Below, in pieces: positions 1-64,000 of a DNA stretch of 64,000 nt. The notes below the pieces were generated by a model. The model searched no databases. It saw nothing but the letters and a program-made list of their open reading frames with translations, and was not told the DNA's origin. Position 1 is the stretch's first letter. The number at the start of each line of letters is the position of its first letter. Origin of the DNA: Gracilariopsis chorda (lineage: Eukaryota > Rhodophyta > Florideophyceae > Gracilariales > Gracilariaceae); assembly GCA_003194525.1 (NCBI GenBank), contig NBIV01000294.1, positions 27,765-91,764 on the forward strand, given 5' to 3'. The position numbers and the translations under genes are program-made.

Positions 1-602
1 GAATTTGATAAACTGGGAGCCATTATCCGTAAGGAGATAGAGTGGCAGTCCATAGGGACAAATCCAATGGACAAGGAAAGCCATGGCGACGTACGTGGCG
101 GTTGTTGATTTTAGCGGAATTGCTCGGGTCAACTTGGTAAACCGATCGGTAATCACCAATATAAATCGGTGGCCATGGATCGACTTCGGAAATGGCCCTA
201 GGATATCCATAGCAATGAACTCCAAAGGCCCGGCCATTGGGAATAAATTCAGTTTCCCTTGATGTACCGCTCTTGTCCCTCGGATCTTTGCGCATGCTGC
301 ACAAGTCCTTGCGGTCTCCATTATGTTATTGGCTATCATGGGCTAGTAAAAATATCTCCTCAGGATCTGATACATCTTATTCCCTCCAGGATGGCCAGCC
401 AACCTCGGATAGTGCGCGAGGTAAAGAAGGCGTGCCCGTAAGGCCTTAGGCACTACCCGCTGTATCGCCCCGTCGAATGGTGACCTGCGACATAATATGC
501 CTCGGCGGTCATAATCAAACAGCGACCCAGGGGTCCCCACTTTCTCTCCTATCTGGGCGCAGTATTCGTCCGTTTTCTGGGCCTAAAGAAATTCCTCAAG
601 GG
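1..602 (-). pseudogene. Integrase of element 1 (partial, runs off window)
   Basis: In the minus-strand frame running from about 600 to position 1 there is an HHCC zinc-binding region (two His near 430-460 and CAAC at about 295-305), then the core with MDILGPFPKS (first Asp) and LLTDNGSQF (second Asp) close to the window edge. The frame is interrupted by TAG at 583 and 343. The second falls in a YFY-stop-P context where related integrases have YFYWP, so it fits TGG to TAG. The third catalytic residue (Glu) and the C-terminal domain lie outside the window. It is in a different frame from the RT/RNase H section, so a frameshift lies near 605. Confidence 0.88.
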
Positions 603-3128
603 CTATCGGCGTAAGATCCGCGCTTTCCGCTGGGCGATATGGATATCTAACGGTGCATCTTCCCTGTCCACGGCACATAAGATCGCTGCGCCGTGTCCGT
701 CCGTCCATTTGGCCATTCTCACCTCAGCCACCGATGGTTCCTCTCCCTCGTCATCAGTGTACTGTGGTCCGTCCCAGATGGGGGGAATCTCATCGTCTAG
801 AGGAGTTTCGTCCGTACCGTCGTCCGGGATGCGTGACAGCGCATCTGCGGACTGATGTTTCAGCCCTGGCCTATAGGTCACTTCGTAATCGAATTCGGCC
901 GGGCGCAATCTCCATCGGGCCAGACGGGAGGATGCGTCCGTCATGTTCAGTAGCCAGCGGAGAGAGTGGTGATCTGTCCTAATGGTAAAGCGAGTTCCTG
1001 TCAAATAAACCCGAAGATGGAGCACTGACCACACGATGGCCAGACATTCCTTTTCCGTGGTGCTATAGTTTTTTTCGGCCGTGGTCAGGGACCTACTCCA
1101 GTAGCCAATTGGGTGGTAATCCTTAGGGGACTCCTGCTCTTGTAGAAGCGCACAGCCGACTTGGGTCGCAGATGCGTCCGTATCTAGGGTATACGGTATA
1201 TTGGTCCTGGGTAGCGCCAAGACCGGCGGATTAACCAAATGGTCCTTGAGGTTGTGGTAGGTCTCATACTGCTCGTCCGTGAGGTCGTCAAATTTCGAAG
1301 GGGTCCCTTTCTTCAGCATCTCATTGAGAGGTGCTGCAATTTTCGCGAACCCTGGGACAAACCTACGGTAAACATTACAAAGGCCAAGGAAGGAGCGCAA
1401 TTCCTTATTGGTCCAATGGGTTCGTGCTTCCCGTATAGCCTTTGTTGTAACTTGGGCTACTTGGAGTTTACCTGGCAGGACCACATGGCCAAGGTAGTCC
1501 AGGGAGGGCTGGAAGAAGAAACACTTCTTCAATTTCAGTGTGACACCAGCCAGCTGGAGTAACCTAAGGATTACCTTCACATGTGCGAAGTGTTCCCTAA
1601 TGGACCTGAAAAAGATGATCACATCATCTTGGTAGACCAAGGCAAATTTTCATTTGACGCTGGACAAAATGATATTCATGGCCCGCTGGAAAGCAGCTGG
1701 CCCATTCATAAGACCAAAGGGCATCTGTGTAAATCGAAATAATCCCTCGTTGGTCGTGAAGGTAGTCAGCGACTTCGCCTTGTCGTCCATGGGATTCTGC
1801 CAATACCCATAATTGGCATCCAACGTGGTGAAAAGTTGTGCGTCCCCAAGGGAATCTAAGCAGTCGTCCATACGGTGGATAGGATAAGTATCCCTCTTGG
1901 CCACCGCATTTACTTTGCGGTAATCAATACAAAACCGTACAGTCTCGTCCTTCTTGGCCACTAGGACAAAAGGACTAGCCCACTCGCCCTCATTGGATGG
2001 TGCACGCTCAATGACCCCAGTGGACTTCACTTTCTCAACCTCTTTGACTACCACCTCTCGTCCTTTTAGGCCAGTCCGATGTGGATGCTGATATTGGGGC
2101 ATGGCCCCGTCCTTAAGGTCAATTCGATGCCTTGTGGCAACCGTCTCGCCCGGCTTTCCACTCCACATGCTAGCAAAGTTCTTGAGGAGATCAAGTACTT
2201 GTTTCCTATATGGTTCAAAGTCATCGCCAAGGTTGACGTTGTTTTCCCAATTGGCCGGTGGTTCACCCCCAGGAAGCACCTTCTCCGCATCAATCTCCAT
2301 GATGGCCACTGGAACAGGCATAGATACCCCCACAACTGCACCCTTGGGTAGCCTTGTAGGCTTGTCACGGAAGTTGCTCGTGGTGACCGCAAAGGGCCGG
2401 TTGGGTACCACATTCATTACTCCATTGGCCATGAGGGAAAGGTGTTTCGTTACCAACTTGGGATGGTTTTGCAACTAACTCAGACCTGAGGACTGGCATA
2501 CCGCTGCAGCGGCTACGTGGATCATAGGCAGTATGACTATTGCTTTTGCCAATCTGACCTTGTTGGACACGGTCCTCGTGGCAAACTTGACCTTAGCTGG
2601 GCCAGCCTCGGGTCTAGGGCGCGAGCCGACAATCGCCAATGGTGGCCCTCGATGGAAAGCGACCCTCTTTTGGCCAGGATAGATTGCCTTTACATATCTA
2701 TCAATAAAGCTCGTCCCTAGGATCCCTTCTGCCCCTAGGTTTGGACATACAAGAAACCAAGTCTTAACCATCAGGTGACCCAATTGGACGTAAAGCGGAA
2801 GTATTCCGCGAATGTCCATCGGCCGAGGTGATGCGTCCGTCACCTTCAGTGATTTCTTTTCCTGTATCATTCTTTCCCAGCCCAATGGTGAGACCTTCGG
2901 GTGTACCAGATTGGGGCCTGCTCCAGTATCCAATATGGCCGTAAACGTCCTCTTGGTATTGGCCTGTAGTCCCAAGGTTCCCTGTAACTTGTAGTTATCC
3001 TTCCTCAGGACACAAACAGTGTCCTCCAGGTCTTCCCATTGGTCCACAGCATACAGCCGACTCGAGACGCCTGTAATTTCATCCTCTGGTTTCTTTCTCT
3101 TCTCAGCTCCTGTTATCTGCAAGTCCAC
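603..3128 (-). pseudogene. pol of element 1: protease, reverse transcriptase, RNase H
   Basis: A single minus-strand frame from 3128 to 603, broken by TAG at 2475 and TGA at 1650. In order: a retropepsin-type active site ILDTGAGPNLVH around 2900; an RT fingers and palm region with FCIDYRKVN and MPFGLMNGPAAFQ between about 2000 and 1700; the RT catalytic motif YQDD at about 1630; and RNase H with TLDTDASATQVGCAL followed by SADALSRIPDD near 850. The TGA at 1650 falls just before the YQDD box where related elements have a Trp or Arg codon. This is an inactive Ty3/gypsy polymerase. Its family is secure; the exact original ends are not. Confidence 0.9.
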
Positions 3129-3166
3129 TGGTTTGAGGCGGCAGTTGTCAGAGGGACGATACGCTT

Positions 3167-5350
3167 CTATGCGTCCCTCTGGTCGTTTTTCTGTGGCGTC
3201 GGCACCGCAAGATCGACTTGTCCGTCCAGGTATTCGACGCTATCCCTTGGGTCTTCAGCCATGTCGACCTCAGGTTGCTTCACCGGTGTGGTCAGGGGAG
3301 TCACAAACTTTGAGCTCGCTGGCGTTCCAGTGGTCTTCGGAGGGAAATTCCTACGGAAGTAGCCCTCGGCTCTGCGCACCTGATAGTTCTCCTCCCTTCG
3401 CGCCATAATTCTCTTGCGGATGTCCTCAAGCATATAATTTATGCAATCACACAGCCGGGCCGTGGAAAGACAAATAAAAGAGGCATTATTGGACTTCGTA
3501 ATGACATACCTCATGGGGGCAATCAGAAAATAACGTGGTGTCGCCGGGGCCGATGGGGTGGTCGTTCCTGACGAAAAGGCCGATGGTGCTCCTGACGGAG
3601 CTGAGGAGAAGCTCACCGCAAGAGCGTCTGCGTTGTCTGAATTTCCAAAGGCCGAGTCCCACTCCGACGCGGACTCTAACATGTGGGCCTTCAATTCTCT
3701 GGTCAGGCGTCTCGCGCGACCCCGAGTATCCGCGTCACCCGTTCGACGGGAAGTCCTATAGGTCTTGTCGTATCCTTCGGCATAAATCACCAGTTGGCGC
3801 AGCGTCAAGTCTGGATGGGCAGTGTGGTGGTTTTGGACATGAGTCCGTATCGCAGGGAGCAATCCTGCGATAAAATGACGCTTCAGCCGACCCTCTGAGA
3901 ACATATTCCCGCACCTGCTGGCTCTAGTCCAAAGTTGGTCGGCTTAATCCGTTTTGGACATGCTGGACCTCTGGTGGGATCCAATTACGTCCTGATGGGC
4001 ACCCATTATGTGTTCATCAGTCGCATACATTTCCAACAGGTAATGAACGACCTCTGGATAGGTCCTCAGGAGCTCCTGATCTCGGGCATCAATGGGGTTT
4101 GCCGAGCCAGAGATCTTGGCAACCACTTGGTCCTTCGCTTGTCCACTTAGGAAAAAATGGAAGCAATAAAGCGCCGCTTCTTCATGGACACAATTCTGGT
4201 CACAGGCCACTTGGAACGAGCTCAAGAACCTAAGGACTGTAATGGGATCCTTCCCAGAAAACTTGTCCGGGACGGTCAGTTGCATTCTCTTCGCCCACCT
4301 GGCAATCCTCTTGGCGACTGAAGAGGTGTACCGCGTGGACCGATCCATCAAACGGTACTTGTTCACGTCCAAGACCTTCTGGAAAAGCTCATTGCTCGTG
4401 ACCAATGGTTTGAGGTGCCGAACATCCGCCTCATCCGTATCGGTATCGGAAGAGTCCCACGAGTCCGAATGGTCATCGCTCGAGTCGGAGTGGTGCCTCT
4501 TCCGATGGTTCGTCCTCGACTTACGCCTTCGGCTGCGTCTTTTCTTCCCATGGGTCTCGGTATCTACGAGGTCCTTTTGGGCGAGCTCTTCATCGTCCTC
4601 GAGGTACTTCTCAGCGTACCGAACGCTGTGTTGTCCATTAATCTTATCTCCCGCACGGCCTCTTTGCCTCTGGAGTCTCTCTTCTTCAGGCGGTATATAA
4701 CCCAATGGGCCTTCCTGTGCTGTACCCAGGCAAGGGGCTACTTCTATAGCTGCTTCATGAGGTCCGGTGTGTGTTGACCGATGGATATCCAATGGTGAAC
4801 TTTGAGAAACAGCCCGAGGGCTGTGAATTGTGCCTTCCTTGCGGGTGATTTCTCCTTGGATGGTCGTGGCAACGGACTCCACAAGGACATCTGATTGCAC
4901 AACCTGAGGAACCAGTTGGTCTGCCAAAGAGGAGAGGCGCTCCCGTAATATTCTATCCAGTTGGTCCCTAAGGAACTGCTCCACTTGATTTTCGCACCAA
5001 GAGCGGAGTTGCGCCCATAGGAGAGCGGCAACATCGTCCACCATACGGGGGGTGGTTACGGTAGCGGCTAAGTCCTGAGGCTGTTCTGCATCATTCTTTG
5101 GGCCTTGCGGAAGATTGAGCTGATCCATCCTCTCGTGGAAGCGAGCGACCAATGGCGAATCTCTCATTATGCTTTCAGGGTTGTCCACAAGGTCTATAAC
5201 ACGTCCACCGGAGCGGCTGTGGGTACTCCTACGGTCACTATTATTGTCCGCTTGGCCGGCCAATGGGGTTACGGCGACTGCGGGAGGGGCGGCTGCACCC
5301 GGGGTTCCTTGTTGGTCTTCGTTCCTTGGGTTGGGTTGTTCGTTATCCAT
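3167..5350 (-). pseudogene. gag of Ty3/gypsy element 1
   Basis: Two minus-strand segments (5350-3944 and 3904-3167) lie in the same frame, separated by one TAA at 3944, so they were a single gag of roughly 720 residues. The N-terminal part is Pro/Ala/Gln-rich and then strongly charged, with an Arg/Lys/Ser/Asp-rich tract near residues 270-310. The following part, around a KFSGKDPITVLRFL stretch, resembles the helical gag/capsid region of Ty3-type elements. No clear CCHC knuckle was seen. The stop reads as a glutamine codon turned TAA, which is inference. It would have formed the particle shell. The downstream protease lies in the -1 frame. Confidence 0.8.
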
Positions 5351-5456
5351 ACGGCCGGTGTTGCTTTCGAGCCAGTTGCGTCGACTAGTAGTCCAATGGT
5401 AGAAGTCCTATGTGTAAACGTCTTTCCTTAAGGTCCAAACGGCTGTTCCTGTAGGC

Positions 5457-5474
5457 TTCTAGGTCAGGAGACCA
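5457..5474 (-). other. Candidate primer binding site of element 1
   Basis: On the plus strand this is TTCTAGGTCAGGAGACCA; read on the element's sense strand it begins TGG, as primer sites complementary to a tRNA 3' CCA end do. The same 18-mer with one change occurs at 28264-28281, at a similar distance (133 versus 107 bp) upstream of the gag start of the other decayed element. That shared placement is the main support. I could not match it to a specific tRNA. Confidence 0.5.
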
Positions 5475-5476
5475 GT

Positions 5477-6914
5477 TGCAGTAGAATACTACGTCCTTCG
5501 GGCAACTGGGGTAGTAGTGGCAGAGAACCAGCCACTGGGGTGACAATCCACTGGGTCTACTAGTGACGCGGGCACCAAATGGCAGCGAGGCGCAATGGGC
5601 GGGCGCTATCTCAAGTCCCTACAGGTCGGGAGAATGGTAGCGATGGCTTGGAGGCCTTTGGAGTCCTACTGGCTGCATATGGCTGCAAGAAAACGGTGAG
5701 GGCGCTTGTCTTTACGCTTCAGAGATTGGCGGCACTCGAGCCAACCTATATGGCTGGCGAGGCACTCTGACCTCCGAACACTATCCTCACAAATTACATA
5801 AAACTAGCTACCTAATAAAACCTATGACCACAGTGCCTTGGCACTCGCACTGTACCTTCGTATCTCCTGCATAGGCACCCAGCGTTGCCACCTGAAATTT
5901 TTCGGCCAGCAATTTTCTGACCTCTGCCAGCCCAGCCCCATGGTTACTTCACCACTGCACCTGCCCAATGGTCATTCTCGTCCAGGTTTTAGTGTCAGAT
6001 CTAGTCGCTTGATGACTTGGGGAATTCCATCAGCGCTGATGACTTATTCTATAATTTGGCAAGGATCAGCGGAAGGCAGGGTCGTGATCATCTAGCATGA
6101 ACCCAGGGTGCCCGTCATTAATTGGCACGGATCTGTTGGGAATCTTTCATGACCGTTTGATCATTACTGTACCGTGTGAGGTGTCGGTCACTGTTTTAAG
6201 TAGTGGGCGACGTGTACTTCGGAGCCAAAGTTGTCCACATGGTCGGCCCGGACGTTTCAGATATAAGAATTTTGTCGTCTCATATTGACAGAATTTTGAA
6301 AAAGACGTCAACTCGGCTTTCAAGCCAGACAGGCATATCAAATACGTAACCGATCTTTGCAGGAGATTGAGAAGAATACAAATAGGTGAACTAGACATGG
6401 AAGAACTGATATTGGAGCCAACTATATTCAAACAACGGTAAACAGTAACTAAATCTAACAGCGTATTGGAGTGGCTAAAGTAGAGTTATTCCAGTCGACT
6501 TTACCATGGCTGAAGAGACAGAAATGATAGGAGGACCTCTATGAATACTTAGTTTTTGACAACGCCTCATAAAACGGTCGCAGCCGGAGGTTGGACACAG
6601 CCAAAACCGGTATCCTAAAGGGTAGAACGACCTATGTTTTTTACAGATCCCCTTTTAACAAGCTGGGAAGGGTAGTTGTAGTAGTTATGTTGACGAAGTT
6701 GTTCCTGTACTTTGTCCAATGGACGTTTTTTATCTTTGCGGTGGTCCTCTTAGTGTTTTTAATTTTTGAACGACGATATTTGGGAGGTAGAGCAGTCCTG
6801 TGGTGACGTCTCCGACAACACGTTGTCTTTGTGGTTGTTTCTGTGAAGGTGTTCTTTAAGTTGAATGAGGCTGTTGGAACGTAAGTTGCAGTCTTCACCT
6901 ATAGGTGTACTAAG
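5477..6914. other. Probable 5' LTR remnant of element 1 and unassigned DNA
   Basis: By position, the 5' LTR of element 1 should begin near 5477 (TGCAGTAG, just beyond the primer site). I could not find its far end because the partner LTR is outside the window. From about 6100 the sequence becomes less GC-rich and leads into the piggyBac-like pseudogene. No credible gene was seen; the short open frames here lack recognisable domains. Confidence 0.35.
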
Positions 6915-9900
6915 ATGAAGTCAAGGTGTACGTTTTATATGGGGACAGATGCGACCCTATCCAACGCTCTTCATGCAAGACAGATTGTAATTAAAGATGT
7001 GTGGTCGTCTGTGTTCAACGGAGACGGTGAAACTCTAATGGACAACAGCATTGACTCTATTCCATCTTCCGAACAGCATCATGAGACAAACGGTTCTTTG
7101 AAAGACAGAACCCAAGGGCACTTGAAAGGTCTCGAAGATTGGGAGTACGCTTCACCTTTTCAATCTTTGAAAATTCATGTTGACAGTATCAATGAATCAC
7201 TTGGCAATCGTTTCCATTCAAAAGCAAATCAAATATTAGAACGCATCACACGAGAAGTTGAGAAGGGAATAGGTGTACGAAACTTAATAACTCAGACAAA
7301 CTTATTAAGACTAAGTGTATTGGACGTGTTTCTTCCAGAACATGTTATGATGAAAGTTGTTTCAAATTTAAATCGTGTTCTGAAACAAAGAAGAAAGAAA
7401 GTAGACACCTTTGGAGTTCAAAGGAGTTGTGATACTCTATGTATTGTCAGCATCCTACTCCTCGTCAGTAAGCCCCATAACGGCGAAGAGAAACAAAGAT
7501 TTCTTCTTTCAAATGGACATTACCGGTGGACGCTATGCAGAGATATGGGGCGCATTGTCTTGTACTGTGGGTCGGAGACAGCGGGTGGAAAATATTTGGA
7601 GACGGATGGAGTAACTTTCCGCAACGGGTCAACGCAATGATTACTGAACTGGAAGATGAACTGGCTGCAGTCAATAGACTTTTTCTGTTCGTACCTGGTG
7701 TGAAAATATTTAGTTTAGACGATTACCACCAAAGACTATGATCCAGAGCGGTTGAACAATTGAACATGATGTCTCACGTGAATAATCCGCAAAAGGCTTT
7801 ACGTCCGGTCAACAACGCGATGTGCTCCGCTCTGAATCCAGTGTTTTTAGCCAGTCACTATTCGAGACCTGGTGAGAAAATCATTGACGTTTGGGAACGT
7901 TTGGTTAGGCTCATACAAGGAGTGCCGACAGCAGGGCCCATGCGACCAATGACTGATGCTGTGTTTGCTTCCAATAGAGGTTATAATGGAAAGAGCACTG
8001 TTGATTATATTACCAATCGTATTGGAGCGACTGTAATTGGCACTTGCAAGCGTAGTCTGGATTACCCTTTTGTTTTTGGTCATGGTGCAATTCGAAAACA
8101 GCACAAAGGCGTGTGTTGAGCGAATCAAGTTGCTGCGCAGTCTATAGCGCCAACAAAAAGACTAAGACCATAACAGGACGGACAGTTGAGGCCATTGTTT
8201 ATCGCGAAAGTGTGAGTGGCCGCATTGCTGCTGTGTACCATAGCAACGATCGTTTGTTCTCTGCAGAACATTTTACTCTCATTCCGAAAGCTGGCTACGA
8301 AGGAGTAAGGACGAAAGTCGGTAGGGAGCTTTTTCATTTGATTTATGACAGCTCTGTGACTGAAAATGATACACACAGCACCAACAGTGGATGTCTTGGC
8401 ACGAACTCAATTGCTAGGTTGAAGGTCATGCAAGCGTTATCAGGCACTGTAGAAGTCAAGCTCTTCAGAAGATCCAGGTTGGTTCTTAAGTCGTGCTTTT
8501 CAGTACACTTCTCGCACGACACAGGCGTTTCTCCGTGCTTTGGCAGAGAACCATGAAGACTACGTTGAAGCGCTTTCGTTTCTCATAAGTGGGGAACAGA
8601 TTGATCATAGGCCGCTAACGTTTCCACAGGATGAAAATGGCACAAAGCAGAGTTTAATGTATAAATTAATTCTAATAAGCCACTCTCTGAATATGAAGCA
8701 GAACTCGAACCCCACGTCAGATCAACGAGAACATGCTGTGTCTTCTTTAATGGCCACAACTGCCACTAGTCTTCAAACGAAGACAAAAAATGAGATCCTT
8801 TCCCTTCTTAGTGCTGTAGGTCACCAACAGCCCCACTCTCTCCTCAAGAGACAGCTTCTTGAGAAAGCTTTAGAATTAAAAACGTCTGTGGAGAACAACA
8901 CTGTAGAGTTGTCTATACCGGCAACGCAAGAACTCACGGAGTCGCAAAGGATGGATACAAATAAATGAGCTTTTACACGCCCTGTACAACGCCTCCCTAG
9001 CGTCGTGGGTGATGAAGCCACTTGTAAGCACAGTTGGGATGAAAGAGGGCAATATGAATGAGTCTCAGGTTTTGAAGGCTTTTCCGTCATTCTTTGAGAA
9101 AAATGATGTCATTGAGGGTACTGAGTTCGATAGGCGGAATGTCTCGTATACCAAGCACAGTTTCAAAGTCGAATATATTCGCACCACTGGTCTGTTATCT
9201 TCTAAGAGGGATACGATGATGTCAGACATTCCGGATGGTATTTTACGTTTTGCTACTCATGAAGGAGAAAAGCAGGTATGTGCTGTAGAAATCAAAACCA
9301 TGACTTCTCTAAACACAATTGATGCCGCTCGCCAAAGACGACACAACTATGCTCCACTAACTTATTTGAAGAATATCGGACTGAACGAAACTTCTGTTAA
9401 GCAATTTCATGAGCTTGTCCCGTCGAGTGGATACCGGAAAAAATGTTTGCACCATTCCGTTTGGTTGAATCTGAGTCATGTTGTTTTCGTACAGGCCAAG
9501 GGGAGTAATTGTGGTGTTGAAGAAGTAATATATGTCACATTTTTGCACTTTCATTCGCGTTTAGTGAATAACTACAGCTACCTCTTGTCTGCAGTTCGTG
9601 TAGGAGCATTTCGATGGGTTGGAAAAGATTCTTCGAACATACCAAAAGTATATGACACTTTGTTGCAAACGTCGTATGCCTCTGATCTTCACTCTTACGC
9701 TTCCTATTACGGACTGAGCCGCGCTTATCGTTCACTTTCTTTAAGTCATGGAACCCTTCCTCCCACGCGAATGATACGTCCAACGGTATTCGTGTATTGG
9801 AATTACCTCAAAGGGGGCGTTGACGAGTTTAGCAGGGCGATGACTAACTTGTGTTACACGAACGCGGGTGAAAATCCTATTGTGAGCATCATTGGGCGCC

Positions 9901-10353
9901 TGTTATGCGCTCAAGTTCATAATGCAGCTGTGGTTCATCGATTGTCTCTTGCGCGTAAGAAGGGACATCTCCCAAAGAGTTATGACGAAACCGGTGACAA
10001 AGGCTACAGGCAACTCCGAAAGAACGTTTCCAAATGCTCTTCATTTGCAGATTATGCGCGGCAGCTGGCTTAGGAGTACGTTAAAGTAGCAGAAGCAAGC
10101 ACAAGAACGGCAACGTCAGTGAGTACTAACGGAAATGCCTATGTCCCGATGTTGAACCCTGTGGCTTTTGTCGAAGAACCAATGTATCGTCGTGACATTG
10201 CCGAGAAACACAAACGTGATGAAGACATAAAACGAAGGCTTGTAAATGTGTCTCTACATTACAAAGTCAAAGGGAAAGACACCTACTGCGCACTTTGCTC
10301 CTACAGTCACACAATCAAAAAGAATGGGAAAAAGTACAGAAAGACAGGAGGAG
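6915..10353 (+). pseudogene. piggyBac-like DDE transposase with embedded YqaJ-like nuclease domain (5' part)
   Basis: A plus-strand coding remnant in several frames (6915-7640, 7526-8119, 8113-8490, 8480-8968, 8970-10353). Piggybac-type marks in order: FSLDDYHQRL (first Asp, codon about 7718), MTDAVFASNRGY (second Asp, about 7955; 79 codons later, matching the D268-D346 spacing of piggyBac), and WNYLKGGVDEF (third Asp, about 9822). Between the second and third Asp lie roughly 620 codons instead of about 100. Part of this is a YqaJ-type exonuclease fold: an NE motif (about 9057-9062), IPDG (Asp about 9234) and VEIK (Glu-x-Lys about 9288-9296). Stops inside kept frames are TGA at 7739 and TAG at 10071; frameshifts lie near 7400-7600, 8110, 8480 and 8965. 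The C-terminal finger is cut by the retrotransposon at 10354. Confidence 0.78.
10349..10353. repeat. 5-bp target site duplication (left copy)
   Basis: AGGAG directly before the left LTR; identical AGGAG follows the right LTR at 17097-17101. Confidence 0.95.
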
Positions 10354-11412
10354 TGTGGGCGCCATCACGAGACGGTGACGCAGGGGGCCAAAAAGTTGTA
10401 ATAATAAAAGCCAAAAGGGTGCTCTTCGTAGCTAAAAGCCCCAAAACAAGTTGAAAACAGTGGGATCAAAAGAACTAAACCCACTCGATGAAATAAAACA
10501 ACACTAGGGAGAGCAAGAGGCTCAATCCCTAAATAAAACTTCTTAACTTCTTTGTTGAAACGGCGCGCAACCCAAGAATTATGTCAAGGATCACTAAGGG
10601 TCAGACCCTCGGCTTCCGGTCAGACACTCCGGATGTGAAGTGGATTCTGCAGCCTACCTACCTCTGCACTAACCAGAAGCAGGCGCATACAATCCTTACA
10701 GGGCTTCCCGAGGAGAGCTACTAACAGCGGGATATGCTTTCACTCTATACCCAAGCTGGCCCTTTGCAGGAAAGGTTGCACGGCACGTCGCCTGCGGATA
10801 GCTTCCCGTCAAGTACTTCCGTCCGGAAATCACCAGGTCTTTCGACCGACACCGTTATCCGAGCAAAGCTCCGGTGGGGCTCACAGACGACAGACACACC
10901 TTTGGTACACACTACCCGTCTCCCGTCCACGCCTAAGGCGCTTCAACCGGTCTTAGCGACGGTACTTCCCCACCCTATTGGACAACTAGCGGCATACGCC
11001 TCACTAGAAGCCCTTTATCCAGTGGCGAACGCCTCACTGGTTGTTGATGATAGTTGAAGTGGCTGAAGGTTGATAGGGGGTGGGGCTTAGATGTTGGTTG
11101 ATTGTTGAGGTGAGTTCAGACCGAAGTCCGAAGCTCAGAACCTCTTTTTATAGTGTTTAGAGGCACTAAAAACGAGCCAAATACGCATTTCTACTTGCTA
11201 GTTACTCATGTGTGCGTCTAGGTTACTCCATTGGCTTCTAGAGACCTCTGGAGCTGCACACTAACCAATAATAAAGCGACAATTCGCGCCAGCATCACTA
11301 AAATACTGTAGTCTTTGCTGGGCCAACAAAGCGTGCTGCTAGACACTACTGGAACATTCTACACGTGTGTTCCAGCAATGTCTGGCACATTCTGCAACAT
11401 TCGCGACCGACA
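10354..11412 (-). repeat. 3' LTR (1059 bp)
   Basis: Starts TGTGGGCGCC and ends GCGACCGACA on the plus strand, the same ends as the copy at 16030-17096. It contains a minus-strand TATA box (CTATAAAAAG, 11144-11153). The purine-rich GAGGTTGGGGTAG next to its inner edge (11413-11425, minus strand) is a possible polypurine tract. The pol stop lies 45 bp inside that edge. Confidence 0.97.
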
Positions 11413-11456
11413 CTACCCCAACCTCAAGGGTTGCCACGCCGCGGCAACCTGAAAAC

Positions 11457-14400
11457 CTAACCTTCGATCGGGCGCGCAATATACTTCCTCAAACGACGGG
11501 CGTGTATTCCATGGCGAGTGTACCGGTTGTGTGGAGAAACCAACGTGTACTTTGGATGGTGAGCCCTCACCACACGACATGGGCCAAAGTACTTAGAGGA
11601 AAAAGCAGGCCATTTCACGGTAGTGTTCAAGGCCTTTCCACGAGCCACAAGGACCAGATCACCGACTTCAAACTTCGTAATGGAGACTGCATCGACTTCC
11701 TTCAAAGGCCTCAGAGCAGAACGTTTAGCTCTATGATTCCTTGATGCGAGCAGCTCCACTGAGCGGAACCGGTCGGAGGAGTCCCCAACTCGTGCCACGA
11801 CACCACCTTCATCGGAGGTCGTACGTGGTTTCACGCCGTAAAGCAACTCGAACGGAGAGATCCCACTGGCAAGATGTGTGCGCCGGTATCCGTACAGAAC
11901 TGAAGGCAGGTGTTCGTCCCAACTTGAACGATTATCCAGAGCTTTCTTTCCTATTGCTCTTTTCAGAGTACCAACCATCCTTTCAGCTCGGCCATTGGAC
12001 ATGGGGGCGTACGCCAAGACCGTTTTCCATTTGATACCATGGTCCTCCATGAATGAGACGAGCGACTTAGAAGTGAAGCATGTAGCATTGTCCGACACCA
12101 CGATACGAGGGAAACCAAACACGGCAATGATATCTTTTCTCACGAAGTCTATGACCTCCTGTGACGTAGACCATTTTGTCGGTACGGCAAGTGGCCAACC
12201 AGTCAAATGCTCAACACAAACCAGAATGAAACGGTTTCCGGATTCGGTAGTCGGAAGAGGACCTGCAAAATCAATCGAGAAGACGTCAAAGAGAGAGGAA
12301 ATGGGAGTCCGTAGGTTGCTGTAATACCTTGGTAGTGGTGCGAGTCTCTGGCATTCGTCACAACTCTTGACGTAGTTGCCGATATCTTCATGCATAGTGG
12401 GCCACCAGTATCTCTCAGTGATGAACTTACTTGTAGTCTTCAAATCCCAGTGTCCAATCTCATCATGAAATGACTTGATAATGATCTGTCGCCGACCAAT
12501 AACACGAACAACTCGCAGTGCGTTTGGCATCCTTCTGAACAATTTTCCTTCCCAGACCAGGAATTTCTTCGCATTTCGTCGGATTGCTTGGCGGAGACGT
12601 GCATCAGTCTCATCTGTAGGCAGACCACACAAGAAGCGCGCAATGTTTGCGTAGTATGGTTCAAGACCGGAGAAGTCGTCAGGCTCAACAGCCATACAAG
12701 CAAGGTCGCCTTCATCTTCTAACGGCTCGACCTCGTCTCCGTGAACTATCCTTGACAGATAATCTGCTGCGCCATTCTCCTTGCCTGCGCGATACACTAT
12801 TTCAAAGTCATACTCGGCCAGAAAGTCTAGCCAGCGAGCTAAGCGTCCATGTATATCGCGCTTCTGAAATGCATATCGTAAAGCCATATGGTCCGTGATT
12901 ACCTTGAATGGAACAGACGAGAGTAGATACAATCTGAACTTCTTGAGAGCAAAGATAACTGCCAATGCTTCTCTTTCACATGCCGAGTAGTTCTTTTCCG
13001 CAGCGGTCATAGTACGACTGGCAAACTGCAGAGGATGTATCTTCCCATCTTCCTTTTTCTGAGAGAGAACTGCGCCGAGTGAAACACTAGAGGCGTCCGT
13101 TTCCACAATGAAAGGCTGCTCGAAGTTTGGAAATGAAAGTACCGGAGGCTCAGTCATCTTTTTCTTCAGACCGTGGAAAGCTTCTAGCATCTCTGCGGTC
13201 CAACTCAGCTTCTTATTCCCCGAGGTAGCACTGTGAAGCACGGCGGAGGTCTCAGCAAAGTTTCTGATGAACCTTCGATAGTATCCGGCTAGTCCCAGAA
13301 AAGATCGTAGTTCCATAGTGGTGGCAGGAATTGGGGCATCCTGGATCTTAGCAATGTTCTCCTGGTCCACGTGCACTCCATCTCCGTTGATGAAATGGCC
13401 TAGCAGAGACACCTCCGATAGTGCAAAGAAACATTTGGACAGTTTGAGCTTCAATCCATGCTTCGCAATCCGACCAATCACAGCCTTCAAGTGAATCACG
13501 TGCTCTCTGAGGCTTCTTGAGAATATGACAACGTCATCAATGTAAAACCGAACGAATGGAAGTCCTCTTAGCACATGATCCATCATCCGTTGAAAGGTGG
13601 AAGGGGCATTCATGAGGCCAAATGGCATGACTTCGAACATGAAAGTTCCGTATCTGCACACAAAGGTCTTCATCTCTTTGCAATGCTCAGACATCTTGAC
13701 TTGCCAGTATCGAGAGAACAGGTCGAGCGTAGTGAAGACACAGCAACCTTCAAGTTCGTCAAAGATCTCTTCCATGCGTGGCAAAGGCCAGCGGTCAGCT
13801 TTCATGACTCTGTTCAGCTCTCTGTAATCGACACAAAACCTTGCGCTTCCATCTTTCTTCGAGGCAATGACAATTGGAAACGACCAAGCAGAGGCTGAAG
13901 GGGTAATGATACCAGCTTCGAGAAGAAGATCAATCTCCTTGCGTACGAACTCGTTGTGCTTCGGCGACATCCTCCTGGCTCTGAAGTAGATTGGTTTGTC
14001 AACTGTCAACTCGAAGAGGTGAGAAACAGGCACATCGGCTGGGCGTAAGTCTTTCAATGACCAAGCGATTACATTCGAGTCCTTCAGACAAGAAACCAAG
14101 TCGTCTCTTTCATCCTCTGAAATGTGCGAGAGTTTTGAAAAGAGTAACTTCTCGTGCTGCTCATCGGTAGTGATGTCCAATTGCGGGATCATTTCGGGAG
14201 TCTCGCCATGGTTCTTTTCTGTTAGAGCAACCACGAGTTGTTCGTCATTTTCAGAAGCAGTATCAGAGTCAATAGCGGCGTCAGAATCTGAAGTGAAGTC
14301 GTCGCTATCCGTCTGGAAACCCTCTTCGTCTGAAATCTCGACGCGAGCAAAGTCAAAGCCAAGTGTTACTCTTTTTCCATCAATATTCATCTTCACGTGC

Positions 14401-15296
14401 TGATTTCCGAGGTCAAGGCAGGCTTGTAACGATTCAAGTGTTGGACAACACACAATGACGTCGAATGGCGGACCATCAATAACAAGAAAGTCTAATGGAA
14501 CGGAGACGCCCCTGAAGGATATAGGGATATCGTATAGTATTCCTCTGCACACGGCGCTCTGTCCATTGGCAACAGTTATATTCTTCGTCGTATGCTTGGG
14601 TTCCAGTGCTAGCCTGTCACACAGCTTGGTTGACATAAGGTTTGGAACAGCTCCAGAGTCGAGCAAAGCTTCAGTCTCAGTCCCATATATCATAACGGGG
14701 ACCGCCTTAAGACGTCTAGGCTGCTTACCGACTGGCCCAACAAAAGGGCGTCGAACATTGCTTTTGCGACCGATGAGCTTACGAATCTCTTTCTTCGCAT
14801 CATCTGCGTCTCCTCTGATAATTTGTTCAAAGGTTAGTCCGGAAGAGGCATTCGCGAGCTCAGTGAGAACGTTATATTTGCTTGCATGGTCTTGAAGACT
14901 CTGTTTCTTCGATTTCCTCTGTTTAGGCTTCTTGACTTTCTGTTCATGAACCTTAGGTCTCCGAACTCTCTCTTCATATCTTGTTGGATTGAGCAAAAGC
15001 GGGATGGGTGCACCACCGTCTGAACGGCGCTGTTTGGGCAACGCTTCATCGTCAGCACTTCTCTTGGTTGTGGCGACTACATCAGCATTCCCGGCGTTTT
15101 CGGTGACAATTGATACGGGGTCGGATCCTTTCTGAAGATTAGATGCTGACTCTTTAGATTCCTCATTGGCATCCCATACTTTGCGGGTCTCTTCGGGTCG
15201 GATTCTTCGCCAACAAGTATATCTCTGAGTGTCCAATTTTCCCACAACGCGGGCATCGCGTATCTCGGTGCGGATTAGAGTCACATTGTGAGGCAT
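11457..15296 (-). CDS. pol: Pol polyprotein: protease, RT, RNase H, integrase
   Basis: A 1279-residue intact frame, +1 relative to gag, with a 134-nt overlap that implies programmed frameshifting or another bypass. The first ATG may not be the real N-terminus. Domains in order: a basic linker (1-200); retropepsin with LLDSGAVPNLMS (about 210-222); RT with ARFCVDYREL, MPFGLMNAPSTF and catalytic YIDD (about 490-610); RNase H with VETDASSVSLGAV and DYLSRI (about 750-870); integrase with an HHCC finger (FHDEIGHWD ... CDECQRL), core SIDFAGPLP and VVSDNATCF, and the Glu in SNGRAERMVG; and a C-terminal SH3-like region with FEVGDLVLVARG. All catalytic acids are visible. No chromodomain was seen. It would reverse-transcribe and integrate the element in the nucleus. 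Confidence 0.96.
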   Translation of the reverse strand: MPHNVTLIRTEIRDARVVGKLDTQRYTCWRRIRPEETRKVWDANEESKESASNLQKGSDPVSIVTENAGNADVVATTKRSADDEALPKQRRSDGGAPIPLLLNPTRYEERVRRPKVHEQKVKKPKQRKSKKQSLQDHASKYNVLTELANASSGLTFEQIIRGDADDAKKEIRKLIGRKSNVRRPFVGPVGKQPRRLKAVPVMIYGTETEALLDSGAVPNLMSTKLCDRLALEPKHTTKNITVANGQSAVCRGILYDIPISFRGVSVPLDFLVIDGPPFDVIVCCPTLESLQACLDLGNQHVKMNIDGKRVTLGFDFARVEISDEEGFQTDSDDFTSDSDAAIDSDTASENDEQLVVALTEKNHGETPEMIPQLDITTDEQHEKLLFSKLSHISEDERDDLVSCLKDSNVIAWSLKDLRPADVPVSHLFELTVDKPIYFRARRMSPKHNEFVRKEIDLLLEAGIITPSASAWSFPIVIASKKDGSARFCVDYRELNRVMKADRWPLPRMEEIFDELEGCCVFTTLDLFSRYWQVKMSEHCKEMKTFVCRYGTFMFEVMPFGLMNAPSTFQRMMDHVLRGLPFVRFYIDDVVIFSRSLREHVIHLKAVIGRIAKHGLKLKLSKCFFALSEVSLLGHFINGDGVHVDQENIAKIQDAPIPATTMELRSFLGLAGYYRRFIRNFAETSAVLHSATSGNKKLSWTAEMLEAFHGLKKKMTEPPVLSFPNFEQPFIVETDASSVSLGAVLSQKKEDGKIHPLQFASRTMTAAEKNYSACEREALAVIFALKKFRLYLLSSVPFKVITDHMALRYAFQKRDIHGRLARWLDFLAEYDFEIVYRAGKENGAADYLSRIVHGDEVEPLEDEGDLACMAVEPDDFSGLEPYYANIARFLCGLPTDETDARLRQAIRRNAKKFLVWEGKLFRRMPNALRVVRVIGRRQIIIKSFHDEIGHWDLKTTSKFITERYWWPTMHEDIGNYVKSCDECQRLAPLPRYYSNLRTPISSLFDVFSIDFAGPLPTTESGNRFILVCVEHLTGWPLAVPTKWSTSQEVIDFVRKDIIAVFGFPRIVVSDNATCFTSKSLVSFMEDHGIKWKTVLAYAPMSNGRAERMVGTLKRAIGKKALDNRSSWDEHLPSVLYGYRRTHLASGISPFELLYGVKPRTTSDEGGVVARVGDSSDRFRSVELLASRNHRAKRSALRPLKEVDAVSITKFEVGDLVLVARGKALNTTVKWPAFSSKYFGPCRVVRAHHPKYTLVSPHNRYTRHGIHARRLRKYIARPIEG

Positions 15297-16044
15297 AATG
15301 TCCGGGCTTCTTGCAGTATGAACAAACCTTTTCGTAGTCTCGACGCTCCGTCTGTGTCTTCTTAACCATTAATGACAGCTGAGCAAACTGCTCAGAGAGT
15401 TTGTCGACCTTAGACTCCAAAGCATGAGAGATAGTTTCTTCAGAAGACCTGTGGTTTTGGACAATACGCTTAGGTGGGGTACTTAATGAAACGTAGTTCC
15501 CCATTGCTTTCCGGGCAGCATCGAAGGCTTTCACTTGAACCTTCAACTCATCATAATCATCAGCGCCACGGAAAACAACGAACTGGGCTAGATCAGCGTA
15601 TTCCATTACAGCTTTCTTCAAAAGACCAAACTTAGCCTTAGCGTTGAATCCTGCCTTTAAGAAGAGGTTGTCCATATAGGTCAAGGAACCAACCAAGTCT
15701 GCATAATCCAATTTAGCAGAAATTGCAAGGCGTATATCTTCCTCAGGCTCCTCGGCTTTTCCAGAACGATCGATGAAAGCTTGCTTAACGGAGCGGTAGT
15801 CCTTTGCTTCTTCCGAAAGTGAACCATTAACAGCATAAGAATCATAGTAGAACTCAAAGGCTTTGTTGTCAAGGAAACCAAGCAATTCAAGTGCCATGTC
15901 CTCGTCAGTCTTTCCTCTCATTGCAACATTCTCAAAGTAAAAGAAGAACTTTACGACGTCAATAGAAGAACCGTCATAAGAAGTAAATGCAGCGTTAGAG
16001 TCAGAAGAGCTCCCTCCTCGAGAGTACCATGTGGGCGCCATCAC
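15163..16044 (-). CDS. gag: Gag polyprotein, two CCHC zinc knuckles
   Basis: A 293-residue open frame. It starts MMAPTW within the last 15 bases of the 5' LTR and reads straight through the primer binding site. Residues of about 25-200 form a helix-rich region typical of retrotransposon capsids (for example the KFFFYFENVAMRGKTDEDMA stretch). Two zinc knuckles follow near the C-terminus, CSYCKKPGHYASQC and CPRCGKIGHSE. The second lacks the final Cys at the usual place, because that sequence continues in the pol frame. Gag binds and packages element RNA. The stop TGA is at 15163 and pol overlaps it by 134 nt in the +1 frame. A later ATG is possible, but none fits the conserved region better. 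Confidence 0.93.
   Translation of the reverse strand: MMAPTWYSRGGSSSDSNAAFTSYDGSSIDVVKFFFYFENVAMRGKTDEDMALELLGFLDNKAFEFYYDSYAVNGSLSEEAKDYRSVKQAFIDRSGKAEEPEEDIRLAISAKLDYADLVGSLTYMDNLFLKAGFNAKAKFGLLKKAVMEYADLAQFVVFRGADDYDELKVQVKAFDAARKAMGNYVSLSTPPKRIVQNHRSSEETISHALESKVDKLSEQFAQLSLMVKKTQTERRDYEKVCSYCKKPGHYASQCDSNPHRDTRCPRCGKIGHSEIYLLAKNPTRRDPQSMGCQ
16012..16029 (-). other. Primer binding site of the intact element
   Basis: Directly abutting the 5' LTR, the element sense strand begins TGGTACTCTCGAGGAGGG, i.e. complementary to a tRNA-type 3' end in ...ACCA, with no spacer. It lies inside the gag reading frame. Confidence 0.6.
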
Positions 16045-17096
16045 GAGACGGTGACGCAGGGGGCCAAAAAGTTGTAATAATAAAAGCCAAAAGGGTGCTC
16101 TTCGTAGCTAAAAGCCCCAAAACAAGTTGAAAACAGTGGGATCAAAAGAACTAAACCCACTCGATGAAATAAAACAACACTAGGGAGAGCAAGAGGCTCA
16201 ATCCCTAAATAAAACTTCTTAACTTCTTTGTTGAAACGGCGCGCAACCCAAGAATTATGTCAAGGATCACTAAGGGTCAGACCCTCGGCTTCCAGTCAGA
16301 CACTCCGGATGTGAAGTGGATTCTGCAGCCTACCTACCTCTGCACTAACCAGAAGCAGGCGCATACAATCCTTACAGGGCTTCCCGAGGAGAGCTACTAA
16401 CAGCGGGATATGCTTTCACTCTATACCCAAGCTGGCCCTTTGCAGGAAAGGTTGCACGGCACGTCGCCTGCGGATAGCTTCCCGTCAAGTACCTCCGTCC
16501 GGAAATCACCAGGTCTTTCGACCGACACCGTTATCCGAGCAAAGCTCCGGTGGGGCTCACAGACGACAGAAACACCTTTGGTACACACTACCCGTCTCCT
16601 TTCCACGCCTAAGGCGCTACAACCGGTCTTAGCGACGGTACTTCCCCACCCTATTGGACAACTAGCGGCATACGCCTCACTAGAAGCCCTTTATCCAGTG
16701 GCGAACGCCTCACTGGTTGTTGATGATAGTTGAAGTGGCTGAAGGTTGATAGGGGGTGGGGCTTAGATATTGGTTGATTGTTGAGGTGAGTTCAGACCGA
16801 AGTCCGAAGCTCAGAACCTCTTTTTATAGTGTTTAGAGGCACTAAAAACGAGCCAAATACGCATTTCTACTTGCTAGTTACTCATGTGTGCGTCTGTGCG
16901 TCTAGGTTACTCCATTGGCTTCTAGAGACTTCTGGAGCTGCACACTAACCAATAATAAAGCGACAATTCGCGCCAGCATCACTAAAATACTGTAGTCTTT
17001 GCTGGGCCAACAAAGCGTGCTGCTAGACACTACTGGAACATTCTACACGTGTGTTCCAGCAATATCTGGCACATTCCGCAACATTCGCGACCGACA
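16030..17096 (-). repeat. 5' LTR (1067 bp)
   Basis: Near-identical to 10354-11412 apart from about ten substitutions and an 8-bp tandem duplication near 16885-16900. In element sense this is the promoter-bearing LTR. Confidence 0.97.
16820..16829 (-). promoter_or_regulatory. TATA box in the 5' LTR
   Basis: The minus strand reads CTATAAAAAG, conserved exactly in the other LTR at 11144-11153. It faces gag and is the likely core promoter element of the retrotransposon; a start site some 30 bases downstream would be expected, which is inference. Confidence 0.65.
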
Positions 17097-17101
17097 AGGA
17101 G
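17097..17101. repeat. 5-bp target site duplication (right copy)
   Basis: AGGAG directly after the right LTR, matching 10349-10353. Five bases is the usual duplication length for Ty3/gypsy integrases. Confidence 0.95.
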
Positions 17102-17226
17102 CGCGACAGAAACAGTGGTGTTGCATATGTAGGCAGGCAATATGTTCACAATGCTGGGATACATGGCACACGGATGAAATACTCAAGAGAGCACTGATTC
17201 TAGATGACGAAATTGAGAAACTATAG
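17097..17226 (+). pseudogene. C-terminal zinc-finger end of the piggyBac-like transposase
   Basis: Immediately right of the inserted retrotransposon, the plus strand encodes WCCICRQAICSQCWDTWH and a short acidic tail ending at a TAG at 17224-17226. Joined across the AGGAG target duplication, the frame is continuous with the CALCSYSH segment ending at 10353, giving the Cys/His-rich cross-braced finger that closes piggyBac-family transposases. This fixes the true 3' end of the host transposase gene and shows that the retrotransposon landed inside its last domain. Confidence 0.85.
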
Positions 17227-20200
17227 AGCAAGGCAAACGAGTAGCGGTCAGATGATGATGTGAACATAATGATTATATGATATGCTCGCCGTCGTATTCC
17301 AGAACAAGAAACGAACGATGCATGACTTACCAATCTTTACTACTTTGGCGTTGTGCAGTGCACTCTGTCTAGTTTCGACAACATGCTGTCGAGTACTTCA
17401 TTCTCTGGCGAAAGAAAAACAAAAACCGTATCGTACACCTTTCTCAACTTCGGCTGTAGTTATTACGCGAGTACCCAAAAGCGTTGATGCCGTAAGAAAA
17501 CATGGAGACAACTTTTGTCTTCTAAAAGCAGTATTTTCCGTACGTCAATCGTTTCATAGAAAAGTTTTCCGTTCACTTATGTCACTGTTTGTTCCTGTTT
17601 ATCATCCTCTTGGCCTAAACCCCTTAAAGCAGACGGTTGGTATGGGACCGCGTGTTTCTGATACACCTTTGAATTTTCTTATGTCGGGCATTTTACCCAC
17701 TTTTAATCCTTGTTTCTGTTGATGAGAACGAAAAGTGCGTGTTCATCATCCGTAGTATGCTTCCTGGTCGCGAGACATCTTCTGTAAACCATGTGCCGAG
17801 AAAACGGCGTCCCTTGAACTCCAGTGGGCTTAGAGTTGCCTCCACAAACTCTGCTGAAGACGGGCTGGAGATCTTAGATTGCGCGGAGTCAGAGATGGGT
17901 CGCACTGGGTGAGTTGGGGTCCCGCTAGGTGAGTGGTGCGTCCCACTGGGTGAGATCTTGGGTTTTTTCACCCTGAGCGCGAGTGAGATTCACCGACCAG
18001 CGGGACTTCTCACCCTGGCAGTGTGAAGTGGGCCCTCCTCACCCCAATTTCACCCCAAAAAAGGGTGATGAAATTCATCACCCTACGAGAACGGGGCTTA
18101 ATGACAGTACTGCTGCACCGTGACGGCCCTCTACATAAGCGCAAAGAGTGCGCTACATCACCCCCCTCTCAGATTGCAGCGATCTCTTGCACCATCTCAA
18201 GTGATCACCCGAGCACAAGCTTAAGCAAACTCACGCGCTTCTTCAACTTGCAAGATCTTCGCGCTTCCCTTAAGGCAACGCTTTCTCAACTCCGGAAACC
18301 GGAAAGCTGAGCGCATCGTACAGTCATTGCAAATCGTCGTGACCAAAACCGCACGCAGGAATCTTTCCAAACACTCTACGATAGAGCTCTGCAACGCGTG
18401 CGCTGGGCGTCAGATAAGACAATGTTGTTCCCCATAGTCCCTAACGGACTGAACAAGACAGCCACCTGGCTAAAGAAGGTCATCAAACCACTACAGATTC
18501 TTGAATCTTACGGCGTGAAAGAGGTCACGAAAAATCCTTCGTCATGGTTGAGATTTATTGTACCCGCCATCTGGGGCGTCTTCTCATCGAGGGGTGTGAA
18601 CGCCGCGTATACTTTGATCTCGAAACCTCGGACGAGCTCGCCCACAAAGTCGACATTGACTTCTTTCGCCGACCTGCAGCCAAGACTTATGTAGCGTACA
18701 CGCTGGGCGAAAACGTCATGTCATTCTGGACATCTTGTGGTTAAAAACTCACCAGGGTAGACAGGAGAGAGTCTCCTTTACGCACTTGTGCGAACTGGAA
18801 TAAAGAACTCCCCGGACGGTGGCCCTCGAAGAGGTTCATGCTGGAATGAATGCCGAGAAAATCTAGCGCGTACTACGCGCTCTCTGCACGTCGCTCTCTG
18901 CACGTTGAAAGTGATTAAATCGTCCATAGATCTCGACGAGAACAAGCTACGGGCCCTTGACCCATGCAAGCGCAATGATCAAGGAGAATTCGTTGCAATG
19001 GGACTCCCTCCTCAAAAAGCATGGCGTGAGCAGATCACGGTGTACAAAACGCTCTCCTGGCGCCAATTCAAGCACACGCGCCGACAAAAATACCTGCTTC
19101 TGGTATGTTACCACCAGGTCGAGATCAATTGCTTCTTCCACGATGTCGTCCCCCACATATGGCCCATCGGGGTCTTACGTCTGCAATTATCCGGGGTATG
19201 AAACCGTGCTCCGATCGAAGTGTGCTTACTCAGAGCCTTCCCACCTCACAAACGAAGCCCGAGTGGGCCGTCAATGGTAGATTCCACCAGTTGTCCGCGC
19301 GCAAATCGGTTCATAAGGCTAACGGTGACTCATTTTGAGGCTGCTTCAAGGTGGGACACCGACGCTTAGAAGCTGAAGACTCTGTTGAATGCCATTGACC
19401 AGACCGAGTGGTCTCCTTTTCTTCGAGACGAGGTGTACCTTGATTGTCCAGTGACTCCCGTATTCAAGATGTGCGGCGCTTTACGCTTTGCGCACAAGGA
19501 GAGATGCACGCCTGTGGATTTAGGTTGCGAGCGGGTAGTGTTCAATGCTGTCTGATGGGCATTGGAAATATCTGAAAGGGGTATATGGTTGGAATTGGCA
19601 AGGGATGGAATCCTCTCATCGAAGATCTGCGCCCTTATTACATCAGGACGGTGTTCACAGAACGGACCGCCATTAAATCGTCGGCTCCGACGAATGCTCT
19701 TTATCTGGATGCCTAGAGGCGCCAACAGTTAGCAAAGCTAACAACGGGAGTAAACGATGTCCCTATAAGGGACGCTCTCCCGGCAAAAATGTGCAAGCTC
19801 TACTCGGTGCCCGCATCCTTTTCCAGCCATCGGCTTCAGCGCACTTCTAAATGACTTAAAGGAAACTTGGATTGACGAGCGTTGCTCAACGGCAAGCCGG
19901 GATAGGCTGTTAGTCTTCCGCATTGCCGATTTCCACGCCTGAACAAGGGGCGTTTGCTTCAGGAGAACCCTCTGCTTCTTCAAATGACGAGACTAGCTCT
20001 GGTGGGCCGAGCTCTGCCCCTTGTAACGATTTCATCGATAGTGATGAGAACATCAGCGCTTAGTCGTAAGAGCGATGCTCTTTTAGCAAATTAGTTTTGC
20101 ATTCAAACCCTTTTCCTGCCATTAGACTAGCAGAAGTATGCGCGATGCACACTTTAGATCCAGAAACAGACAAATTTCCTTACACCTTTGTCCAAATCTT

Positions 20201-21690
20201 CCATACTCTCTCCCCAACCCTGGCGTTTCAATAATGTTTCCAGCGCACACGCAGTGTTGGAAAGAATGTAGACACTCTTATGGGAGCTGGAGGTCCCTTT
20301 TGCGAAGCTTGGCTTCGATTACGAGTCGCTGCACGAGTTTAGCGAAAGGCTGGGGAACCTTAAAGGGCTGTCGAGAAGACCAGATAGCCTATTGTTAGGG
20401 ACCAGAAGTGAACGCCGCCTTATAGAGCCACCAGGCCCCAACACATTTTCAAGCAATGGTTCGCTGTTAAACGCATTGCGTGCGCGGGGGATGAATCCCA
20501 CCGCTATCATTCGGAAGGCATTAGCCTTATTGACTTCTCTAAATACAATGTTTTTTCCAGTCGAGTGATACTGGAGCTGGCGTGGTGCGTGATTCATTAA
20601 TCGACTTAGACGAGAGGGATCTCCAAGCGCTTGAACTTGTACGGGTGGCTCGCCACTTATCGTTCTAGGGACGTTCTATGAGGTTTGTGGCTAATAGCCA
20701 GCCTTCTTGCAAAGAGCGAATCAATATGAGCCAATGTCTCTTTGTGTTAGTGCATGCGCTAGAACATCGCAATAATTGAAGGTCTGACAGGCGGGCTTGC
20801 CTCTAATATGCGTGATACATCACATAGAAGTGAGAGTGGCCTCTCACAATAGTGAGAATAGTATTCTCCCGCACGCGAAATGGTGATGCGACGAAGTCGT
20901 CACTTAGAAAAGGGTCAGCTACTCCAAGTATGTGAAGGAGCGTTTCTTTCTTCGAATGCTGGGAGGTGCCCCAGTTGGACGGAGTCCACTTCTGTGTACC
21001 AGTGAGTCGAGACCTATTTTTTTGGGAGGTCCCAAAGCACGGTTGGTCACGTGGACAATTTCTCTGTGGCCGCCGGCCACTCTCTCGAAGCAACTCGCAT
21101 CCAATCCGACGTCAGTACCCAATGAGAAGTAGCCAAGGAGATTTAGCTAGGTCTCTACCAGCGAGGGCCGGAGCTCATGCATGAGCCTGAGGAGACTAAA
21201 TAACGTGCGACACCTTTTCTGTTCCTACTGGACATTTTTCGGTACGATGGGGCTGCCCACCCTTATCTCAAGCTGAGGCACTCCCTTGCGTCTGACCCGG
21301 CGGTGATACCACAACTTCTGGCACGGGTTCCGTGCCTTTTTGTTGAGGTGAAACCGCTTCCTGGACGTTCGAAAGTGGGAACCTCGCTAAGTTCCGAAGA
21401 AACACATCGAAGCGGGCCACATCCATCTGTCGTTACCGATATTTACGCAGTATAAAATGGATACTATGCGTCAGCAAGGGCATAAAACGCCCAAGTACTG
21501 TTGCAGTTGCAACCAGGGATGAATATGTCTAATGGACATTACGAACGCAGAGCGCGCTACGATTGAGCTCGGCAAAGCCACGAATTGGCGCATACTCCAG
21601 ATAGAGTCCTTCGCATGGAAGGTCTCTATTTGCCACAGATGTTCGACGAACATACCAGGCTTTCAAGGATGGTAATCCATCGCAGCGTTA
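17227..21690. other. Decayed DNA with no recognised gene
   Basis: About 4.4 kb beyond the transposase end. Short open frames occur (for example 17282-17722 plus, 18398-18744 plus, 18788-19201 plus and 20272-20568 plus), but none carries a domain I recognise and none has a neighbouring frame that extends it convincingly. The frame at 20272-20568 (98 codons, no ATG near its start) is the most protein-like, with a run around FDYESLHEFSERLGNL. These are probably remnants of mobile elements, which is inference. Confidence 0.5.
17901..18084. repeat. Cluster of GGGTGAG / CTCACCC repeats ending in a palindrome
   Basis: GGGTGAG or close variants occur three times in direct orientation (about 17907, 17927 and 17948), followed by several CTCACC/TTCACCC copies in the opposite orientation. 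The cluster ends with a 23-base palindrome at 18062-18084 whose 11-base arms are AGGGTGATGAA and its complement around one central base. This inverted arrangement resembles the subterminal repeats of a DNA transposon end, but I could not pair it with a left end. Confidence 0.6.
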
Positions 21691-23080
21691 AGTGAGTCTT
21701 CACCCATTCGCGCATTGCGTCAAACAGATTCGGATTCAGAATGGGCTTTTTCCTTGTCAGGTACGGGGATCTTCTGCCTTTGGCAGTAGCAAACCACCAG
21801 GTTCCATGTGTGCTCGTTTGTATCGTAGAAATTATCTTCCTCTGGTCTGAACCCAAGACAGCGTACCTCGTACAGGTGGTCCTCCACTGTCCCTTGGGTA
21901 TGATCAAGGATATGTTCTATGACGTCTTCGTCACTTGGTGTTTGTGCTGGGAGTTTTGAAGCCCCAGTGACAATGTGCTCAAGTTATGGCACTCTTCGAG
22001 CCCATTGTTATCAAAAAAAGGCGTACAGTTGCCTGCGTCTGTGCTTAGCACTTTAAAAAATCCTTCATCCTTCCGGCGGAGCTTTCGTGAGATTTTCTCA
22101 CATAGTACCTTTGATTGCTTGGGATCCAAGTGTCGCGGGTGGTACACATACCTGCCAGGTTCTGGTATCTTCGGCTGCAAGACGCGTGCGTTGTTTCCTC
22201 GCTTCTAGCAATTTTGCGCTTTCGTCGAGATTCCTGTCACTCGTGACATAGGATGGCGCAGTTGTGCCAGGAACTGCATATTCATCTCTCAAATTTGTCC
22301 TCCCTTCAGGTACCTAAGGCATTCAAGAACCAACGTTTCAGGAATCTGGGCGATTAATAACTGGAAGGGGGCATGGCCAGTGCTATCATGCACTAGGGTA
22401 TTGTGCCAAAAAGTCAGCGCATCGCAGTAATGGACCCAACTATGCTGATGCTCAGCAACATAGTGCCTCAAGTAGTGCAAAATGTTGCTGTTGAACCTCC
22501 AAGCTGGACCATTGGCCTGTGTATAATACGTCGATATAAAGAAGTCCTTTATGCCGAGAATTCGAAACACACTCTGAAACAGCTTCGAAGCGAAGTGAAG
22601 TCCAACAAGGCAGTAACAGGAGGCCCATAGACAATCAAGAAATGGCTGCAGAATGCTCTTGGAACTGCAAAAGCACTGCTTGACTGGAATGGGACGGTTC
22701 TCGTCAACTTTGAATATCGATCAGAGATCACTAATAGGTAACGATTACATCGCTTCGTCCCTTGGCATGGGCCTGATATATTGATGGCGACACTTACCAA
22801 CTGCGCGGTTACCGGGAAGAGGTTCAAGCGTGACGCATTGCGGTTTAGGCAGATTCTGTTTTCTATACACGAGTTGCACAGGCCACATACGTCGGCGTCC
22901 ATGCTTGGCTATTAGAACCTGCGACGCACCGTCGCGTACATCCTACGTACACCTGGATGACCGGACACGCGTGAATAATGATGCATATGCATCAACTACT
23001 CTTGGAGAGATTTGGGTACGTGATCCTGCTCGCTTTGGTCCAGGCAGAACCGGCGACCTAGAAGTCCTTCTTCATTTCTG
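21690..23080 (-). pseudogene. Integrase with C-terminal chromodomain, remnant of element 2
   Basis: The piece 22902-22549 carries the integrase core (RYLLVISDRYSKLTRTVPF, following a first Asp position that is degraded). 22570-22289 holds the YYTQANGPAWRFN region around the third acidic residue, followed by LTFWHNTLVHDSTG. 22180-21917 contains the post-core module with KLRRKDEGFFKVLSTDAG. In a neighbouring frame at about 21935-21735 lies a chromodomain (EHILDHTQGTVEDHLYEVRC then LGF-PEED). Chromodomains direct integration to particular chromatin in this class. The whole is broken by frameshifts and stops. Confidence 0.8.
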
Positions 23081-23163
23081 TAATGTAAACCCTTCGGGTC
23101 ATTCAGAGATTTCTCCCACATTTCCATACAGAAAGGATCACTAGCTTGCTCTGCAAGCAGTTC

Positions 23164-24864
23164 CTATTCTGACAAGGTGGTCACTTCGTGTTCTTCAACG
23201 TCGAAGACAGCATTCATCGGATGCAAAACAACGCACAACGATTCGTTGTCTTGATGAGCCTCCGGCTCGCAGAGCAAGCAAGGAATATCCTCCGATGGGT
23301 TGATGGTGGTCTCACCATCCGTTGTTATGCGCAATAGCGCATCTGCAACCTGGGTCCCCAAACCTTGCTTGTAGAAGACTTCAAAGTCGTACTCCACGAG
23401 GCGTAACCTCCACCTAGTCAATCGACTATTGGCGTCGGAATCTGACACACGTAACAGCCATTTCAAGGCCTGGTTGTCAGAGATAATCTTGAAGCACGTG
23501 TGCTCCCCACAGGGCCAAAGAACGGTCAAAAACCACACAACTGCGAGACATTCTCACTCTGTAGCGGGGTGGGTCTGTTCGGCTGAGGACAGGGTCTTGC
23601 TCTAGTATCCCACTGGGTGACGGCTTCCGTCAAACTATTTTGTCAAAAGACAGCCTATCTGTCCAGCAGTGGCATCAGTTTCAACTGCGAACGGTTTGTC
23701 TGCCGTTGGCAGCTTCAGAATCGGTGCGTGATTGAGAGCGTGATTAAGTGTGTTGAACGTCTGCAACTTCTCACGAGTGAGCTCGAGCAATCTTAAACAA
23801 TACTTCTTCGCTATTGAGCGCCGCTACCGGGGCTGCGGTTTTGGCAAAGTTTCGCACAAAACGTCAGTAGAAGGTGCAAATCTTAAAGAAGGACCGGACA
23901 TCAGTATGCGTTGTAGGAGAGATCGCCGTTTTAAGACCTTCCAGGTTCTTGGTGGCTAATTCAAGTAGTTCGGGCCGAATCATGTGGCCAAAGTATTCAA
24001 CCAATCGCGGAAAGAAGTGACACTTCTTCAACGTCAGGGGTAACCTTGCTTTCTCAAGAATGGTGAGGATCTCATCAACTTGCCGTACGTGGTCTTCCAC
24101 GGTCTTCCCAAAGCTGATAACATCATCTATGTACAGCGGGCAGTGCTTCCATTTATAACCTGCGAGCAGGATGTCGAGGATCCATTCGCACGTAGAAGGT
24201 GCATTGCATATCACAAAGGGCATCCTAACGAACCGATCGGTTCTAGCGTGACATGTAAACGTCATCTTTTCCTGATCTTCGGGCGCAACTTCCAATATCC
24301 ACTATTGCAATCCAACATCGTGAAGAACTGGTCGTTGCCCAGGCTGTCTAGACACTCGTCTATTCGTGGAAGACGATAAGTATACTTCAGGGGGATGGCG
24401 TTGAGACGCCGATAATTTACGCAGAGGCGTACGCTACCGTCCGGTTTCGGAACGAAGACAACTGGGCTTGCCCATTCTGATCTTGCGGGTTCGATAGCCC
24501 CGTCTCCAAGCATCCGCTTGCATACCGTGAGATTATACTCCCTGATGATCTTGGGCCCTGATCTAAAAGATTGAGAGTGCATGGGGGCTGCCTCTGCAAC
24601 CAACTCGATCTTATGGGGATGTCACCGGATCTCTCCGAGCCTACTGCTCCACAGATCTTTATGCTTGCGAAGCTTTTTCTTCACGATACAACGCATCTTT
24701 TTTGGGACTTGTTCCAAGTCCATGGAATCAAATTGACTCGTTTCATCTGGATTCTTGGTCGTGAGGAGCCGTATACGCTGTGTCGCACCGCATGTTGGCT
24801 CTTCCTGAGTGGGGTCACTCATAATGGACAGGACGTCCAATGGACGTAGCGGAATTGCTTGCAC
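23164..24864 (-). pseudogene. RT and RNase H remnant of element 2
   Basis: Pieces in order on the minus strand: 24864-24622 (pre-RT linker with VKKKLRKHKDLWSSR); 24603-24262 (RT with VRLCVNYRRLNAIP and a DECLDSLG stretch); 24295-23864 (RT palm with MPFVICNAPST and the catalytic YIDD); then frame-broken RNase H, with FKIISDNQALKWLLR and QVADALLRI at 23538-23164. The catalytic boxes are recognisable, but the reading frame is broken at least three times. Confidence 0.85.
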
Positions 24865-24996
24865 AATGACTTTTCATTTACAGAGGGTCACTTCGTGATC
24901 ATCGACGTTCTCAACCATGACCTGAAATGCTCTGTTTATGCGAAAGTTCGCAACAACATTGGTTAGCCGGGCCCGGTACCTCTCGAAAAGCCTTTC

Positions 24997-25515
24997 TTAT
25001 GGCTTTAGGAAGAATCTTTTTTCATCAGCGCATCGTGCCAGAACGATAGTATTTGACCTGGAGACCAGGTGTATCTTCCGAGTGACGTAGATGCGTGGAA
25101 AGTTATAGAGAACCCCCTTCAACTTCTGAGCCTCGCTCTTCGTTGGCGTGCGACGCCAGGTCGATGCCCTTCTCCGGTATATTGGCACAGATGAGTGATT
25201 ACTCATATACAAAACTCTCTTCTGGGGGTACATTGCATCGGTGTGATTGCCAATGTAATCAAATCCGCAGATAACTTCTGCGCTCAGACGTTCGACAACG
25301 AGGAATGGCGCGCGTGCCATATGGGCTGCCATGCAAACCGTCATAAAGGCTGTATCGCCTATTCCTAGGGCATGCCCTTCTGCGTTCTAAAGCCTAATAG
25401 ACTTATGCGCCAATGGCGCAGTCCTCTATTTTGGGAGTGTAGTTTGGGGGATGAAGTTGGGAGCAGCTCCCATATCCAGTACTGTGAGTAATTCCACGGC
25501 TTTAACGCTGGTGAA
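24997..25515 (-). pseudogene. Aspartic protease remnant of element 2
   Basis: The minus strand near 25480-25510 reads TVLDMGAAPNFIP, corresponding to the retropepsin D-(S/T)-G-A active site with the second residue altered to Met. The segment 25344-24997 continues with an ICGFDYIGNH stretch that matches the LG-D-F-I end of such proteases. Out of frame and clearly inactive. Confidence 0.65.
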
Positions 25516-25983
25516 TCACAACCAGGCGGCAACCTTATAATTGAACTGGCTTGGTCTTAACACAGGGTCTGGTAGCTGTTCAGCTACTCTCATACATGTG
25601 TCTTTTAGACAATTTCTGACCAGGTGTAGCTAGGTACACATACACTAGCATACGCATATGCGTGTACTGTAGGTTACGTGCCAAGTTAGCAAATGACCTG
25701 GCGCGCACATTACCTGGAACTGGCCACGTAGTCAGCCACGTAATTAGATTATTCCTGAATAGGATGAATAGAATAATACAGCCTAATCAGGCGACTCTCA
25801 AACCAAATATAAAGAACCTGAGAAGCGAACTGCTGCTGCTCGGGGCATCGAACTCCATCAACATCGCGGACTACGCTACACCAGGTCGTCAGGCTCATCA
25901 TTTGTCTTAACAAGAAATCAGGGCGGGGCAGCTGAATCGGCTTCTCGACGAATAATCGGGCAATCCCACCTAAGAAGTGCGAA

Positions 25984-28131
25984 TCACGCGATGTAATACG
26001 CCATTGTCGGCAGGGATGCCCCTCGTTCTGGAGAGGCCTCCATGATCCTTTGTTGAGCTTGTGTTCGCACGGTTGGAGTTATCCACGGGCAGTTCGAGAC
26101 CTCATGGTCTATGGCCGTGCAGAGGTACCAGGCGCCACCAGTAACACGCTTGCCATTGAACTGGTGCCGTGCACCTCCCATTTGGTTAATACAACCGACT
26201 CGTTTGGGCTGTGCCCATTCCTCAAGATGAAGGTTATATTTTGAAGCCATAGCTGGAATGGGGTCGCTCTGTCCTGTTGAAACGTCCGCAAAAGGCGCAT
26301 CCGCTTCGGTCGTGCTACCGATCTACCTTGGGTTTGTCGGCGAACCATCTCCATCATCGGTTTTGATGTGCATTACGGCGCCATTGCCGTGTGGTAGGCC
26401 GGTCGTGGCTGTATCTGTTGTGAGAATATCACCCTCTAATGACATCATTGACGACTTCGCCGAATAACTCCGCAAATTCGACGGGAGTCGTTGTGGTCGC
26501 ATTAGACGTCATTTATTTCCATGAGACATGGCGACTCCACCACAGATTCCGAGGTCGTTAAGCAATCACGGAATAGTTGTAGATCCCTTGTAACACATTA
26601 AGTGACACTGAGCAGCAGCCCATCGATGAAAAACGCAATCTGCTCCTCTTGTGCGTACATTCAGCCACGCCTGGCGTATCTTAAGCCTACACGCTGTCCG
26701 AAAGACAGCTCCGTCACTCCTGATCGTTGGCGAATTGACCTGAGGCACGTATCAAGTCTTGGATGAACTCATCCTTCATGTAGCTGCGTAGCAACCATTG
26801 TATGGCCTCCGGTCAGCTCTTGATTTCTACAGAGAAATCATCAAATGCATCGAGATGTAGGGAGAATTCGTAAGCGATATGGGCATTCCCCGAAAAAAAG
26901 TACGGCAGAACCAGCTTGGTCATCTCCTTGGAGATGCCATTGTTGTTCGCCTCGAATTTACACTTGGCAAGGAATTTCAAGATCGACAAAGGGTCCGTTC
27001 CGTTGAATCGAAGGTTGGCCATACCGGTATTGAAGCGCTTGTCCATCGAAGCGACACGTTGCTTAAGTTTTGAGCTCTCGCTCGTGTTATGGTTATCCAA
27101 CCGGTATGTCTTGTTTGACAAAAACTATCTGAAACGGCTAAAAACGGGCTTATCGCAGCTAAATTGTGCTTGTGCAAGTCTGGATCGGACTTCGAAGAAG
27201 AGGATGATCCATCATCCGGGTAAGAAGATTAGTCAGAATCACGGTAATTCTAGGAGTGCCTGCGCTCCCTTTTGCCTCTCGGAGCACAGGTCTTCCGTGA
27301 CAGTATACCATAGTCGTGCAGGGATATCCCATGATTCATTTGGAAAACCATCTGGTTTATTAGTGCACTATTTTTGACCTTAATGTCGGCGAACCTCTGG
27401 TCGTGCTCGACCATCTTTGCTGCCACAACGTGGAGCTCTGTTGGAACTGAGGCATTGCCTCTTTGCTGTGTCGAATGTGACACCAGGCGAGGGCCATCAC
27501 TCGCAAGGACCGACTGGATTCCTGGTTGCACTGCAACCTGCGCGTGGTCTGCAACCATAAAGATCAACTCGTTGAGTGGTGCTTCGAGGGCATCCCTCCA
27601 GCTGCGCTCCGCCTCGTTAACCTGTTGGGTAACAAGGCGGAGCACGAGATCAGCGACCTCTGCGACAACATGTTGCTTTATTTGTGGCTGACTTACGCCC
27701 GTAGGGAGACTTTATGATGAAGGCTTATCTACCTGTGGGGAAACCCGCACCAAAACCGGTGTAGCTGCGCCGGTCGTCACTGGTTTTGCCACATGCTGCT
27801 GTCGGCTATCAGTCGTTCTCGACTGCTGGGCTGGATTGTACAGCGTGGGAAGAGGGAGTGGAGTAAACTCCACCTCAGGCAGGGCAGTGGGGAGCGCTGG
27901 GCTTGATGCGTTCAGTGGAACAATCGAATCTACTAGGGGCGAGGAAGAGGGTTCTTCCACTACGGCTTTCGCCAATGTAGATGCAGAGCCTCTAACATTC
28001 TGCGACTGCGAAGTTCTAGGTGCCTTGCTGTGGGCCAACGGAGCACCTCGGAAGAGTTTTGGAGGCTTACTTACGCTGGAAGTCCCGCCAAAGTTCTTAT
28101 CAGAACTCGTACTCTGGCCACCAGCCGACAC
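25984..28131 (-). pseudogene. gag remnant of element 2
   Basis: Minus-strand pieces: 28131-27712 (Ser/Pro/Ala-rich N-terminus starting MSAGGQSTSS), 27645-27250, 27121-26813 (a helical gag core with FNGTDPLSILKFLAKCKFE, closely like the KFSGKDPITVLRFL stretch of element 1) and 26250-25984, which ends in a degenerate zinc knuckle WYLCTAIDHEVSNCPW lacking the first Cys. Frames differ between pieces, so no continuous protein can be made. The similarity of the gag core to element 1 suggests two related families. Confidence 0.75.
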
Positions 28132-28263
28132 AGACAGATTATCGTTCTACTTCTAACGATGAAACGATCTACCCAATCAGGTAGACATCTCGGACAAACG
28201 GGACAAAGGGCGGGTACCGCCAAGGAAAGCACGTGATAGAAGAACACACCAAAACTCTTGGGA

Positions 28264-28281
28264 TTCTAGGTCAGGGGACCA
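28264..28281 (-). other. Candidate primer binding site of element 2
   Basis: TTCTAGGTCAGGGGACCA on the plus strand, one base different from the motif at 5457-5474, and 133 bp upstream of the gag start at 28131. Confidence 0.5.
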
Positions 28282-29131
28282 AAATATGTAGCGCAATACG
28301 CAACTAGAGCGACGAACTACTATCATTGGAGCTAAGAGCAGGAAACCCCTGGCAAAAGGAGCCTAACAGGCCCAGAATAGTCCAAGTCTTGAGCTCGGTT
28401 CTATGTTTTCAACTGAAGTACGACTACTAGGCGATGCTCACAGCTTCCAAAAGACATAAGCGTCTAACAGACTATAACGAACGTGTCAGGCTCGAGGGAA
28501 GACCTATTCGTCGACCAAAAACTTCGTATGGCGACGAATAATATGGGCACACCCCGAAATTTGGCCAGCGCTCGGACGAGAACCTACGCTTGCGTCTTGT
28601 ACGACGCTTCGACCGAGCACCCAATGGGTCGCAACAAGAGAGCAAGGTAACACTGAGATTGCGCCAGAGCCCAGACTCGTACGTCTGCTACAGCAGCTTT
28701 GTTTTGCAGTCAAAGTAAGCCATGCCCACTAGCCGGGGTTCTATTCCGCACCCAAGTATCGTGATCGATGCAATAGATCGGCTGTCAACTCAGATGGCAG
28801 GTCTGCCAGTAGCCCAAAGGGCTAGGCGACAGCGCAACAAGCACTACTAGAGACCAAAGGCCAGTAGAGAGGAGGGCTGAGCGGTTAATGCCCATCGAGC
28901 GTGGAACACGAGGTGAACTTCGACTATAGTTGTGCAGGCTTAAGCCTGTATTGTTGGTGTTGAAACGGGAGTAAGTGCCATTCTATGAGTTTCTAAATTT
29001 TAACGGATGTAAAGGTGTTACGCGGTCAACTTCAAGCTTTCAGCCAAGGCTTCATTCTATGAGCTTTTTCTTAGCGCCAGCCCCATACCCTCCAAGAGAC
29101 AATTCAGTACGCTTACGGCCACCCTTGCACA
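28282..29131. other. Probable LTR remnant of element 2, then flank of the Harbinger copy
   Basis: The 5' LTR of element 2 is expected to start near 28287 (TGTAGCGC), but its left-hand partner was not found, so its extent is unknown. A direct repeat CATTCTATGAG occurs at about 28980 and 29053, near the start of the Harbinger-like transposase. No gene was seen. Confidence 0.3.
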
Positions 29132-29194
29132 ATGCCAACGTTAGAACGGGTAACACAACGCCAATATCCGCGAATTCGAAAGCAGCGTCACAGA

Positions 29195-30457
29195 GGAAGA
29201 CATTGCGCTCTATTAACCAAGAAAAATCCTTCCAGAGCAATGAGTTCGTTTGTAGACTCATCAACTATACAAAACGAAAGCTTGCTTACCGTTATTTGTA
29301 TAATTTTTCTCACCATTGCAGCGGACCTATGTCCACATATACATTTCAAAAGCCCTGTTGTTCCGAGACCACAATTCAACTTTGACGCTCATATGGCTAC
29401 TCTTTCTAGTCAATTGTTTCGCCGAATGTACCGTCTCTCAAAAGAGCAGTTCAATATCCTTTCCAAACTTCTCTCAGTCACAATCTTGAGAATGCAAGGA
29501 AAACGGAGCTATATTGCTGCTTCTGTATCCGTACCTGTTATGCTATATTTAACTTTACGGCTCTTAGCAGGTGAAAGCTATCTAGACCTCGGGTGGGCAT
29601 ATGGTGTTGCTGAGTCTACCGTATATCATGTGTTTCATGAAACGCTTCACGTTCGAAATGAATTGCTTCCAAAAATTCGATTTCCAATCTCTTTTGAAGA
29701 ACTTTTTGCAAGCGCGGATCTGTTGGAGAAACGTTGCCGAAGTCCACTTGATGGTGTAGTGGCAGCCTTGGATAGTATCGCGATCGAAATTCTTCGGCCG
29801 AAGCTTCGAGAAGCGTCAGATTCTCGTAGGTACTACAATCGCAAAGGGGGTTTTGCAATCTTTGTGCAGGCAGCAGTTCAAGCATACTACAAATTCTGCT
29901 TCGTTTTGGCGCTATATGCGGGTGGAAAGCACGATTCTACAGCTTTTAAGGCAACTTTATTGTACGATTTATTAAGTGGTCCAGATCTACCATCGTGGGC
30001 AGCTTTTGTTGCTGATGAGGCGTATACAAACAAGCATAGAATTCTAACGCCGTATCCAGGACGAAATCTAAGTACAAAAGAAGATTCTTTCAACGCGTAT
30101 CATTCTTTATCCAGAGTTTGTTCCGAGCAGGCATTCGGGATGCTTGTATGCTGATTTGGCATCTTTTGGTCAGCTCTTCGTTACTCGTTGCCAACTTCTA
30201 CACTTATCATTATGGTCACGTGCAAACTCCACAACTTCATTATCGATTATGGAGACAGCTCGTTGTTTGAACTCGTACCGCATCATGATGATAATCGTGT
30301 GACTGGTACGCCTATCATACACTTTCAGGATGACTGTCATACAGAAGAAGAAAACAGACGGTCAAGGAACAGGCGAAGAGAAACGTCGTCGTGGCGCTAT
30401 GAACTTGCAGAAAAGCTTCATAGGCTAGGATACCTGCGAAGACGACGTTTTGTATGA
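29195..30457 (+). pseudogene. PIF/Harbinger (HARBI1-type) transposase with one nonsense codon
   Basis: One continuous plus-strand frame from before 29195 to 30457, broken only by TGA at 30152-30154. Features in order: an N-terminal hydrophobic stretch, a helix-rich region with VPVMLYLTLRLLAGESYLDL, then the DDE_Tnp_4 nuclease with AALDSIAIEI (first Asp, about 29770), FVADEAYTNKHR (second Asp, about 30012) and SRVCSEQAFGMLV (Glu, about 30128). A TCKLHNFIIDYGD tail follows, as in HARBI1-family proteins. The stop falls in a GMLVC-stop-FGIFW context where relatives have Arg or Lys, so CGA to TGA is likely. I use the Met at about 29195 as a tentative start; the frame is open from 29132. The Myb-like partner gene of autonomous Harbinger elements was not found. 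Confidence 0.87.
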
Positions 30458-30459
30458 CA

Positions 30460-30939
30460 AGACGTTCTAGTAAACCTCCTCTTCGAGTTCCCACGAGTTC
30501 TGCACCTATAACTGCTCGGGACGCCACATTGCCACGTCCTAAACCAACAGCTCTTCCGATAGCGATACCCCTGCTAGCCGGGTTCGAAATGGTAACTCGA
30601 GCTACTCCTCTTGATGCGCCTCTCGACGCCCCTCTTGATGGGCATCCAGATGCGCCTCTTGACGCACCTCTGATCGTTGCAGCCTTCCCAGCTCTAATGC
30701 CTCTCGTGCCATGCACACGGTACCACGATTCACTGTCATGCTATTGTTTCCTTTTGATGAACCATCTCGTCCCTGATTAGTCCTGCCTGTGCCGGCACTG
30801 GGACCTACTGGGGCACCACTGTGTTGGCAGTTCCCCGACAACGCACCAGTGGATTACCGCTGCCGGTCCCAGGTTGAAGTGATGACGACACATATGAAGA
30901 ATAGAGAGCTTTCAAATTGTGGTCACCTCCTCCGTAGTT
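30460..30939 (-). pseudogene. Possible C-terminal tail of the SWR1-like copy (Gly/Ala/Ser/Arg repeats)
   Basis: Beyond the stop at 30940 the same frame reads on for about 50 codons (NYGGGDHNLKALYSS...), and a neighbouring frame near 30700-30600 encodes repeated R-G-A-S from imperfect 12-15-bp repeats. This could be the low-complexity C-terminus of the remodeller, meeting the Harbinger copy tail to tail. The end cannot be fixed, and the repeats also read as a long frame of doubtful meaning. Confidence 0.4.
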
Positions 30940-33900
30940 TTATACTTGTTCTATACGGAATTTTGAACCAGTCAAGAGCGCGGGAGTCCCCAAAGAATAA
31001 ACCCGCCCATCTCCGTTCTGGAGCATGGGTGTGGTGACCATTGACTGTACGACGCCTTGAGATCCGGCAATCTTTCCAGAAGTTGCCTTCAATATGGTCC
31101 CAGGGTTAGAGGGAGGCATTCCCCAGGACTTTGGAAGATCTGCTGTAGAACTTGGATACTTTGCTGCATTCTGCACAGCTGAGGTAGCTACACGAGTCAT
31201 CACAACAGCGTGGTTGACCGATCCTATCTGGCTTTGGCCATCTTCCTTTTTAGACACTGAAACACTTTGTCCACTAGTTCCCAGGTTCACATGTTTGTAA
31301 CCAGAAGACTTTGTAGTTGAAGGGTTCGATCCCCTGCGAGATATGCTATGAGGCGGCAGAACATTTCCAACCTCTTCAAGACGATGGGAAGTCGACTGAT
31401 TCTTCATTTTCGAATCAACTGTCTTCATCTTCGGTGTAGAACCTCGAGAGCCGGCAGCATTGCTAGTCTGACCGTTACGACGCGACGATGATCCAAGATT
31501 CATGTTGTGAGCTCTTCTGCCTGGCCCCTTTTGGAAGCGATTTGGGTCTCCACTCTTTACTGCTGGTTGATCTTGATAAGAAGCACCAACAGCGGTTGAA
31601 AGCCCACCTGTACGCGCTAAGAGTCGGATATCATCTCTAGGAGGAAACATGAAAGACTGTAGACGCTTGGAAACAGCCTGAGGCCATGTCTCGGTCGTTT
31701 TTATTCCGGGCTTATGGTGCTCAGGAATATTGAAGCACTTAAGAACTGCGGTCAGGGGTGGCAAAAGCTCTGGCCTCACCATCCCCTTCATCTTTGGTGT
31801 CGCTTCAGACATTAACTTCTGGTAGGATGAGTGCAACTCAATTCCCGTCTGTCCGCTATTTGACACAGTCTTTGTACGTAAAGCACTGAAGGCACGTTAC
31901 AACGCAGAATGATGCTTCTGCACAATTTCCATATCGCTTATAATTGCTCTCGGAACCGGTGGTCCGCTCTTCATATCCTTTCCAAGAACATTGAGAAGCC
32001 TATCTCTACAATGCCGGACTGGCCTGAATCGACGAACTCCCATTCGTACGAGTGGATCCGAAGACAGAAGGTCAGCCACGAGAAAGATCTTGTTGTTACA
32101 CGCAGAGGCAGCAGCGATCAAGGCCTCATCCTCCTCCTTGGTCCAGCCATCGTTTACTCCGTTAGGTTCGTTAGATATGCTGCTTCCATAGTTCAAAATT
32201 GAAGACTTAATTCCAGGAATCGTAAAACGTTTCGTGTTCTTCTTTGGCTTGTTCTTGAATAGACCCATACTCGAATGATGTGGATCAGATCCTGAACCTG
32301 CACTAGCTACACTCATTGCGATCTTCGACCTAGAAGAAGAATCCGCTCTGCTCTTCTTCGAAGCTGATTGGATTGAGATAGATAGTAGCTCGGGTTTTCC
32401 TTTTGTTGTCCTTGCACGATCCGCGGCACCTGATCCCTTAAGCTGCTCACCCCTGGAGGAATCCACAAAAGATGCAGCGGGGCTTCTCGTTTGGTTAGGA
32501 GCAGAACATGCTGCTTCCTACTTGCGTGTTCTCTCAATTTCAGCCTTCCTCTTCCGCAGTTGCTCAAGACCCTTCTCTTTCTGCCTTCTCATTGCATGCA
32601 TTGTCCGGCTCATTCTGTTGTAAGCGTGCGGGAAGAAAGCTACATCTTCCGCAAATTCCAAACCTGCCGCTGCGGTGCCATGTACTACTGACGAAAATTT
32701 AAGCTCTTCCGGACCACCGTCGCGTAGCGGCACGTACATATTAATGTCCGCGTCGGCGTCCCTCAGCGCTTTAAAATAGCTTGCATGTCCATCATCATTA
32801 ATATCCACCTCATACAGCAGAATCTCCGTATCATCTTTTCCAGTGCTCTTGATTTCAGAAGCATTTGCATCATCTGGACGAGAGCACTCTCCAAGTTCAG
32901 AATCGAATCCAGGAGTAGCCCAATTTGCACCCATGCTGTTGCCATGCGAGGGCTCAGGAAGAGATTCTGCCCCACTCATACGTTCAAGAACACGAAGTGC
33001 GTATCTCTGAATACGGGTTAGAGAGTTCACGACCTTCGCAAATTCATTAGTTCGACTGCTTTGGTTGTCGGCCCTCGTCGCATCAATATGATGATCTTCC
33101 GGGGTGTCCTCAAACTCAGCTTCTAAGTCATCTTTTCCTTTCTTGGCAGCTTTGAGAGCTAGTTCTTCACGCTCATCTTCCCTGGGTAGAAGCTTGGAGG
33201 TTAGTTCTTGGTACTCATCAGAGCCATCCCCAACGTCCTGAATCACTGCCTCACTGCTTGCCTTTGCCATACCATTCTCCATTTCGCTCTTATTTGCTGC
33301 TATGAATCCTGTACACTCCCCGTAGGAGCATTGGACACCAGTACTCTCGGCACTCCGCAATGAATCTGAAGAAACTGGCCGGCTCCTACCGTTTTCTGGT
33401 GGGTCCTGCAGTAGTATAGCTTTTGTAGTCGGTGAGCTGCTTCTTATTCTGCTTTTGGCAGCTCCAAGTATTTCATTATGAACAGCAGGGAGTGAAGTCT
33501 GGCTTTCTCCGGTATTCTGTGGAGACTTTACCATTTTGGAGGAATCTCGATATCTCTGAATTCCATGCGTGGTGAAACCAGCATGTGAAATTATTTGCTG
33601 CTCGAGTGAACGCTTCCCCATTGCCCTCTTCAGAATTTTTTCCTCTACAGTTTGTTCCAAAATCAGGCGGTACACATGTACAGGCTTCGTTTGCCCAATA
33701 TGATGCGCACGGTCTTGGGCTTGATTTTCTATCGCAGGGTTGTAATCAACGTCATAGGAAATCACCGTGTTGGCACCAGTTAAGTTAATCCCAACGCCTC
33801 CTGCACGAGTGGTTAGTATCATACAGAGAATTCTTGAATCAGAATTAAACCGTTCCACCACTCTTTGTCTTTCGTCAGTCTTTGTTGTACCATACAAAAG

Positions 33901-36900
33901 AAGGTATCGGCAGCAATGGAGATTCAGAAATGATTCCAGAATGTTAAGCATTCTCGTCATCTGTGTGAAGACTACCGCACAAGACTTCCGAACCTCAAGC
34001 TCACGTAACAAGTGATCTAGAGTTTGTAGCTTACCACAGTCCCATTGCACAAGTCTAGTGTCTGTAATCGTCACCTGACTTCGAACTTCAAACTCACGAA
34101 AAAGAGCACGTAGTCCTGATGACGCCCGGGTGAACTCTCGAAAACTGTCCCGCTCACGAAAGCGTGACATATCATCCACATAGAAACGAAGCTCAACAGT
34201 GGCCGCGATTACTTTGGTATTGCAGTACACAAAACGATTAGCTATTGGTTAAGCCTGTTCCACTACCTGTTCGATGGAACGAACCAATGAAGTTCGAGGG
34301 GTATCCCACAAAAAATCTGAAGGGGAATCTTTCTGAAGCACATGAAACAAGGACAAAACCGTCATCGAATATATACGACGTAAATCCTGTCCTAGAAGCG
34401 CCCGTTGTCTGATCCTTAGTGCACGTACCAAAACCTTGGTGGTGCAGAGTAGCATAGCGAGATGCTGTTCTTCGATTTTGGGCACTTTGACTACCTGTTC
34501 GAAATTCCAAGCTCTCTTGGGACTCATGCAGAGATCCTAAACACTTAGGACTATCCATTTCGTCTCACATTACCTTTACGGCCGATATACGTTCCAGTTC
34601 GTCTTCATACCATTTTCCAAGCGATTTGTGCTCCCGGTACTGAAAATCTAAACCCACAAGATGCAGTGTTACATAATGTCTTGGATAATCTTCAATCGCT
34701 CGTGCCACTATCGTAGGCAAGGGGTAGAAAATGGCATTACTATAAAATGGCGATAAAATTGGACGCCCTTCGAAAAGGTCGGGGTGGTTACAGACTTTTC
34801 GTAGCTGAAGCAGAACATTCATAACTCCAAGCATATCTTTTGACTTCAATGTTTCTCGTGTGTCACCTCGAGCCATGAAATATTCATAAAGCTGCCGTTG
34901 CCGTTTGCTCAGACGACATAATATTATGTGTTCTGACTTGGGTGGTATCCCTTTCTCAACATCTTTCTTCAACCAAAGAAGCAAGAAAGGGCGAGGAATG
35001 CCGTGTAGAGTGCACAATGTTTCAGACTTACCATGTTTCAGGTCTTTTTCTGCTTCTGCGACTTCAATAAGAGCCTTCCAAAAAGTATCCTTGAACCATG
35101 AATGGCTTTCGAACAGTTTGGGCATGAAGAAATTCATTAAAGACCAAAGCTCCATAACAGAATTTTGCAGAGGAGTACCTGTTAGGAACAGACGATGTCT
35201 CGATGAGAAGGTTAGTAGTGTTTGCCACCCTGAGATTCAAAGCTCTTGATGTTATGGGCCTCATCCAAGATCAAGTAGTACCACTTCTTCCGACGTAATA
35301 TAATGGAATCTTGCACCACCAGGGTGTAGGAAATGATACACACATGAAACATATCAGGCCTTATCCAACCGCGGTGTTTCGCTTTTCTTTCCTTGACAGA
35401 GCCAAAATACGTCAAAACCTTGAATCCTGGCAGCCATTTCTTCAATTCTAATTCCCAGTTCACCATACCTGACGTCGGAACAACAATGAGGTGTGGAACC
35501 CACACCCCTCTCTCAACAGCCAACCATGCCAAGAGAGCAATAGTCTGAATGGTCTTTCCAAGTCCCATGTCATCTGATAGTATTCCATTGAATTTTTTGC
35601 ACCAAAGCGTCAGTAGCCATTCCAAACCTCTTCTTTGATAATCTAGAAGGTTTCCACGAAATAGGTTACTTGGTAAATGAGTACTCGAATCATGCTTTCG
35701 AACGATATGAACAGGAATTGCTTTACCGTTCTCGACAGCTGTTGAGGATTCCTCGACCTGCCCTTTTCCCTGACCGGATGCTGAATGGTTAGAATTGCCA
35801 TCAGTTTGTGGTTTGGACAAACATGGCAATTCTCTGGAAGGATGCGTATAATCCTCTTCGTTAACCTTTGTAGACTGTCCATTCATTGAAGAGTACTTCT
35901 CTACCGTGGCAGCATTCGTGTTACGGTCTTTGGTTACATGTTCAATATTTACAGATGACATGTTACACCTTTTCTGACCCATTGCCCTTCCTGCATCATC
36001 TTCCTTAAGCACACTCTCTACTGGAAAGAGAATTGTGGATTTCGGATCATTGTTCGCATCCGTACACAGAGTAGAAACTTTTGATCCACTCTGTGGTTTC
36101 AAGTATACCGTCTGATCTGCTCTATACACATCAGGGTCTATTCTTTGGGCTCCCAAAATCTCTTCAATGCTGGCTGCTGCCTCGTTGGCCAGCCTTTGAC
36201 CGTCGTGTCCATCCAGCACGTCTTCAGCCTCTGCAGCGTTTATTCTCTCTTCATCATCAACAACTTCATCGCAGGATGTAGGCTCACTCACGTCTGAATC
36301 GTTGACGTCTTTCTCCACCGCTGTGTTTGAGTTCTTTTACGAAAAATACTTCTCCACATCAATACCCTGAGAATGAAGTAAGTCCTCTAGTGGCAAATCA
36401 GCCTGAGTTTGTAATGTACGCACCTCATTTGGATCCCTTTCTTCTTCTGCTTCTGCAATGGCCATAGTGGTTTCATCATCGAAGCCATCAGTGTGCTCTT
36501 CGGCAGAGTTACTGGCAGGACTCGAAAACTCAGAGTCACAATCCTCTTGTTTGCTCTTGCCAGGACTCAAAACATAGCCTTTGACGCGGACAATGGTTGT
36601 AGACTGTTCTCGTAAACTATTATCATCAGGACTACCTTCTGGAAGAAGAGGACCTTTTGCCCTATCCCCCGCATGGCTCTCAACGCTTCCACCACCAAAG
36701 GATACATGCTTTACCACATTTCAGGCGTCTTTATGATGATTAGCTGAAAGAGGGACTCGTAGCGTAGATGCAAGCTCTGATGAAAGCACTTCTGTTTTCT
36801 CAAGAAGGTTCTTGAGTTTAGATCGCCTTTCCTTGTCCTGCTGGGCTTTAGTATTTAAAGCGGCTCTGCAATCAGGAATCTCCCCAATTTGCCTCCAAAA

Positions 36901-38487
36901 CTTCGAGACATCCTTTCCCATAGAAGGTGCAAGTTTTCGAATTCGTTGCAATTCTTCTACTTGAGCTTTAGCTTGACGACGTCTCCGCTGATTGTGTTAC
37001 GGTACAACCATCTTGGCAATCTTTCTCGCCGTTTGCATTTTCCACTTGCGCTCTCAGATGAAATCGGTAGCCAACCGTACTGCTTTTTCCACAATACAAT
37101 GGACTTCGGATCTTTGCAGGGAACATTTTGAACAAGCCGTGCCCATTACTTTGCATCATATAGTATTAGCCGCTTCCTGAAGAGGTTATGCTACTATGCA
37201 GCTCTGTCTGACTCAAGAGATGCTTTGAGGTTGTCCAGAACTCCTTCAAACAAAGTGTTTTTCTTCCGCACTAACGCCTTGCTCCAACATATCCTTCACA
37301 CGCACTATCGCTTCCAGCGCAGACGTAGTAGAGCGAGCTTGTGCGTCCATGACTTCAAACTGTAGCCGTCACTTTTCCAGTTGTTCTAATTCAGCTGGAA
37401 CATTTCGCTGCTGCTTTAAAGCCGATACCAGCCCACATCTAAGCCAACAAAATTTCACATCATGCACATTCCACTTTAGTCTCTTCTGTTAGTCACGAAA
37501 AAACTCATTTCCTCCAAACCCGTATGGGTTGACCCCAGACCCCACCCCTTCCTCCCGTTGAGCATCACTCTTCAATGCACGGCTAAGAAATGGTTTCAAA
37601 ATACGGTGTAGCTGCAGAAAGCAGTACCCGTACATAATATATGCTTTGCCGTCGGCAAACCTAGCGAACGCTTCTGGATCTCCTTGCCCCAACGCCTCAA
37701 ATTTTGCTAAGCACTGACCATATACGCTTTTGAATTCTGCAAACTTTCTCTTTAACACATCACCTTCACGAATATAAGGACGCTCAGCAGGATTGAGCAT
37801 ACATATATCGTCGGATGTGATACCTCCGGAAAGAGTTGTGTTTGCAGCAGGTTTGAAGGAAATGTCATTAAATAACGGCGCAATTTGTTCACTCAATGGA
37901 TCTTCATTGTGCCGATCAAGCACCTCTCTGGTTAAGCATTCCATTGGTATGGTTCTTGCTGCAGTCATACGCGGGTCCACAAAGACATGAAGCAGTCTAC
38001 AATACTCTGCGGCTTCAAAATCCGAGTTTAGACTTTCGTTTGGAGACGAGTTGTTATAAAAAGATTGTAATGATGGTTGTCCTACGACAACTTTATCTCC
38101 GATCAGTTGCGGTGCATCTCCTTGAATGAAATCAATCTGCTCTCTCCCAGATTCAGATTTATTTATACGAACTGTCGTATGAGGTAAGTCTTGGATGTGA
38201 ATAGAGGCATGGTTAGAGCTGGGTACTACGTTTTGCATTACCTGAACAAGATGCGATGCGCTTATTTTCCGCTGTAACATTTTCATGGATATAGTTTTGC
38301 GCTTTGTATCTATCCTCGCGTTAATGGCTCCAGTAACTTTGGGCACCTTCAACGCTTTCTTACATTGTGAGTTGCGAAATGTGTAAGCATCAGGTTGATT
38401 ACAAGCTTCATGGAGCGTTTTTTTAGGTGGCTGAGTACGGGATCCAACTTCATGCGTACTTGATGGCTGCGGATCAGAGTCTGTCAT
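30940..38487 (-). pseudogene. SWR1/EP400-class (SNF2 family) chromatin remodelling ATPase, decayed copy
   Basis: The minus strand carries an apparently intronless SNF2 gene. 38487-37489 is the N-terminus (332 residues). About 37070-36760 is an HSA domain (ERKWKMQTARKIAKMV, then MGKDVSKFWRQIGE), the mark of the INO80/SWR1 group. 36318-35212 holds helicase lobe 1 with MGLGKT (35551-35568) and DEAH (35254-35265). 35155-34565 continues with ELWSLMNFFMP. 34230-33560 holds lobe 2 with VVFTQMTRMLNILESFL, AGGVGINLT and RAHHIGQT. About 32160-31990 is a Myb/SANT-like KEEDEALIAAA region. In-frame stops: 37489, 37369, about 37050, 36997, 36721, 36337, about 34563, 34249, 32518, 31897 and 30940; frameshifts near 37250, 35230 and 34530. 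The Arg finger HRIGQ is HHIGQ. Functional SWR1-class proteins load H2A.Z; this copy cannot. Confidence 0.88.
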
Positions 38488-41050
38488 GTTCGCACTGGTT
38501 GTTCGTCATTCACAAAGTGCGGCAAGAAAGAGATCATAGTTATTGAAACCATGCAATTCTAGGTTTGTCATTTGGACTTGTCGGGTGGAAGCTTGTTTTT
38601 GACTGTATGCAACTGTGAAGTGTATTTCTTTCAACGTTCAGATTTCGTATAATGTAGGAAGCAACAATCGTGCTCGCTACATTACACGAAATCTTGAAGC
38701 GTTTGGAGGCAACGTGTAAATGCCTGATTGCTCGAGAATGGTTTTCCAGTTTCGTTTCGTTTCATTTAGAAACTCATAGAACGGCCTTAAGTCTTGGAGG
38801 ACTTGTGTTGCAATACCAAAACTGGAGTTCTGAAGCCAACAAGAGTCCGGCGGACTTTACTTAGAAGCTAGAGCGTGAGCTCGGCACACTGATATGGCCG
38901 GCCGCTACGACAGCTGTCCTAAAAAAAGTAAGTAATTTTACAAGAGTACACGCGCCTGCGCGCCGCAGTCGGCCAAGTGCCCGTGCCACACGTGGACACG
39001 CTACGCCCAATGGGCGCCTAGTGCAGAGCGGCAGTACCGCCAAAAAGTAAAGATTCAGGGCACTGCCCCCTAAATTAACAGTGCAGCTGCATAGTAACGG
39101 CCAGACCTCTGGCCTCTCTATAAGGGCAAAGTCTAGTGCGCTACAGTAAGAGCCACGAATTACGAGGGAAACGTACAGCAACCTGTTCATTAGCATCTCC
39201 TATGACAAAACTTCAGTGACCAATCAGCGAATTACAGAATAGATGACTGCACACGCTGGAAAGCTGCGTGCGGTCAAACCACAGTTGGGAAAGCTTACCA
39301 AGATTAGCAACCAGACAATCTTCAGCCAGGAGGCCATACCGGTTGGTGCAAGAGGGTTTGAGATACAATGACATGCTTAGCAGCAAGAAATTTCAATGCG
39401 AATTGTACCAGATTACAGTAGTTCACGTGTGCTACAGTGAATAACTACGTAATACAGTAATGTAGTTACCTAATTTAGGTAACGAGTATCAATCTACCAA
39501 TGTAGCGTATGGAAATTGTGATAGGGCTATATGCGACGTATTTAATGCACTAAAGGGCAGCTGAAGCTGATACTCATTATGTTTAGAATAAATGAAGCGA
39601 TCATTCTCCAGGCATGGTAAAAGCAGCAGTACTTTGGTTTAGCGTGATACCATTCGGTTTCGACGGTCGTTTTCCCGTTAATTCGAAATATTAAGGCTTT
39701 AAAACTCCATATGCTCTATATAACTAATAATATCAGTGTATTACCGCTGGATGGCTTCTTACATGATCGTTTACATTTCTTGTGCAACAATATCCTGCAA
39801 GTCAAAAACATTTTGACCCAACGGGTTGCGAATTTGAACCCATATTACGAAATTTATCTAAAACAAAAAAACCTGCTATTCACTTTCAAAAATTTCATTT
39901 TACTACATCATGTGTTAAGAAACACTTTACATAAATTTTGTGCTCTCGGAAGGGCAAAATAAGTATAAAAAGTCAGTTACTGAGATAATTGAAAAAAGTA
40001 ATTTCATAAGTTGAGAAAACTTTAATGCTTTACACAGAATATAAAAAAAATTCGTATGATCTGTGACCTTATCGATTTTTAAGTTATTTTCTACTCATAA
40101 CTGTGCAGGCATACGTTTTGAAGAGGGTATTTAATTTTCCTTCTTTTTTATGTTTTTTATTAAATACAACATTTTTGATACAACATTATACTCGAACTGT
40201 TGTTGAAGAAGGTTTGGTTTTTTTAGCTGTTATATTTTTTATGCAACAGCTTTGCATTTTCTGGCAAATAATTCTATTTCTAGTATGTGCTGTAACTGTT
40301 ATTATCTTTTGAATTATTTGCAATTTATTGCCTGCAACTGAATACCTTTTGTATCAAGGGTGATTTTTTGTTTTTTTGCGGCTGTAAAGTTTCAGCACCA
40401 TCATAGTGTGAGTGTCATGTTCCACGTTGTCACGAAACTGGACGATGACAATCCTTTTCGTACTCTTGTTCACTGGGGGGCAGGTCAGAAATAGAATCGT
40501 AGCTCGAGAGTACCAGCACAGGCGTGCAATGCAAATGTAGTTAACAGAAACAAACTGCGTCAAATAACCAATGTATGACGCAGCAAGGGAACCAGGTAGT
40601 GATTGTATAACACAATAAGCGAACAAGCTTGGGAAAATGTAGCGAAGAGACTGCACCAGCGGATAACCTACGCGATCAAAACCTTAGATCTAGCGTAGTG
40701 CTGATGACCACTCCTAATATAGCACCACGGCCAACATGCACGACCAGACCAAGACTTTAGGTCTAGTACGCGGCCGAAGTGCACCGTGCCACAGATGATG
40801 AGCCCAAACAAGGGCGGTGTTAGTACAAGCACGTGTAAAGGTGCGGGAGACCAAGCCGCACCAAGTGAAAGGGTAGGTGGGGATAAATGTGGTTGATGGC
40901 AGGGAGGAGCAGACTGCTCTAAGAGAAGGTGGGGGTTGCCGAAGGCAGAAGAAGTGGTCTGGCCCAAGTTGGCTTGGAGGTCGCCGAACTCGGGCTTTTA
41001 TAGACAATTTTTCTATATGCATATCCTCCAGTCCTGCATACTATGTCTAA
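38488..41050. other. Gene-free stretch with AT-rich island and possible LTR-like remnants
   Basis: No recognisable gene. 39465-39483 is a perfect 19-base palindrome (arms GTTACCTAA). About 39700-40340 is markedly AT-rich, unlike its surroundings. About 40670-41003 ends in a minus-strand TATA box (CTATAAAAG, 40995-41003) that faces away from the small ORF on the other side and could belong to a solo LTR or unannotated minus-strand transcript. The open frames here show no domains. Confidence 0.5.
39700..40340. other. AT-rich island, possible organelle-derived insert
   Basis: Base composition changes sharply to AT-rich. Two plus-strand frames lie inside: 39711-39962 (83 codons, Lys/Asn/Leu-rich) and 40103-40312 (69 codons, strongly hydrophobic). 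The second would extend by about 20 residues if its TGA were read as Trp, as in red algal mitochondria. I cannot match either to a known mitochondrial or plastid gene, so origin is open. Confidence 0.35.
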
Positions 41051-41059
41051 GTAATATCT

Positions 41060-41067
41060 TATAAAAG
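41060..41067 (+). promoter_or_regulatory. TATA box upstream of small ORF
   Basis: TATAAAAG on the plus strand, 137 bp before the ATG at 41204. It lies 57 bp from an oppositely facing TATA box at 40995-41003. Confidence 0.4.
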
Positions 41068-41203
41068 CCTGTCCAGAGGTATATCCTTGCCATGACAAAC
41101 CAGATTGGCAAAGGTCTTCTTCTTATGTGAGCATGTATTATCTCTGTAGTCTCAGTTGCCACCACGAAATCCTTCCATCGACTTTGTTCCAACCGACTCC
41201 AAC

Positions 41204-41623
41204 ATGGCTAAAATCGACGCAACTTCCATCATACCTAAAATGTCAGACGACTCTAGCTCTTCTAGCAACCCTGGTCCATATTAAAGTCTCATTGATATGG
41301 AAGCTGAAGAGGTTCTCCATTCTTTACAACCCGTTTTCACTTCCCAGGATGAAGAAGAAATATTGCTGCAGAAGATCGTTGGGATCGGATGGTCGGCTTC
41401 TTTGATGTCCGAATTGGAAGAGGGTTTAAAAAAAATATCTAGGAAAGAGACTACCATTGAAGAATACCGGGTAATCCTAATTGATATGCTTTGTCAACTG
41501 CCCAAGTTGTACATTCGGGGCCTGCTTCGTGGTGTCTTGTTCGATTCCAAGTGTTACTGCGTGCAGAGGCTTGTTGCAATTCCTGTTCTACTTTCCATGC
41601 CAATGAGATCCCTTAAAAAATAA
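41204..41623 (+). pseudogene. Small unrecognised ORF with one internal stop
   Basis: The frame from ATG 41204 to the TAA at 41621 would encode about 139 residues: a Ser-rich start (MAKIDATSIIPKMSDDSSSS) and an acidic, helix-prone remainder with MEAEEVLHSLQPVFTSQ. A TAA at 41282-41284 interrupts it, although a second ATG at 41297 restarts a 108-residue frame. No family is recognised. It may be a short gag-like or host protein remnant, or a real gene starting at 41297. Confidence 0.35.
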
Positions 41624-42893
41624 GCTACGCCTTCTTTATACAAATCCCTTGCTGAGGATTGTATAATGCATCATGAAATTTGATAAACATCCAATTGCCT
41701 TTCGTTTCGTTCTTTCTACCAATTTCCTAGTGAAATACGAAGTAGCGCCAGTTACCTGGCACAGCACTAATGGGTTGCAGCTGGTCGGCGTTTCGGCCGG
41801 TGTGGTACGCCAGCGGCGACGGGTGGGTTGAGTTCCGGTGCGCGGAGTAGCGTGGCGGTGGTTGAGCGCGATGGGACGCCTGGAGGGCACCAGTGTCGTG
41901 TGGTTGTTACGTGTGGCGCACCGCGCCGTCTGCCGCGGTGGAGGGCGAGCGGAGAGGGAAGGAAAGGAGGCAGGACCGTGTGTGGTGTGCCAGGAGCAGC
42001 GACAGCGACAATGGCGATGGCGGTGGACAGGGGTGATGGGCGCGTTGGCCGGCCGTGGAGACTGCAGCCGCGGCGCAGGGCGTCGGAAAGGCGCTGCAGG
42101 TGCGCGGTGGGGAGAGCGGATGGTTTGCATGCTCATGCAGACGTATGGCTTTGCCATGATGGCTCGGCATTGCAATTTGAGGCGCACGCCCTGCCATCAT
42201 GGCAAGGGCATACATCCAGATTCAAACATAGCATAGAGCTAATATACAGAAAATCGGATCCAATGCTGTGCGTGCTACATCTTGGACTTTAAAATAGTAA
42301 TAACTGATAATGTATTTGGCCTTGTGCTTCGAGAATATATGGAAGCGATAGTAGAATTGCGGAAAATTGGATGAAAACCAGTATTATGGGATTGGCACAG
42401 GCAGCTTGGTATACCTTGGCGTGATGAACTCCTAGCTCTGATTGGCTGATCAGAAGCCGAACGCTATCATGCCCACGACGCGGTCCCACGGGGGCCACCC
42501 CTCGCTGATTCGGAGTGAAGTCCTGCTTCTAATTGGCTAAGAGCATACTTATTAGATTAAACCCGCTCACCCCTTGTACTAGCTCGTTCCACGTCCCACC
42601 CCTTTTATCTATGGCTCGCCGGGCTCCCGCAGAACAATACGCCAACTGCAGACCACACGCGTCCACGTAATCGATGTGGAGCTATGTCTCGAGGGCCCCA
42701 ACGTTTGTGGTTCAGGTCAGGTATGTACCCTTCGTAGCAAGGCAAATCCGATAGACCATACGCTTCTTCTCTCGGGACGCAAGCTATCCATCCGTGCTAC
42801 TGCCCATGGGCTTACTGGATCCTGACCCTTAACATCCCCTCCATGTCACCAGACACCCCCCACTAGTCTTCACTATCCTTCACACCTCAAATC
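41624..42893. other. Intergenic, partly GC-rich, upstream of the MLO-like gene
   Basis: 41780-42200 is GC-rich and open in several frames, giving Arg/Pro/His-rich translations on both strands, which is what composition alone would produce. No domain seen. The region 42540-42890 presumably holds the promoter of the MLO-like gene, but I see no clear TATA box. Confidence 0.4.
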
Positions 42894-44987
42894 ATGGCAG
42901 GCGCAACCGGTGACGCGGTCAACGAGGCGCTATCCGAGTGGTTAGTCGTTGCGCTTATCTCCTTCTCACTCATCTTCCAGTTCTCGTTGCATCAAATCGA
43001 ATCATGGGTACGCCGAAGGCACCCACATCTCGAGCCCGTCATGCACATGGTGTATCGCGAGCTCATGGTGCTCGGTCTGGTCTCTATTCTCTTCCTCATG
43101 TATACCCAACTGGCGCATCCAAAACCCACTGCCGTTCACTCTTTCGAGTTTGCCCACGTCTTCATCTTTGCGCTTGCCATCTTCTTCGTCGCTGCTGTCA
43201 TGTGCGCCCTAGCGGCGAGCTTGCGTCTGTCAGTGTACTGGAAGTCCATAGAGCACGTCGCTCTACCGCACTACCGTGCCCTCAAGACAGAGTACACCGC
43301 CCTTCGACTGCGCATGCACTCTCGTACCAGCCGCGTCTGGCGTGTCGTCGGTTGGTGGCTCACCGACCCGCGACGTCTCTCCCGCTTTCGTTTTCTTCAC
43401 GAGACGCTCGCGTTCCATGACCTGCGCTTCCAAATTATCTTTTTCCGCCGTCTCCCCGACGACTTTCGCTTCTCAGCTTTTCTGCGGCGGATCAAGGGTA
43501 TCTACTTTGTCGACCTCGTAGAGCCGCATTACTCGCTATGGATACTCTTCCTCGCCGCTATGCTGGGTGATCTCGTGCGTCGTTACGCCAGCGGCGACTC
43601 CGTCGCTCGACTTCGGACTCTCTCCGGCACCGTGCGCGCCAATGACGCCGGTAGCGCAAAGGACGCTGGCCCTGTCGACGACATCGCCTTTAGAGAAGAT
43701 GTCGTAGGCTCTGCAATGCTGATTGCGTTCGCGCTTGCCCTTATTGTCATTGTCCAAGTCCTCGCTTTGAAAATCCGTCTCATCTACTGGCACCTCACCA
43801 AGAACCCCCGTATCTACTATGCCCATGTCCATGCCGTCGCGACCAGTCCTCTTGATCTCAGCCAACAAACGCCTGGCTCTCTGTACCCGTCCACCACGTT
43901 ACCTGGGAACAATCAGAACCCTATTTCCCTCACCCGCGCGAATCCACATGACACCACCCCCATTCTTTCCCACCCAACGGCAATGAACGCAATCCGTCCG
44001 AATGGTGATCCAGCAGGCAGCGGGCAGTCCCTCGAGGGCCAAATTTGGGATGACGTGGAAAGACAGCCGCAGGCAGAAGCTTCTGCAACGGGCGATAAAG
44101 CACGCCCAGGCGTCTCATTTTGCGACTCTACTGTTGTCGAATCCGCTGTTACCGGATCCAATGCCTCCAAAAGAGAAGAAAAGGACCTGGAAGCTGGGGC
44201 GTTTCGGCTGTCACGAGAATGGTGTGCAGACGAGGTTGTGATGGATAGAGAGAAGCTCAATGGGACTGGCGTGCATACAGGTGTAGCATCATCGCCTGAA
44301 ACGCAAGAGGTATCTCTGCAGAATGAGCTTCTGAAGCATAAGTCTCTTGCCGTGAAGAGCCCGACGCTTGCAAAGAACAGGGAAGATGTGGAACAAGCAC
44401 GTGAGATCGAAGTGAAGAAGTACCCATGGATTGTCACAAAGCTCATCCCAAGACTTGGGCGAGTAGCAAGCGCCGCGGAGAAATTGTTTTGGTTCGGTTC
44501 CCATCACTTGTTCTTTTGGTGCGTGCAGTTCTCGCTCTTCTTCTCCACCGTTGCAATGTCAGCTTCGACAGCTTCAGTGTTGTTACGTCTGTTTAATAAT
44601 GACGCTGTCACTTCTCTCGACATTGCAGCGTTAGTGGTGTCGGTCGTGTGCTTGCTTTTTGTGCAATTGCGGGTCGCGTTCATGTTGAAAAAGTATGTGT
44701 TTGTGCTCGTTAGCGCCTCCCTTCTCCCTGAGGATATTGTAAAGCGCACCGTTCGTGATCTGAGACACAAGCGGGTTATCCGAGTTTGGGACCAGTCGCA
44801 TACGAGTGAGGAGGAGATCCTCGAAGAGGAGGAGATCCTCCACGAGAATGACGAAGAAGATGAGAACGAAGGTGGCTTGGAGACCAGTGAAAACCAATCT
44901 GCGTTGCAGAACAGAAAGACTATAGGGCGGTATTTCAGAGAAGAGGCTGAGCGGGGAAATATGCCGGGCGTATCTGGTAATTTGTGA
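42894..44987 (+). CDS. MLO-like seven-transmembrane protein
   Basis: A 697-residue uninterrupted frame, ATG to TGA. Hydrophobic segments lie at about 17-37, 55-75, 85-110, 216-232, 274-297, 528-550 and 566-595, i.e. seven, as in plant MLO proteins. The second contains ELMVLGLVSILFL, very close to the ELMLLGFISLLL signature of MLO. After the third comes a long basic loop with FRFLHETLAFHDLRFQ and LPDDFRFSAFLRRI, again in the MLO pattern. Between the fifth and sixth is a long (about 230-residue) variable Ser/Pro/acidic insert, longer than in plants. The C-terminal tail is highly acidic (EEEILEEEEILHENDEEDE). MLO proteins act in the plasma membrane and bind calmodulin in plants; no calmodulin site is assigned here. 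Family call is by pattern, not search. Confidence 0.72.
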   Translation: MAGATGDAVNEALSEWLVVALISFSLIFQFSLHQIESWVRRRHPHLEPVMHMVYRELMVLGLVSILFLMYTQLAHPKPTAVHSFEFAHVFIFALAIFFVAAVMCALAASLRLSVYWKSIEHVALPHYRALKTEYTALRLRMHSRTSRVWRVVGWWLTDPRRLSRFRFLHETLAFHDLRFQIIFFRRLPDDFRFSAFLRRIKGIYFVDLVEPHYSLWILFLAAMLGDLVRRYASGDSVARLRTLSGTVRANDAGSAKDAGPVDDIAFREDVVGSAMLIAFALALIVIVQVLALKIRLIYWHLTKNPRIYYAHVHAVATSPLDLSQQTPGSLYPSTTLPGNNQNPISLTRANPHDTTPILSHPTAMNAIRPNGDPAGSGQSLEGQIWDDVERQPQAEASATGDKARPGVSFCDSTVVESAVTGSNASKREEKDLEAGAFRLSREWCADEVVMDREKLNGTGVHTGVASSPETQEVSLQNELLKHKSLAVKSPTLAKNREDVEQAREIEVKKYPWIVTKLIPRLGRVASAAEKLFWFGSHHLFFWCVQFSLFFSTVAMSASTASVLLRLFNNDAVTSLDIAALVVSVVCLLFVQLRVAFMLKKYVFVLVSASLLPEDIVKRTVRDLRHKRVIRVWDQSHTSEEEILEEEEILHENDEEDENEGGLETSENQSALQNRKTIGRYFREEAERGNMPGVSGNL

Positions 44988-47900
44988 GATGATCGTCATT
45001 ACCTGTACCTGAAATCTGGTTTCAGCTGACTTCAGGAACATTATGAATCATATTGATGATGCAAGAAAGAATCGTAGTAGTCCAGACCGTGCGCAATGCA
45101 CCGTCCAAGTCTCGCCTCGCTCCAGTGCAATGCTCCAACTGCCAGCGGCCAGGAACGCATCACACAATAAGAGAACCTCACATCACACCGCCAGCTACAC
45201 GTGTAGTGCCCGCATATTAGGCACGAGCTAAATTCAGGTCGTGTAAAATGTGTAAAATCAGCCCCAATGAAAGCCCAGAGTTCACCCTTGAGCAGCGAGC
45301 GGAGTAGCCAAGAGGCGACCTCCAGACTCTGGAGTCCAGAGCCTCTCAGGGCGGCTTGTATTTGCGGGAATATTATCTTCGCTTTGGACTTATCGCCTCT
45401 TCGCCGCATCCATAGTAGGACGGTGCCAACGGTACCTTTGGTATCCGTTTCCTTTAACGAAGATTCCTCGCCAATTATCACTATTTCTGTTGTCGAACGC
45501 CGCCGTTATAAGGATCTCGATACCCGAGCTCCTCAAGCTTTGCTCGACCGCCTGGCTGTCTATCTACGAAAGTACTGTCTACCCTGGTACTGTTGTGAAC
45601 AATCAAAATCGGTGTCTCAATGCAAAGGCATTGTGAGGAGTTGCACGGGAGAGCTGCATTGTAATTATTACAATTGCAGGAGAGCTCCGAATTGGAACTA
45701 CATATAGACTCTCCCAAATTTAGTGCATTCCGTCATTAGAAGATGCATAGACTAGACTGTATAAAAGAGGCGGGCGGCGGAGCTCACTGCGTTTTCACCC
45801 GGCGAGACACCTTCACACAGGCATGGACATTTCAAAGCAGGAGCTTGAACTGCGTGAAGGCTGGAGTTCTGTCAATCAGTATTGCGGGTGCCATGTTGAA
45901 GGCATATGTTGGTCCGTCGTGGTTCAAGATTGCTTTGCGCGGTAGACGCATAATACAGTGAAGGAAAGAAAGAAAGGTAAAGAGACAAAAACGAAAGGTT
46001 GGGCACCACAGAAAGTCCGCTCTTGATGCAGATGCCTCCAGGTCTCCAGTGGAAATTCTGGGATTCTTTGTGTTAAGGACATCCTCTCACTCTGTCATCT
46101 ACAATTTGTAGGGGGCAGTACTTTGGATAAAAACTTGAATCTGCCTGGCTTCTTTACAAGCAAAATGGCGCATCGGCATCTGACGATACGCTGCTTTTCG
46201 CGGAATGTTGCTGGTCAAGGCCGCCTTGCGGCAACTGGATCAACAGCATAACCGAACACTGCGAAAACGCGGAGGAGGCATCAGAGATACTTTTTCATTG
46301 GACATGTAGGGTGGTCGATCGAGCAGATCTACCAGGGAAAGAAAATCAAGATTATCAGCATGCCCTACAATCTATTGAAGTAAGCCATACAAAGCAATGT
46401 GAGACGATGCTTTGCAGCAACACTGTCACCTTCTGTACTACAAAAAATTCAAGGAGGTCTGCGTGAAGCAGAAAGGCCCATGGCTATGAAAGGGGGTGCT
46501 ATAGATACGAAAGGAAACACATGAAACTCGGTAACGTACTACTTTAATGGGTGAACCTGTTACTGCTTGCTCACGGACACTGGATTGACAAGTTGCTTGC
46601 TTTTATGACCATTTCGGGCAACTCGCTCCATCATTTCTAAATGTAATTAGGTGCATTATTAGTCCCTGCCATGGACTACGTTTCTGCACTTCGCAGTACG
46701 GCTTTCGCTTTTCAGTATAGTTAGGGTCACGGCACACTAACACGCACTCATATCTTCTGTTGTCAGTTCCACTATCTCGAACTTGGCCCACAAGACAAGG
46801 CGACGTAACCACGGCGATGTTTTCACTTGCATCTGCAGGACGCGTCAGTACAGCGATTATCCTCCTAGCCGTAGATCGACCTTCCAGCCTGAAATTTCAG
46901 AAGTATAAGTCCATCTGTAGCACGTACTCCATAATGCTTGTGAATACGTAGATAAGAGTTTGGAAGTTAGGTCGAAAAAGCACATTGCGAGTATCGAAAG
47001 CGATCTAGACATGCCAATCACGGACTTGGGACTTTTAGAAAAGATGAAAGAAGTCCTTCAAATGGTGTACAGGTATTTGTTGACTCGCAACATCGTTGCA
47101 TGGTGGCTTTTAGGTTGCATCGGTCGGCGGTGCCCACTGCTGTAGATCCGCGCACATGTGTAAATAACGGTTCCTCTTCCATCCCCACAATTCGCGATCA
47201 CGAAACGATCATCGATTTACATGGAGGACAGATGAGGCAGGCACCATTTTGGTATCAGCTACGGCTTCCAACCCCATTTCTACGATGCAGAGCAAGTTCG
47301 TCGGCGGAAAGACATATTATATTATCAGGCGCTTAGCTGCATTTCGTGCCAGTCGTCGATGTGATGAGAAACGCAGCAATATACGTTTATTGTACGGCAT
47401 CGAAAGTTTTGTTTGCCAGGCTTCTTTTCATTGTTTTGCGCAGACTCCAGAGAAGCCTGGGCCAAAGAGGATGTGTGCCTCGGCTGGGCGCGCGATCTCA
47501 GAAATCCTGAGTCAGGATACATGCGTTGTGAGAATCAGCAGGGTGATGACGAATGGGTAAGAACACAATGGAACGAAGAACGATGTTGTGCGTACTCAGG
47601 GAAAGGATCGGGGATACGCCGGAAAGAGAAGACTGAAAGTACTGCAGGCACAATAATGGCAAGACGTGTTGATAAGAATGATGGTTGAGACCAACGAGTG
47701 ATACGGAACTGGAGGACGACAATCGATACGTGCCAGTCGAGCTAGAAAGCATTAGGACTGCAAGTCCTACGGCAGCGCAGAAAAGGGTGATATCCTTTAC
47801 AACCTCAACAGCGTGGCAGAACTGTAGACAGGGGGGGGGGCACTTGGAGCAGTGAGCTCCAGACCCATCTGGGCGCTCCACAGACAACCAAGGAGCTTTT

Positions 47901-49000
47901 CGTCCTGATTGCCCCGACATCTCGACCTATTCAGAAGCACAGTCGCATAAAAATAGCGCAACCAATCTAAATCGCTAGGTTGCGCTCCAGGGGTCGTAAC
48001 GCAAAAGACATAATGAACCAGCTTCTCCGTGTGCCGAGTATCATCTGCGGAAGGCACGAGCTGTGCTTCTAAACGCCAAAGTAAAGAGAGGAGAGGCCGT
48101 AAACGCTAATTGCTCATAACTTAAATGATGTAACGGACTTTTAATCTCGAATTATTAGTAGCGCGCAATTCGCTATTATGCCAAGCCAGCGGGTATGGCA
48201 CGAGATGGCACTATTCAGTAGACCCCACCTGTGCTGGAATCGGATTTCGCCATTCCGATCACGAACCACAAGTCTTGGAGCGTTAAGTTACTTTGTTAGA
48301 CCGCACGAACCCTAAGGGAATTATCAGTTCCAGTCCTGCTCACGCCGTGTTAGCAGACAAATAGTCCGACTTGGCTTGGGCACAGATATAATGCCTCCCA
48401 GTGTCCGCGTTGCTACTCATCAGGAAAAGAGGAGGAGCAGCAGAACAGGTGGGTGTGCCCAATCGTCGCCTTCACACTAACCGCAACGAAGTCTCTAGGA
48501 ATTCCCCTTTGTGCCAAACTGCGGGTATTATGTAATAGCAAGAAAACTGGGTGCCTTCCATTCTAAGTCGAGAATATACTATTGTGTTTCGGTGCAGAAA
48601 GGGCGATGCACTCAAAAGATCTTGAAGTTCATGAGTTAGAATCTGTCTCTGAAAAGAACATGCTCTGCAAACCCACGGCCAGAAAAAGAACAACACGAAG
48701 CAAACACGATACGATCCAAAGCGGTACTCATTGATTACAATCCATAATTTCAAATTTCTCTACGTGCTATCCATCCGATTACACTTTAAAGTGCTTAGCG
48801 TTTTGCTACCCAGCGGAACCCGTGAAATGCAAAACGCTGTTTTACAATGACGGATTTTTGTTTACGAACGTATCCTACAGTATGAAGTCCGAAACAATAT
48901 GGTTTTGTATCTTCTGCTCCGCACTTTAGGGCGTTAAGGTGGACAAAGACGACCCGTACAGCCTTCCTACAGCAGCTTTCCCAACTCTCGACTAAGATAT
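44988..49000. other. Intergenic region between convergent genes; nothing recognised
   Basis: Four kilobases between the 3' ends of the MLO-like and GMC genes. Frames such as 45041-45481 minus and 47498-47920 minus have no domains and irregular composition. A palindromic run (TTGTAATTATTACAA) lies near 45658-45673 inside imperfect GGAGAGCT inverted arms, and a run of ten G lies near 47829. No tRNA was recognised. Confidence 0.5.
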
Positions 49001-50617
49001 TCATGTACGAGCAATAACTTCTGCCATGTATTCCGCAATCATGTACACTGATCCCATTGGCCCGGCAGATAAGGGCATCCTTCTCAGAGATGAGGCGTCA
49101 ACGACCCTCAGCTGTCTCATTTTGCGAACCGTAAGATCTCCACGCAGCACATCTCCCACCGGACACCCACCAACAAAGTGACCATTCCATACTGCTGTCC
49201 TCCTAACCCATTCTTCGGTAATCTCTCCACCCACAGGATTCTCAATTGAGGATTTGAATAGCGGTGCGAAATTTTGGAAGGTATCCTTCACACCCTTTAG
49301 ACATTTAATTACTCGCCTGAGATCGTCCTGGTTTGTCAATAACGCGAGCTGTACATCAGGAGTAGAGAACGGATTCTTATCCCTGATCTGATAGTACCCG
49401 AACGACCTCACATTGTTGCTACAAGCAGCGCCTAGGGCATTTCGATCGAAGACTGTTGGAAAAGTATGTCCATTCGCAGAAATAAATCCATTGCGATTAT
49501 CTTTTCCAGTTGCAAAAGAAGGTGTAATCCCGAGAAGACCGCCCCTCCCACTCTTGAATTTCCGAAGCTCTTCTTCCGAGTTAACCAAAGTCGAATTCAT
49601 GGACGGCTCTAGCGGTGCACCTGTGTACTTCATATCCACTGGGGTTACCGTCTTGGCTTGACACCTCCTTCCCACTGGCAGAGCCACTCGAACTTTGACA
49701 CCGGCTTTTCTCAACACGTGTGCTGGCCCAATGCCAGACACTTGCAGAAGTTTTGGTGAGCCGAATGGCCCAGCGCATACGATCACCTCTTTTCGTGCCA
49801 AAATGCGCTTGGGATATGACATCTGCGTATCGTTCGAGTGAACATAGTCAACACCAAATGCTCGCTGGGGTCTCGACTTTGACAGGAGGATCCTGGTAAC
49901 CGTGGCATCTTGGACAAGTCGCAGGTTAGTTTTACACTTGTCTTTAATGGTAGGTGATAAGTACGCGGTGCACGAATCCCTCCTAAACCCATTCGGATCC
50001 ACGGTGAGGCGATTTTCGGAAATTGAACGGGAATTGCTATCATCCCACAGGTCTACACTCTCCGAAAAGCCTGCCTTCCTAGCCGCGTTTATATAATTAC
50101 GTACGTACTTGTGCCGCAGATTTCCTTCCGGTACAGCGACACCAATCTGATCAATAACTCGTTGGAAGAACTTTTTGCTACTTGCTGTTGTGAGGCCTTC
50201 AATCCCCCATTTTTCGACAGTTCGCTTGATAGGAATCGAGAACTGCATACCATTTATCGAGCTGGTTCCCCCAAGCGTATTCCCCGTAAATACTCTGAAC
50301 GAGCGATTATTGAGCACCGGATTTGGAAGCGAAGAGAACCCATAGGTGAGGTCTTCCATGAACCAGGAGAATAACATTTTGCGAGGAGAGCGGACAAGAA
50401 ACTCTTGGGAGGCGTTGCGGGGGCGGCTTCTTTCGAGCAAAACAATGGTGCGGTCGGGACGCAAAACGCATAGGCGTGCGGCGAGGGCGCAGCCGGCTGT
50501 TCCAGCGCCGACGATAATGTAGTGGGGGTGTGGGGGAGAAGCAGAGAGGGCGGGAATGCAGAGGAAGACGAAAGTAAGAAGGATGAGTTGAGGCGGGGGC
50601 GAAAAGCAAAAAGTCAT
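49001..50617 (-). CDS. GMC-family FAD-dependent oxidoreductase with signal peptide
   Basis: A 538-residue intact frame. Residues 1-25 (MTFCFSPPPQLILLTFVFLC then ALSAS) look like a cleavable signal peptide, so the enzyme probably enters the secretory route. The FAD dinucleotide fold follows at once: YIIVGAGTAGCALAARL, with the Glu of VLLERS about 25 residues later. The GMC signature region GNTLGGTSSINGM is at about 112-124, and the second signature-like GPFGSPKLLQVSGIGP at about 285-300. Near the C-terminus the catalytic His is kept (NGHFVGGCPVG), but the usual Gly-Asn-Pro-Asn before the last helix reads SAGPMGSVYMIAEYMAE, so the second catalytic residue (His or Asn) is not in its usual context. 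Length is usual for the family. The substrate cannot be told; candidates in the family are alcohols, sugars and mandelonitrile-type compounds. Confidence 0.92.
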   Translation of the reverse strand: MTFCFSPPPQLILLTFVFLCIPALSASPPHPHYIIVGAGTAGCALAARLCVLRPDRTIVLLERSRPRNASQEFLVRSPRKMLFSWFMEDLTYGFSSLPNPVLNNRSFRVFTGNTLGGTSSINGMQFSIPIKRTVEKWGIEGLTTASSKKFFQRVIDQIGVAVPEGNLRHKYVRNYINAARKAGFSESVDLWDDSNSRSISENRLTVDPNGFRRDSCTAYLSPTIKDKCKTNLRLVQDATVTRILLSKSRPQRAFGVDYVHSNDTQMSYPKRILARKEVIVCAGPFGSPKLLQVSGIGPAHVLRKAGVKVRVALPVGRRCQAKTVTPVDMKYTGAPLEPSMNSTLVNSEEELRKFKSGRGGLLGITPSFATGKDNRNGFISANGHTFPTVFDRNALGAACSNNVRSFGYYQIRDKNPFSTPDVQLALLTNQDDLRRVIKCLKGVKDTFQNFAPLFKSSIENPVGGEITEEWVRRTAVWNGHFVGGCPVGDVLRGDLTVRKMRQLRVVDASSLRRMPLSAGPMGSVYMIAEYMAEVIART

Positions 50618-51592
50618 TTTTTTTTGGAAGAGAGGACAATGATGTTGGGGAGGGAGAGCTGCCCGTGCGGGATCAGAGTTGTTCTACAACCCTTGGTACT
50701 GGTTCCTACTATGAGGAGCAGATTCTGCTGACTCCGCAAGTACGCCTGTCCCTCCCTGGAAGCCGATACGGTACGACCTAGACGGTGCCAATGGCTGTGC
50801 TGCCCTTTCAGTGAAACGTCCAGTTCTGTCCACACGTTCCACCGAACTTGACAGTCAGATTATAGATGAAACAACGCTAGCCCACCACCAAACGGCTTGG
50901 CGGCTTGACTGGCACTGGAGATCAGCTCGAGTAGGCGGCGTTGGTTTATCTATAATCGCCATTCCAGTGTTTTCAGACGGTGTGAGCTAGACGTCTACAC
51001 AATAATACGACAGATTTCGAAAATCCGACAAGCCCAAACGGGCCCGTAATCACGACAATCGTCGTCATCCCATGAAACGAGAACCCTCTGCAACACCGCA
51101 TCTGTCGAGAACGAACCTCTCATTCATCTTCCCGCTATCTAACATCGAATTCAAAGAGCCCGCGCTTTTCCCTACCAGTATATAAGCGAATCAAATCAAA
51201 CAACCAGTATGGAAAGGCAAAAATTCACTTTCAGAGCCGTAGACAACCAACATAAATCCCAGCTATGAGCTCTTTCAGACCGCTAGTTACGAGCAACTCT
51301 ACAGAAATATTTCATGGCAGCGATTATCCAAAAAGCATGCGGTGTCTGTTATTGTCTTACGTCGTTGCTCTGTAGCCTGGAGCCGCTGCGTACCGGAAAG
51401 CCGGCCAGAAGCCCCATCTGATACCCACTTCAACATTATTGTGCGCTTTCACGGTAAGAAGGCGTGGGGTTGTGCGTGAAGTCCCTAGTGGGTTGCTTGC
51501 CACCCACTGCAATTATCAAAGCAGGCAGATCAACAAAACTAAGACCAAAAGAGGAACAACTAGTGTCAGAAACACTGCAATAATTTGCAAAA
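50618..51592. other. Intergenic, presumed promoter side of the GMC gene
   Basis: A poly-A/T tract lies directly before the start codon (50618-50628). No other gene or clear core promoter element was seen up to 51590. Confidence 0.4.
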
Positions 51593-51784
51593 AACAACAT
51601 TCCTCTTACTCGCCAAGGTATGCAAGACTTGTTACAGCAATACTTTTCACTCTTTTCTCTTGAACGTGAAGAACGAATCAATTTTATTCATAGTCTTCCT
51701 TCTTCGGTATGGGAGCATCAATTTCTGAAACGTAATAACCTACAGCTGCGCCATGTTCAAATGATAGAAGACAAACGTGCATAA
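51593..51784 (+). pseudogene. Short unrecognised coding fragment next to the Helitron
   Basis: A 63-codon open run ending in TAA, without a start codon at its left edge (first Met about 8 codons in). Composition is protein-like, Gln/Leu/Phe-rich and helix-prone (MQDLLQQYFSLFSLEREER). It has no recognised family, and could be the tail of a captured or truncated gene. Confidence 0.35.
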
Positions 51785-51963
51785 GCTGTGACCCCAAAGG
51801 TATTGACCGAACATTTTGTGCAAATTGAGGCAGCCATCAACAGTTATAATATCAGGAACCTGGATGAGGCAGCCATCAACCGTTATAATATCAGGAACCT
51901 GGGTGGAGTATATACTCAACGCAAATCAATCTGGGGCTTCGTTCCAGAAAATAAAGAGAAAAA

Positions 51964-52058
51964 TCTCAACACCCCCGTTCCTCTCATCTCAAACACCCAA
52001 CTCTTAATGATCTCAAACACCCCACTCTTAATGATCTCAAACACCCCACTCTTAATGA
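51964..52058 (+). repeat. Four reiterated Helitron 5'-terminal tags
   Basis: Starts of the element's 5' end (TCTCAA[A]CACCC...) occur at 51964, 51987, 52011 and 52035, spaced 23, 24 and 24 bases. The second to fourth read TCTCAAACACCC(A/C)A, then CTCTTAATGA. Only the last continues into the full element with TTTACACATG. Confidence 0.85.
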
Positions 52059-52199
52059 TTTACACATGTATGAGGGGGGTGTTGTTGACTGACGGGAGGC
52101 GGTGCGCCAATAAACCGCCCTGTATGCCCCTCTACGCGCATGCAAATCGCCCATTTGGCGCAACGCCTCCCCACCATTAAAAAAATTCAGCAGCAGCAG

Positions 52200-53170
52200 C
52201 AGCAGCAAAGCGTTCAGTTAATTTGCTGCTGCTGCTGCAAGTTGACTGTGCAATGGCTGCTGAATGGCTTGCAATACAATCAAATTGTTGTGCCAGCCAC
52301 TCAGCAGCAAAATCCCGCCTGTTCATTCCGACACGTGGCAAATTGCACTGCGCCAGTGCAGCGCATTCCGACACGGGGCAAATTGCACTGCCCCAGTGCA
52401 GCGCATTCTGACACGTGGCAAATTGCACTGCGCCAGTGCAGCGTATACTGAAGTTTCATTGCAGACATGCCTGCAACAGACGTATATACTGCACTGGCGC
52501 AGTGCCAAATGCATCTCGCTTGCTGACCCTAACCACTATTTTCCATCCCATTCAGGCTTGGCCAATAGCGCAGTGTCGTAACCTTTTGCTACTTTGGGCA
52601 CTGTTTGCTGGCCTGGGACCTAGGCAAGGCCGAGCTCGTGTGCAGGTCGCCACAAGAGTAACCCACTAAGTACCACGGATCTGGGAAAAGTCAGGTGCTC
52701 CTCTGTGGTATACTGGTCGTTTGACGGCGATCAGGAAGTCTGAGGGTTTACCGGACCTAATACCAGCTTGCTGTGCAGGGTCCGGGGCGGCCGCCGTGTC
52801 GTACCTCTTGGGGCCGGAAAGCACACTTCGGTGTGTGAGTAAAGGCAGACCAATCCTTACAACCGGACGCGGGTTAAACATCAAACGGCTTGAAAACCGG
52901 CTGGGCACACTCCGCCCGTCATAATCCAACAGGAGTGTGTCGAGAGTCCCTGTGCTGCGCACGACTGCATCGGGTAAATATAAGCCTTGCAGCAATTTTT
53001 TTTTTTAATTGCTGCATGCGACTAGGCCCGGTGGGTGCAACGCAACAAACTGCAACCAGTTTTTTCACTTTCAACTTTGTGTTTTATTGGGAATTATTCT
53101 GGAACTCTGGCAAATTTTTTAACGGTTTAAAAACATAGAATTGTTTTTTTCTTTTCTTTGGTAAATTGAA
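52200..53170 (+). other. Helitron 5' leader: hairpins, 40-bp repeats, then non-coding leader
   Basis: After the (CAG)n run at about 52185-52207 and its inverted CTG partner at about 52222-52240 come three 40-bp direct repeats (52325-52444), each holding a hairpin of arms GCACTG/CAGTGC. A TTGCAG/CTGCAA hairpin and another GCACTG/CAGTGC hairpin end near 52508. 52510-53170 is leader without a credible ORF; its left part recurs at 63170-63525. Confidence 0.7.
52975..52984 (+). promoter_or_regulatory. Candidate TATA box of the Helitron RepHel gene
   Basis: TAAATATAAG about 190 bp before the RepHel start codon at 53171, in the right orientation. Confidence 0.4.
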
Positions 53171-56100
53171 ATGACGAGAGGAGGGCGACGTCTGAACTCT
53201 GGTGGCATCCGATCTAACTCGGGAGGTGCTAGAGACAATTCTGGAGGTGCCAGGTTGAACGCAGGCGGTTCAAGGCAAAACGCTGGTGGTCGTCGCGTCG
53301 GCAGTGGTGGAGCACGGGCAGGAGCTGGAAGACCCCGAAGAGAACCAGCTCCTCCATCTCCAGATGAGTTGGGAGTAAATGAGAGCGGAGCACACGTTCA
53401 AGGACCTATTGTTCCAGTGGTTGAAGAAGACGAAATTACTCCTGCACCTACTTCGGTTGCAGCAGCAGTTAGCACAAGCGCCGCTGGAGCCAGTGGGTCC
53501 GCTGCCACAGATCTACCAACATCGTGCCCAATTCCTGGATTTCTGGAGTTTGTGAGAGGCCTTCCAAGTCACATTCCACCGCCTCCGATGCCTCCCCCTC
53601 TCCCACCGATGCCTGCAGAACAGATGCCGGTTGCAATGGAATTGGAAGAGGATGAGATCATCCCTTCTCCCTCACAGCCACCGCCATCACAGCAGCCTGC
53701 TCTGCCACAAGCTGAACAAGAGGAAGAACAGATGCCAGTCCCGATGGAAGTGGAAGAGGATGAGATCACCCCGGCTCCCTCACACCCGCCGCCGCAGCCT
53801 GCGTTGCCACAAGCGGAACAGGAAGAACAACAGATGTCCATTCCGATGGAAGTGGAAGCGGATGAGATCACACCGGCTCCCTCACACCAGCCGCAGCATC
53901 AGCCACAGCAACAGCTTGATACGACGGTCATGCACTGTGCTGGGCGTCCTGATCGAGGACTCTATCGCGTGTACTATGCGTGGGATTCCGTGGCAGCTCA
54001 GGCGAGGAATGATCCGGCCATCCGTGCAAGCGTGCCGGAGTTTGAGACGCTTCCCACTGCAGGTCAAAGGCGATGCGGAAGATGCGGCGAGCACGCACAC
54101 ACGCTCTCCTCCTGCCCGTACCGGGACTGGACATTGAGAATTCATAGCTGCAAGTACTGCGGATGCGTTTTGCTTGGCAAAGAGACCAATGGAGTGTGCT
54201 GTGGAATGAAAAGAATGTCAGGGTGGGGCGTCACGTTCCGCAGAAGGCATAACAACGAGTTGGTTCGCAGTCTTTATAGTCTGAGAGCCTTTCACAGCCA
54301 TTTTCTCAACTTGAATACGCTCTTCGCTACGACGCAAGCGTTCATGGACATGTCGTATGTGACGGGAGGCGGTCCCTCCTTTCTGAGACTTGAGGGAAAC
54401 GCAGCTCTCGCTCTGCCCACGCAGAACCAGAACAACACGCGCTACAGCTTTCTGTGGGGTACTGGTCCCCCTAACTTGGATCCCTCTCACTATGCGCGTG
54501 CCAATTTGCGTGCGTTCATTCAAGATATCAACGTACGAGACATCGTGCCCAAGTTGTACGATGTGATCCAGCCCAAGCCAGACGTGGTGCGTGAGCGGTA
54601 CCGATCCATGCTTAGCACGCAACAACAACAACAAAATGCAGATACCGCCGTCGATATCAGCATGCAGGCAGCAGAAGAGGGAGTAGTCGTACGTGGTTAC
54701 GAAGGAACCCGAAGTGCTACAGTCAGTGCTCCTCACGTAGGTGCTGGGCCTCTCCCTGAAGATGCTCCTGGTGGGGGGCCAACCATGATGAGAACGCTCG
54801 TCGTGGATCCGACTGGCCTGTACCGAGTGGAGTCTCAAGTACCGCGCTTGGTAGAAGGAACCGTAACAGAAGAGCACGCCGTAGTGACGGCTGCTGGTGC
54901 TGCTAATGCTGGAGATGGGGCGACTGCGAATGCCGCAAACAATGCGCAAGTGCGGTACCGCCTTCTAAAACCGGCATCCAAAATGGCAGAGAAAGGCACT
55001 TTTCCTCTTCTCTACCCGTACGGAGATCAGCACGAACCGTTTGACATTGGCGTGTTTCTGGAGGCAAAGAACTCAACACAGCAAATCTCAGGTCTCAGCG
55101 TCAACGAGTGGAAGCTCCGAAAGCTCACCTGGGCTGAGAACGCGAAGAGACGACTGTACTCAGACAACATCCTTCTGGACAGTGGACCGTTGATGCAGAT
55201 GTGGATGCTTCGCACCCACACAAACATTGAGGACATGCGACTGCGTTTCCTCGAAAGAGAACAACGGGCACGCATTGTACAAGAGCAAGAAATGCAGCAA
55301 GCACAACAGCAAACCGGTCACGTGCCACAATCCCAGTTCGTGCTAATGGGACGCATCTTTATGCCCGATGACTCCGTCAACTCAGCAGCATACTGGAAGA
55401 ACAAGCGCATGGATGTACAGGCGATCGTGGCGCGGAGAGGACCGCCTTCTCTGTTCATTACAATCACCATGAACATCTGGCGAGAGGACATCCAGCGTCT
55501 TGGGATGGACACCACCAATCGTGGCGCATTTACGGCACAAAGTAACCGCCCTCGACCGTTTGACCGACCGGATCTGATTGCAAGGGTGTACAACCAGTAC
55601 GCAAACGACTTCATGAAGGACTTGGAGAAGAACTCGGAGCAGATCTTTGGACTGAAGTGCCTGGGGCTTGCATCAAAGCTCGAGTTTCAAGAGCGCAATG
55701 TGCCTCATCACCACATGCTCGTGTGGCTCGAAGGAGGCGTGATTGAAGACGTTGATGTGATCGACGAGCTCATTCGTGCAGAACTTCCCCTTCCAGGCGA
55801 AGACGACGCGTTGCGTGCTCTCATTCGTTCCATGCACAGGCACCGCCACTCCACCTATTGCCGGAATCGCGCTGGGCGGTGCAAGTTTGGATACGACAGC
55901 AATATGATTGTGCCGGAGACGTACATTGAAGAAGGCACGAATCGCGTGATTTACCGCAGAAGAAGGCAAGAAGACCTCAAGATTGTGCCATACAACCCAA
56001 CACTGACCAAGAAGTACCGCTCTCATATCAACGTAGAACGCACGCAAGGAGGGGGCGCAGTGGCTTATCTGATGAAGTACGCGTTTAAGCAGCCCAAAGC

Positions 56101-58593
56101 TCAGGAGGTGGTGCTCAATGTGAGTGATGCTAACGAGACAGGCACACACAACGAGCAGCAACAAGAGCCACAGGTGCAGAACGACATTCGTGCATACATG
56201 CGAGCGCGTGTGGTGGGCGCCGTCAATGCAGCTTGGAGACTTTTCGAGTTTCGACATGTTCACATCGTACCAAAAGTAGAGCGACTGGCCATTCACTTGG
56301 AAGGAGAGCGCACATTTCTGCTGAGAGGTCCAAACCAGCTCTTTTCTGCATCACAGCCGTCTACACTGGAGAGATACTTTGCAAGGCCCGAAGCATACGC
56401 GAACCTCGACTACCTTTCGTACTTTGAAAAAGTGCGATTGTATCGCACGCTTCCAGCCCGCGTGCTTAACCAATACGACGGAGACAGCACTCAGGTGCCC
56501 ACAGACGACTGCGATCCGCCCATGTACGTGGTAGAGCGCACGGACGACGAGCAGTGTGTCGCAAGGATCAGAGCTGTTTCACCGTCGGCCATTGAGCTCT
56601 TTGCTCTGCGCTTGCTGCTCATGAATCACGGCTCGAGCTCTTATGAAGACGCAAGGACTTTCAACGGACAGCAGTATGGAACGTATCGTGAAACTGCGAT
56701 TGTAAGCGGACTGCTCGCGGACGGATCCGAGTTTGATATTGCATTCCAAGAAGCAGTGCAGATATACAGCACGCCCTCAGAGCTACGACGTCTGGTTGTT
56801 ACACTATACCAACAAGGCGCAGACCCAGAAAAAATGGCCGTCGAAAACTGGGAGGCACTATGTAGCGACATACATACAGGAGATGAGCAGCAACGAAAGC
56901 AAGAAATGTATCGACGTGTGGTGGAAATCTCAGACCGGCACGGAGGACGACTGCTTCGCGATCACAGCTTCTTCTCCCAGCACCTACAGCAGGATCATAC
57001 AGCATTGACTGAGGCGAATCGAGCTACAACAACTCGAGACGCACGAGTGGTGCGAAATTCGTCAACTTTGCAGTCAAGGTACGCCACCTTAAAACCTCGC
57101 CAAAGACAAGTCATTGACACCGTCATTGCTGCATTGCAACAACGACAGGCACTGCAGGAGCGAACAAGCACTCCTGGAAACGTGTTCTTTGTGCAAGGAT
57201 CCGCAGGAACCGGGAAGACATACGTGCTCAACCTCCTTCGTGATATCGTTGAGTCGGAAGGAATGCTCGCCGAAATGACTGCTACAACAGGCATTGCAGC
57301 TTCGTTGTACGAAGGTGGCCGCACTTTACATAGCCTTCTCGGACTGGGTGTAGCTGATAGGGACAGCACAAGCAACACTACAGCCACTTTGTCAAAGTAC
57401 GGTCCCCGATCTCAACGTGCAGAACTGCTACGCGAAATACAACTGCTCGTCTTGGATGAGGCGTCCATGCTCTCACGAAAGCTCTTCGAACTCATGGATG
57501 CGTTGCTCAAAGATCTTCGCTGCAGTGGAATGGAAAACCCGCCTCCGTTTGGGGGCTTGACCATCATTCTATCCGGCGACTACTCCCAGCTGCTTCCAGT
57601 GGTGCCGCAGGTGTACATGGAGGCCGAGCCAAGTGGTAATGTGAGACGAGTGTACACAAACATTCTCAACGAATTGCCGTGGAAGAGTGATCTTTGGATA
57701 TTGTGCTCGGTTCAAGTGCTGTACCTCACGGAACAAGTACGCCAAGCCGATGATCCTGCATTTGCGTCGCTGTTACGTTCCATTGCACGAAACACAATAT
57801 CCAACAACGCTCCGCTATCACTCAGATCTACCGGTGGCATGCAAACCGCCTACCAATTCCTGTGGAAGTGGCTCACAACACGACGCAAGGAGGATGTGGA
57901 TCTCAGCAAAATGCTCATTGCCTCCACAAATCAGTTGGTCGATGAACACAATGCGGCAGCGCTAGATCTGTTTCCTGGTGAACGCTTCACTCTTCCGTCA
58001 GCTACGACGGTACAACCTGACCGTGTACCAAACTCAGAGCCCGACGTCACCAATACCTTTGTTCCCGAGTTTGCGTATCAGTATGCACCTACTGGTGTAC
58101 CTCCTCATAACTTGGATTTGAAGATTGGTGTGCCAGTTATGGTCATTCGGAACGTGTTGCATCCGGCTGTGGTAACGGAAAGCTGTTCGTAGTCGTGCGT
58201 GTAGATCACTTTACGATGCAGGTGGCTCGATTCGACGAGAACGGACAGGTGCTCGAACGACAGCTCCTGCATCGTATCGACTTCGAGTTTTCTTTCGCAG
58301 ACATTCGCATGATTCGAAGGCAGTTCCCTCTTCGTCTTGCGTTTGAAGCTACAGTTCACAAAGGACAGGGAAAAACCTTGGATGGCTTGGTTGGGGATGT
58401 ACGATCCAACTTCTTCTGCGCAGGTCAGTTGTATGTCGCATTGTCGCGCGTTCGAAGGAACGACCATGTGCTGCTCCTGCATGATCCGCTGCTTACACCC
58501 GAAAATGCGCACACAATTCATCCCATGCCTGTTCCCATCGCCAACCCAGTGCTGCCTGAAGCTATTCAGTTCTGCATCCCTCCACAACCGTAA
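53171..58593 (+). pseudogene. Helitron RepHel: HUH replication initiator plus PIF1-type helicase, one frameshift
   Basis: A 1673-codon frame (53171-58192), then the rest in another frame (58195-58593). Residues 1-60 are Gly/Arg/Asn-rich with repeated NSGG units (basic, likely DNA-binding). Proline-rich MEVEEDEITPAPS repeats follow at about 155-245. A Cys/His motif is at about 300-350 (CGRCGEHAHTLSSC, CKYCGCVLL). The Helitron Rep domain has HUH-type H846-H847-H848 in NVPHHHMLVWL and tyrosines Y966 and Y970 in AYLMKYAFK. The helicase has Walker A GSAGTGKT (1343-1350), Walker B LDEAS (D1429/E1430), GDYSQLLPV, and in the second frame VHKGQGKTLDGL and YVALSRVR. A single-base loss near 58165, at a conserved NG-LF stretch, breaks the frame; otherwise full length. 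Rep nicks and rejoins element DNA and the helicase unwinds it. Confidence 0.93.
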
Positions 58594-58740
58594 TCATATC
58601 TCTTGCATTCTTCTTTCATTGAACTAAACTACTTGCTTTTCTGCTTTTGCTTTCTCCACCCTCTTTTTTCCTCACCGCTGTTTATCACCCCTCCACTGCG
58701 GCGCGCAGCGCCGCCCGCGGCCGAAGGCCGCTTCCTCTTG
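58594..58740 (+). other. Helitron 3' end with double hairpin
   Basis: A T/C-rich stretch, then GGCGCGCAGCGCC and CGGCCGAAGGCCG hairpins back to back, then a short CTTCCTCTTG tail. The same terminal 45 bases close seven short units downstream. Confidence 0.7.
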
Positions 58741-60554
58741 TCTCAACACCCCACTCTTAATGATTTACACATGTATGAGGGGGGTGTTGTTGATTGACAG
58801 GAGGCGGTGCGCCAATAAACCGCCCTGTATGCCCCTCTACGCGCATGCAAAACTGCCATTTGGCGCAATGCCTCCCTACCACTTAAAAAATTCAGCAGCA
58901 GCAGCAGCAGCAAAGCTTCCTGCTTACTGGCTGGCACTCCCATAATGACTGCAGTGCCACCCAGTTACACAAAGCAACGTGTCGCGCTTTCTCATCATTG
59001 GCTGGCACTGCAGTCAATTTAGACACCTAGGCGCCGCGGCGCCCCGTGGTTCTACGAGCGCTATTGCGAGCGCAAGCGAGCAAAGTGCTCGGAGAGCCTC
59101 CGAACGCCACAAAATACACAAAGCTACAAAACCAACGCGGCGCGCAGCGCCGCCCACGGCCGAAGGCCGTTTCCACTTGTCTCTCCATTATAATGATTTG
59201 TTCCTCTATGAGGGGGGTGTTCTTGATTGAATGGAGGCGTTGCGCCATAAAATCCTCTTCCACGCCCCCGTTTGCCCATCCAAAACTGCCATTTGGCGCA
59301 ACGCCTCCCTGCCATTTAAAAAATTCAGCAGCAGCAGCAGCAGCAAAGCGTTCAGTTAATTAGCTGCTGCTGCTGCAAGTTGACTGTGCAAAGGCTGCTG
59401 AATGGCTTGCAATACAATCAAATTGTTGTGCCAGCCACTCAGCAGCAAAACCCCGCCTGTTCATTCCGACACGTGGCAAATTGCACTGCGCCAGTGCAGC
59501 GCATTCCGACACGTGGCAAATTGCACTGCGCCAGTGCAGCGCATTCCGACACGTGGCAAATTGCACTGCGCCAGTACAGCGTATACTGAAGTTTCATTGC
59601 AGACTTGCCTGCAACAGACGTATATACTGCACTGGCGCAGTGCCAAATCTCAACACCCCACTCTTAATGATTTACACATGTATGAGGGGGGTGTTGTTGA
59701 TTGACAGGAGGCGGTGCGCCAATAAACCGCCCTGTATGCCCCTCTACGCGCATGCAAAACTGCCATTTGGCGCAATGCCTCCCTACCACTTAAAAAATTC
59801 AGCAGCAGCAGCAGCAGCAAAGCTTCCTGCTTACTGGCTGGCACTCCCATAATGACTGCAGTGCCACCCAGTTACACAAAGCAACGTGTCGCGCTTTCTC
59901 ATCATTGGCTGGCACTGCAGTCAATTTAGACACCTAGGCGCCGCGGCGCCCCGTGGTTCTACGAGCGCTATTGCGAGCGCAAGCGAGCAAAGTGCTCGGA
60001 GAGCCTCCGAACGCCACAAAATACACAAAGCTACAAAACCAACGCGGCGCGCAGCGCCGCCCACGGCCGAAGGCCGTTTCCACTTGTCTCTCCATTATAA
60101 TGATTTGTTCCTCTATGAGGGGGGTGTTCTTGATTGAATGGAGGCGTTGCGCCGTAAAATCCTCTTCCACGCCCCCGTTTGCCCATCCAAAACTGCCATT
60201 TGGCGCAACGCCTCCCTGCCATTTAAAAAATTCAGCAGCAGCAGCAGCAGCAAAGCGTTCAGTTAATTAGCTGCTGCTGCTGCAAGTTGACTGTGCAAAG
60301 GCTGCTGAATGGCTTGCAATACAATCAAATTGTTGTGCCAGCCACTCAGCAGCAAAACCCCGCCTGTTCATTCCGACACGTGGCAAATTGCACTGCGCCA
60401 GTGCAGCGCATTCCGACACGTGGCAAATTGCACTGCGCCAGTGCAGCGCATTCCGACACGTGGCAAATTGCACTGCGCCAGTACAGCGTATACTGAAGTT
60501 TCATTGCAGACTTGCCTGCAACAGACGTATATACTGCACTGGCGCAGTGCCAAA
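58741..60554 (+). repeat. 907-bp direct tandem duplication
   Basis: 58741-59647 and 59648-60554 are near-identical at an exact 907-bp offset. Internal frames recur at that offset, with, for example, one change in the codon that differs between 59247 and 60154. Each copy is a pair of one full short unit and one truncated unit. Confidence 0.93.
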
Positions 60555-62741
60555 TCTCAACACCCCACTCTTAATGATTTACACATGTATGAGGGGGGTG
60601 TTGTTGATTGATGGGAGGCGGTGCGCCAATAAACCGCTCTGTATGCCCCTCTACGCGCATGCAAAACTGCCATTTGGCGCAACGCCTCCCTACCATTTAA
60701 AACATTCAGCAGCAGCAGCAGCAGCAAAGCTTCCTGCTTACTGGCTCGCACTCCCATAATGACTGCAGTGCCAGCCAGTTACACAAAGCAACGTGTCGTG
60801 CTTCCTCATCATTGGCTGGCACTGCAGTCAATTTAGCGACCTAGGCGCCGCGGCGCCCCGTGGTTCTACGAGCGCTATTGCGAGCGCAAGCGAGCAAAGT
60901 GCTCGGAGAGCCTCCGAACGCCACTAAATACAAAAAGCTACAAAACCAACGCGGCGCGCAGCGCCGCCCACGGCCGAAGGCCGTTTCCACTTGTCTCAAA
61001 CACCCCACTCTTAATGATTTACACATGTATGAGGGGTGTGTTGTTGACTGACGGGAGGCGTTGCGCCACAAATTCGCTTTGCACGCCCCCGTTTGCGCAT
61101 GCAAATCACCCATTTGGCGCAAACGCCTCCCCACCATTAAAAAAGTTCAGCAGCAGCAGCAGCAGCAAAGCTTCCTGCTTACTGGCTGGCACTCCCATAA
61201 TGACTGCAGTGCCACCCAGTTACAAAGAGCAACGTGTCGCGCTTTCTCATCATTGGCTGGCACTGCAGTCAATTTAGACACCTAGGCGCCGCGGCGCCCC
61301 GTGGTTCTACGAGCACTATTGCGAGCGCAAGCGAGCAAAGTGCTCGGAGAGCCTCCGAACGCCACTAAATACAAAAAGCTACAAAACCAACGCGGCGCGC
61401 AGCGCCGCCCACGGCCGAAGGCCGTTTCCACTTGTCTCTCCATCATAAGTATTTGTTCCTCTATGAGGGGGGGTTCTTGATTGAATGGAGGCGTTGCGCC
61501 AATAAACCGCCCTGTATGCCCCTCTACGCGCATGCAAAACTGCCATTTGGCGCAACGCCTCCCTGCCATTTAAAAAATTCAGCAGCAGCAGCAGCAGCAA
61601 AGCTTCCTGCTTACTGGCTCGCACTCCCATAATGACTGCAGTGCCACCCAGTTACACAAAGCAACGTGTCGCGCTTCCTCATCATTGGCTGGCACTGCAG
61701 TCAATTTAGCCACCTAGGCGCCGCGGCGCCCCGTGGTTCTACGAGCGCTATTGCGAGCGCAAGCGAGCAAAGTGCTCCGAGAGCCTCCGAACGCTACTAA
61801 ATACACAAAGCTACAAAACCAACGCGGCGCGCAGCGCCGCCCACGGCCGAAGGCCGTTTTCACTTGTCTCAACACCCCACTCTTAATGATTTACACATGT
61901 ATGAGGGGGTGTTGTTGATTGATGGGAGGCGGTGCGCCAATAAACCGCTCTGTATGCCCTCTACGCGCATGCAAAACTGCCATTTGGCGCAACGCCTCCC
62001 TACCATTTAAAACATTCAGCAGCAGCAGCAGCAGCAAAGCTTCCTGCTTACTGGCTCGCACTCCCATAATGACTGCAGTGCCAGCCAGTTACACAAAGCA
62101 ACGTGTCGTGCTTCCTCATCATTGGCTGGCACTGCAGTCAATTTAGCGACCTAGGCGCCGCGGCGCCCCGTGGTTCTACGAGCGCTATTGCGAGCGCAAG
62201 CGAGCAAAGTGCTCGGAGAGCCTCCGAACGCTACGAAATACACAAAGCTACAAAACCAACGCGGCGCGCAGCGCCGCACACGGCCGAAGCCGTTTCCACT
62301 TGTCTCAAACACCCCACTCTTAATGATTTACACATGTATGAGGGTGTGTTGTTGACTGACGGGAGCGTTGCGCCACAAATTCGCTTTGCACGCCCCCGTT
62401 TGCGCATGCAAAATCACCCATTTGGCGCAACGCCTCCCCACCATTAAAAAAGTTCAGCAGCAGCAGCAGCAGCAAAGCTTCCTGCTTACTGGCTGGCACT
62501 CCCATAATGACTGCAGTGCCACCCAGTTACACAAAGCAACGTGTTGCGCTTTCTCATCATTGGCTGGCACTGCAGTCAATTTAGACACCTAGGCGCCGCG
62601 GCGCCCCGTGGTTCTACGAGCGCTATTGCGAGCGCAAGCGAGCAAAGTGCTCGGAGAGCCTCCGAACGCTACTAAATACAAAAAGCTACACAACCAACGC
62701 GGCGCGCAGCGCCGCCCACTTCTGACGGCCGTTTCCACTTG
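58741..62741 (+). repeat. Head-to-tail array of nine short non-autonomous Helitron units
   Basis: Nine units each begin TCTC: 58741-59179, 59180-59647, 59648-60086, 60087-60554, 60555-60993, 60994-61434, 61435-61866, 61867-62302 and 62303-62741. Seven (432-441 bp) end with the double hairpin and CTTG of the autonomous element. Two (59180-59647 and 60087-60554, 468 bp) instead carry the start of the autonomous 5' leader and stop at CAGTGCCAAA. Within each unit almost all sequence is in inverted arms: GGAGGCG-TGCGCCA with TGGCGCA--GCCTCC; TGACTGCAGTGCCA with its complement; palindromic GGCGCCGCGGCGCC; GAGCA/TGCTC; CGGAG/CTCCG; and the two terminal hairpins. No unit encodes a credible protein. 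Confidence 0.88.
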
Positions 62742-64000
62742 TCTCTCCATTATAATGATTTGTTCCTCTATGAGGGGGGTGTTCTTGATTGAATGGAGGC
62801 GTTGCGCCACAAAATCCTCTTCCACGCCCCCGTTTGCCCATGCAAATCGCCCATTTGGCGCAACGCCTCCCTGCCATTAAAAAAATTCAGCAGCAGCAGC
62901 AGCAGCAAAGCGTTCAGTTAATTAGCTGCTGCTGCTGCAGGTTGACTGTGCAATGGCTGCTGAATGCTTGCAATACAATCAAATTGTAGTGCAGCCACTC
63001 AGCAGCAGAAACCCAGCTGTTCATTCAGACACGTGGCAAATTGCACTGCGCCAGTGCATTTCATTCAACACGTGGCAAATTGCACTGCGCCAGTGCAGTG
63101 TATACTGAAGTTTCATTGCAGACATGCCTGCAACAGACGTATATACTGCACTGGCGCAGTGCCAAATGCATCTCGCTTGCTGACCCTTACCACTGTTTTG
63201 CATCCCATTCAGGCTTGGCCAATAGCGCAGTGTCGTAATCTTTTGCTACTTTGGGCACTGTTTGCTGGCCTGGGACGTAGGCAAGGCCGAGCTCGTGTGC
63301 AGGTCGCCACAAGAGTAACCCACTAAGTACCACGATCTAGGAAAAGTCAGGTGCTCATCTGTGGTATACTGGTCGTTTGACGGCGATCAGGAAGTCTGAG
63401 GGTTTACTGGACCTAATACCAGCTTGCTGTGCAGGGTCCGGGGCGGCCGCCGTGTCGTACCTCTTGGGCCGGAAAGCACACTTCGGTGTGTGAGTAAAGG
63501 CAGACCAATCCTTACAACCGGACTGCTTCCAGTGGTGCCGCAGGTGTACATGGAGGCCGAGCCAAGTGGAAATGTGAGACGAGTGTACACAAACATTCTC
63601 AACGAATTGCCGTGGAAGAGTGATCTGTGGACATTGTGCGCGGTTCAAGTGCTGTACCTCACGGAACAAGTACGCCAAGCGGATGATCCGGCATTTGCGT
63701 CGCTGTTACGTTCCATTGCTCGAAACACGATATCCAACAACGCTCCACTACCACTCAGATCTACGGTTGGCATGCAAACCGCCTACCAATTCCTGTGGAA
63801 GTGGCTCACAACACGACGCAAGGAGGATGTGGATCTCAGCAAAATGCTCATTGCCTCCACAAATCAGTTGGTCGACGAACACAATGCGGCAGCCCTGGAT
63901 CTGTTTCCTGGTGAACGCTTCACTCTTCCGCCAGCTACGACAGTACAACCTGACGTGTACCGCACTCAGAGCCCGACGTCACCAATACCTTTGTTCCCGA
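62742..64000 (+). mobile_element. Second Helitron copy, internally deleted, running off the window
   Basis: 62742-63525 repeats the 5' end and leader of the autonomous element (compare 52035-52869). At about 63525 it jumps directly to sequence matching 57590 onward in the RepHel helicase (CTGCTTCCAGTGGTGCC), so about 4.7 kb, including the start codon and the whole Rep domain, are absent. The junction shares a single C. Confidence 0.9.
63526..64000 (+). pseudogene. Helicase fragment of the second RepHel copy
   Basis: Corresponds to 57590-58065 of the first copy with a few percent divergence, starting after the GDYSQ motif and continuing past QVLYLTEQVRQADD (helicase motif region). One base is missing near 63953 (CCTGACGTG versus CCTGACCGTG), which shifts the frame. 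There is no start codon or Rep domain. Confidence 0.88.

Follow-up and report, generated by a model that had tools for sequence, protein, structure and literature searches.

Candidate divergent piggyBac transposons of Gracilariopsis chorda with a YqaJ-like nuclease inside the transposase core

The degenerate transposon copy in the window

The window analyzed here, a 64,000-nucleotide stretch of the genome of the red alga Gracilariopsis chorda, contains a degenerate copy of a transposon of what we term family A, whose two parts lie on the plus strand at 6954..10353 and 17097..17467. A Ty3/gypsy retrotransposon with AGGAG on both sides is inserted within the zinc finger of this copy. The features of the region were as follows.

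6954..10353, plus strand: main part of the degenerate family-A copy, from DNA identity to the copies in contigs C306, C283 and C112
6957..7590, plus strand: N-terminal helical part (DDBD equivalent), in frame 2 and then frame 3, from tblastn with residues 160-373 of protein P0001
7604..8107, plus strand: first part of the RNase-H-like core (D1, D2), frame 1 with one in-frame stop, 76% identical to residues 21-188 of P0002
7718..7720, plus strand: catalytic Asp 1 (LDDYH), D in 20 of the 23 readable among 30 copies
7973..7975, plus strand: position of catalytic Asp 2, here Asn (FASNRGY), whereas all nine family-A rows have D
8065..8469, plus strand: post-D2 stretch (insertion-domain region), frame 3, from tblastn with residues 175-308 of P0002
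8480..8494, plus strand: YqaJ motif I, whose Trp and Arg correspond to Trp24 and Arg28 of lambda exonuclease, from the family alignment
8780..8878, plus strand: SAP-like helical piece nested in the YqaJ domain (family A), aligned to the PF02037 match of P0008
8979..9620, plus strand: YqaJ/lambda-exonuclease core (NE...PDG...EIK), ends approximate
9060..9062, plus strand: Glu equivalent to lambda Glu85, from the alignment
9234..9236, plus strand: Asp equivalent to lambda Asp119, from the alignment
9288..9296, plus strand: EIK, whose Glu and Lys correspond to Glu129 and Lys131 of lambda exonuclease, from the alignment
9822..9824, plus strand: catalytic Asp 3 (KGGVD), retained in 29 of the 30 own-genome copies; the family-B GGVD aligns with the GGVD of piggyBac
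10284..10353, plus strand: C-terminal cysteine-rich finger, first part (YCALCS)
10354..17096, no strand assigned: Ty3/gypsy LTR retrotransposon in the finger, with a 5-bp duplication (AGGAG), foreign to the element
17097..17467, plus strand: remainder of the element, comprising the finger end (WCCICRQAICSQCWDTWH) and the 3' tail

The DNA identity of the main part to the copies in C306, C283 and C112 was 91.7-92.2%, extending from 6954 to 10353 (to 10185 in C283). Searches by tblastn with relatives revealed several frame changes across the copy, and in-frame stops were present at 7739-7741 and 10071-10073. Based on these stops and frame changes, the retrotransposon in the finger and the replacement of the second catalytic Asp by Asn, the window copy is dead. 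Terminal repeats of its own subfamily were looked for and not found.

An earlier note on this DNA had read the region as a YqaJ-like nuclease embedded in a piggyBac-type transposase. Most of the motifs it named were where it had placed them, namely the first catalytic Asp in FSLDDYHQRL (7718-7720), the third in KGGVDEF (9822-9824), and the nuclease residues of NE (Glu 9060-9062), IPDG (Asp 9234-9236) and VEIK (Glu 9288-9290, Lys 9294-9296). Its second Asp, at 7955-7957 in MTDAVFASN, was misassigned: that residue varies within the family, and the invariant one is the D of DRGY, six codons on. The distance of about 620 codons it had given between D2 and D3 agreed with the 616 codon-equivalents measured in the window copy, and the YqaJ-like and GGVD parts do share one unbroken frame, as the stop-to-stop frame 8907-10073 holds NE, IPDG, VEIK and GGVD together. 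A Pfam search with seven window frames taken separately gave no YqaJ, transposase (DDE_Tnp_1_7) or SAP match, so relatives were required for the assignment.

The Ty3/gypsy element had a stop-to-stop minus-strand frame of 1303 aa (11457-15368), and its end stretch (10354-11000) was found in at least 30 further places in the genome at 99-100% identity, which indicates that its insertion into the piggyBac copy was recent. Elsewhere in the window there was a tandem array (60555-62911, period 437, 5.4 copies, 90% matches), related stretches of which adjoin the family-A copy in C306, and a plus-strand ORF of 1673 aa (53171-58192) with an internal 102-base tandem repeat (53617-53894).

Relatives and domain affiliations

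Searches of the genome assembly (91.3 Mb, 1081 contigs) with the 388-aa window ORF identified at least 107 matched stretches (106 of 128 candidates scored). One copy (L042, contig C177) had an unbroken frame of 1351 aa, a second (L040) a frame of 985 aa beginning past the N-terminal part, and a third (L041) a frame of 1155 aa from which the finger had been lost; each of these frames contained the nuclease motifs together with all three catalytic Asp positions (D1, D2 and D3). Six family-A proteins from outside sources were identified at E<=0.001, five of which were of 919-1391 aa with 38-59% identity, while the sixth (P0010) had 20-22% identity. One of the six, P0009, ends short of the nuclease part, and P0005 is an ORF marked complete in a EukProt transcriptome. 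All six, the cut-off P0009 and the distant P0010 included, were used in alignment A1. The intact homologues that the earlier note had asked for thus exist as single unbroken frames, both in this genome and outside it, and the same order of motifs in these frames indicates that the pattern in the window is not due to chance and supports the embedding that the note had proposed.

A YqaJ profile search of the genome gave eight places, seven of which belonged to a second family, B, and none of which was a family-A copy. Family B had seven near-identical copies (99-100%) in the genome, two of them (C19, C18) with 1115-aa frames, and 32 database relatives, three named Gracilariopsis chorda and one Chondrus crispus. 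Alignments A2 and A3 were made from these relatives with G. chorda's own P0011 and P0012 omitted. Of the 22 stretches that the A2 patterns picked out in IMG/VR viral contigs, none was confirmed as a relative. Families A and B aligned end to end, nuclease included, over 878 columns (19% identity, E 2.4e-47). Based on this alignment, we infer that the nuclease insertion is probably older than the split between the families. For close copies in the genome, regional dN/dS medians were 0.63-0.96, indicating that most copies decay near-neutrally; in five between-subfamily pairs dN/dS was saturated in all but one region, and the ratio was therefore of little use.

The transposase part had the arrangement of piggyBac (PDB 6x67, from T. 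ni) and piggyBat (9c0f), with a collinear helical DDBD split around an RNase-H core bearing a DDD triad, a GGVD helix and a C-terminal cysteine-rich zinc domain with CxxC pairs in both families. The D of DRGY was invariant in the nine family-A rows, and among 30 own-genome family-A copies (L009-L038), many of which have stops, D1 was retained in 20 of 23 readable copies, D2 in 21 of 24 and D3 in 29 of 30. The D1-D2 spacing of 84-85 residues in family A and 79 in family B is close to that of piggyBac (78, D268-D346). However, D2 and D3 are 101 residues apart in piggyBac (D346-D447) and 504-626 apart over families A and B (of seven family-A proteins measured, six had 618-626 and P0010 had 538), with a nuclease inside.

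Profile searches for the transposase were less clear. DDE_Tnp_1_7 (cut-off 22.4 bits) scored below the cut-off with P0006 (18.2), P0008 (19.5), P0003 (13.4) and P0004 (14.2), and in each of the eight scanned proteins of family A (P0001, P0002, P0005-P0010) it either fell short of that value or was not listed; at E<=0.01 it matched two of 31 family-B rows (best 7.5e-5). The cysteine-rich stretch aligned to piggyBac 553-594, a match that alone was not significant, and zf-Tnp_2 matched one of the 31 family-B rows. Profile-profile alignments of the two families with four conventional piggyBacs of G. chorda were weak (nominal E 0.003-0.34, probability <10%) and therefore were not relied on. A PDB sequence search with P0001 alone gave nothing at E<=1, and with profile A1 the only PDB matches were weak ones to BCL11A (E 0.012, the best) and MANF/CDNF (E 0.12 and worse), which we rejected.

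Structure prediction for a family-B protein, following a check suggested by the earlier note, matched both folds in Foldseek, with modest TM-scores by target length of 0.40 to piggyBac and 0.69 to lambda exonuclease. In this model, strands 436-477 lie in the part matching the post-D2 insertion-domain region. The model of the window ORF was weak (mean pLDDT 60.5) and gave no Foldseek match at E<=0.001.

Equivalents of Glu85, Asp119, Glu129 and Lys131 of lambda exonuclease, and of its Trp24/Arg28 pocket, were identified in the alignments of both families (9 family-A and 31 family-B rows). Across the 30 own-genome family-A copies these residues were conserved at the Arg28 (24 of 27), Glu85 (26 of 29), Asp119 (29 of 30), Lys131 (28 of 30) and Glu129 positions (23 of 30), the last of which we take to be a catalytic residue in lambda exonuclease. 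The YqaJ assignment by profile, which could not be made from the window frames, was obtained from relatives: PF09588 (cut-off 22 bits) was exceeded by P0003 (31.3 bits) and P0005 (25.3 bits). Among the eight family-A proteins scanned (P0009 being without that part) only P0005 matched the YqaJ profile at E<=1, and the window ORF had no match.

The fold and catalytic residues are those of lambda exonuclease and RecE-type YqaJ nucleases, but here the nuclease is not a free protein and in family A it is interrupted. Family A has 197 residues from the motif I Trp to the equivalent of Glu85, versus 67 in family B and 61 in lambda exonuclease. In P0008 a SAP domain (residues 697-730, PF02037, E 1.6e-6) falls within this interval; Pfam gave no SAP match in the other family-A proteins scanned. 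Family A therefore has a three-deep nesting, of a SAP-like piece inside a nuclease inside a transposase core.

Mobility and target sites

The intact family-A copy L042 had TTAA on both sides and inverted repeats of ~77 bp, 78% identical, starting CCCCGTGCT. Its flanks belong to a repeat, element-free copies of which in C250 and C289 had a single TTAA; in these empty sites the left flank could be followed for 97 bases including TTAA (98-99%), and the right flank for its initial 23 bases. Other family-A copies were flanked by TTAA/TTAA (C42, a copy in two parts 10 kb apart), TTAC/TTAC (C12), TTAG/TTAG (C181) and ATAA/ATAA (C43), and one by the mismatched TTAT/GTAT (C36), so that duplications matched in five of the six copies with both ends read. 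For the copies in C307, C55 and C403 one end was read, and the repeat motif was missing from two of 12 end pieces.

In family B, ATAT stood beside CCCTAGT at 14 of 14 ends, and L049 and L050 likewise had it at either end. The copy in C19 is embedded in a repeat that also occurs in C7, C30 and C87, each time with only one ATAT. Together, the empty sites (of one copy in each family) and the flanking repeats indicate that both families moved with 4-bp duplications. An internally deleted family-B derivative was found twice (C21:327229-327935 and C202:14190-14896), flanked by ATAT and ending alike in both places; it retains 532 bases from the left of the query and 180-185 from the right, which overlap by 5-10 bases at the junction.

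Conventional piggyBacs (PF13843) were found in at least 119 stretches of the same genome (116 of 259 candidates scored), none of which coincided by eye with the listed copies of families A and B. These elements share the superfamily by Pfam, but have no nuclease insert, frames of up to 736 aa and, in L084, a D2-D3 spacing of 122; L084 itself had 91-100% identity to at least 43 stretches of the genome (40 of 207 candidates scored). Of six conventional copies read (e.g., those of L084, L091, L092, L097 and L098), three had CTAG at both ends (C154, C203, C167), with the same central TA; the others had CTAG at one end (C88), CACT and ATAG (C28), or CAAG at the one end read (C52). The flanks of these conventional copies were read from element ends alone, and empty sites for families A and B only.

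Terminal inverted repeats and 4-bp target duplications are as in piggyBac, but the targets (TTAA, TTAC, TTAG and ATAA in family A, ATAT in family B) go beyond the strict TTAA of the T. ni type, and we therefore file the elements as a divergent branch. We consider it reasonably probable, taking the whole explanation with its functional part, that they are cut-and-paste DNA transposons of such a branch with a complete YqaJ nuclease between the beta-stranded insertion domain and D3 of the RNase-H core.

Possible roles of the nuclease

The nearest described system is ISL2EU (PHIS superfamily), a DNA transposon which, in the account of PMC4482050, encodes a YqaJ exonuclease-domain protein of function there called unknown. 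In ISL2EU the YqaJ domain is in a separate second ORF beside a transposase with DDE, HTH and THAP domains, whereas here it is inside a piggyBac-type catalytic core. In titles and abstract openings of the literature, outside Repbase and most subscription papers where such an entry may exist, no piggyBac-type transposase with an inner YqaJ domain was found. Each half is already labelled in databases, where single G. chorda proteins have names beginning, for example, 'PiggyBac transposable element-d' or 'YqaJ viral recombinase domain-c', and we found no statement of the fusion there.

Both folds are predicted in one-frame proteins in which both sets of catalytic residues are conserved, and the elements moved with 4-bp duplications. 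Judged by homology, the DDD site almost certainly excises and joins the element, and would do so by nicking, hairpin making and opening, and end joining, as in piggyBac. The nuclease is probably active. Trp24 and Arg28 are the residues with which lambda exonuclease touches the 5' phosphate (PMC7496540); as their equivalents are kept, a 5'-phosphate-dependent activity would be expected on the ends made by excision. That the nuclease acts on these transposition-made 5'-phosphorylated ends has, in our view, close to an even chance. It could resect the donor break, which would lead to repair from a homologous copy, or trim the 4-nt 5' overhangs of the element ends, or both. We tentatively propose a single polypeptide in which DDD excision is combined with a built-in exonuclease on the new 5' ends, together governing movement and break repair. 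Against this reading, lambda exonuclease has been described as a toroidal trimer, and such a toroid may not fit in a transposase dimer.

A narrower role, in which an active nuclease serves repair choice only, is rather doubtful. Resected donor ends would be repaired from a homologue, restoring the element and raising copy number. The retained 5'-phosphate pocket speaks for this role, and the junction overlap in the deleted family-B derivative is also what abortive gap repair can give. However, ordinary DNA transposons, too, commonly give rise to internally deleted derivatives.

It is unlikely that the role of the nuclease is confined to trimming the element's 4-nt 5' overhang after hairpin opening, allowing targets unlike the old donor site. 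The variation among matched family-A duplications (TTAA twice, TTAC, TTAG, ATAA) is consistent with such trimming, but ATAT was invariable in family B, conventional copies without a nuclease had CTAG, and the piggyBac overhang is reported in PMC7351741 not to be required for TTAA selection. The related idea that the nuclease causes the relaxed targets lost force for the same reason, namely CTAG at nuclease-free copies, and with the constant ATAT of family B; variable duplications can be explained without trimming.

We regard as improbable a catalytically idle insert serving as a DNA-binding or dimerization module. The piggyBac insertion domain lines the target-DNA channel, as described in PMC7351741, and family A has the SAP-like piece, but the catalytic residues are near-invariant over two families only ~19% identical. 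An artefact of two separate genes, or of a transposase relic beside a nuclease relic, might be suggested by the broken frames of the window copy, but is refuted by the single unbroken frames in this genome and outside, including the transcriptome-derived ORF, and by the nuclease at the same place in two families, leaving it practically no probability.

Repair of the donor-site break is usually left to the host. If our proposal of a built-in, conserved exonuclease acting on the new 5' ends is correct, a single protein would suffice to test how excision is linked to the choice of repair. Such a transposase is also a case from nature of a DDE core tolerating a large enzyme within it. As the laboratory use of piggyBac rests on precise excision, how ends are treated in this branch is of direct interest.
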